From NCBI GenBank assembly GCA_020435005.1, contig JAGRAE010000015.1, forward strand, positions 1 to 32,866: a DNA stretch of 32,866 nucleotides. The letters are read 5' to 3'. Each line of letters begins with the position of its first letter. The first letter of the stretch is position 1. This stretch comes from Bdellovibrionales bacterium (lineage in GTDB: Bacteria; Bdellovibrionota; Bdellovibrionia; Bdellovibrionales; UBA1609). This document shows positions 1 to 32,866 of the stretch, piece by piece. Under the pieces are notes generated by a model. It saw nothing but the letters and a program-made list of their open reading frames with translations. It made no database searches and was not told where the DNA came from. Both the position numbers and the translations under genes were made by a program.

Positions 1-1
1 T

Positions 2-604
2 GATGGTGTCTCTGGTAACAACAGTACTGGATGGGGGGCATCTGCTCCGGCACCTACCGATCCAGAACCTTCAACTCCTCCTGAAGATGTTTTTATAACG
101 AATGATACAATTAAGGTTTCAAGAGATTGTGAGTTTGGAGGTAAAGCCAGAGCTTTTATCACACCAAATTTAGCATTAAACCAAAGAGATGTATCAAGCA
201 TTTTCGATAATAATTCAACGCCAGAACTTACGACTAAAGTTGATAAGACAACTATTATTTTTGAAAACTGCCAAGTTGCTGATGAGAATTTTAACGAGTA
301 TGTAATCAATGGACGTCTGGATGCTAGCTCAGCTTCAGCAAGTTCAATTTTCACAGCCGAGACTACTGGACAAGGCATCACCTTTGATGGAAGTGGTTTG
401 AGTGACATCAAGGGAAAATTAAGTATTAAAGACGGTGATAAAGTGAATGATTGTGGAATAGACTTATCAGCAGAAGTTACGGACTCATTTGGTGATGTCT
501 TTGTGGCACAAAAAGCGGGTGTTGTTGCTCTTGATGCTACTTTAAACGGAAAACTGTGTGATAAATCTGGTAAGATTTCTGTTTCGGATGAAGTTCAATT
601 CTAA
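2..604 (+). CDS. Probable secreted/surface protein, 3' end only
   Basis: The frame is open from the first bases of the window to a TAA at 602-604, so the gene starts upstream; the visible part is 200 residues. It begins with a Gly/Ser/Pro-rich linker (about residues 1-30, with PAPTDPEPSTPP). Then comes a beta-strand-like region with recurring G-(K/R)-L patterns (NGRLDA, KGKLSI, NGKLCD) and four cysteines, which suits an exported, disulfide-containing beta protein. No family was recognised. A strong terminator follows 11 bases after the stop, so this is the last gene of its transcript. An internal ATG at 398 exists, but coding character continues far upstream of it, so it is not the start. Confidence 0.75.
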   Translation, partial: DGVSGNNSTGWGASAPAPTDPEPSTPPEDVFITNDTIKVSRDCEFGGKARAFITPNLALNQRDVSSIFDNNSTPELTTKVDKTTIIFENCQVADENFNEYVINGRLDASSASASSIFTAETTGQGITFDGSGLSDIKGKLSIKDGDKVNDCGIDLSAEVTDSFGDVFVAQKAGVVALDATLNGKLCDKSGKISVSDEVQF

Positions 605-614
605 AATTTATTTT

Positions 615-658
615 AAATCCGGCATAGCTAGACACAAGTCCAATGCCGGATTTTTTTT
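615..658 (+). terminator. Intrinsic terminator after the first gene
   Basis: A 10-base arm (AATCCGGCAT, 616-625) is matched perfectly by ATGCCGGATT (643-652) and followed by eight T residues (651-658). It is a classic rho-independent terminator for the + strand gene ending at 604. On the opposite strand the T-tract is short, so it is less likely to stop the converging hpt transcript. Confidence 0.92.
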
Positions 659-708
659 GACAAAGTTAGTCGAGAGTGGAATCCTAGTAATAAGAAAGGG
701 TTAACTTC

Positions 709-798
709 ATGACGTCTTTGTTTTCAGGTCCACTTGTAACAATATTTATCTTTTCTGTAATGATATTCTTTGTCGTAAATGTCTTAGTAAGTTACTGA
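709..798 (+). CDS. Possible 29-residue single-span membrane micro-protein
   Basis: An ATG at 709 is preceded by AGAAAGG (about 694-700), a plausible ribosome binding site. It opens a 29-codon frame ending in TGA at 796-798. Apart from a few polar residues at each end, the product is one hydrophobic stretch (FSGPLVTIFIFSVMIFFVV), long enough to cross the membrane once. It lies after the terminator at 615-658 and converges on hpt, overlapping the last codons of hpt by seven bases. No promoter is evident, and a frame this short in AT-rich DNA can arise by chance, so it is only a candidate. Confidence 0.4.
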   Translation: MTSLFSGPLVTIFIFSVMIFFVVNVLVSY

Positions 799-1304
799 GC
801 AAAGTTATAAATATCTTTATAGTTTCGACCAATTTCTTCTGAGTCCAAGCCATAGCCAATAAGGTAGCGATCATCTATAGTGCGACCTGTGTAGTCTGGT
901 TGAATGGGCAACTCACGTCTTGCAGGCTTGTCTAATAGAGTGCAAATTTTTAAACTTGCTGGATAAGAAGCCGCGATTCGTTCTCGTAGAAAACTTAAGG
1001 TTCTGCCAGCATCAATAATTTCTTCTACAATTAAAACATCTTTTTGAAAGACATTTGTAGAAATATCTTTAAGGATTCGAACACTTTCACCTTTTGGTGA
1101 AGTTAGATAAACAAAATCAACAACTAATGGTAAGTTTATTTTTCTCATTAAATCAGAACAAAATAAAACCGAACCTTTTAATGGACAAATTAAAACTAGG
1201 TCTTTGTTTTCATAATCTCGTTCTATTTGGCGAGCCAAATCTATAACCATTTCATTAATTTCGTCTTCAGTTATAAATGGTACCATCCCTTTTAATTTAC
1301 CCAT
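792..1304 (-). CDS. hpt: Hypoxanthine phosphoribosyltransferase
   Basis: Cytosolic purine-salvage enzyme that joins hypoxanthine (or guanine) to PRPP, giving IMP or GMP. The 170-residue product has the usual family length. The substrate-binding LKGS lies at about residues 42-45. The PRPP loop LIVEEIIDAGRT is at 91-102, with the acidic pair and Asp98 in place. The C-terminal IGYGLDSEE...RN segment is typical of Hpt. AAGGAG sits a few bases before the ATG. It is the last gene of the 5205-to-792 operon, 15 bases after the TPR gene. No clear terminator was seen downstream. Confidence 0.95.
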   Translation of the reverse strand: MGKLKGMVPFITEDEINEMVIDLARQIERDYENKDLVLICPLKGSVLFCSDLMRKINLPLVVDFVYLTSPKGESVRILKDISTNVFQKDVLIVEEIIDAGRTLSFLRERIAASYPASLKICTLLDKPARRELPIQPDYTGRTIDDRYLIGYGLDSEEIGRNYKDIYNFAQ

Positions 1305-1319
1305 CTGAATCTCCTTGAT

Positions 1320-2042
1320 TTAACTCAGTTCCACTTGTGTATCATTTTTTACGGTTTGTAACAATTTTTTTGCAGAACTGTTTTCTGGATTAATATCTAA
1401 AACTTCTTCCCAAAGTTTACGAGCAAGATGAATTTGCCCTCGCTCTTGAAAAATTTTTGCTAGTTTAAGACGTGCGGACTCAAAAGTTGGAAATTCTTTT
1501 ATTATTCGTTCGAGCTCGCGAATGGCCTTTTGATCGATGCCCAGTTTTCGATAACACTCTACGATCTTTAAAGAAATTTCAGCCTTACGGTTGCTAAGTT
1601 GTTTTGCTTTGTAAAATTGCTCTAAAGCTTCATTAAAACGTTTATTTTGAAAATAAAGCTCACCGAGTTCATCATGCTTTAAGGCAAATTTTTCATTTAT
1701 GTATGGATCAGAATTTTGTTTCTTTTTCTCAAGGCGGGCATGAGCATCTTCGAATATTTGCTTCCCTTCTTCGTAACGTCCTAAATCATTGAGTATGATA
1801 CTCAAACCCACACTAGCATCTGTAAAACCAGGATCGATCTCTAAAGCTCGTTTAAAAGCTCTAACAGCTTTATTAAATCTGCCGCGGTCATAGTAAATGG
1901 TGCCTAACATGTGGAAAATGAGAGGTTCCTTGTGATTTCTTAAAATTAACTGATTTAAAATTGATTCAGCTTGGTTATATTTACCATTTTCAAATAATTC
2001 TTGAGCTTCATTAATAAGATCACTTGTTTTATCTTCTACCAT
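1320..2042 (-). CDS. TPR-repeat protein, cytoplasmic
   Basis: A 240-residue protein with at least five tetratricopeptide repeats covering nearly its whole length, for example around residues 39-105 (AVRAFKRALEIDPG) and 125-220. It has no signal peptide or membrane span, so it is probably a soluble protein-protein interaction scaffold. The start codon overlaps the end of bamD by seven bases (2036-2042), which implies translational coupling. TPR repeats do not identify the partner. Position after a BatE-like TPR/SH3 protein and BamD suggests, without proof, a link to envelope biogenesis. Confidence 0.8.
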   Translation of the reverse strand: MVEDKTSDLINEAQELFENGKYNQAESILNQLILRNHKEPLIFHMLGTIYYDRGRFNKAVRAFKRALEIDPGFTDASVGLSIILNDLGRYEEGKQIFEDAHARLEKKKQNSDPYINEKFALKHDELGELYFQNKRFNEALEQFYKAKQLSNRKAEISLKIVECYRKLGIDQKAIRELERIIKEFPTFESARLKLAKIFQERGQIHLARKLWEEVLDINPENSSAKKLLQTVKNDTQVELS

Positions 2043-2773
2043 TTGAAATTTCTCTTTGCTCTAGCGGCCCAATGATTTTTGGGGAAAGTGTTAATAAGTT
2101 CTTGGTAGTACTTCTTAGCCTTTTCTTCCTTGCCAACCTTTTGAGCACTTAAAGAAGCCCAGTATAGACTTTTAGGTAGCAAACTAGTATCAGAGTATTG
2201 CTTTATCACATCTTCAAAGCGGCCCAATGCACTGTCATATTGTTCAGTCTTAAAATAAAAATCCGCTACATAATAAACACTTCTTGCTAATTTAAGCTTA
2301 CATTTCTCTTCATGGTCTCTTGCTGCCCCAGCGTAATCACTTTTTGGATAACTAGTATAAACCTGTCGAAAGTATATTTGAGCATCCTCAGCCACATTTA
2401 AATCGCGATCAATTGAATCGGGAAGCTGTTTGTACATACTCATTGCAATTCTAAAAGTTACAAAATCAATTTTTGGATGATTGGGATGAAATTCTTTAAA
2501 TAATTTATAAGCATTTTCAGCTTCAACAAAGTTTTCTCTGGCAAATTGTATGTTTGCAACTTCAAGTTCTGCTTCAACCGCTAAGCTGTTGTAAGGATGC
2601 TTATTTTTCAACTCATTAAAATTTGCTAAAGCTTCTTCAAACCTTTCTTGTTTCGTTAAAAATTGACCCATTTTAAAAAGGCCCTCTGGCGTATCTGTTT
2701 GAATAGGCTCCATGCTTGCGCAGGCAATAAACAAAGGTAAAAACAGCAGACTAATTAAATAAGATCTCTTCAT
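2036..2773 (-). CDS. bamD: Outer-membrane assembly lipoprotein BamD
   Basis: BamD is the lipoprotein partner of BamA in the beta-barrel assembly machine at the inner face of the outer membrane. The product (245 residues from the ATG at 2773) begins with a lipoprotein signal: MKRS, a hydrophobic run, then lipobox FIAC with the acylated Cys near residue 18. TPR-like helical pairs follow, with the BamD/ComL-like pattern of loaded segments (YFRQVYTSYPKSDYA; YQELINTFPKNHWA). The frame extends upstream to a TTG at 2800, which would put nine residues before the signal peptide, so the ATG is preferred although no strong SD is seen. bamA is not in the window. Confidence 0.85.
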   Translation of the reverse strand: MKRSYLISLLFLPLFIACASMEPIQTDTPEGLFKMGQFLTKQERFEEALANFNELKNKHPYNSLAVEAELEVANIQFARENFVEAENAYKLFKEFHPNHPKIDFVTFRIAMSMYKQLPDSIDRDLNVAEDAQIYFRQVYTSYPKSDYAGAARDHEEKCKLKLARSVYYVADFYFKTEQYDSALGRFEDVIKQYSDTSLLPKSLYWASLSAQKVGKEEKAKKYYQELINTFPKNHWAARAKRNFKW

Positions 2774-2822
2774 AGGAAGCCAGTGTAATGAAAGCCTCAA
2801 TTAAATGCAAGAAGACCTGAGC

Positions 2823-3884
2823 TTATGCGCGAAATTCCACTAAGTGTTGATAAACACTTGTAATTGTTACCTTTAAAACACTAGCAACGGGAATGGAAAT
2901 GATCATTCCTAATATTCCCAATAGTTGAGCTCCGACAATCATGGCCACAACAACAGTGATGGGATGTAAATTCACGAGCTTAGCAACTACTAACGGGATG
3001 ATAAAGAAAATATCAATCAGTTGGGCTGTGCCATAGACTACACAAAGCATAACTAAGGTAAAGGTGGAACTGTCATTAATGAGGGCAATAATAATTGCGG
3101 GTATAGCTCCAAACAGGGGGCCGACATAGGGTATTAAATTGGTGACGCCAGCAAATAATGAAAGCAGCCCAGCAAAGGGAAAATTTATTGCATACAAACC
3201 AACCCACACAGCTAAAGCAACGATAAGTGCTTCGAGTAAACGAGCCCGTACAAACTGTCCCATCTGATCGTTAATTTGATAATACATATTTAAGGTCAAC
3301 TCAAAAATGTGATTGGGCACGATAGATAAAAAGTTCTTGGCAAATAATCGACCGTCTTTAATTAAAAAAAAGGCAAAAAATGGTGACAACAAAAGAGTCG
3401 TTCCCAATTGAGAAACAATGCCGGGCAAATCTGTAAATAGACTTTTCGTCCATCCGAGCAAAACGGATTCGGCTTCAAGACCAAAATCTGTTTGATATGA
3501 AACTCCGGTTAAATCTTGAATTTTTAATTCTAACTGAGTGATTAAACGACTTACGCCCCCTATGTAAGTAGGAAACTGTTCTTGTAAGTTGGAAAACTGA
3601 CTAGATAAAAAGGGAACAATAGCGGTTATGCCAAATCCAACAAATATCCCGCCTAAACTAAACACTAATACTGTAGAAAACAAGCGATGGACACCGGCCC
3701 TTTCTAGAGAATTTACAATAGGACCCAGTAAATAGTTGATAACTAGTGCTAATACAAAAGAAAGCAACAGGTTATCTATACCAACAAGAATTAAAATAAA
3801 AAAACCCAAAAACCCAATAAATGAACCCAGACGAATCCACTCAATGAGTTTTAATTGTTTTCTTCGGTGTTCAGAAATATGCAT
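2823..3884 (-). CDS. AI-2E/PerM-family (UPF0118) inner-membrane protein
   Basis: A polytopic membrane protein of 353 residues, typical family length. Two hydrophobic helices lie at the N-terminus (about 17-60), a central extramembrane region at 85-150, and a cluster of helices in the C-terminal half. That half includes the LIPYVGPLFGAIPAII segment characteristic of the AI-2E transporter/PerM superfamily. Family members have been reported as autoinducer-2 exporters or Na+/H+ antiporters, so the substrate cannot be assigned. The ATG at 3884 overlaps the preceding TGA by one base with AGAGAA upstream; an in-frame TTG directly before it is the less likely start. Confidence 0.88.
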   Translation of the reverse strand: MHISEHRRKQLKLIEWIRLGSFIGFLGFFILILVGIDNLLLSFVLALVINYLLGPIVNSLERAGVHRLFSTVLVFSLGGIFVGFGITAIVPFLSSQFSNLQEQFPTYIGGVSRLITQLELKIQDLTGVSYQTDFGLEAESVLLGWTKSLFTDLPGIVSQLGTTLLLSPFFAFFLIKDGRLFAKNFLSIVPNHIFELTLNMYYQINDQMGQFVRARLLEALIVALAVWVGLYAINFPFAGLLSLFAGVTNLIPYVGPLFGAIPAIIIALINDSSTFTLVMLCVVYGTAQLIDIFFIIPLVVAKLVNLHPITVVVAMIVGAQLLGILGMIISIPVASVLKVTITSVYQHLVEFRA

Positions 3885-4411
3885 CAAGTTCTCTTTATTC
3901 TCTTTTTAAGGTGAGTGATTTTATTTGATGTTTCACGCAATCGGCGTCCCAGCACCTGAGAAAGTTTTTTATAAACTTTAATTCCTGTTACAGGATTTCT
4001 GTCTACAAGTTCGGCCAAATCCGGCTTAAAAAAACCAAGTACGGTGACCTCATTGTGAGCAATAGCGTTAGCTGTGCGTCGTCCATTTTCTTCTATTAAA
4101 GCAATTTCACCAAAAAAATCCCCATGTTTTAGTCGCGTGACATATGTGGCTTCATCGGTAGGGCTATCTATTGTAGCACTTTCGACAGTTACATCGACAC
4201 TACCGTTTACAATAATGAACATACCTACACCCACTTCACCCTGACGAAAAATAAACTCACCTGGACGGTATTTTCTTACATGAACAAGCGTCTCTATAAA
4301 TGATAGTTCTCGTGAAGATAGGTCTTCAAAGATGAAATTGTTTTCTAAGATATCGCGCAGCTCTCTTTTTTTTCGATCTCTGCGAAACAGGTTGTCATAC
4401 ATTAAACTCAT
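3884..4411 (-). CDS. Cyclic-nucleotide-binding domain protein without DNA-binding domain
   Basis: A 175-residue protein that is essentially one CRP/FNR-type cNMP-binding domain (about residues 28-150) with short charged ends. The phosphate-binding cassette is intact: FGEIAL at 100-105 with Glu102, and Arg111-Arg112-Thr in NGRRTA. A cyclic nucleotide or similar ligand can therefore be expected to bind. There is no C-terminal winged helix, so it is not a CRP-like transcription factor; it could regulate a partner protein. ATG/TGA overlaps of four bases with the upstream gene and the one-base overlap with the downstream membrane-protein gene tie it to both. Confidence 0.85.
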   Translation of the reverse strand: MSLMYDNLFRRDRKKRELRDILENNFIFEDLSSRELSFIETLVHVRKYRPGEFIFRQGEVGVGMFIIVNGSVDVTVESATIDSPTDEATYVTRLKHGDFFGEIALIEENGRRTANAIAHNEVTVLGFFKPDLAELVDRNPVTGIKVYKKLSQVLGRRLRETSNKITHLKKRIKRT

Positions 4412-5205
4412 AAACGGTTCTCCGTAGTCAAATACAAATTTTTAGCTGGCAACCAACCGGTGACACCACCTGGTATTTTTACTTGTAACCAATCGTCATA
4501 TTTCTGGGTTAAAAATAAATCTTGACCGGCAAAAACTTCGAACAGCACTGTATCTTCATCACTGGGTCCAGTATGCAACTTGGCTGTTTCTACAATGAGA
4601 GTGGCTTTTACTTCAAAAAATTCAAAGGATTTTAGACCTATGCAAAACAAAGAAAAGACAAATAATATAGAAAAAATAGCGCCAAAAATAGGAAATTTTG
4701 GCATCGGTAGTTCTTCTGATAATGCTTGTTTTCTAAGTCCAAAATATTTAATAAAAATTAAGCCAGAAAGAAGAAAAAAAAGTAGGGAAAGGAAAAACAA
4801 TAAATGCCATGGTGAATATTTTATTACATTACTTCGAAATGCTTCGATGCCCTCAGGTTTATATTCATTGATGGAGTTTGGTAGTTTATCCAAAACGTAT
4901 TTTAAAGCGAACTGGGCTTCCTTGAAGCCCGGCGACAATTCTAATGCCTTGCGATACAGAGCTACTGACCACCCTAAATTGTTTAGCTGCATTTCGGAAA
5001 GTCCCCAATTGTAATAAGCGACTTTATTTTTTGGCTGCAAGCTAGCGGTTTCTTTAAAAAGGTCACGTGCAGACTCAAATTCACCACTTTGATAGGCGTT
5101 TATACCTTTTAAAAAGGAACTTTGAGCGGAGGCAGCTATATCCGTATCAGGATTGGCAAAAGTTATATGACTGAATAAAAGGGCTAAAATTATCTTTTTT
5201 AACAT
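4408..5205 (-). CDS. Exported TPR/SH3 membrane protein, BatE-like
   Basis: A 265-residue protein with an N-terminal signal sequence (MLKKIILALLFSHITFA). TPR repeats follow at about 27-105 (AYYNWGLSEMQLNNLGWSVALYRKALELSPG), then two membrane helices at about 132-153 and 171-192, and a C-terminal bacterial SH3 domain at about 203-260 (AKLHTGPS...GWLPAKNLY). TPR, transmembrane segments and SH3 in this order are the layout of BatE proteins of the Bat/aerotolerance group. The rest of a Bat cluster (MoxR, BatA, BatB) is not here, so the name is by architecture only. It is first in the operon, divergent from the arginine operon. Confidence 0.75.
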   Translation of the reverse strand: MLKKIILALLFSHITFANPDTDIAASAQSSFLKGINAYQSGEFESARDLFKETASLQPKNKVAYYNWGLSEMQLNNLGWSVALYRKALELSPGFKEAQFALKYVLDKLPNSINEYKPEGIEAFRSNVIKYSPWHLLFFLSLLFFLLSGLIFIKYFGLRKQALSEELPMPKFPIFGAIFSILFVFSLFCIGLKSFEFFEVKATLIVETAKLHTGPSDEDTVLFEVFAGQDLFLTQKYDDWLQVKIPGGVTGWLPAKNLYLTTENRL

Positions 5206-5267
5206 ACCACTGCACTGTAAAATTAATTTTTTCGAGGTGCAAGATAGAGTGTAGTGTTTTACAAATC

Positions 5268-5296
5268 TTGTGTCCAGTCTCTTTGAATAGTAATAT
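5268..5296 (+). promoter_or_regulatory. Candidate sigma70-type promoter of the AST-like operon
   Basis: TTGTGT (5268-5273), a 17-base spacer, then TAATAT (5291-5296) fit a housekeeping promoter. The predicted transcript start near 5303 is about 18 bases before the ATG at 5321, leaving room for the SD GGGAGA (5311-5316). Match quality is moderate and rests on reading by eye. Confidence 0.45.
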
Positions 5297-5320
5297 TCAC
5301 TAAATACATTGGGAGATATT

Positions 5321-6697
5321 ATGAGTTTAATTGGGTCTAAAATAGCTGAGTCCTCAGAAATTAAAAATTTAGTAAATCAACTTACAAAAGCCGTTCAAGA
5401 TATTAATCAGAACATTGAGGGGCCAAGGGATGTAGATCCTAGCTTAGAAAAAAACAACAAAGATTTAGTGGATGATGTGTGTAATTCCAGGGGGCGTCCA
5501 TTATTTTATCCATATATCGGAACCGGTGCCGGTAGGGGGCCTTATGTAGAATTGCATGATGGTTCTGTTAAATTAGATCTTATTAATGGAATTGGTATTC
5601 ATATTTTTGGCCATAGTCACCCAGAGTTAATGGCCGCAACTATTCAAGGTGCATTATCTGATATAATTGTCCAAGGTAACTTGCAACCCAATGATGAATA
5701 TTTAAAGCTTACACGAAGACTTGCAGAAATAGCAAGCCGTAACAGTCGCTTGAAACATGCATGGCTTACAACTTCAGGATCGATGGCAAATGAAAATGCA
5801 TTAAAAATGGCTCGTCAAAAAAATTCTCCGGCCAGGAAAGTAATTGCCATGAAAGCCGCCTTTGCCGGTCGCACCACAATGATGGCTGAAATAACTGATA
5901 ATCCGGCATTTAAACAAGGTTTGCCAGACTACGATGAGGTTTTAAGAATACCTTTTTACGATAGAAACGACCCTCAATCCATTGAGAAAAGTGTAGCCTT
6001 GTTTAAAGAACATGTTGAAAAAAACAAAAATGATATTTGCGCTTTTATCTTCGAACCCATGCAAGGTGAAGGTGGCTACAATGTAGCGCCTAGAGAGTTT
6101 TTTATCCCATTATTTGAAATATGCAGAGAGAACAATATTGCTATTTGGGCTGATGAAGTACAAACTTTTTGTCGAACTGGTGAGTTTTTTGCCTTCGAAA
6201 CGCTAGGTATTGGCGAGTATATAGACTTGTGTACCGTGGCAAAAACTTTACAAAACGGAGCCACATTATTTACAGAAGAATACAATCCACAACCTGGTTT
6301 AATTGCGGGTACATTTTCAGGATCATCACCGACTCTCAATGCAGGTCTAAAAGTTCTGGATATTCTTGAGAATGAGGGTTACTTAGGACCCGAAGGAAAA
6401 ATTGCTAAGATACACAATGAATTCATTGCTATGCTAAACCGCCTCAATGAGACAAGTTGTAAAGGCTTGCTACAAGATGCTGGGGGTATGGGCTTAATGG
6501 TTGCCGTTACACCTTTAGACGGTACAAAAGAAAAAATGTTAGAGTTGTTAAAGGTGCTTTATAAAAATGGACTTATGACCTTTGGTTGTGGACGTGGCCC
6601 TTTCCGCTTGCGGTTTTTGTTGCCAGCAATTATGTCCACAGAGGATATTAAAATTGCTGAAAAGATAATTGAAAAATCTGTGCTGGAGATGGCTTGA
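5321..6697 (+). CDS. astC: Class-III PLP aminotransferase, succinylornithine transaminase-like (AstC/ArgD group)
   Basis: Probably moves the terminal amino group of N-succinylornithine to 2-oxoglutarate, giving N-succinylglutamate semialdehyde. The fold is clear: cofactor phosphate loop TSGSMANENALKMA (about 151-164), Asp278 in ADEVQTF contacting the PLP ring, and Lys308 in VAKTLQNG as the Schiff-base lysine. At 458 residues it is longer than typical AstC/ArgD (about 400), owing to a roughly 55-residue N-terminal extension. The substrate is inferred from the following astA and astD genes; acetylornithine or another omega-amino acid remains possible. GGGAGA precedes the ATG; an upstream TTG at 5309 is rejected. 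The stop overlaps the next start (TTGA). Confidence 0.75.
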   Translation: MSLIGSKIAESSEIKNLVNQLTKAVQDINQNIEGPRDVDPSLEKNNKDLVDDVCNSRGRPLFYPYIGTGAGRGPYVELHDGSVKLDLINGIGIHIFGHSHPELMAATIQGALSDIIVQGNLQPNDEYLKLTRRLAEIASRNSRLKHAWLTTSGSMANENALKMARQKNSPARKVIAMKAAFAGRTTMMAEITDNPAFKQGLPDYDEVLRIPFYDRNDPQSIEKSVALFKEHVEKNKNDICAFIFEPMQGEGGYNVAPREFFIPLFEICRENNIAIWADEVQTFCRTGEFFAFETLGIGEYIDLCTVAKTLQNGATLFTEEYNPQPGLIAGTFSGSSPTLNAGLKVLDILENEGYLGPEGKIAKIHNEFIAMLNRLNETSCKGLLQDAGGMGLMVAVTPLDGTKEKMLELLKVLYKNGLMTFGCGRGPFRLRFLLPAIMSTEDIKIAEKIIEKSVLEMA

Positions 6698-8037
6698 ACT
6701 TTATAGAACAATGTCGCCAAATAATTGCCATTGATAGTTCACCTGTTAATGGCAATGTAGAGGTTGTTGATTTTTTAGCAGATTTGGCAAAGGAATTTGG
6801 CTTTGCCGTCTCTGAACAAGAAGATATTTTAAATGGAATCCCTCAAAAAAATATAATTCTTCGCCACCTTAAAAATTTAAATGATAAGGAAGTATTATTA
6901 CTAACACACCTAGATACACCAGACCCAGGTAGTTATGCCCTGTGGACAAAAACCATGTCTAATCCTTTTAAAGCTTCAATTTATGGAAAAGAAATTTATG
7001 GCATTGGTGTGGCAGGAGCTAAAATTGATTTTCTTTGTAAGTTAGAGGCTGCCAGAAGAATATTAAATGAAAACATAAAGAGACCATTTGCTATTGTCGG
7101 AACATATGGTGAGCATTTAGGAATGATCGGCGTCTTGAAATTACTAAGAAAAAAAATGGTTGATCCAGATTTTGCCTTTGTTGGTGAAGCCACCGAGATG
7201 AAAGCCATACACGAGGGCGCAGGCATAACTATGGTAGAAGTGACAATACCCTTCAGTGACGAAGAAAAAGCCTACCACAAACAAAGCAACACCAACGAAA
7301 GTACAACCACTCAAAGTAAGATTTTTCGTGGTGAAGTGGGCTTAAATACAAAAGTTGGATTGAAAAACAATGCGATAGTTTCGATGTTTGATTATATCTC
7401 CCAGCTTCAAGACGGAGTTGTTGTAATGAGTATGGACGGGGGAGTGAGTGCAAATCGTCTGCCGGAAACAGCCTTTTTAGAATTAGATCTTGTCGGTGGG
7501 TTTAACAACCATGTAACAAAAAAAATAGCCAGCTTGTTAACAGCATTAAGAGAAATGGAAGAAAAGTTTTCTGAGTATCCAGCTCAAGGTTTTGATCCTG
7601 AAACTTGCACCGTCAACATTGGTTGTATACGAACTGTAAAAGATCATATTAAAGTTGAAGGAACTTGTCGTATACTACCAACTGTGCCTGAAGCCATAGC
7701 TGAGTCTTGGGTAGAAGAACTAAGAAAAGCTTGTGAAAGAGTTGGAGCTAATTTGCAAGTGACATTAAACCGCCGTCCTTTTGCCACATCAAAAGACAGC
7801 CGAGTAGTTAAATTATGTCAAGAAGAGCTTCAATCATTAGGAATGGATCAACAGTTGTATAAAACTACATTATGTACAGAAGCAAATGTCCTTTCGAGAT
7901 TGGGAGTTGAATGTATTCTTTTAGGTCCCGGTCAAGGCGTGGGCAACCTCTATCAGCCAAATGAGGTTTTAAACTTAGACGAAGCGGAAAAAGCAGTAAG
8001 CTTCTACGAAAACTTATTGAGAAAGTATTGTTTATGA
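6694..8037 (+). CDS. M20-family metallopeptidase homologue with altered metal site
   Basis: A 447-residue homologue of the M20 amidohydrolases (ArgE, DapE, LysK). THLDT supplies His72 and Asp74, VGEAT supplies Glu165, and GTYGEH keeps the general-base Glu140. By eye, three of the five usual zinc ligands are changed: the bridging Asp is Gly108 (GVAGAK), the second Glu of the EE pair is His141, and the C-terminal His is Tyr420 (NLYQPNE). The lid-domain His also appears lost. In context it could stand in for AstE, removing succinate from N-succinylglutamate, or be a non-catalytic partner. The start is a TTG overlapping the previous stop by four bases, with GGAG upstream; no nearby ATG suits. Confidence 0.75.
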   Translation: MNFIEQCRQIIAIDSSPVNGNVEVVDFLADLAKEFGFAVSEQEDILNGIPQKNIILRHLKNLNDKEVLLLTHLDTPDPGSYALWTKTMSNPFKASIYGKEIYGIGVAGAKIDFLCKLEAARRILNENIKRPFAIVGTYGEHLGMIGVLKLLRKKMVDPDFAFVGEATEMKAIHEGAGITMVEVTIPFSDEEKAYHKQSNTNESTTTQSKIFRGEVGLNTKVGLKNNAIVSMFDYISQLQDGVVVMSMDGGVSANRLPETAFLELDLVGGFNNHVTKKIASLLTALREMEEKFSEYPAQGFDPETCTVNIGCIRTVKDHIKVEGTCRILPTVPEAIAESWVEELRKACERVGANLQVTLNRRPFATSKDSRVVKLCQEELQSLGMDQQLYKTTLCTEANVLSRLGVECILLGPGQGVGNLYQPNEVLNLDEAEKAVSFYENLLRKYCL

Positions 8038-9050
8038 ATTTTATAGTCAGAGAAGTGGTCGAAGGAGATTTAAATTCAGTCTTTGATTTAGCACAGCAGT
8101 TTTCTCTATTAAACTTGCCAGCGGATAAAAAAGCGATTGCCAAGAAAATTGAGCAAAGTCAGGCTTCTTTTGCGGGTGAACTACCTATCACAGAAGCTAA
8201 TTACATGTTTGTAACAGAAGACTTGGAAAATAAAATTATTGCCGGCAGCTCACAAATTAAAGCCAAGCATGGGACGCCAATTAATCCGAATTATAGTTTC
8301 AAGTTGATTAAAAAAGAAAGATTCAGCCGTGATTTGGGAATAGGTTTTATTCATCAAGTTCTTCGTTTAAAACTCGATACCAATGGGGCTACAGAAATTG
8401 GAGGTTTAGTCGTTTCTAAAAATTACCGTCGACGTCCAGAAAAAATAGGTCGAATGACGAGTCTAAATCGTTTTTTGTACATTGGTATGCATCCAGAAAA
8501 ATTTGAAAATGAGCTTATGGCCGAGATGGCCCCACCTTTAACTGATGAGGGTCGAAGTGAATTTTGGGAGGCTCTAGGTAGAAGGTTTACGGGAATGCCC
8601 TATCAAGAGGCTGACGCATTAAGTCGGCAAAATAAAGAGTTTATACGTTCCTTGTTTCCAGAAGAAGATATTTACCTATGTTTATTGGACTCTCAGGCGA
8701 GACTAGTTATTGGACGCGTGGGGCCTGAAACAATGCCAGCATTACATATGCTTGAGAGTTTAGGATTTAAGTATAAAGATGAAGTAGATCCTTTTGATGG
8801 TGGGCCACATATAGCTGTTCCGACACAAGAGGTGAGTTTAATTAAAGCTGGAAAGTGGCGAAATCTAAAATTGTCTGATCAGAGTGAGTTCGATAAACAA
8901 GCTTTGATTGCTGTTGAAAAAGAAGGCCGCTTTATAAGTTGTACTAGTGCTGTTAAAATGAATGAAACAGAAATTATTTTACCACCTTTAACTTGTAAGG
9001 CTCTAAATTTAGAGGGTGGAGAAAAAGTTTACTCTAGTGAAGGAAGATGA
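8034..9050 (+). CDS. astA: Arginine/ornithine N-succinyltransferase
   Basis: Transfers succinyl from succinyl-CoA to the alpha-amino group of arginine (or ornithine, as in Aru-type enzymes), the entry step of the succinyltransferase pathway. The 338-residue product matches the AstA family throughout. Recognisable segments are EIGGLVVSKNYRR, MAEMAPPLTDEGRSEFWEAL followed by GRRFTGM, and the C-terminal LESLGFKYKDEVDPFDGGPHI. Length is close to the E. coli enzyme. The ATG overlaps the previous TGA by four bases; an in-frame TTG at 8028 is less likely. It sits between the M20 gene and astD. No astB (succinylarginine dihydrolase) is in the operon, which fits ornithine as substrate better than arginine. 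Confidence 0.92.
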   Translation: MNFIVREVVEGDLNSVFDLAQQFSLLNLPADKKAIAKKIEQSQASFAGELPITEANYMFVTEDLENKIIAGSSQIKAKHGTPINPNYSFKLIKKERFSRDLGIGFIHQVLRLKLDTNGATEIGGLVVSKNYRRRPEKIGRMTSLNRFLYIGMHPEKFENELMAEMAPPLTDEGRSEFWEALGRRFTGMPYQEADALSRQNKEFIRSLFPEEDIYLCLLDSQARLVIGRVGPETMPALHMLESLGFKYKDEVDPFDGGPHIAVPTQEVSLIKAGKWRNLKLSDQSEFDKQALIAVEKEGRFISCTSAVKMNETEIILPPLTCKALNLEGGEKVYSSEGR

Positions 9051-9053
9051 TCA

Positions 9054-10562
9054 ATGCAGACAATAGAGTTTAAAGGTGATTACATTGACGGTGAATTTGT
9101 AAAGCTTCCCAAAGCGGATGGTAGTTGGAAGATTCATAGTCCCGCTAATAAAAAAGATTTAGTTACTGAAATGTCCTTTTCATATTCTCATATTGAGCAA
9201 GCGTGTTTAGCTGCAAAGAAAGCCTATCGTGAATGGGCTCATACTCCGTTGCAAAAGCGTTATGAATTATTAAATAAACTAAAAGATATTTACGTGGCTA
9301 ATAGTGAAAAATTAGCTCAAGTAATTTGTCGTGAGACGGGCAAGCCACATTGGGAAGGGCTCAATGAGGCGAAAGCTATGGCGGGGAAAATTTCTATAAC
9401 ACTCGATCACTCTATGAAACTTGTGGCGGAAAGCAAAGTTGAGAACGCATTACCCAATGTCGATGGTTATATTCGTTATAAACCTCGTGGAGTCATGTCT
9501 GTTATAGGTCCCTTTAATTTTCCTGGCCATTTGCCAAATGGACACATTATTCCAGCCCTTGCAACAGGTAATACTATAGTATTTAAACCCTCTGATAAAA
9601 CGCCAGCTACCGGACAATTAATGGCCGAATTTTTTCACGAAGCAGGATTTCCCAAAGGTGTATTTAATTTAGTTCAGGGTAAAGGCGAGTCTGGAAAAAG
9701 ATTAGTTACAAGTGAACATGTTGATGGTGTTTTGTTTACAGGTTCTTATGATGTTGGTTTAAAAATTAAACAAGACACATTAAACCACCACTGGAAATTA
9801 TTAGCACTTGAAATGGGTGGAAAAAATAGCACCATTGTGTGGAAAGATGCCGACTTAGAAAAAGCCGTTTATGAATCTATATTAGGGGCATTTTTAACTT
9901 CAGGGCAACGTTGCTCTTGTACAAGCAAAATTATTTTACATAAAGATATTTATGAGAAGTTTGTTGATAACTTTTATCAAACGGCTAAAAAATTAACGAT
10001 TGGTCATTGGTCAGAAAATCCATTTATGGGACCATTAATTAGCGAAGACTCAGTGGAAAAGTATATTCGTTTTCAAGAAATTGCAAAACGTGAGGGTTCA
10101 GAGTGTTTAATGCGTGGAAAAAGTTTGGATTATAAATATGACGGACATTATGTGACACCAAGTATTTATTTAGTACCAAAAGCTGACGAGCTCTCAGTTT
10201 ACCAAAATTGTGAAATATTTGGCCCCAATGTTGGCATTTATAAAGTTGAAGACTTTGATGAAGCACTAGAAATAAATAACTCTGGCGGGTTTGGCTTAGT
10301 TATGGCTTTATTTAGCAAAGACCGACAGTTATTTGATAAAGCTCTTATAGATGCTAAAGTTGGTTTACTTAATTGGAATCGCACTACAAACGGTGCAAGC
10401 TCAAGACTACCATTTGGCGGAATGGGAAAATCTGGTAACGATAGACCTTCTGCACATTTTGCTGTTAATTATACAACGATTCCAGTTGCAAGTTTGGAAG
10501 ATTTAACACCCTATGATAGTGCCAGCATAATGCCGGGGATTGATTATAACTTTAAAAAATAG
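9054..10562 (+). CDS. astD: N-succinylglutamate semialdehyde dehydrogenase
   Basis: Oxidises N-succinylglutamate 5-semialdehyde to N-succinylglutamate with NAD+. The 502-residue protein has all aldehyde-dehydrogenase catalytic elements: Asn155 in GPFNFPGH, Glu253 in ALEMGGKNS, nucleophile Cys287 in SGQRCSCT, and the NAD-binding FTGSYDVG (about 228-235). The GQRCSCT context is typical of the AstD branch. It starts three bases after astA, with AAGGAAG at the end of astA serving as the binding site. MltG begins two bases after its stop, so all five genes from 5321 are very likely one transcript. Confidence 0.93.
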   Translation: MQTIEFKGDYIDGEFVKLPKADGSWKIHSPANKKDLVTEMSFSYSHIEQACLAAKKAYREWAHTPLQKRYELLNKLKDIYVANSEKLAQVICRETGKPHWEGLNEAKAMAGKISITLDHSMKLVAESKVENALPNVDGYIRYKPRGVMSVIGPFNFPGHLPNGHIIPALATGNTIVFKPSDKTPATGQLMAEFFHEAGFPKGVFNLVQGKGESGKRLVTSEHVDGVLFTGSYDVGLKIKQDTLNHHWKLLALEMGGKNSTIVWKDADLEKAVYESILGAFLTSGQRCSCTSKIILHKDIYEKFVDNFYQTAKKLTIGHWSENPFMGPLISEDSVEKYIRFQEIAKREGSECLMRGKSLDYKYDGHYVTPSIYLVPKADELSVYQNCEIFGPNVGIYKVEDFDEALEINNSGGFGLVMALFSKDRQLFDKALIDAKVGLLNWNRTTNGASSRLPFGGMGKSGNDRPSAHFAVNYTTIPVASLEDLTPYDSASIMPGIDYNFKK

Positions 10563-10564
10563 CT

Positions 10565-11611
10565 ATGAGAAAAATATTTTTACTAATAGTATTCATATTT
10601 GTAGGTATTCTTGGTTGGTTGACGTGGCGGGGAGTAGATTTTGTCTTTATTCCTCCTTCTGCTGACAAGACTCAAATAACTTTTGATGTTGAGCCAGGCT
10701 CTAGCTTTTATAGTATTTCTGAAAAGCTTTATGACCAAGGATTTATAAAAGATAAGTTTTTATTTAAGCTTATGGCTAAAGCGTTAGGTGAGACAGCTAA
10801 TATGAGAGTTGGCGAATACGCTTTAGATAAAAGCATGTCACCACTACAAATACTAAAAGTTTTAAGTTCTGGTAAAAGCATTCAGTATCCATTAACTTTT
10901 CAAGAAGGCATCAATATTTTTGAGATAGCCACCGTACTAGAACAGAAAGGTTTTGGTAATCGCCAAGAGTTTCTAAATTTGTGCAAGGATAAAGCTCTTA
11001 TAAAAGAATTAATTGGGAAAGATCTTGAAAGTTTAGAGGGATACTTGTTTCCAGAAACCTACATGGTTACCAAATTTACGGGATTTAAAACACTAATACA
11101 AATGATGGTTAAAAATTTTCACGAAGCTTACAATGAAGTCATCGTAAATTCTCAAATTCAGCTACCAATGCATGAGCACGTAACCTTGGCCAGTATCATT
11201 GAAAAAGAAACAGGTGCTCCTGAAGAACGACCAATGATTTCCTCTGTGTTTCACAACCGTTTGCGTAAGGGTATGCGCCTACAAAGTGATCCTACGATTA
11301 TTTATGGCATTATGGATTTAAACGGTGGTGAGCCTGTTAATAATATTCGAAAGAGTGATATATTGAATAAAACGAGATACAACACCTATAAAGTTAAGGC
11401 CTTGCCTTATGGGCCCATTGCCAACCCAGGTAAAGAGAGTTTACGAGCAGCACTTAATCCTGCAAAATCTGAATATTTGTATTTTGTGAGTCAGAACAAT
11501 GGCACACATGTTTTTTCAAAAACCTATAAAGAACACGATGCCGCAGTTAAAAAATTTCAATTAGATAGTAAAATGCGCGAAGGCCGGTCATGGCGGGACT
11601 TGAAAAAGTAA
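10565..11611 (+). CDS. mltG: Endolytic murein transglycosylase MltG
   Basis: Inner-membrane enzyme that cleaves nascent peptidoglycan strands and acts as a terminase. The 348-residue product has an N-terminal membrane anchor (about 4-22), a LysM-like region (about 37-105), and the YceG/MltG catalytic domain. The signature LASIIEKETGAPEER carries the catalytic Glu213, and downstream are NRLRKGMRLQSDPT and the closing ANPGKESLRAAL...FSKTYKEH. The usual neighbours of mltG (pabC, tmk, holB) are absent; here it ends an amino-acid catabolism operon, two bases after astD and just before a terminator. Confidence 0.95.
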   Translation: MRKIFLLIVFIFVGILGWLTWRGVDFVFIPPSADKTQITFDVEPGSSFYSISEKLYDQGFIKDKFLFKLMAKALGETANMRVGEYALDKSMSPLQILKVLSSGKSIQYPLTFQEGINIFEIATVLEQKGFGNRQEFLNLCKDKALIKELIGKDLESLEGYLFPETYMVTKFTGFKTLIQMMVKNFHEAYNEVIVNSQIQLPMHEHVTLASIIEKETGAPEERPMISSVFHNRLRKGMRLQSDPTIIYGIMDLNGGEPVNNIRKSDILNKTRYNTYKVKALPYGPIANPGKESLRAALNPAKSEYLYFVSQNNGTHVFSKTYKEHDAAVKKFQLDSKMREGRSWRDLKK

Positions 11612-11615
11612 AAAT

Positions 11616-11644
11616 AAAAAGCACTAGTGAGCTTGTGCTTTTTT
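11616..11644. terminator. Bidirectional intrinsic terminator between mltG and the converging lipoprotein gene
   Basis: AAAAAGCAC (11616-11624) pairs with GTGCTTTTT (11635-11643) across a 10-base loop, with a six-T run (11639-11644) on the + strand and an A-run before the left arm giving T residues on the other strand. The TAG of the converging gene lies at its edge and in its loop (11624-11626). It can serve both transcripts. Confidence 0.85.
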
Positions 11645-12505
11645 CTTGGCTTCTTCGCGTTGTTTTAAGATTTCGGGAGAAATATAGTGATATCTAATTG
11701 TAACATAGACATCATAACCATCGACCTTACTTAACGTACGTAGTTCGTGTGTATATTTCATGCCGCGAGCATTATACACTTTGAAAAGTTGATAATTTAC
11801 ATCAGACTTTTCAAAAAAATCTTTTGGTGAGTTGGGAAGATTTTTTTCATTATCGCTAAAATTTCTCTCAATCTTCCAATCTTTATACTCAACTGTAAAA
11901 GTACCTAGTTTATCTGTTAAAATTTGACCATTCTCTGTTACTTCAAAACCTAATAAGGTATTTACCTTCAGCGGAGGAATACTGTCATTATAAGGCATAT
12001 TACTCACGCATTTATTTGCAAAAATATGTTTACCCTTATCATCTTTCAAATGAACAACATGAATTCTTTGATAGTTATTGCGCCCCTGAACTTGTGGAAG
12101 CTCTTTACTAAAAAATATTTCAGATTCTATGTACTCATATGCTCCAACTTGTAAAGGGTAGACTTTGGATAGTTCTTTTTGTCTTTCCTTTTGTTGCTTC
12201 TTAAACTCTTCTTCAGACTGATTGGCTTCATTCTTAAGCCCGCCACTTCCATAAGTAGGAAGAGTAAAATTAACAACCTCTTCTTCATTTGCAACAGGCT
12301 CCTGTGGGTTCAAATCATTGGGGGCTTTTAAATTAAATACAGCTTTGCGAAAGTTATCGTTTTTGTAGTCGAGTGTAAGTGGATCGTATTTTCCACTTTC
12401 TTCATTGTTAAAACAAAAACCTGCGCGATTAGCACTGTTTCGCCCACCACTACATGCAATTGTAGAAACTAGAATAAATAAAAAGCCAAAAAATGTAGAT
12501 TTCAT
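11624..12505 (-). CDS. Uncharacterised lipoprotein
   Basis: A 293-residue predicted lipoprotein of unknown function. The signal is MKSTFFGFLFILVSTIAC followed by SGG, with acylation expected at Cys18 and no Asp at +2. The mature part is hydrophilic, with a Glu/Lys/Gln-rich stretch (about residues 97-117: NQSEEEFKKQQKERQK) followed by a mixed region rich in beta-type sequence, ending in a charged helix (REEAKKKAQ). The ATG at 12505 is chosen because GGGAG lies eight bases upstream and the signal peptide begins there; an in-frame TTG at 12517 overlaps the predicted transcript start. It is monocistronic, with its own promoter and terminator. Confidence 0.8.
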   Translation of the reverse strand: MKSTFFGFLFILVSTIACSGGRNSANRAGFCFNNEESGKYDPLTLDYKNDNFRKAVFNLKAPNDLNPQEPVANEEEVVNFTLPTYGSGGLKNEANQSEEEFKKQQKERQKELSKVYPLQVGAYEYIESEIFFSKELPQVQGRNNYQRIHVVHLKDDKGKHIFANKCVSNMPYNDSIPPLKVNTLLGFEVTENGQILTDKLGTFTVEYKDWKIERNFSDNEKNLPNSPKDFFEKSDVNYQLFKVYNARGMKYTHELRTLSKVDGYDVYVTIRYHYISPEILKQREEAKKKAQAH

Positions 12506-12525
12506 AGGTTCTCCCAAACCTGTGC

Positions 12526-12554
12526 ATTATAGCAATGCAACGCATTATTTGCCA
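12526..12554 (-). promoter_or_regulatory. Extended -10 promoter of the lipoprotein gene
   Basis: On the - strand, TGCTATAAT (12534 down to 12526) is a perfect extended -10 element. TGGCAA (12554 to 12549) lies 17 bases upstream of the hexamer as a weak -35. The predicted start near 12519 gives a leader of about 14 bases carrying the GGGAG binding site before the ATG at 12505. Confidence 0.65.
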
Positions 12555-12574
12555 GTATAATTATTACATAACAA

Positions 12575-12598
12575 CTTAAGTATTAAAAATTACTTAAG
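12575..12598 (-). terminator. AT-rich inverted repeat at the end of the rpsB supra-operon
   Basis: CTTAAGTA (12575-12582) and TACTTAAG (12591-12598) form a perfect 8-base inverted repeat with an 8-base loop, lying just past the stop at 12602. It is the only stem-like element between the long operon and the next gene. The stem is weak (two G/C pairs) and no continuous T-run follows, so termination here is uncertain. Confidence 0.3.
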
Positions 12599-12601
12599 AT
12601 T

Positions 12602-13069
12602 TTAATAATCTACGGCAGTTGATGGCAAGGGCTCAAACTGCTCAGTGGCCGAATTATAGGTGTAAACGTTGAGGTGAGCAACTAGATTGGCGTCAAAAGT
12701 TGGAGCTAATATTTCAGCACGACCATCACCATCTACATCCTCTAGGGCGAGGTTTGTGGCTTGGCCGCGATAATGAAAAAAACCGTCTCTATTATCAGGC
12801 AACCTAATATCAGCTAAGCTTTTACTTACACCATCAGTGACTTTTTCATAAATTTGTATGAATAAACCTTTAGAAGTTTTAACTTTTGCAAAAACAATAA
12901 CGCGACCATCATCAAAATAGTCTTTATGTATAGTAGATAATACCTTGGGTGTTTCAGTTACAATTAAAGCTCTTATAGATTGACGCCAAGATTTTATTGA
13001 AACAGTTATCAATAAAACAACACAAATAATTCCTAGCAAAACCTTAGATAAATTCATAAATGAAGACAT
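12602..13069 (-). CDS. Small membrane-anchored protein with one FG-GAP/VCBS-like motif
   Basis: A 155-residue protein of unknown role. It has an N-terminal hydrophobic helix (LLGIICVVLLITVSI, about 11-25) acting as signal or anchor, followed by a periplasmic domain. The segment LEDVDGDGRAEILAPTFD (about 112-129) resembles the calcium-binding DxDxDG loop of FG-GAP repeats, which in propeller proteins occur in multiples; here only one copy is evident, so it is either a fragment-sized domain or a degenerate propeller blade. It starts 22 bases after pgeF and is probably the last gene of the supra-operon. The first ATG is used; a second at 13057 has no better binding site. Confidence 0.65.
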   Translation of the reverse strand: MSSFMNLSKVLLGIICVVLLITVSIKSWRQSIRALIVTETPKVLSTIHKDYFDDGRVIVFAKVKTSKGLFIQIYEKVTDGVSKSLADIRLPDNRDGFFHYRGQATNLALEDVDGDGRAEILAPTFDANLVAHLNVYTYNSATEQFEPLPSTAVDY

Positions 13070-13091
13070 ATCTTTATAATGCCGTACTTTT

Positions 13092-13766
13092 CTAACATTT
13101 TAAAACTAAATGAATATTCCGTCCTGCATTACTGCCATCTCTTCTATATGAATGCCACGATCTATCTCTATAAGTGTCGACTTTCGTCTGGAAAATATTA
13201 GATTTATTTATATTAAGGGCACACAATTGAAGCTCAGCGAAATAACTAAGGTTCAAATATTTTTTTTGTGGACTAGAGTGCTCTAGAAACAATACGTTTT
13301 CTTCAAAGTTAATTTTGTTTTTCCTTAATGTAGAAGTAGCTTCTTCACAAACTTCACTACCAACTTCAAAATTTTTTGTATCAATATGTGGACCGATAAT
13401 AGCAATAGTCTCATTACTAAAACTCGTAAATTTTTGGCTTGAAAATAAAATATTATTTACAAGACCACGCCACCCAGCATGAATAGCAAAGAATCTTTCA
13501 CCATCAAGCAAAATAATTGGCAAGCAATCAGCCGTTCTTATTGCAAAAGCTAAGTTAGACTTAGTAGATGTTAGACCATCGCAGTTATAATCTCTAAATT
13601 CATCAAACTCTTCAATTCTATCACTATGAGTTTGCTTCATAAATTGAATGGGAGATTGCACAGTAATGTCGATGAGCTTTTCTTCGGTAAAATTTATGTT
13701 GCCAAAAAAAATTTTGTAATTTTGATGAGAATATGAAATGCCAATTTCATTTTCTATCTTATTCAT
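13092..13766 (-). CDS. pgeF: PgeF/YfiH-family peptidoglycan editing factor (laccase-domain protein)
   Basis: A 224-residue protein of the YfiH/DUF152 family. Members are cytosolic enzymes acting on purine nucleosides, and in E. coli PgeF prevents misincorporation of L-Ser into peptidoglycan precursors. The metal-site residues are present: His47 in KQTHSD, Cys81 in RTADCLP and His96 in AIHAGWRG, with IGPHI further on. The ATG shares its first base with the rluD stop (TAATG) and has AAGGAG upstream, so translation is coupled to rluD. rluD-pgeF linkage is widespread in bacteria, which supports the assignment. Confidence 0.9.
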   Translation of the reverse strand: MNKIENEIGISYSHQNYKIFFGNINFTEEKLIDITVQSPIQFMKQTHSDRIEEFDEFRDYNCDGLTSTKSNLAFAIRTADCLPIILLDGERFFAIHAGWRGLVNNILFSSQKFTSFSNETIAIIGPHIDTKNFEVGSEVCEEATSTLRKNKINFEENVLFLEHSSPQKKYLNLSYFAELQLCALNINKSNIFQTKVDTYRDRSWHSYRRDGSNAGRNIHLVLKC

Positions 13767-14755
13767 TATAACTCCTTAAAGCTGAGATAATTAACTAAAT
13801 TCATCAAGTCAAAGGGCCAATCACTTTTAAAATAAAGCTCTTTGTTTGTGAGAGGATGGATAAAGCCAAGTTCAAAAGCATGAAGGCAAAGTCGTTGAGT
13901 TTCTTTAATAAGCTGTCTCAACTCTTGAGACTTAATTCCCTTAATCTTATTACTACTTGTATAAATTGGATCATTTATAAGTGGCAATCCCATTTCTGAT
14001 AAATGAACTCTGATTTGATGAGTTCTTCCCGTTTCTAATTGACAATAAATAAGTGAAATTTGACTTTTATACTCACCAGCCAATTTGTAATTAGTAACAG
14101 CTCTTTTTCCTTTTGTTTCATTAGATAAACTCATTTTCTCTGAACAGAACTTTTTACGATGAATAGGGTGACGAATAAGAAAACTTTCTATCTTTCCCAC
14201 ACTGTTTTTTGGCACACCGAAACACAGAGCTTTATATCTGCGTATAACTGTTTTATTTTTAAATTGTCTAGCGAGGCCTTCATGAGCGACGTCATTTTTT
14301 GCAGCGACAATCAAGCCAGAAGTGTCTTTGTCTAATCTATGAACAATGCCAGGACGTTTTTCTGCAAATCCCATTGAAAGATTATCACAGTGGTAAATCA
14401 ATGCATTAACTAAAGTGTCCTGATCATGACCATGTGATGGATGCACAACTAATCCGCTTGGTTTATTAATTACAATTAGATCTTTGTCTTCAAAAATAAC
14501 TTCTAATTTTAAATTAAAGGGTAGCAACTCAGTTATAGGTTCAGTAGGAATTTCCAATAGAAATATATCACCAGTATTGACACAAAAAGATGATTTTAGT
14601 GGCTTTCCGTTAAGAGTAACTTTATTGGATTGAATGAGCTTCGCAGCTCTTGAGCGCGTACGAATATCTGGGTGTATAGCCAAAAACTTATCTAATCGCC
14701 AACCTATGTGTTCTTCAAATGTTTCAATTGTTACTATTTTACTTTTCGCGGACAT
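13766..14755 (-). CDS. rluD: RluA/RluD-family 23S rRNA pseudouridine synthase
   Basis: A 329-residue pseudouridine synthase. An S4 RNA-binding domain is at the N-terminus (about 17-63, RLDKFLAIHPDIRTRSRAAK), followed by the catalytic domain with the RluA signature HRLDKDTSG, whose Asp142 is the nucleophile. The downstream GRTHQIRVHL motif is typical. The full-length S4-plus-catalytic layout and linkage to pgeF favour RluD over single-domain RluA. The start lies 17 bases inside the preceding J/HTH gene, and no clear SD is visible, so expression probably depends on coupling. Confidence 0.9.
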   Translation of the reverse strand: MSAKSKIVTIETFEEHIGWRLDKFLAIHPDIRTRSRAAKLIQSNKVTLNGKPLKSSFCVNTGDIFLLEIPTEPITELLPFNLKLEVIFEDKDLIVINKPSGLVVHPSHGHDQDTLVNALIYHCDNLSMGFAEKRPGIVHRLDKDTSGLIVAAKNDVAHEGLARQFKNKTVIRRYKALCFGVPKNSVGKIESFLIRHPIHRKKFCSEKMSLSNETKGKRAVTNYKLAGEYKSQISLIYCQLETGRTHQIRVHLSEMGLPLINDPIYTSSNKIKGIKSQELRQLIKETQRLCLHAFELGFIHPLTNKELYFKSDWPFDLMNLVNYLSFKEL

Positions 14756-15422
14756 TGCGCATATTTTTCATGTAAGAGCTGGCAACTTTATCGGCATCTA
14801 ATCCTAAGACCTTAGCGTACTGAAGTACGAACCCTCTAACAAATACATCGGCAGGTAAAGATTTAAAATCATTAGCTTCAATAGCTCGTAAATATGGACG
14901 ACTCACTCTAATATCTTCACTCAAATCATCAATAGTTATATTTTTATAATTTCTAATAATAGCTAACTGCTCACCATCAAAACCATCAAATGTTGATATT
15001 TCTGTTTCAAGCTCCTTATCAATCTTGTAAACGCCAAATTTTGTTTTTGCATATCCCTCTGGTACCTTTTCGTCATAGTTGGTTTTAGCTCTATAATTAG
15101 AGTTCTTGTTTAAGGGTATTGGATTTACAGACTTTAGCTGAACTTGGTTGTCAATGTTCATAGGTGTTTCTTCACGACGCCCAAGAAGTCTTGAATCATA
15201 TTCTCTGCGGGCGGCATGGTTACTGAGTACAGAGTAGGCTTCCTCGATGAGCCTTGATAGTTCTTGAGCTTCGTCAGGACTAAACATTGTATAAAGGGCA
15301 GGACTATCTGGCGAATATGTGTCTTTCGCCTTTAAATAAGCTCTATGAATCTCATTTTCAGGAGCATCCGGCTCGATTTCCAAAATTTCATAATAAGTTT
15401 GGTCTAAAAATCTTTGATTCAT
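14739..15422 (-). CDS. Degenerate J-domain fused to RodZ-type helix-turn-helix
   Basis: A 227-residue protein with two recognisable ends. Residues 7-78 form a DnaJ-like J domain (YYEILEIEPDAPENEIHRAY ... EAYSVLSNHAARREYD). The HPD tripeptide that stimulates DnaK is SPD (37-39), and the following loop is longer than usual. Residues about 149-215 form the HTH of the RodZ/Xre type (ITIDDLSEDIRVSRPYLRAI, then LPADVFVRGFVLQYAKVLGL). The linker is polar, and there is no membrane span after the HTH, unlike RodZ. It starts four bases after the MinD-like gene, suggesting shared function. DNA binding or a cytoskeletal-scaffold role are both possible. Confidence 0.8.
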   Translation of the reverse strand: MNQRFLDQTYYEILEIEPDAPENEIHRAYLKAKDTYSPDSPALYTMFSPDEAQELSRLIEEAYSVLSNHAARREYDSRLLGRREETPMNIDNQVQLKSVNPIPLNKNSNYRAKTNYDEKVPEGYAKTKFGVYKIDKELETEISTFDGFDGEQLAIIRNYKNITIDDLSEDIRVSRPYLRAIEANDFKSLPADVFVRGFVLQYAKVLGLDADKVASSYMKNMRNVREK

Positions 15423-15426
15423 AAGA

Positions 15427-16401
15427 TTATATTACAGCTTTATAGCGATTGGAGTAAGCAATAGATTTAGATATATTTAAGATTTGTGTATAAAGGCGAC
15501 TATGTGGGTATTCAACCAGTAAAGGTTTTCGCTTTCTCAACGACTGCCATACCGCATTATCATAGTCTAAATGACCGATAAATCTAGCAGGGATACCAAA
15601 AAACTTATTAGCTACACTTTGAACTGAATAACCAACATCAATATCTTTATGAATTCTAGTTTGATTTAGAATAATGTTAAACTGCAATGAATTTAGTTTT
15701 TGTACGAGCATTTGACCGCGGTCGGGCTCTCTTTTAAGTAAAGCAGAAATGAGATCTGCCGGTTGTCTAATTTGAAGCTCATCTTTTTGACTCATGATAT
15801 CTTGTAGAGCCTGTTCCAAACCCAATTGACGTTCATATCTTTTTACTTTGCGAAAAAAACTTGTTTTCATAAAACGATACGCGTTTTCTATACTCGAGGG
15901 CTCTGGAGTGAATACAACTAAATGGTGTTGTGCCATAAGAAAAAAATCAACTGTAGTACTATGAGTACCCGCACTCAAATCCAACACCAAGTAATCAGCT
16001 TGGAGATTGTACAATGCAGACATTAAACGACTCACTTGATCTAAATTTATATTTGCTACGTCAATATCAGCATGACTATCGCTGATTAAACGGAGGTTTT
16101 GTTGATAAGTGGCGATGGCAATTTCATCTAGATTGTTTATGCGCCCATTTAAGAAGTCACTTATTCCAACCTTTAGAAGTCCCTCACCAAGGGTTGTATG
16201 TGCATTTGCAGCGCCAAGATCTAAATCAACAAGGACAACTTTATAGCCCATATTAGCTAGGAAAATAGCAATATTACTACTTATAAATGACTTTCCAACT
16301 CCGCCCTTACCGCCACCAACAGCAATAATTTTAGATTGCGAACTTAAAGATCCGCGCTGAGGAGTTGAGTAATTTATAAAGCTCCCATTTATTTTTGACA
16401 C
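15427..16401 (-). CDS. MinD/ParA-family P-loop ATPase (FlhG/MinD-like)
   Basis: A 324-residue deviant-Walker ATPase. GGGKGGVGKS (about 30-39) has the signature Lys at the start of the P-loop, VLVDLDLGAANAH is the switch/Walker A' region, and YLVLDLSAG is Walker B. Such proteins dimerise on ATP and position or partition cell structures. No partner ParB, MinC or flagellar gene is adjacent, so the cargo is unknown; the J/HTH protein directly downstream is the best candidate partner. I prefer a GTG at 16401 with AGGAAA formed across the tsaB stop. The longer ATG at 16446 would overlap tsaB by 37 bases. Confidence 0.85.
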   Translation of the reverse strand: MSKINGSFINYSTPQRGSLSSQSKIIAVGGGKGGVGKSFISSNIAIFLANMGYKVVLVDLDLGAANAHTTLGEGLLKVGISDFLNGRINNLDEIAIATYQQNLRLISDSHADIDVANINLDQVSRLMSALYNLQADYLVLDLSAGTHSTTVDFFLMAQHHLVVFTPEPSSIENAYRFMKTSFFRKVKRYERQLGLEQALQDIMSQKDELQIRQPADLISALLKREPDRGQMLVQKLNSLQFNIILNQTRIHKDIDVGYSVQSVANKFFGIPARFIGHLDYDNAVWQSLRKRKPLLVEYPHSRLYTQILNISKSIAYSNRYKAVI

Positions 16402-16409
16402 AGTTTCCT

Positions 16410-17129
16410 CTATTGCTTTGGAGCAGGTCTTAATAGTCCGCTCCATAATTTTTCTTCGGCTTCTGAAGAACGAATATAAAGGGGTAGGAGATCATTCCAG
16501 GACATAGGTCTGTGGATTTTTCTCCAGTTTTTCCACATTTCCCCTAAAGTCTGGGCAATGGAGGAAACATAATCCTCTTTTGGTAAAATAAGTTTTTCCA
16601 GAAGCACATCAGAAAAAAAGTCTTTATAGGTTGGAAAGCCATCACCAAGGCATAAATACTTATCTTGTTTGAGTTGTTCTTCTAATTCATCAAAACCTAA
16701 TGCGCAGGCAGATAAACTTTCTTTTTCATTTTGATAAATGGCCGTATAAAGCATGTTCTTGTGGGCATTATTAATAACAAGAATGGGTAAGTTGCTCTTC
16801 CTATATGGGTAAGCAAGTGGTGCTAATGAATTAAAACTATATATAGGTATACTATTGGCAAAAGCCAGAGTTCTGACAAAATTAAGGCCCACACGAATGC
16901 CGGTAAAACTTCCAGGACCAATTGTCGATACTAAGTAAGAAATTTTATGGATGCTTAGACTAGCCTCTTTGAACAAATCATCGCATTGTTCAGTTATAAC
17001 CTCACTATGTGATTTTTCCTTAGTCCATACCTTTGAAGATAGGAGTTTTAAATCACTGCCTGAATTTGAAAACAGAGCTAAACTGCCAACTTTAGAACTT
17101 GTATCACAACACAAAATGTATTCAGACAC
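16410..17129 (-). CDS. tsaB: tRNA threonylcarbamoyladenosine biosynthesis protein TsaB
   Basis: Works with TsaC, TsaD and TsaE to install t6A at position 37 of ANN-decoding tRNAs; TsaB is the non-catalytic partner of TsaD. The 239-residue product has the ASKHA-fold N-terminus (ILCCDTSSKVGSLAL), SHSEVI near residue 40, and the family hallmark STIGPGSFTGIRVGL (about 68-82). The C-terminal half is variable, as usual. It begins four bases after the rseP stop, in the supra-operon. tsaC, tsaD and tsaE are not in this window. Confidence 0.92.
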   Translation of the reverse strand: MSEYILCCDTSSKVGSLALFSNSGSDLKLLSSKVWTKEKSHSEVITEQCDDLFKEASLSIHKISYLVSTIGPGSFTGIRVGLNFVRTLAFANSIPIYSFNSLAPLAYPYRKSNLPILVINNAHKNMLYTAIYQNEKESLSACALGFDELEEQLKQDKYLCLGDGFPTYKDFFSDVLLEKLILPKEDYVSSIAQTLGEMWKNWRKIHRPMSWNDLLPLYIRSSEAEEKLWSGLLRPAPKQ

Positions 17130-17133
17130 AATA

Positions 17134-18834
17134 TCACCATGGAGGGTTTAAAATGTTGCTAATGTCATTAAATAAAGCAAAAACCATTAATGACATTAGA
17201 ATAATAAGCCCAATCTGCTGAGCAATTTCCATTTTCCGCATACTTAATGGTGCACCACGAATGGCTTCAATAGTAAAAAATAATAAGTGCCCACCATCAA
17301 GAATGGGTACTGGCAGTAAATTTATTAAAAACAAATTTATAGAAATAATGGCCATTAATTTTAAGAACGGAGACAAACCCACCTGATAAGATTGGCCCGC
17401 ATATTTTCCTATAGTAATAACTCCGCCGATGTTTTTAGAAGACACTTCATTTTGCAGCATTCTGACAAAACTCATTGCCACCATTTTGGTCCATTTCCAA
17501 GATTGAGATAATCCTTTTTGCAATGCCACTAAGGGATTAGAATAACGAATAAGTATTGGCTCTGCCATTGTCGATAAAACGGTAGGAATAATTCCAATTG
17601 TAAAACGATTGTCCTCAGCTCCAGTATTTTTTACTAACTCGGTCATTTGTGGAACAACATTAACCTGCTGCTGCTCGCCACTTCTAATAAAATCAATTGA
17701 TACAGGCTTGCCATTGCCATTGTAAGACTTTATTTCTTCAACAATAACTTCCCACTTATCTATGGGCTTACTGTTTACAGCCACCAATTGATCTCCAGCT
17801 TTTAACCCAGCTTTATCAGCAGGTGAATCTTCTTTTATTTGATATAAAAAGAGTTCACTATTTTTAAAACCGAGAGAAGTAAACAAATTCTGTCTTGAAG
17901 TTATATCGAGTTGAGTCTTATCAAATTCAAAATTTCGCGGTTGTGGATCTTTATCTTTGTCAATTAATGACTTCGCTTCAATTACTAGATTATTATATTT
18001 TTCAGGATTACTTACAAACTCTTCAAGCTTGTTTTCCATTTCTCTTTGGTATTTTATTTCAATGCCATTAATCTTTGTAATTTGCTCAATAGCTGTCATT
18101 CCAGCTATTGCGGCGGGACTGCTAATATCTGAAACTCCGACTGTAGCTCCATAAGAAATAGGTGTGAGCCCTTCAATAGTACCAACCTGCCGCTGGGCGG
18201 AAAGAATATTATCATTATTACCGAGAGTTGGTTTTGCAGTTAATTCTCCAGAAGAACTATCATTGTTAGAATATGTAAAAGTTAGTTCTTGATTGGCATG
18301 AGCTTTAATCTGATTTTCGATATCATCCCAAGTTTGGACGGTTGTATCATTGATTTTTGAAATTTCCATTCCGCTGCGGAAACCCCACTCGTAAGCTTGA
18401 CTATCTTTTTTGATATCGCCGAGTATAGGTGCTGCCATTTTTTCACCTAACATGCCAACAACACTAAAAATTAATGCAGCAAAAATTAAATTCATTAGCG
18501 GACCAGCAAGAACAATAGCAATTCTTGCTCCTACGGGCTTGTGTAAAAAAGCTAAATGTTTTTGATTATCAGGAATCTCGGCAGTGGGATCATCGCCATA
18601 CATTTTTACATAGCCACCCAAGGGAATTATCGAAATACAATAATTTGTATCTCCTTTGATATATTGAAAAATCTTTTTACCAAAACCTAAGCTGAAGACC
18701 TCAACTTTTACTCCAAAATACTTTGCTACTAAAAAATGTCCCAACTCGTGAACAAAGATAAGCAAACCAAGTAGAATAAAAAAAGGTCCTATATAAGAAG
18801 CGGTGGTATTTAGCATTTCTAACATTGATGACAT
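17134..18834 (-). CDS. rseP: RseP-type site-2 protease with three PDZ-like domains
   Basis: Intramembrane zinc protease that, in characterised species, cuts anti-sigma factors and signal peptides. In the 566-residue product HELGH (29-33) and LDGGH (512-516) supply the catalytic motif and the second-half metal ligand, each in a membrane helix. Three PDZ-like units lie between: about 136-196 (AYEWGFRSGMEISKIND), 231-291 (SSPAAIAGMTAIEQITKING) and 328-396 (DSPADKAGLKAGDQLVAVNS). E. coli RseP has about 450 residues and two PDZ domains. Several ATGs compete; 18834 follows GGAG and clears the cdsA stop, whereas a start at 18891 would overlap cdsA and add 19 residues. dxr, usually between cdsA and rseP, is absent. 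Confidence 0.92.
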   Translation of the reverse strand: MSSMLEMLNTTASYIGPFFILLGLLIFVHELGHFLVAKYFGVKVEVFSLGFGKKIFQYIKGDTNYCISIIPLGGYVKMYGDDPTAEIPDNQKHLAFLHKPVGARIAIVLAGPLMNLIFAALIFSVVGMLGEKMAAPILGDIKKDSQAYEWGFRSGMEISKINDTTVQTWDDIENQIKAHANQELTFTYSNNDSSSGELTAKPTLGNNDNILSAQRQVGTIEGLTPISYGATVGVSDISSPAAIAGMTAIEQITKINGIEIKYQREMENKLEEFVSNPEKYNNLVIEAKSLIDKDKDPQPRNFEFDKTQLDITSRQNLFTSLGFKNSELFLYQIKEDSPADKAGLKAGDQLVAVNSKPIDKWEVIVEEIKSYNGNGKPVSIDFIRSGEQQQVNVVPQMTELVKNTGAEDNRFTIGIIPTVLSTMAEPILIRYSNPLVALQKGLSQSWKWTKMVAMSFVRMLQNEVSSKNIGGVITIGKYAGQSYQVGLSPFLKLMAIISINLFLINLLPVPILDGGHLLFFTIEAIRGAPLSMRKMEIAQQIGLIILMSLMVFALFNDISNILNPPW

Positions 18835-18859
18835 GATCTCCATATTATCATTTAAGGAA

Positions 18860-19672
18860 TTAAAATAAAAACTTTTCTGTATTAAAAGCAAAAAGATAAA
18901 CTATTGGTGAGGCAAATAGAACACCGTCCACTCTATCTAGAACTCCACCATGACCAGGCATTATGCTTCCCGAATCTTTAACTTGGGCTATTCGTTTAAT
19001 TAGAGATTCAAATAAATCACCAGTTTGTGCAAATAACCCCGCTATTAGTCCTAATACTACAAAATAAAGAGGATTAACAGTGGGAAATTTTATAAGACCT
19101 ACGGCCAGGGAAGCACAACTAGAGCCTAGGAAACCAAAATAGCTACCTTCTAATGTTTTTTTAGGAGATAAGGATTGTGACAAGGGTTTCTTGCCAAACT
19201 TAAGACCACCAAAATAAGCAAATGTATCGCCACAGAAAACAATAAGTAATAATAATAAAAACCAAGTTTCACCATAGTGTAACTCTAAAGTTTTAAGGGC
19301 CATAACAGGTAAAAGTATTACATAAAAGAAGCCAATGGCACTTTTAGTTAGATTAAAAAATAACCAATCATTAGATTTTTTCGAACCGTAAAGCCATATA
19401 TATAGGCACAAATAAAGGCTTAAAAGAAGTGCCCAGAACTCGCTGGAATACTGAGCATAATAAACTGAAATAATTAGTAAAGTGAAACCAAAAACAGGAA
19501 ACAGTAGCTTTTTAACCAAGCTATGGGGAGTGTCATTAAAGGCCATTTTATTAAACTCAAGTATGCCTTTAAGGGCGGCGAGTATACAGATATAGAAAAG
19601 ACCGGTTGTAGAAAAATAAATATAAACTGAAACTAATAGAGCAACAGCAACTAACGCTGATAGAATTCGCAA
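18860..19672 (-). CDS. cdsA: Phosphatidate cytidylyltransferase
   Basis: Makes CDP-diacylglycerol from phosphatidic acid and CTP, the precursor of bacterial phospholipids. The 270-residue integral membrane protein has several hydrophobic helices and the C-terminal CDP-DAG synthase signature: KDSGSIMPGHGGVLDRVDGV (about 235-254), including the conserved DR.D that binds Mg2+. The reading frame offers only a TTG start at 19672 upstream of the first membrane helix. No clear SD is seen, so translation may depend on coupling to uppS, which ends 14 bases before. Confidence 0.92.
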   Translation of the reverse strand: MRILSALVAVALLVSVYIYFSTTGLFYICILAALKGILEFNKMAFNDTPHSLVKKLLFPVFGFTLLIISVYYAQYSSEFWALLLSLYLCLYIWLYGSKKSNDWLFFNLTKSAIGFFYVILLPVMALKTLELHYGETWFLLLLLIVFCGDTFAYFGGLKFGKKPLSQSLSPKKTLEGSYFGFLGSSCASLAVGLIKFPTVNPLYFVVLGLIAGLFAQTGDLFESLIKRIAQVKDSGSIMPGHGGVLDRVDGVLFASPIVYLFAFNTEKFLF

Positions 19673-19686
19673 AAGTAATTGTTGGT

Positions 19687-20427
19687 TTAAAAACTTTGTT
19701 GGCTTAGCGATAATATTTGATCCTGTGTTTTACCAAATCTACGATTTCTTTTCATGTACTGTAAAAGAATATCATCAAGATCTTCATCGGTAAACTCTGG
19801 CCACATTTTTTCATGAATAAAAATCTCGCTATAAGCAGAAGACCAAAGTAAAAAGTTAGATAAACGGCTTTCACCACTAGTTCGGATTATAATATCAGGA
19901 TCAGGAAAACTAGAAGACTCTAAGTAACTATAAAAATCTTCTTCTCTGAAATCTTCAATGCAAACTTTGCCCTCTAAGACATCTTGTGCAAATCTTTTGG
20001 CTGCTTCAGTAATTTCTTGTCGGCCACCAAAACTAAGTGCAAAAGTGAGTTTCATCCCTGTGCAATTTCTTGTCGCTATAATAGTGTCATTTACTTCTTT
20101 TTGTACTGATGATGGCAAGCGGTTTACTTGACCAATACTATGAAATTGAATGTTATTATCCACTAGGTTTTGTCTTTCATATGCAAGCTGGCGTTTTAAT
20201 AGCTTCATTAAAAAATTAACTTCTGTAGCGGGTCGATGCCAGTTTTCGGTACTAAATGCAAAAAGTGTTAAATTATTTATTCCTCGGGTAGCACAACTTT
20301 CAATTATGCTTTTTGCAACTTTTGCGCCTTGAGCATGTCCAAAAACCCGACTGTGTCCACGCTGTTGGGCCCAACGACCATTGCCGTCCATAATTATTGC
20401 TACATGTTTAGGTAGGGACGATTGCAT
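19687..20427 (-). CDS. uppS: Undecaprenyl diphosphate synthase (cis-prenyltransferase)
   Basis: Extends farnesyl diphosphate with isopentenyl units to the C55 lipid carrier of cell-wall synthesis. The 246-residue product has the signature IIMDGNGRWAQQRG with catalytic Asp14. It also has FAFSTENW, and the C-terminal RTSGESRLSNFLLWSSAYSE that binds diphosphate. Length is normal. It lies eight bases after frr and directly before cdsA, the standard order of this cluster. Confidence 0.95.
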   Translation of the reverse strand: MQSSLPKHVAIIMDGNGRWAQQRGHSRVFGHAQGAKVAKSIIESCATRGINNLTLFAFSTENWHRPATEVNFLMKLLKRQLAYERQNLVDNNIQFHSIGQVNRLPSSVQKEVNDTIIATRNCTGMKLTFALSFGGRQEITEAAKRFAQDVLEGKVCIEDFREEDFYSYLESSSFPDPDIIIRTSGESRLSNFLLWSSAYSEIFIHEKMWPEFTDEDLDDILLQYMKRNRRFGKTQDQILSLSQQSF

Positions 20428-20435
20428 TGTTTACC

Positions 20436-20993
20436 TTAAATAGTCATTAACTCTTTTTCTTTATCATCACCAATCTTATCAACCTGCTTAATATAATCGT
20501 CGGTGACTTTTTGAACTTCATCTTGTGCACTTTTTTGTTCGTCTTCACTAATAACTTTATCTTTTTGTAACCGCTTTAATTCATCATTAGCATCTCTTCT
20601 GGCCATTCGAACAGAAACTCGAGCTTCTTCCACAGTTTTTTTAATTTGTTTAACTAGTTGTTTACGTCTTTCTTCAGTCAACTCTGGTAATTTCAGGCGG
20701 ATCACTTTTCCATCGTTTTGAGGTGTCATACCAATATCACTTTTAACGATCGCTTGCTCAATGTCTTTCAAAATACTTGCTTCCCAGGGAGCGATTAAAA
20801 AAGACTTAGCGTCAGGACATGACAAACTAGCCACTTGGTTAAGCGGAGATGGGTTTCCATAATAGTCAACTTTTACAGAGTCGAGCATTGAAACTTGAGC
20901 CCTGCCTGTTCTCACCTTTTTTAGTTCATTCAAAAGTGAATCTATGGAATTTTGCATTTTGTCTTTTGATTTTTGTTTTACTTCATTAATCAT
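20436..20993 (-). CDS. frr: Ribosome recycling factor
   Basis: With EF-G it splits the post-termination ribosome. The 185-residue product has the family's exact length and its typical elements: LNELKKVRTGRAQ near the start, YYGNPSPLNQVAS, LPELTEERRKQLVK in the middle, and a helical charged C-terminus ending in a DKIGDDKEKELM segment. It begins ten bases after pyrH in the conserved tsf-pyrH-frr order. Confidence 0.96.
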   Translation of the reverse strand: MINEVKQKSKDKMQNSIDSLLNELKKVRTGRAQVSMLDSVKVDYYGNPSPLNQVASLSCPDAKSFLIAPWEASILKDIEQAIVKSDIGMTPQNDGKVIRLKLPELTEERRKQLVKQIKKTVEEARVSVRMARRDANDELKRLQKDKVISEDEQKSAQDEVQKVTDDYIKQVDKIGDDKEKELMTI

Positions 20994-21003
20994 GGTTACC
21001 CTC

Positions 21004-22382
<1,379 letters not shown>

Positions 22383-22432
22383 TTCCTATTTCCTTCCAAA
22401 AAGATTAAGTTAAAAATTTATTATTAAAATAT

Positions 22433-22450
22433 GATGCTTTACTCAGCATC
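22433..22450 (-). terminator. Small stem-loop across the rpsB stop codon
   Basis: On the - strand GATGCT (22450-22445) pairs with AGCATC (22438-22433) around a GAGTAA loop that contains the rpsB stop, and the following sequence is ATATTTTAAT. It could be a partial terminator reducing tsf relative to rpsB, as an attenuating terminator does at this junction in E. coli, or an mRNA-stabilising stem. The stem is only six pairs and the U-tract is interrupted. Confidence 0.35.
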
Positions 22451-23362
22451 CTCTGATTCAGCTTCTGGTTCAGTTGTTTGAGAATCAAGTTCCATTTCGA
22501 TTTCAACTTCATCAGCTGTACCAGCAGCAACAAGTTTTCTACCCTTTGACATTTTAACCACAGCCGGTCCACCTTCAGTAGCCTTTGGCTGTTGTTCAAC
22601 TTTTTCAGCTTCAACTTTTTTGGCTGCTTTGGCTTCTTCTTCTTCTTGTTTGTCAGTTTGGTGTTTAACGCTTTCTTCCCACTGTTTGCGACCTTCTAAA
22701 AACGCATTTGCTACCATATCAGTAAAAAGCGTGATTGAACGAATTGCATCATCATTGCCGGGGATCGGGAAGTCTACTAAATCAGGATCTACATTTGTAT
22801 CTGCAATTGCAACTACAGTTATTCCCAGTCTTTTCGCCTCAGCTACGGCAATGTGTTCTTTATTTATATCAACAACAAAAAGGCAGCTTGGGTTGCTTTT
22901 CATTTCACGAATACCGTTTAAGTATTCACTTAATTTTTCATATTCTTTTTCAATTTTTGATCTCTCTTTTTTAGAAAAGAAATCTAGTTCACCTTTTTCA
23001 CGCATTTGATCAATTCTACGTAGTCGATCAATTGAAGATTTAATTGTTTGAAAGTTTGTAAGAGTGCCGCCAAGCCATCTCTTGGTTACGTAATATTGTC
23101 CAGTTTTTTCGGCTGCAGCCTGAATAGGAACAATAGCTTGTTTCTTTGTTCCTACAAAAATCATGCTTCCACCCTGTGACGCCATTGATTTTACAAAATC
23201 AGCAGCTTTACGTGCCCAAACCACTGATTTTTGCAAATCAATGATGTGAATTCCCCCACGTGATGTATAAACATAGGGTTTCATTTTTGGGTTCCAACGT
23301 TGTGTTTGGTGTCCGAAGTGTACGCCCGCATCGAGCATATCTTTCATATTGATATTAGCCAT
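22439..23362 (-). CDS. rpsB: 30S ribosomal protein S2 with long charged C-terminal tail
   Basis: Core small-subunit protein; residues 1 to about 230 match bacterial S2 (MLDAGVHFGHQTQRWNPKM, RWLGGTLTNFQTI, DFPIPGNDDAIRSI). A tail of about 70 residues follows, first Lys/Glu/Ala-rich and then strongly acidic, ending in PEAESEDAE; S2 of E. coli has about 240 residues against 307 here. Two adjacent ATGs exist. The second (23362) is chosen because AGAGG then lies at a normal spacing of six bases. It heads the long - strand operon. Confidence 0.95.
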   Translation of the reverse strand: MANINMKDMLDAGVHFGHQTQRWNPKMKPYVYTSRGGIHIIDLQKSVVWARKAADFVKSMASQGGSMIFVGTKKQAIVPIQAAAEKTGQYYVTKRWLGGTLTNFQTIKSSIDRLRRIDQMREKGELDFFSKKERSKIEKEYEKLSEYLNGIREMKSNPSCLFVVDINKEHIAVAEAKRLGITVVAIADTNVDPDLVDFPIPGNDDAIRSITLFTDMVANAFLEGRKQWEESVKHQTDKQEEEEAKAAKKVEAEKVEQQPKATEGGPAVVKMSKGRKLVAAGTADEVEIEMELDSQTTEPEAESEDAE

Positions 23363-23387
23363 CATTTACCTCTCTGGTTTGTCCGCC

Positions 23388-23450
23388 CTTCGCTAATTAT
23401 TTGCACACCAAAGAGTCAGCGAAGGTGTGTAGTTAATAAGGTTTTACCTT
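23388..23450 (-). promoter_or_regulatory. Candidate structured leader RNA of rpsB (possible S2-binding pseudoknot)
   Basis: In the mRNA sense, a small hairpin (AAGGU-AAA-ACCUU, 23450-23438) is followed by two interleaved inverted repeats. CACACC (23429-23424) pairs with GGUGUG (23409-23404), and UUCGCU (23423-23418) pairs with AGCGAA (23394-23389), with a seventh C-G pair shared between the stems. Each loop contains one arm of the other repeat, so the two form either an H-type pseudoknot or exclusive hairpins. The last arm ends 14 bases before the AGAGG binding site of rpsB. Autogenous control of rpsB by S2 through a structured leader is established in E. coli; the role here is inference. Confidence 0.5.
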
Positions 23451-23503
23451 GTGATATGGGGGTTTAACACAGCGACTAAAGCGAGTCTAGTGAATATATA
23501 TTT

Positions 23504-24649
23504 TTATGGCGGTGGAGCGGGATTATTATCTGCAATAATTACTTCTTCATGTTTGAGGTTCAGTTGTTTTTGCAGAGCTTCAAGTGTTTGTTTGGCGGCC
23601 AGAATTTTTCCAATAACCCCAGTATTTTCAACTAATTGCGAGTGACAAAGCCATAGTCCCTCTATATTGGCAAAGGACTTACTCAACACATCACTAGAAA
23701 CACTGCCCTCACAATCCACATCAACTATAATTTTCTCAAACTCAACATGATCAAATAAATCAGGGTAGGCTCTTTTGATCTGCTTTTTTATATTTTTTAA
23801 GAGAGCGCCTAAATGTTCGTGGTCATCAATTAAATCGGTTAGCATCCAACAGGTCCATAAAGAACAAAGATGGCTGTTGATTTCAGAAAATTGTCCGACT
23901 ATGGGTTCAAAATCATCTTTGCCGCCATAGAGAATATGGAAAGGGTTCTTCTCAACGATAACATCTTGGTCGTGAAGTAGGTGTAGTCGAACTTGTGAAT
24001 AACTTTTGTTTTTTAGTAAACGTTGAAAACTTTTGTGTGAAACAACATCAATGGGTAAAAGTTTCTTTATGCTTTTAGGTGGTAAACAATAAACAAGGTT
24101 TTCACAAATAAGATTTCGTGAACCATTGATAGCCACATATTTAATTTGTCCATTTTCAACTTCAATGGAGGTGACTTCGGCCATGGTATAGATATCACCA
24201 ATAAAACAGCTTTCCAAGTGCTCCGTCCAAGCATCTAGGTTAGAGCTGAGTTCATAATTTTTTGAAGAACTAAAATCTTTAAATAATTCAATTGTTGAGA
24301 ATTTTCGCTCACCAAAACCAACAAACGGAATAAGTTTTCCACTTTCAATTGTTAAAGGAGTAAATTCAAAAGCATCGCTGGGTATGTCTATTTCAATATT
24401 AGTTGCAAGCCAATGCAAAAGATCTAAATTTTGCTCGCTAGCGGACACTTTTGAGAAGTGACTTAAAAGTTTTTTATTATCAATTTTTATTGTTGCATCT
24501 TCTCCTCCCACAAAATCTTGAGGTTCAATAATGGCGACTTTTTTGTGAAAGGTTCGACTTAAAATATAGGCTACTAGAAGTGCAGAAAAATGGCTGCCAA
24601 CAATGGCAAAATCATAACTATTTTTACTTATTTCTTTGTGATCTGTCAT
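23504..24649 (-). CDS. FAD/NAD(P)-Rossmann amine-oxidase-like protein
   Basis: A 381-residue protein of the flavin-containing oxidoreductase type. A Rossmann N-terminus (FAIVGSHFSALLVAYIL, ending in an acidic strand end VAIIEPQD) binds the dinucleotide. A middle section carries MAEVTSIEVENGQIKYV and the strand NLVYCLPPKSI, and the C-terminal NIEGLWLCHSQLVENTGVIGKILAA resembles the FAD-contacting end of amine oxidases. The GxGxxG loop reads G-S-H-F-S-A, with the second Gly replaced by His, so cofactor binding may be unusual. Substrate unknown. The start is uncertain: ATG at 24649 or TTG at 24667, neither with a good SD. Confidence 0.65.
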   Translation of the reverse strand: MTDHKEISKNSYDFAIVGSHFSALLVAYILSRTFHKKVAIIEPQDFVGGEDATIKIDNKKLLSHFSKVSASEQNLDLLHWLATNIEIDIPSDAFEFTPLTIESGKLIPFVGFGERKFSTIELFKDFSSSKNYELSSNLDAWTEHLESCFIGDIYTMAEVTSIEVENGQIKYVAINGSRNLICENLVYCLPPKSIKKLLPIDVVSHKSFQRLLKNKSYSQVRLHLLHDQDVIVEKNPFHILYGGKDDFEPIVGQFSEINSHLCSLWTCWMLTDLIDDHEHLGALLKNIKKQIKRAYPDLFDHVEFEKIIVDVDCEGSVSSDVLSKSFANIEGLWLCHSQLVENTGVIGKILAAKQTLEALQKQLNLKHEEVIIADNNPAPPP

Positions 24650-24669
24650 ACAGATAAAATGACTCAATA

Positions 24670-24697
24670 AATCTGTAAAGACAAGTCTTTACAGATT
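24670..24697 (-). terminator. Perfect 13-base-pair inverted repeat between response regulator and oxidoreductase genes
   Basis: AATCTGTAAAGAC (24670-24682) and GTCTTTACAGATT (24685-24697) are exact inverse complements separated by two bases; the response-regulator stop codon (24689-24691) lies in the right arm. In the - strand transcript no long U-run follows (UAUUGAG), so it may be a leaky terminator, an mRNA-stabilising 3' stem, or a protein-binding palindrome controlling the oxidoreductase gene. Confidence 0.5.
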
Positions 24698-25045
24698 GTT
24701 TATTAAATTTACTAAAATGCTTATTTTAAATGGTTTGACAAGGACATCAATTACTTGTCGATGGCTTAAAGCTTTTGATAATTCGGGAGTATTATCAAAA
24801 CCTGTCATAAATATAACAGGGGTATTTACTTTAGTAAAATTAAGTAACTTAATGATATCAAACCCCATAGAATCTTCCAACATAATGTCTGAAAGGATAA
24901 GATCAATTTTATTATTCTTTAAGACAGAAGACAATTCTCTGGGTTCAGTTATATGTATTGATTGAATTCCCTCTTGTCTGAGTCCTTCGGCAAGAGTCTC
25001 TGCAAATGCTACGTCGTCTTCCAAGATGATGATTTTTTTAGTCAT
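24689..25045 (-). CDS. Single-domain response regulator (CheY-like receiver)
   Basis: A 118-residue stand-alone receiver domain. The acidic pair Asp10-Asp11, phospho-acceptor Asp53 (LILSDIML), Thr81 (MTGF) and Lys104 (VKPF) are all present, so phosphorylation is expected. No output domain exists, so it would signal by protein contact. Its start lies inside the end of the CFI-box gene (8-base overlap), and no histidine kinase is nearby. The overlap suggests, but does not prove, that the CFI-box protein and this regulator act together. Confidence 0.92.
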   Translation of the reverse strand: MTKKIIILEDDVAFAETLAEGLRQEGIQSIHITEPRELSSVLKNNKIDLILSDIMLEDSMGFDIIKLLNFTKVNTPVIFMTGFDNTPELSKALSHRQVIDVLVKPFKISILVNLINNL

Positions 25046-25862
25046 AATTCTTTCTTAGTAATTGAACGAGAAGGCGGAAGCACGGCAAGATTAATTTTTT
25101 TATAAGAGTTCTATTGCTTATATATTTAGAAAAGCTGGGGGACCAAAGATAGTAAAAATAAATAAATTTACGCCCCCATTCATGTTTTTTTAAGAACTTG
25201 TCTCTAAATAAGCGTAAAGTATAAACATCTGGATGAAGCTCATCTTCATAAACACTACTGGCAATAAAACAGGGGCCTCTTTTAATTTTAAGTTGTTTGT
25301 TGAGGTTCTTTATAACTCTAGGGTTTTTACAAGACCTTTGAAAAACCAATAAAGCTTTAGTTACTTGTGGATATATTTTACTAAAAGGTAAAAATTCGGC
25401 GAGCTTATTTGAAGCTCTGATCATGCGTTCATTGTAAGCTGGACTAGTATCGTAGATTCTTAACAAGTCCCAATAAACAGAAGTGATAACAGTTAATTCT
25501 TTAGAGCGGTTGGACTTGTTAAATAATTCAGGAGTGAGTCCGCCAGATTTTAATTCATATACGATTTCTAAAACACGCAAATATTTTTCGTAGGCGACAG
25601 CGGCCTCTGGGAATTGCTTGTTTTGCATTAGTGCTCGAGCATGTTTTACGAGGTTTACTCGGCTTTTCCACATCAAAACACGATTTTGTTCTCGTGCTTT
25701 TTGTTCCATCCGCAAACGAACACCTTGAGAAACCTTACTTGAGAGCTCTTCATATTCTTCTTTAGAGACTTCTTCTCTAGTTTCCTGAACACCTATAGAT
25801 TGTAGAGCGACTTTTAAACTTGTATCGACTGTTACTTTTTTGTCATCCTCTTCGTGGCCCAT
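25038..25862 (-). CDS. CFI-box C-terminal domain protein, otherwise uncharacterised
   Basis: A 274-residue protein with a charged N-terminal third, a central helical region, and a C-terminal CFI-box domain (about 198-270). The last starts with PCFIASSVYEDELHPDVYTL, followed by LRLFRDKFLKKHEWGRKFI and a basic hydrophobic end. Residues 70-105 resemble a TPR-like unit (ARALMQNKQFPEAAVAYEKYL). CFI-box domains are found at the C-terminus of assorted bacterial proteins and their function is not settled. There is no signal peptide, so the protein appears cytoplasmic or membrane-associated through its C-terminus. It is 18 bases after priA. Confidence 0.7.
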   Translation of the reverse strand: MGHEEDDKKVTVDTSLKVALQSIGVQETREEVSKEEYEELSSKVSQGVRLRMEQKAREQNRVLMWKSRVNLVKHARALMQNKQFPEAAVAYEKYLRVLEIVYELKSGGLTPELFNKSNRSKELTVITSVYWDLLRIYDTSPAYNERMIRASNKLAEFLPFSKIYPQVTKALLVFQRSCKNPRVIKNLNKQLKIKRGPCFIASSVYEDELHPDVYTLRLFRDKFLKKHEWGRKFIYFYYLWSPSFSKYISNRTLIKKLILPCFRLLVQLLRKNYD

Positions 25863-25880
25863 TCTTACATTCTAACTCAC

Positions 25881-27884
25881 TTACATCATATTGTAAGGAT
25901 CAATATCAATTTGGAGCTTTACAGAGGAGAGACCTTTACCAAAGTCAGGGGCTAATTCATTTAATAAAGCCTGTAAAGTTTGAGCATTTGGCGACTTCAC
26001 TAAAATATGATAGCGATATTTATTTCTAAGCTTTGTCATGGGGGCGGGGGCTGGACCTAATACTTTTATTTCATTGTACAAAGTTCTATGGTTTTTTAAG
26101 CTTTGCAACATATGCATAGTATGTTGTGCAGCCTTCTGAGTATTTAAAAGTGTATTACCAACGATGCGTATTAGTGCAAGACGACCAAAGGGTGGGTAGC
26201 TTAACTCTTGACGCTGTTGCAGTTCGTGAGAACAAAAGCCTTCAAAGTCATTGTTCAATGCAAATTGTAAACACTTTTGTTGAGGGTTAAAGGTTTGTAC
26301 GATGACTTTTCCTGGTACCTGAGAATGGCGACCAGCTCGTCCGGCCACTTGAGTAATCAACTGATAACTTCTTTCCGAGGCTCGAAAGTCTGGCAAATGA
26401 AAACCAACATCCGCTAATATGAGTCCCACTAAATTTAAGCCAGGAAAATCCAATCCTTTAGCAATCATCTGTGTACCAATAAGTATGTCTATATTACCCA
26501 TCTCCATATTTTTGATTAAGTCTTCCATTTGTTCCCGTTTGGAGATTTCATCGCGATCGGCTCTTTGCACAACGGCATCAGGGAATAGTTTAGAAACATC
26601 TTTTTCAACTTGTTCTGTACCAACACCTTGCGCAGAAATGTTTTCAGATTGGCAGTCAGGACACTTCTCTTTAAAAACAGTTGTATAATTACAATAATGG
26701 CATACTAAGTCCGACTTGCCATGTAGGGTTAAGCTAATTTCACAATTTGGACATTCATATGTATATCCACAATCGAAGCATTGAACAAATTGTGCTACAC
26801 CTCTTCGGTTTAGGAATAATGCAACTTGTTCTTTTTTAGCCAAAGAATCTTGAATTTCAGTATACAACAGTGAGCTCAACCAAAAAGGCAGATTGGCTGT
26901 TTTGTCACGATCTTGGAGAGCAACTACTTTTATTTCTGGCATGGGCCGTGAAGAAACTCTCTCATTCATTTGGTGCAAATAATATTTGCCCGTTTTAGCA
27001 TTGTGCCAACTCTCTAAACTTGGTGTAGCAGAGCCCAATACAATGGGGCAATCATACATCTTAGCCAGCATAATAGCTGCATCTCTCGCATTGTATTTTA
27101 ATTTCTCATCCTGCTTATAGGAAGATTCATGTTCTTCATCGACGATTATTAAACCTAAGTTTTCTCTCGGGCAAAACAAAGCAGATCTTGCACCAAGCAA
27201 TATGGGCCGCTCATTATTGTAGGAAAACCACCATTGCTCAGTCTTTTCTCTATCAGTTAAATGTGAATGGATTACTGCAACTTTTTCTGGAAAACGCGCA
27301 GAGAATCTATTTAATAACTGAGGAGTCAGTGAGATCTCTGGGACGAGTACGAGTGCAGTTTTTCCTGAGTTGAGAACATCTTCTATAAGTTGGAGATAGA
27401 TCTCAGTTTTACCAGATCCAGTAACTCCATGTAATAAGTGAATATTAAAACCAGATTCTCTAGAAATACCTTCAAAACATTTTTGTTGCTCTGTCGTTAG
27501 CTGTAGTTTCTTGTTGCGTTCTAGGCTAGGAACGACAGGGCTTTTATGACTTTTACGTGCTTTTGTTTTTTTAACAAGAGGAGGAAAAGCCAACTTTGTA
27601 ACTTGACCTATTGGGTATGAATAGTATTTTGCAAGCCACTCTAACCAACCGAGAAATTTCTCTGGCAAAATGGGCTTTTCAATTATTTTTTCTTGGATGG
27701 GTTTGAGCTCAAAATCACCACATTCACTTGTTTTACCCAATACAACAGCATCGACGGTTCTTTTTCCCAATGGAACTCTAACCGAGTCGCCACGCCCTAA
27801 CGGTATGTATTCATTGGGTGGAAGATATGTAAGTGGAGCTGAAATGGGGGCATCAACTGCTAAATGAAAATATTTATCACTCAT
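25881..27884 (-). CDS. priA: Primosomal helicase PriA
   Basis: Reloads the replisome at stalled forks. The 667-residue product has an N-terminal DNA-binding domain and Walker A GVTGSGKT (153-160). The helicase DEEH box is at 249-252, and a zinc-binding insert carries eight cysteines (369, 372, 378, 381, 395, 398, 408, 411). The helicase C-terminal motifs include GTQMIAKGLDFP and QVAGRAGR. It is somewhat shorter than E. coli PriA (about 730). Its start overlaps the preceding exported-protein gene by four bases. Confidence 0.96.
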   Translation of the reverse strand: MSDKYFHLAVDAPISAPLTYLPPNEYIPLGRGDSVRVPLGKRTVDAVVLGKTSECGDFELKPIQEKIIEKPILPEKFLGWLEWLAKYYSYPIGQVTKLAFPPLVKKTKARKSHKSPVVPSLERNKKLQLTTEQQKCFEGISRESGFNIHLLHGVTGSGKTEIYLQLIEDVLNSGKTALVLVPEISLTPQLLNRFSARFPEKVAVIHSHLTDREKTEQWWFSYNNERPILLGARSALFCPRENLGLIIVDEEHESSYKQDEKLKYNARDAAIMLAKMYDCPIVLGSATPSLESWHNAKTGKYYLHQMNERVSSRPMPEIKVVALQDRDKTANLPFWLSSLLYTEIQDSLAKKEQVALFLNRRGVAQFVQCFDCGYTYECPNCEISLTLHGKSDLVCHYCNYTTVFKEKCPDCQSENISAQGVGTEQVEKDVSKLFPDAVVQRADRDEISKREQMEDLIKNMEMGNIDILIGTQMIAKGLDFPGLNLVGLILADVGFHLPDFRASERSYQLITQVAGRAGRHSQVPGKVIVQTFNPQQKCLQFALNNDFEGFCSHELQQRQELSYPPFGRLALIRIVGNTLLNTQKAAQHTMHMLQSLKNHRTLYNEIKVLGPAPAPMTKLRNKYRYHILVKSPNAQTLQALLNELAPDFGKGLSSVKLQIDIDPYNMM

Positions 27885-28738
27885 CGGAAACGACTATAAA
27901 ATTCATTAACTATAATATTTTCTGGTTTAATTTCTTTCAACTCAGGTTCTTTGTTTGTATCTAAACTACTTGCAGATAAGCGTTTTTTTAAGCTTGAACT
28001 TTGTCCTAAATACTTAACTTGGGTAACGTTAATGACAGCTTTTTGCTCTCCCCAACGAATTTCTCTTATCTGAGGTAACCACAAATTGTTCCTGTGGTGT
28101 TGGTAATTATCAGCAATAATTTCGGCTTCTGTTGGTGTTCTCAACCTTAGTATATGAAAATAATCCTGTTCTATCCACATGGCTGGACTTTTTTGATGGC
28201 TTTCATCTTTAATTTGGAATTTATAGGAAACTTTTCCACCGCTTCTGGATAAACTAACAAAATCTTCTGGGTCGTTTCTAATCTCTTCTATTCTTGATAA
28301 ACGTGGTGGGTCGGCGAGAGCTTTTCTTGGAATAATATTCCAATTATAAAGCAAAGACTTTAAATAGGAGGTAGAACGAAAGTAAAAAAATGATTCTAGG
28401 AAGTCGTCCCTTCTTTTCTCAATGGTCTTCTTGCCCTGTGAATTAACTGAATACTGTTGTTTATCATTGTAGATTACTGTTTTTCTAATTGAGTCGGCCC
28501 ATTCATTTCTTCCCGTCAACTTCATGCGCATAAGCTTTCCACTGCTAACAAGCCATTGTTCATGAAGAGTTATAGGGCTTTGACCGGTGCCGATAAGAGT
28601 CACATCTTGATCAATTAAATAAATACCTGAGCCATGAACATCTGCTGTGCGGTTTATCACATAGTCAAAACGGGGAATGTAAGACCAAGAAGTTTGAGAC
28701 ACAAATAAAATAGAGCAAAAAATAATAAGCTTTTTCAT
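27881..28738 (-). CDS. Exported protein of unknown function
   Basis: A 285-residue protein with a clear signal peptide (MKKLIIFCSILFVSQTSWS, cleavage near residue 19). The mature part starts YIPRFDYVINRTADVHG and has a long run of beta-type segments (LIDQDVTLIGTG, SSGKLMRMKLTG, GGKVSYKFQI, AVINVTQVKYLG). This is reminiscent of LolA/LolB-like or other lipid-handling beta folds, but I cannot assign a family. It has four-base overlaps with both galU and priA, so it is firmly inside that operon. Confidence 0.75.
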   Translation of the reverse strand: MKKLIIFCSILFVSQTSWSYIPRFDYVINRTADVHGSGIYLIDQDVTLIGTGQSPITLHEQWLVSSGKLMRMKLTGRNEWADSIRKTVIYNDKQQYSVNSQGKKTIEKRRDDFLESFFYFRSTSYLKSLLYNWNIIPRKALADPPRLSRIEEIRNDPEDFVSLSRSGGKVSYKFQIKDESHQKSPAMWIEQDYFHILRLRTPTEAEIIADNYQHHRNNLWLPQIREIRWGEQKAVINVTQVKYLGQSSSLKKRLSASSLDTNKEPELKEIKPENIIVNEFYSRFR

Positions 28739-29619
28739 AAGTTCTTTAAATATTCCTTAAGTTGAGGGCCAATGTCTTCTCTTTCCAAAGCTAAATCTAT
28801 GTTAGCTTTTATAAACCCAAACTTGTCTCCAGCATCATATCTTTTATTGGGTACGTTTAGGGCGTACAATTTTTCATTGCGAATAAGTTTTACCATGGCA
28901 TCTGTTAATTGAATTTCATTGTTTTTTCCAGGTTTTGTCTCTTCTATATGGCTAAAAATGGTTGAGTTAAACACATATCGTCCTGGGAGAGCAAAACAAC
29001 TTGGTGCTTCTTGAGGCGAAGGTTTCTCAATAATGTTTTTAACATTTAATATATCTAAGTTTTTGTAGCTGGTATTGAGCATCTCAAAATCAATAATGCC
29101 GTATTTATTCACTTTTTCTTTTGGTACTTCCATGACACTTACACATGAGGTGGTTTGCTCATCATACAGCGAAATGAGTTCTTTAGTGACGTAATCATAT
29201 GAATCTTTAGGAAATGTAATTTCATCTCCCAACAACACGGCAAAGCTTTCATTGCCAACGATTGGTTTTGAACAATATACAGCATGGCCAAGACCTTTAG
29301 CTTCCCTTTGTCGAATACTGATAATGTTTGCCATGTTAGAAATAGATTTAATTTCTTCTAATAATTCAAACTTCCCGGACTTCTCTAAAAGATCTTCTAG
29401 TTCATAATTTGTGTCAAAAAAGTTTTCTATGGCGGTCTTTCCACGACCGGCAATTATAATAATGTCTTCTATACCAGCAGCAACGGCCTCCTCGACAACA
29501 TATAGCAAAGTGGGCTTATCTACTATTGGTAGCATTTCTTTTGGAACGGATTTTGTTGCTGGCAAAAATCTTGTTCCTAAACCTGCAGCGGGAATAACAG
29601 CTTTTTTTATTTTATTCAT
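28735..29619 (-). CDS. galU: UTP-glucose-1-phosphate uridylyltransferase
   Basis: Makes UDP-glucose for envelope polysaccharides and glycolipids. The 294-residue product opens with the nucleotidyltransferase signature KKAVIPAAGLGTRFLPATK followed by VPKEMLPIVDKP. It also has VLLGDEI, KYGIIDF, NIIEKPSPQEAPS and NEIQLTDAM, all typical of bacterial GalU. It is the first gene of the priA operon. No SD is evident before the ATG; a TTTACA (29655-29650) 17 bases from TAATCT (29632-29627) would give an almost leaderless transcript, a weak match. Confidence 0.95.
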   Translation of the reverse strand: MNKIKKAVIPAAGLGTRFLPATKSVPKEMLPIVDKPTLLYVVEEAVAAGIEDIIIIAGRGKTAIENFFDTNYELEDLLEKSGKFELLEEIKSISNMANIISIRQREAKGLGHAVYCSKPIVGNESFAVLLGDEITFPKDSYDYVTKELISLYDEQTTSCVSVMEVPKEKVNKYGIIDFEMLNTSYKNLDILNVKNIIEKPSPQEAPSCFALPGRYVFNSTIFSHIEETKPGKNNEIQLTDAMVKLIRNEKLYALNVPNKRYDAGDKFGFIKANIDLALEREDIGPQLKEYLKNL

Positions 29620-29684
29620 GCTTGTAAGATTACTTCAGACTTTCACAAATGTAAAAGGTAACCATGGAGCTTATATATTAAGTT

Positions 29685-30200
29685 CTAAAGAGAATCATTA
29701 AATTGTGTTAGCACAATTTGACTTGCGGTGTCTTGATCCGCCTCTGTCAAAGTAAGTAACCAATAAAACTTTTGCTCATTAGAGTTCGGCAAATAAGCAA
29801 TAACATAACTCACTTCAGGTCCTAGTTTGAAAACCTGATTTTTATTAAAAGTGAGGTTAACTTTTTGTAAAATATCAGATGATTGAGAGAGTACAATTTC
29901 AGGTTCATAGGTCCAGGGCCAATTAAGGCTGTCATAGGCCCAAGTTCCCATTTTAGGATTATTAAGTTTTCGGTAAATCTTTCCTTCGTAGTTACATGCA
30001 CCATAGAAGGCGTAAAATTCTATAGAGATAATTTCATCATCTTCATCAACTATTTTGGGCGCAGAAAACCACTGTACATGCTTGAGATCACCTGAAACTT
30101 TTTGACACTCCACTAAATTCAGTGGTTCTAAAGAAGAAAGATGAGCCTGTGCAAATGACAAATTATAAACAGTAATTAAACTTAAAAATAGAAACCTCAT
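29685..30200 (-). CDS. Small exported protein, function unknown
   Basis: A 171-residue protein with a signal peptide (MRFLFLSLITVYNLSFAQA; cleavage near residue 19) and a mature part containing two cysteines (VECQKV, GACNYEG). Numerous aromatic-rich beta-type segments follow, such as IISIEFYAFYG and KFYWLLTL. No family recognised. The ATG at 30200 is preceded by a G-rich GGGGGTGA; a GTG six bases upstream is an alternative. It is transcribed away from the + strand secreted-protein operon, and also ends before galU without overlap, so it may be monocistronic. Confidence 0.7.
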   Translation of the reverse strand: MRFLFLSLITVYNLSFAQAHLSSLEPLNLVECQKVSGDLKHVQWFSAPKIVDEDDEIISIEFYAFYGACNYEGKIYRKLNNPKMGTWAYDSLNWPWTYEPEIVLSQSSDILQKVNLTFNKNQVFKLGPEVSYVIAYLPNSNEQKFYWLLTLTEADQDTASQIVLTQFNDSL

Positions 30201-30275
30201 CTTCACCCCCCATGAAAGATACAGCTAATATTTAGAGAGATAATTCAGGTGAGTGAGAAGAGTCATTATTAAAGT

Positions 30276-30297
30276 ATGTATAATAAATATTATACAT
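30276..30297. promoter_or_regulatory. 22-base palindrome with TATAAT on both strands
   Basis: Arms ATGTATAATA (30276-30285) and TATTATACAT (30288-30297) are perfect inverse complements around AA. Each strand reads a consensus TATAAT (30279-30284 on +, 30294-30289 on -). It lies between divergent exported-protein genes, about 75 bases before the - strand ATG and 180 before the + strand ATG. No good -35 is visible at 17 bases on either side, so it may be an operator rather than a promoter pair. Confidence 0.45.
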
Positions 30298-30414
30298 TTA
30301 TAATTGTTATGTAGTGGTGTCATTTTTATAAGGCATTAAAAAGACTAAATTATTTTCATTTAACTAAATAATTTACAATATAGTATGTTGATATTTTAAC
30401 ATTCCCAATTCACA

Positions 30415-30443
30415 TTGCTCCGCGTAATTTCAAATGGTATACG
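30415..30443 (+). promoter_or_regulatory. Candidate extended -10 promoter of the terminal + strand operon
   Basis: TTGCTC (30415-30420), a 17-base spacer ending in TGG, then TATACG (30438-30443) resemble an extended -10 promoter (TGnTATAnn). The predicted start near 30450 gives a leader of about 28 bases with AAAGG before the ATG at 30478. Confidence 0.45.
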
Positions 30444-30477
30444 TCGCGTCAAGAAGAAGACATAAAGGTTAGAAATT

Positions 30478-31791
30478 ATGATTTTGCGATTATTCGTAGC
30501 TATTTTTACGGGAAATTTAATTTGGGTTTCAGGGGCTTTGGCAAATGCGGAGTGGCTGAAGTTAAAACAAAATTGTCACAAGGCTTCACAAAAAGTGATT
30601 GTAACTTGTGAAGTTAGAAAAATTACCTGGGATTTTTATGGAGATGAACTTCATAAGCAAGTAAGTCCTGTTAGAACGGCTATTCATGCCAAGGTTAGCT
30701 TTGGCGATAAGACAATTTCAAATAATAAACTCAATGTAACTTATAACCCAGGCCCCGGCGAAGAAAATTTAATTCAATGTCCGTATATCGCTCAGTATGA
30801 AGTGACCTATAGTGGTCCAGTTCAAGTAAAATGCGACCAGCTTGATGATGTAATAGATAACTTTGTTGGTTTTTGTCATAAAAACTTACATATAGGAACT
30901 AAGCAACAAGATGAATATAGAGTTAACCACCAAAGTAACAGTAAAATTATTGGAAAACTTATTCCTGGTACTATTCGTTCATCATGTGCAAATATAGGCG
31001 TAGAGGTTAAAGATTTAAATAAGGCACAGCCGAATAGTAAAATTTTTGATGCACAAGTCATGCAAGCCTTACGTGAGACAGGTTTGCAAATGAAGTCATT
31101 TGAAGAGGCCATTTCAATACCTTTAAGAGATTTAGAATTATTAAATAATGAATTAAAAGTAACAGATTGCCAGTCACAAAGATTCAGTAATAAATGTAAA
31201 CAACTTAAAAAGTCTGCTTCAGATAAATATTTAAAATTCTTAAATACAATGAATGTCAATTTAGATCCTTTATATAACAAGGTGTACGATACAACTCAGA
31301 TCTTGGGTTATCGCGTAGACAAAGTTATGGGTACGAATACTAAATTAAATGAGCTTCAGGACGAGCTTTTAGGTTATGGTTCTGAAACTAAAACAATAAG
31401 CTCAGTTACAAACTCATTGATGAGAAGACAAAACAGAACGGGTAGAAGTTTGAGTTTACGTTTTAAGTCATATTTAGATCTTGTTAATGGTTCAAATGGA
31501 ATTCAGAATAAATCTTTAAAGTTTACTGCTATCGAAGTGTATGGTGGTTTAAAAGAATCGTTAACATTTATTAATGCCTTAAAAGGTATAATCCACAATT
31601 CAGAAATCATGGTTCAATTGTTAGATTTTACAGGTGACTTTGAATCTGGAGTCATGAGTCAAACAATAACAGATGTTCAATCAATTTTATTCGGAAATCA
31701 AGAAAGCTCTCAAGAAATAAAAACTCCATTGAACATCTCATTTGATGACAGTGAAGACAAAAATGATTGGGAAAAGCAATTAGGATTATGA
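30478..31791 (+). CDS. Exported cysteine-rich protein of unknown function
   Basis: A 437-residue protein with a signal peptide (MILRLFVAIFTGNLIWVSGALA, cleavage near residue 22-24). The N-terminal half (about 25-170) holds six of the eight cysteines, at QNCHK, VTCEV, IQCPY, VKCDQ, GFCHK and SSCAN, and is beta-rich (TAIHAKVSF, LNVTYNPGPG). It probably forms one or two disulfide-bonded domains. The second half (about 190-410) is helical and polar, with two more cysteines. No family recognised. It is first of three genes; the next starts within its stop codon and the third encodes a lytic transglycosylase, so a role in the periplasm or at the cell wall is likely. Confidence 0.75.
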   Translation: MILRLFVAIFTGNLIWVSGALANAEWLKLKQNCHKASQKVIVTCEVRKITWDFYGDELHKQVSPVRTAIHAKVSFGDKTISNNKLNVTYNPGPGEENLIQCPYIAQYEVTYSGPVQVKCDQLDDVIDNFVGFCHKNLHIGTKQQDEYRVNHQSNSKIIGKLIPGTIRSSCANIGVEVKDLNKAQPNSKIFDAQVMQALRETGLQMKSFEEAISIPLRDLELLNNELKVTDCQSQRFSNKCKQLKKSASDKYLKFLNTMNVNLDPLYNKVYDTTQILGYRVDKVMGTNTKLNELQDELLGYGSETKTISSVTNSLMRRQNRTGRSLSLRFKSYLDLVNGSNGIQNKSLKFTAIEVYGGLKESLTFINALKGIIHNSEIMVQLLDFTGDFESGVMSQTITDVQSILFGNQESSQEIKTPLNISFDDSEDKNDWEKQLGL

Positions 31792-32366
31792 ATATGTTAA
31801 ACTTACAGGTAAAAGAAATTTTAAAATATATTTTTGTATGTGGAATAATTCTTAGCAATTCATTGGCTAGAGCTTCTTTTGAAGATGACTACGGTTTTTT
31901 TAATATAGGCAATAACTCTAGTTATAAGGAGTACAAGGAAGTTAGTAATTATAATCTGAACGATGCCGTTGGTGAGTCAAAACGTCTCATCAAAAGTGGA
32001 CGTCAAAACTTATTTATTGATTATTTTGAAAACCTTTTAGTGTTAGCAGCACAAGATCCTGGAATACAAAACTTACAAGCATTAACTGAGTTTATTGACT
32101 GGGGAGTCCAAGAAGGTGTCATTTCAGAAAGTTTATCAAAACTTATTCGTAATGAGTATTTCCATTACAAGTTTATTAATCTTACCAGCTTAACTTTACA
32201 AGATGCTTGTCTTCAATATGACAACATTAGAAAAAATTTAACAGCAGAGATGAAGAAAAAAGAAATGGGTTTGCTAAACGCTTTAGGACAAGAAGAAAAA
32301 TATAAACAAGCTTATAACATTATTTATCCAGAAATCATGTACACGCTAGAGGACTATTGTAATTAA
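31788..32366 (+). CDS. Exported helical protein of unknown function
   Basis: A 192-residue protein that is coupled to the preceding gene by a four-base ATGA overlap, with AGGA just upstream; a second ATG at 31794 is equally usable. The start is followed by a signal sequence (YIFVCGIILSNSLARA; cleavage near residue 29). The mature part is mostly alpha-helical with two cysteines near the C-terminal half (QDACLQY and the terminal DYCN), which could pair. No family recognised. The transglycosylase gene begins one base after its stop, so it is likely a functional partner of that enzyme. Confidence 0.7.
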   Translation: MNMLNLQVKEILKYIFVCGIILSNSLARASFEDDYGFFNIGNNSSYKEYKEVSNYNLNDAVGESKRLIKSGRQNLFIDYFENLLVLAAQDPGIQNLQALTEFIDWGVQEGVISESLSKLIRNEYFHYKFINLTSLTLQDACLQYDNIRKNLTAEMKKKEMGLLNALGQEEKYKQAYNIIYPEIMYTLEDYCN

Positions 32367-32367
32367 G

Positions 32368-32866
32368 ATGATACGATTATTTTTAACAACATTCATAGTA
32401 CTCAATTTTTATCCGACTTTAGGATCAGTTTTAAATAAATATATTGTGTCTGATGTTGAAGAGCAGTGGGAAGATTTTTGGTTCGAAGAAAACTCTTTGA
32501 TTCAACGAGAATTTAAAGTTGAATTCCCTTATGAAGATTGTTTTAGAGAAGCAGCAGAAGAACAAAAACTACCAGTTAGTTTAGTTTTAGCTGTCGCTAG
32601 GGGAGAAAGCGGATTTAACCCAAAAGCTGTATCCAGTGCAGATGCTCTTGGTATAATGCAAATTTTATGGCCAGCAACAGCAAAAGAATTAGGTTTTTCT
32701 AGCAGAAACCAACTCTTTGAGCCTTGTTCGAATATACGTGCAGGCACCCGTTACCTGAGACAACTAATAGATATGTTCAATGGAAATATTTATTTGGCAA
32801 CGGCTTCTTACAACTATGGTCCCACAAATATTAAAAAACAAATTAATAAATACAATGGCCGAATAA
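32368..32866 (+). CDS. Lytic transglycosylase, SLT domain (3' end cut by window)
   Basis: Cleaves the MurNAc-GlcNAc bond of peptidoglycan, leaving 1,6-anhydro ends. A signal-like N-terminus (MIRLFLTTFIVLNFYPTLGS) is followed by a linker. From about residue 55 comes an SLT (goose-lysozyme-like) domain: ARGESGFNPKAVSSADALG with catalytic Glu80, then IMQILWPATA, GTRYLRQL and ASYNYGP. Two cysteines (EDCFREA, EPCSNIR) may form a disulfide. The gene begins one base after the preceding stop. 166 residues are visible, and the gene continues past the window end. It may be a housekeeping murein enzyme or one dedicated to an envelope-spanning machine. Confidence 0.9.
   Translation, partial: MIRLFLTTFIVLNFYPTLGSVLNKYIVSDVEEQWEDFWFEENSLIQREFKVEFPYEDCFREAAEEQKLPVSLVLAVARGESGFNPKAVSSADALGIMQILWPATAKELGFSSRNQLFEPCSNIRAGTRYLRQLIDMFNGNIYLATASYNYGPTNIKKQINKYNGRI

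Follow-up and report, generated by a model that had tools for sequence, protein, structure and literature searches.

The three genes at the right-hand end of the window, which is the whole contig C66 of the source genome (G000; 32866 bases), are best explained as the left part of a six-gene operon, the products of which would form a complex across the envelope, equipped with a wall-opening enzyme dedicated to it. The operon in turn appears to be a member of a family of envelope gene clusters, the fuller form of which, A-B-C-D-E-F-SLT, is found in Woeseiaceae. We give this explanation, including the family membership, a probability of about 0.5. Judged by sequence similarity, genes of the system are conserved across two phyla, and there is a genetic link between the transglycosylase and two unnamed exported families, A and B, as the initial annotation had proposed.

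Gene layout and the SLT transglycosylase

The window ends inside the SLT gene (Table 1). The close coupling described initially was found as stated, genes A and B overlapping by 4 bases (ATGA) and B being separated from the SLT gene by a gap of 1 base. All three products have signal-like N-termini, as seen in a hydrophobicity test and by eye. The genes directly upstream of A are on the opposite strand, and two of them match PriA and GalU. An open reading frame at 29685-30206 (-), divergent from gene A and having the intergenic region in common with it, encodes a 173 amino acid protein with a signal-like N-terminus, which matched no family over the cut-off in Pfam or NCBIfam.

Table 1 Features of the gene cluster at the end of the window
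Feature	Position	Strand	Description
Gene A	30478..31791	+	437 aa; signal-peptide-like N-terminus (by eye and hydrophobicity); unnamed family
Gene A, N-terminal region	30550..31026	+	Six Cys; unmatched in A', the A of G015 and gammaproteobacterial A proteins
Gene A, core common to relatives	31027..31788	+	Two invariant Cys, codons 31168-31170 and 31195-31197
Gene B	31788..32366	+	192 aa; signal-like N-terminus; unnamed family; conserved Cys codons 32208-32210 and 32358-32360
SLT lytic transglycosylase gene, 5' part	32368..32866	+	166 of a proposed 271 aa; proposed remainder C325:9-325 (locus L015)
SLT domain PF01464	32536..32853	+	Predicted catalytic Glu80, codon 32605-32607; ARGES motif aligned with Slt70

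The third gene product is predicted to be a catalytically active, typical SLT-family transglycosylase. Its SLT domain scored 110.9 bits against the Pfam cut-off of 21.3 (PF01464), and the ES motif, ARGES, with the predicted catalytic Glu80, was aligned with Slt70 (PDB 1qsa). The pattern A[RK]GES was present in all 40 SLT members of loci L123-L165 which passed a 70 % coverage filter. The enzyme shares the SLT domain and the ES motif with Slt70 and the SLT family (PF01464), but differs from them in being short (271 amino acids after the joining described below), in having its own C-terminal tail and in being encoded with A and B. Other SLT proteins of the source genome share 35-37 % with the SLT protein of the window (three matches among seven open reading frames, loci L003-L013).

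Proposed continuation of the operon on contig C325

When A was used as query against 98 genomes, the only match other than A itself was a protein, A', of the same genome, encoded on contig C325 (E 7.5e-16). This contig carries, in order, an SLT-like tail, A' (276 amino acids), B' (203 amino acids) and a further protein, T (412 amino acids). In two-sequence comparisons, A matched A' at 26 % over 258 residues (E 2e-18) and B matched B' at 25 % over 127 residues (E 9e-8), A' and B' being a diverged, paralogous pair.

The first 325 bases of C325 form an open fragment, and 8 bases, CCGAATAA, are common to the contig and the end of the window, in frame. The joined SLT protein would consist of 271 residues and matched the SLT protein of another genome, G015, at 38 % over 218 residues, the C325 fragment alone giving E 0.002 against the same protein (two-sequence comparisons). 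The two pieces covered an SLT profile complementarily, positions 5-136 by the window piece (E 5.6e-55) and positions 137-237 by the C325 piece (E 7.4e-5), in a small set of open reading frames and with a profile trained on loci L123-L165 without either piece but with the SLT of G011 (L155). The join is based on the 8 bases and the weak tail match, and we infer, on good evidence short of assembly proof, that C66 and C325 are neighbouring contigs. A six-gene operon, A-B-SLT-A'-B'-T, is likely, with gaps of -4, +1, +18, +19 and +4 bases in the joined sequence. If the join holds, what was first described as a three-gene unit contains at least six genes here, and the extension past position 32866 that had been suggested leads to the SLT-like tail and then to A', B' and T.

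T has a signal-like start, a second hydrophobic stretch at residues 95-115 and a long charged coiled-coil-like repeat. The latter two features are like those of TolA and TonB of the Tol-Pal and Ton systems, from which T differs in having no Pfam match whatsoever, and so no TonB_C or TolA domain, and no profile match to the TonB-like protein of its own genome. Profile comparison also gave no link between T and the D and F proteins described below or the long coiled-coil protein of G015. Against the PADLOC models (anti-phage defence, e.g. Zorya), the coiled-coil-like part of T gave low scores (best E 0.0009) and A one weak match (E 0.043), and there were no matches for B, SLT or the C, D, E and F proteins of locus L154. 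Directly beyond the operon, and convergent with T, is a gene (L015:3053-4528, -) for a 491 amino acid protein with a signal-like N-terminus and no Pfam match.

Proteins A and B

The eight cysteines noted in A at first reading are residues 33, 44, 101, 119, 133, 170, 231 and 240. Six of them are within the N-terminal region, to which no match was found in the relatives compared, and the family alignment (A12) shows Cys 231 and Cys 240 without variation in all of its 26 rows. The matches of full-length relatives to A start at residues 161-188. In B, conservation reaches at least 90 % of 31 rows for both Cys 141 and Cys 191, so that the C-terminal disulfide bond proposed initially is plausible; a third cysteine, residue 18, is within the signal-like N-terminus. 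The gammaproteobacterial members of the B family are lipoprotein-like in appearance.

The earlier statement that A and B are without a known family held, no family in Pfam or NCBIfam being matched over the cut-off. Profiles trained on loci L123-L165 and used with small sets of open reading frames recovered both copies of each protein, the A profile finding A of the window at E 1.1e-22 and A' at E 8.5e-40, and the B profile finding B of the window at E 1.3e-22 and B' at E 3.3e-14. Single-sequence structure models, with a mean pLDDT of 37.7 for A and of 45.8 for B, were too poor for use and gave no confirmation of the beta-plus-helical layout first described for A, and searches of solved structures with profiles of A, B, C and D gave nothing credible. 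In trees of A and B, the Bdellovibrionota rows are on saturated branches (length 10), and the trees are therefore uninformative on transfer.

A seven-gene operon in Gammaproteobacteria

The genome_contigs collection (84,980 species) was scanned with an SLT alignment, A and B being left out as queries; the scan starts from two short peptide patterns and is thus a sample, not a census. It returned 44 loci, one of which is that of G015, the other 43 being mostly from Woeseiaceae, a family common in marine sediment, or other Gammaproteobacteria. A peptide-pattern scan for related loci with A as query gave zero relatives.

Within the 43 loci, homologues were found of A in 31, B in 32, C in 34, D in 36, E in 39, F in 42 and SLT (G) in 43, counts which are not independent of training, since L154 and L151 were the seeds of the A-G profiles and these loci themselves served for training. 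All seven genes were present in 30 of the 43 loci, from Woeseiaceae and other Proteobacteria, and in each of these 30 they are on one strand in the order A-B-C-D-E-F-G(SLT). Nine more loci are without left genes only, as the locus starts within the operon. Locus L128 (Aeromonadales) has A, B, F, G and E and no C or D; L161 (Pseudomonadales) has B, C, D, F and G and begins 39 bases before B; L163 (Deltaproteobacteria) has C, D, G and F and begins 378 bases before C; and L155, from G011, has SLT only. The same genes were found in fewer loci by blastp with A, A', B and B'.

Because loci fetched with SLT alone carry homologues of A and B, the linkage of these genes to SLT is more than chance. Orthologues of A and B unlinked to the transglycosylase had been named as the finding which would speak against the grouping. 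Every accepted A or B homologue was near an SLT gene, a weak test in that most were reached through SLT, and the linkage has a limit in G011, where the SLT orthologue is not directly preceded by B.

Caspase-domain (Peptidase_C14) genes closely follow the cluster in the two divergent loci, L163 (4734-5789) and L128 (6444-8459), that of L128 being fused to PEGA and formylglycine-generating-enzyme domains. Near F in L163 is a lipoprotein-like gene (L163:3446-4567), E-like in size and layout by eye and missed by the E profile, which is possibly a diverged E.

Distribution in Bdellovibrionota

A profile of the core common to A and A' gave matches at E 1 in 21 of 196 genomes, and besides G000 the only credible one was in G015 (E 7.5e-6), the next best being in G133 (E 0.0014). 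G015 is from the same family as G000 (Bdellovibrionaceae MAG ARS45, contig NYZX01000119.1) and carries consecutive genes for SLT, A, B and another B. Its two B proteins matched the B profile trained on L123-L165 at E 2.8e-9 and 6.5e-11, and its A matched the A profile trained on the same loci weakly, at E 0.23. Divergent to this row (L063:1-5823, -) are genes for an 884 amino acid charged-repeat protein and a 1051 amino acid open frame, both with no Pfam matches, and these products may be part of the system.

With the SLT profile, one further orthologue was found among 47 genomes of the family, that of G011 (156 bits, the next best being 68), on a 5-kb contig without A or B and with no B in the 428 upstream bases. 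An enlarged A profile, by which the diverged A of G015 was missed, matched 2 of 368 genomes of the phylum at E 0.01, namely G000 and, at E 0.004, G184; in another profile search there were weak matches in G172 and G186, the matches in these three genomes lying at E 0.004 to 0.007. With unchanged profiles, no homologues of C, D, E or F were detected on Bdellovibrionota contigs, the C profile giving no match in G000 or G015, and the Bdellovibrionota version may therefore differ in kind.

Several candidates were rejected. Five of 19 loci with weak matches to the A/A' core were read (G133, G044, G035, G017 and G011) and had no A-B-SLT setting, the G011 match being an N-formylglutamate-amidohydrolase-like protein from its sequence. 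Later matches in G010 (EnvC-like) and G056 (LysR-type) were also rejected on reading the sequence. Three of eight matches to the B profile in family f10 were read (G072, G074 and G084) and all were YqeY-like, and an exported protein of G169 matching the B profile (E 4.3e-5) was set aside.

Families C to F

The A, B, D, E and F proteins scanned, some of them against one database, matched no Pfam or NCBIfam family over the cut-off. For 27 members of C, Pfam gave nothing better than E 0.018 and no PF01618, and for 22 members of D the best among the matches listed (25 of 40 families) was an fn3 insert in L163, with 24.1 bits against a cut-off of 25. Four hydrophobic stretches were seen in the C proteins of L161 and L163 and one over the threshold in that of L154; D has one in each of the three members tested and F one in L154, the sole member tested. 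F and the gammaproteobacterial SLT (G) share a C-terminal domain (hhalign probability 94 %, the best of 20 column shuffles giving 3 %). The layout of this short domain is, as we take it, reminiscent of SPOR, from which it differs in that the F and SLT proteins scanned had no SPOR match in Pfam. The tail of the Bdellovibrionota SLT was unmatched to the F/G domain in profile comparison.

A likeness of C and D to the MotA/ExbB and MotB/ExbD pair was seen by eye, failed the statistical tests and is taken as a lead only. The C motifs IxTAIG and ALxTT, found in 33 of 33 members, fall on the GTVWGIM and EALxATA segments of ExbB/TolQ in the only alignment found, and the four hydrophobic stretches, seen in two of the three C members tested, are like those of MotA/TolQ/ExbB. 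D is like MotB/TolR/ExbD in having one transmembrane segment, preceded by DxMRF, which is invariant in 22 aligned rows (alignment A11; 22 of 36) and was seen in 20 of 36 D fragments of another file, N-terminal trimming being thought the cause. Thr and Asp are important in ExbB/ExbD. Ten genomes were searched with PF01618, and in the seven of them which carry C it gave no match at that gene. Comparison of C with 17 ExbB/TolQ-type proteins, a set for which 10 of 30 loci had no usable open reading frame and 3 more failed the length filter, gave an hhalign probability of 1.7 % over 61 columns, with 1 of 60 block shuffles scoring higher (not significant), and D had no match to 12 ExbD-type proteins (hhalign probability below 1 %). 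In the source genome, 17 MotA_ExbB matches passed the cut-off (20 in all at E 1), a large set of ExbB/TolQ/MotA-type genes compared with the 4 to 8 matches in nine other genomes.

Discussion

In the preferred reading, A and B would be periplasmic parts of a complex, and a membrane-anchored protein, T in Bdellovibrionota and D in Woeseiaceae, would span the periplasm. The transglycosylase may be held at the complex through its C-terminal part, and its cutting of glycan strands would allow the complex to pass or to anchor in the wall; the complex of Woeseiaceae may draw its power from C and D, a pair in the inner membrane. Assembly or anchoring of a wall-crossing complex is the simplest explanation because genes for a small SLT are found time and again beside those for the same exported partners, joined in Woeseiaceae by those for an inner-membrane pair. 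Envelope-machine assembly, one of the roles suggested in the initial annotation, is favoured by the recurrence of the linkage in another phylum, within a larger operon with membrane proteins, the complex itself being a conjectural part of that role. A more speculative extension, which we consider doubtful, is that C and D are a MotAB/ExbBD-like stator beyond profile detection, that A, B, E and F form the periplasmic and outer-membrane part, that SLT with the wall-binding domain of F opens the wall, and that the Bdellovibrionota have a reduced version driven through T by another of the many ExbB-type pumps present there, which together would make a new class of ion-driven trans-envelope motor.

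The genes could instead be a unit for wall remodelling or turnover, in which A and B restrain or place the transglycosylase in growth or division and there is no machine. Such a unit would agree with the signal-like N-termini of A, B and SLT, with the typical SLT-family character of the enzyme and with the C-F homologues being undetected on the contigs of G000 and G015; 30 of the 43 loci, however, pair A-B with a multi-spanning and a single-spanning membrane protein and two more proteins, which is beyond the needs of a regulator, and we hold this explanation only tentatively. Processing of the prey wall, with the products secreted into prey and SLT digesting the prey wall, had also been put forward, and it is suggested by the placement of G000 in the same family as G015 and G011 (Bdellovibrionaceae, Bdellovibrionales) and by a precedent, a secreted MltA-like transglycosylase of Bdellovibrio which is reported to cut the prey septum (PMC10127604). 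This role found no specific support and is improbable: the Bdellovibrionota genomes searched gave A in G000 and, more weakly, in G015 only, the score being credible only in G000 among the 368 genomes of the phylum (a search in which the diverged A of G015 was missed), whereas the 30 complete relatives are in Woeseiaceae and other Proteobacteria. The loci as a whole are mainly from Woeseiaceae and other Gammaproteobacteria, among which we know of no predators.

Even less probable is that the genes belong to a secretion, conjugation or phage tail apparatus, with SLT as a VirB1/IagB-like or tail-lysin helper. The SLT domain does match the IagB model, below the cut-off (34.9 bits against 208), and phage tail lysin profiles, as is expected of any SLT domain, but A had no match among 72,556 plasmid and 50,697 phage records, and no relative of the A or C family was present in viral contigs, among the stretches tested, which matched a short pattern. 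A secretion or conjugation cluster downstream had been named as contrary evidence to the proposed system, and in the 15 kb of C325 no such cluster was recognised: reading of the open reading frames, five of which were scanned by HMM against Pfam, gave no secretion genes, including no secretion ATPase, coupling protein or relaxase.

The wall-crossing complex preferred here would follow a known pattern, in which an envelope complex has its own dedicated transglycosylase. The SLT domain itself is ordinary and the families surrounding it are unnamed. A thin search of the literature on Woeseiaceae or Bdellovibrio transglycosylases or related ExbB/SPOR clusters found no description of the operon, and the occurrence, in bacteria only distantly related, of similar sets beside membrane proteins without a known family suggests an undescribed envelope machine. 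In one gammaproteobacterial lineage, a conserved operon is made up of six families unnamed in Pfam and NCBIfam, part of the operon being found again in Bdellovibrionota. Should the products form a true machine, it would be one so far unseen, and the operon provides a defined list of genes for testing the passage of a large complex through the wall with its own enzyme.
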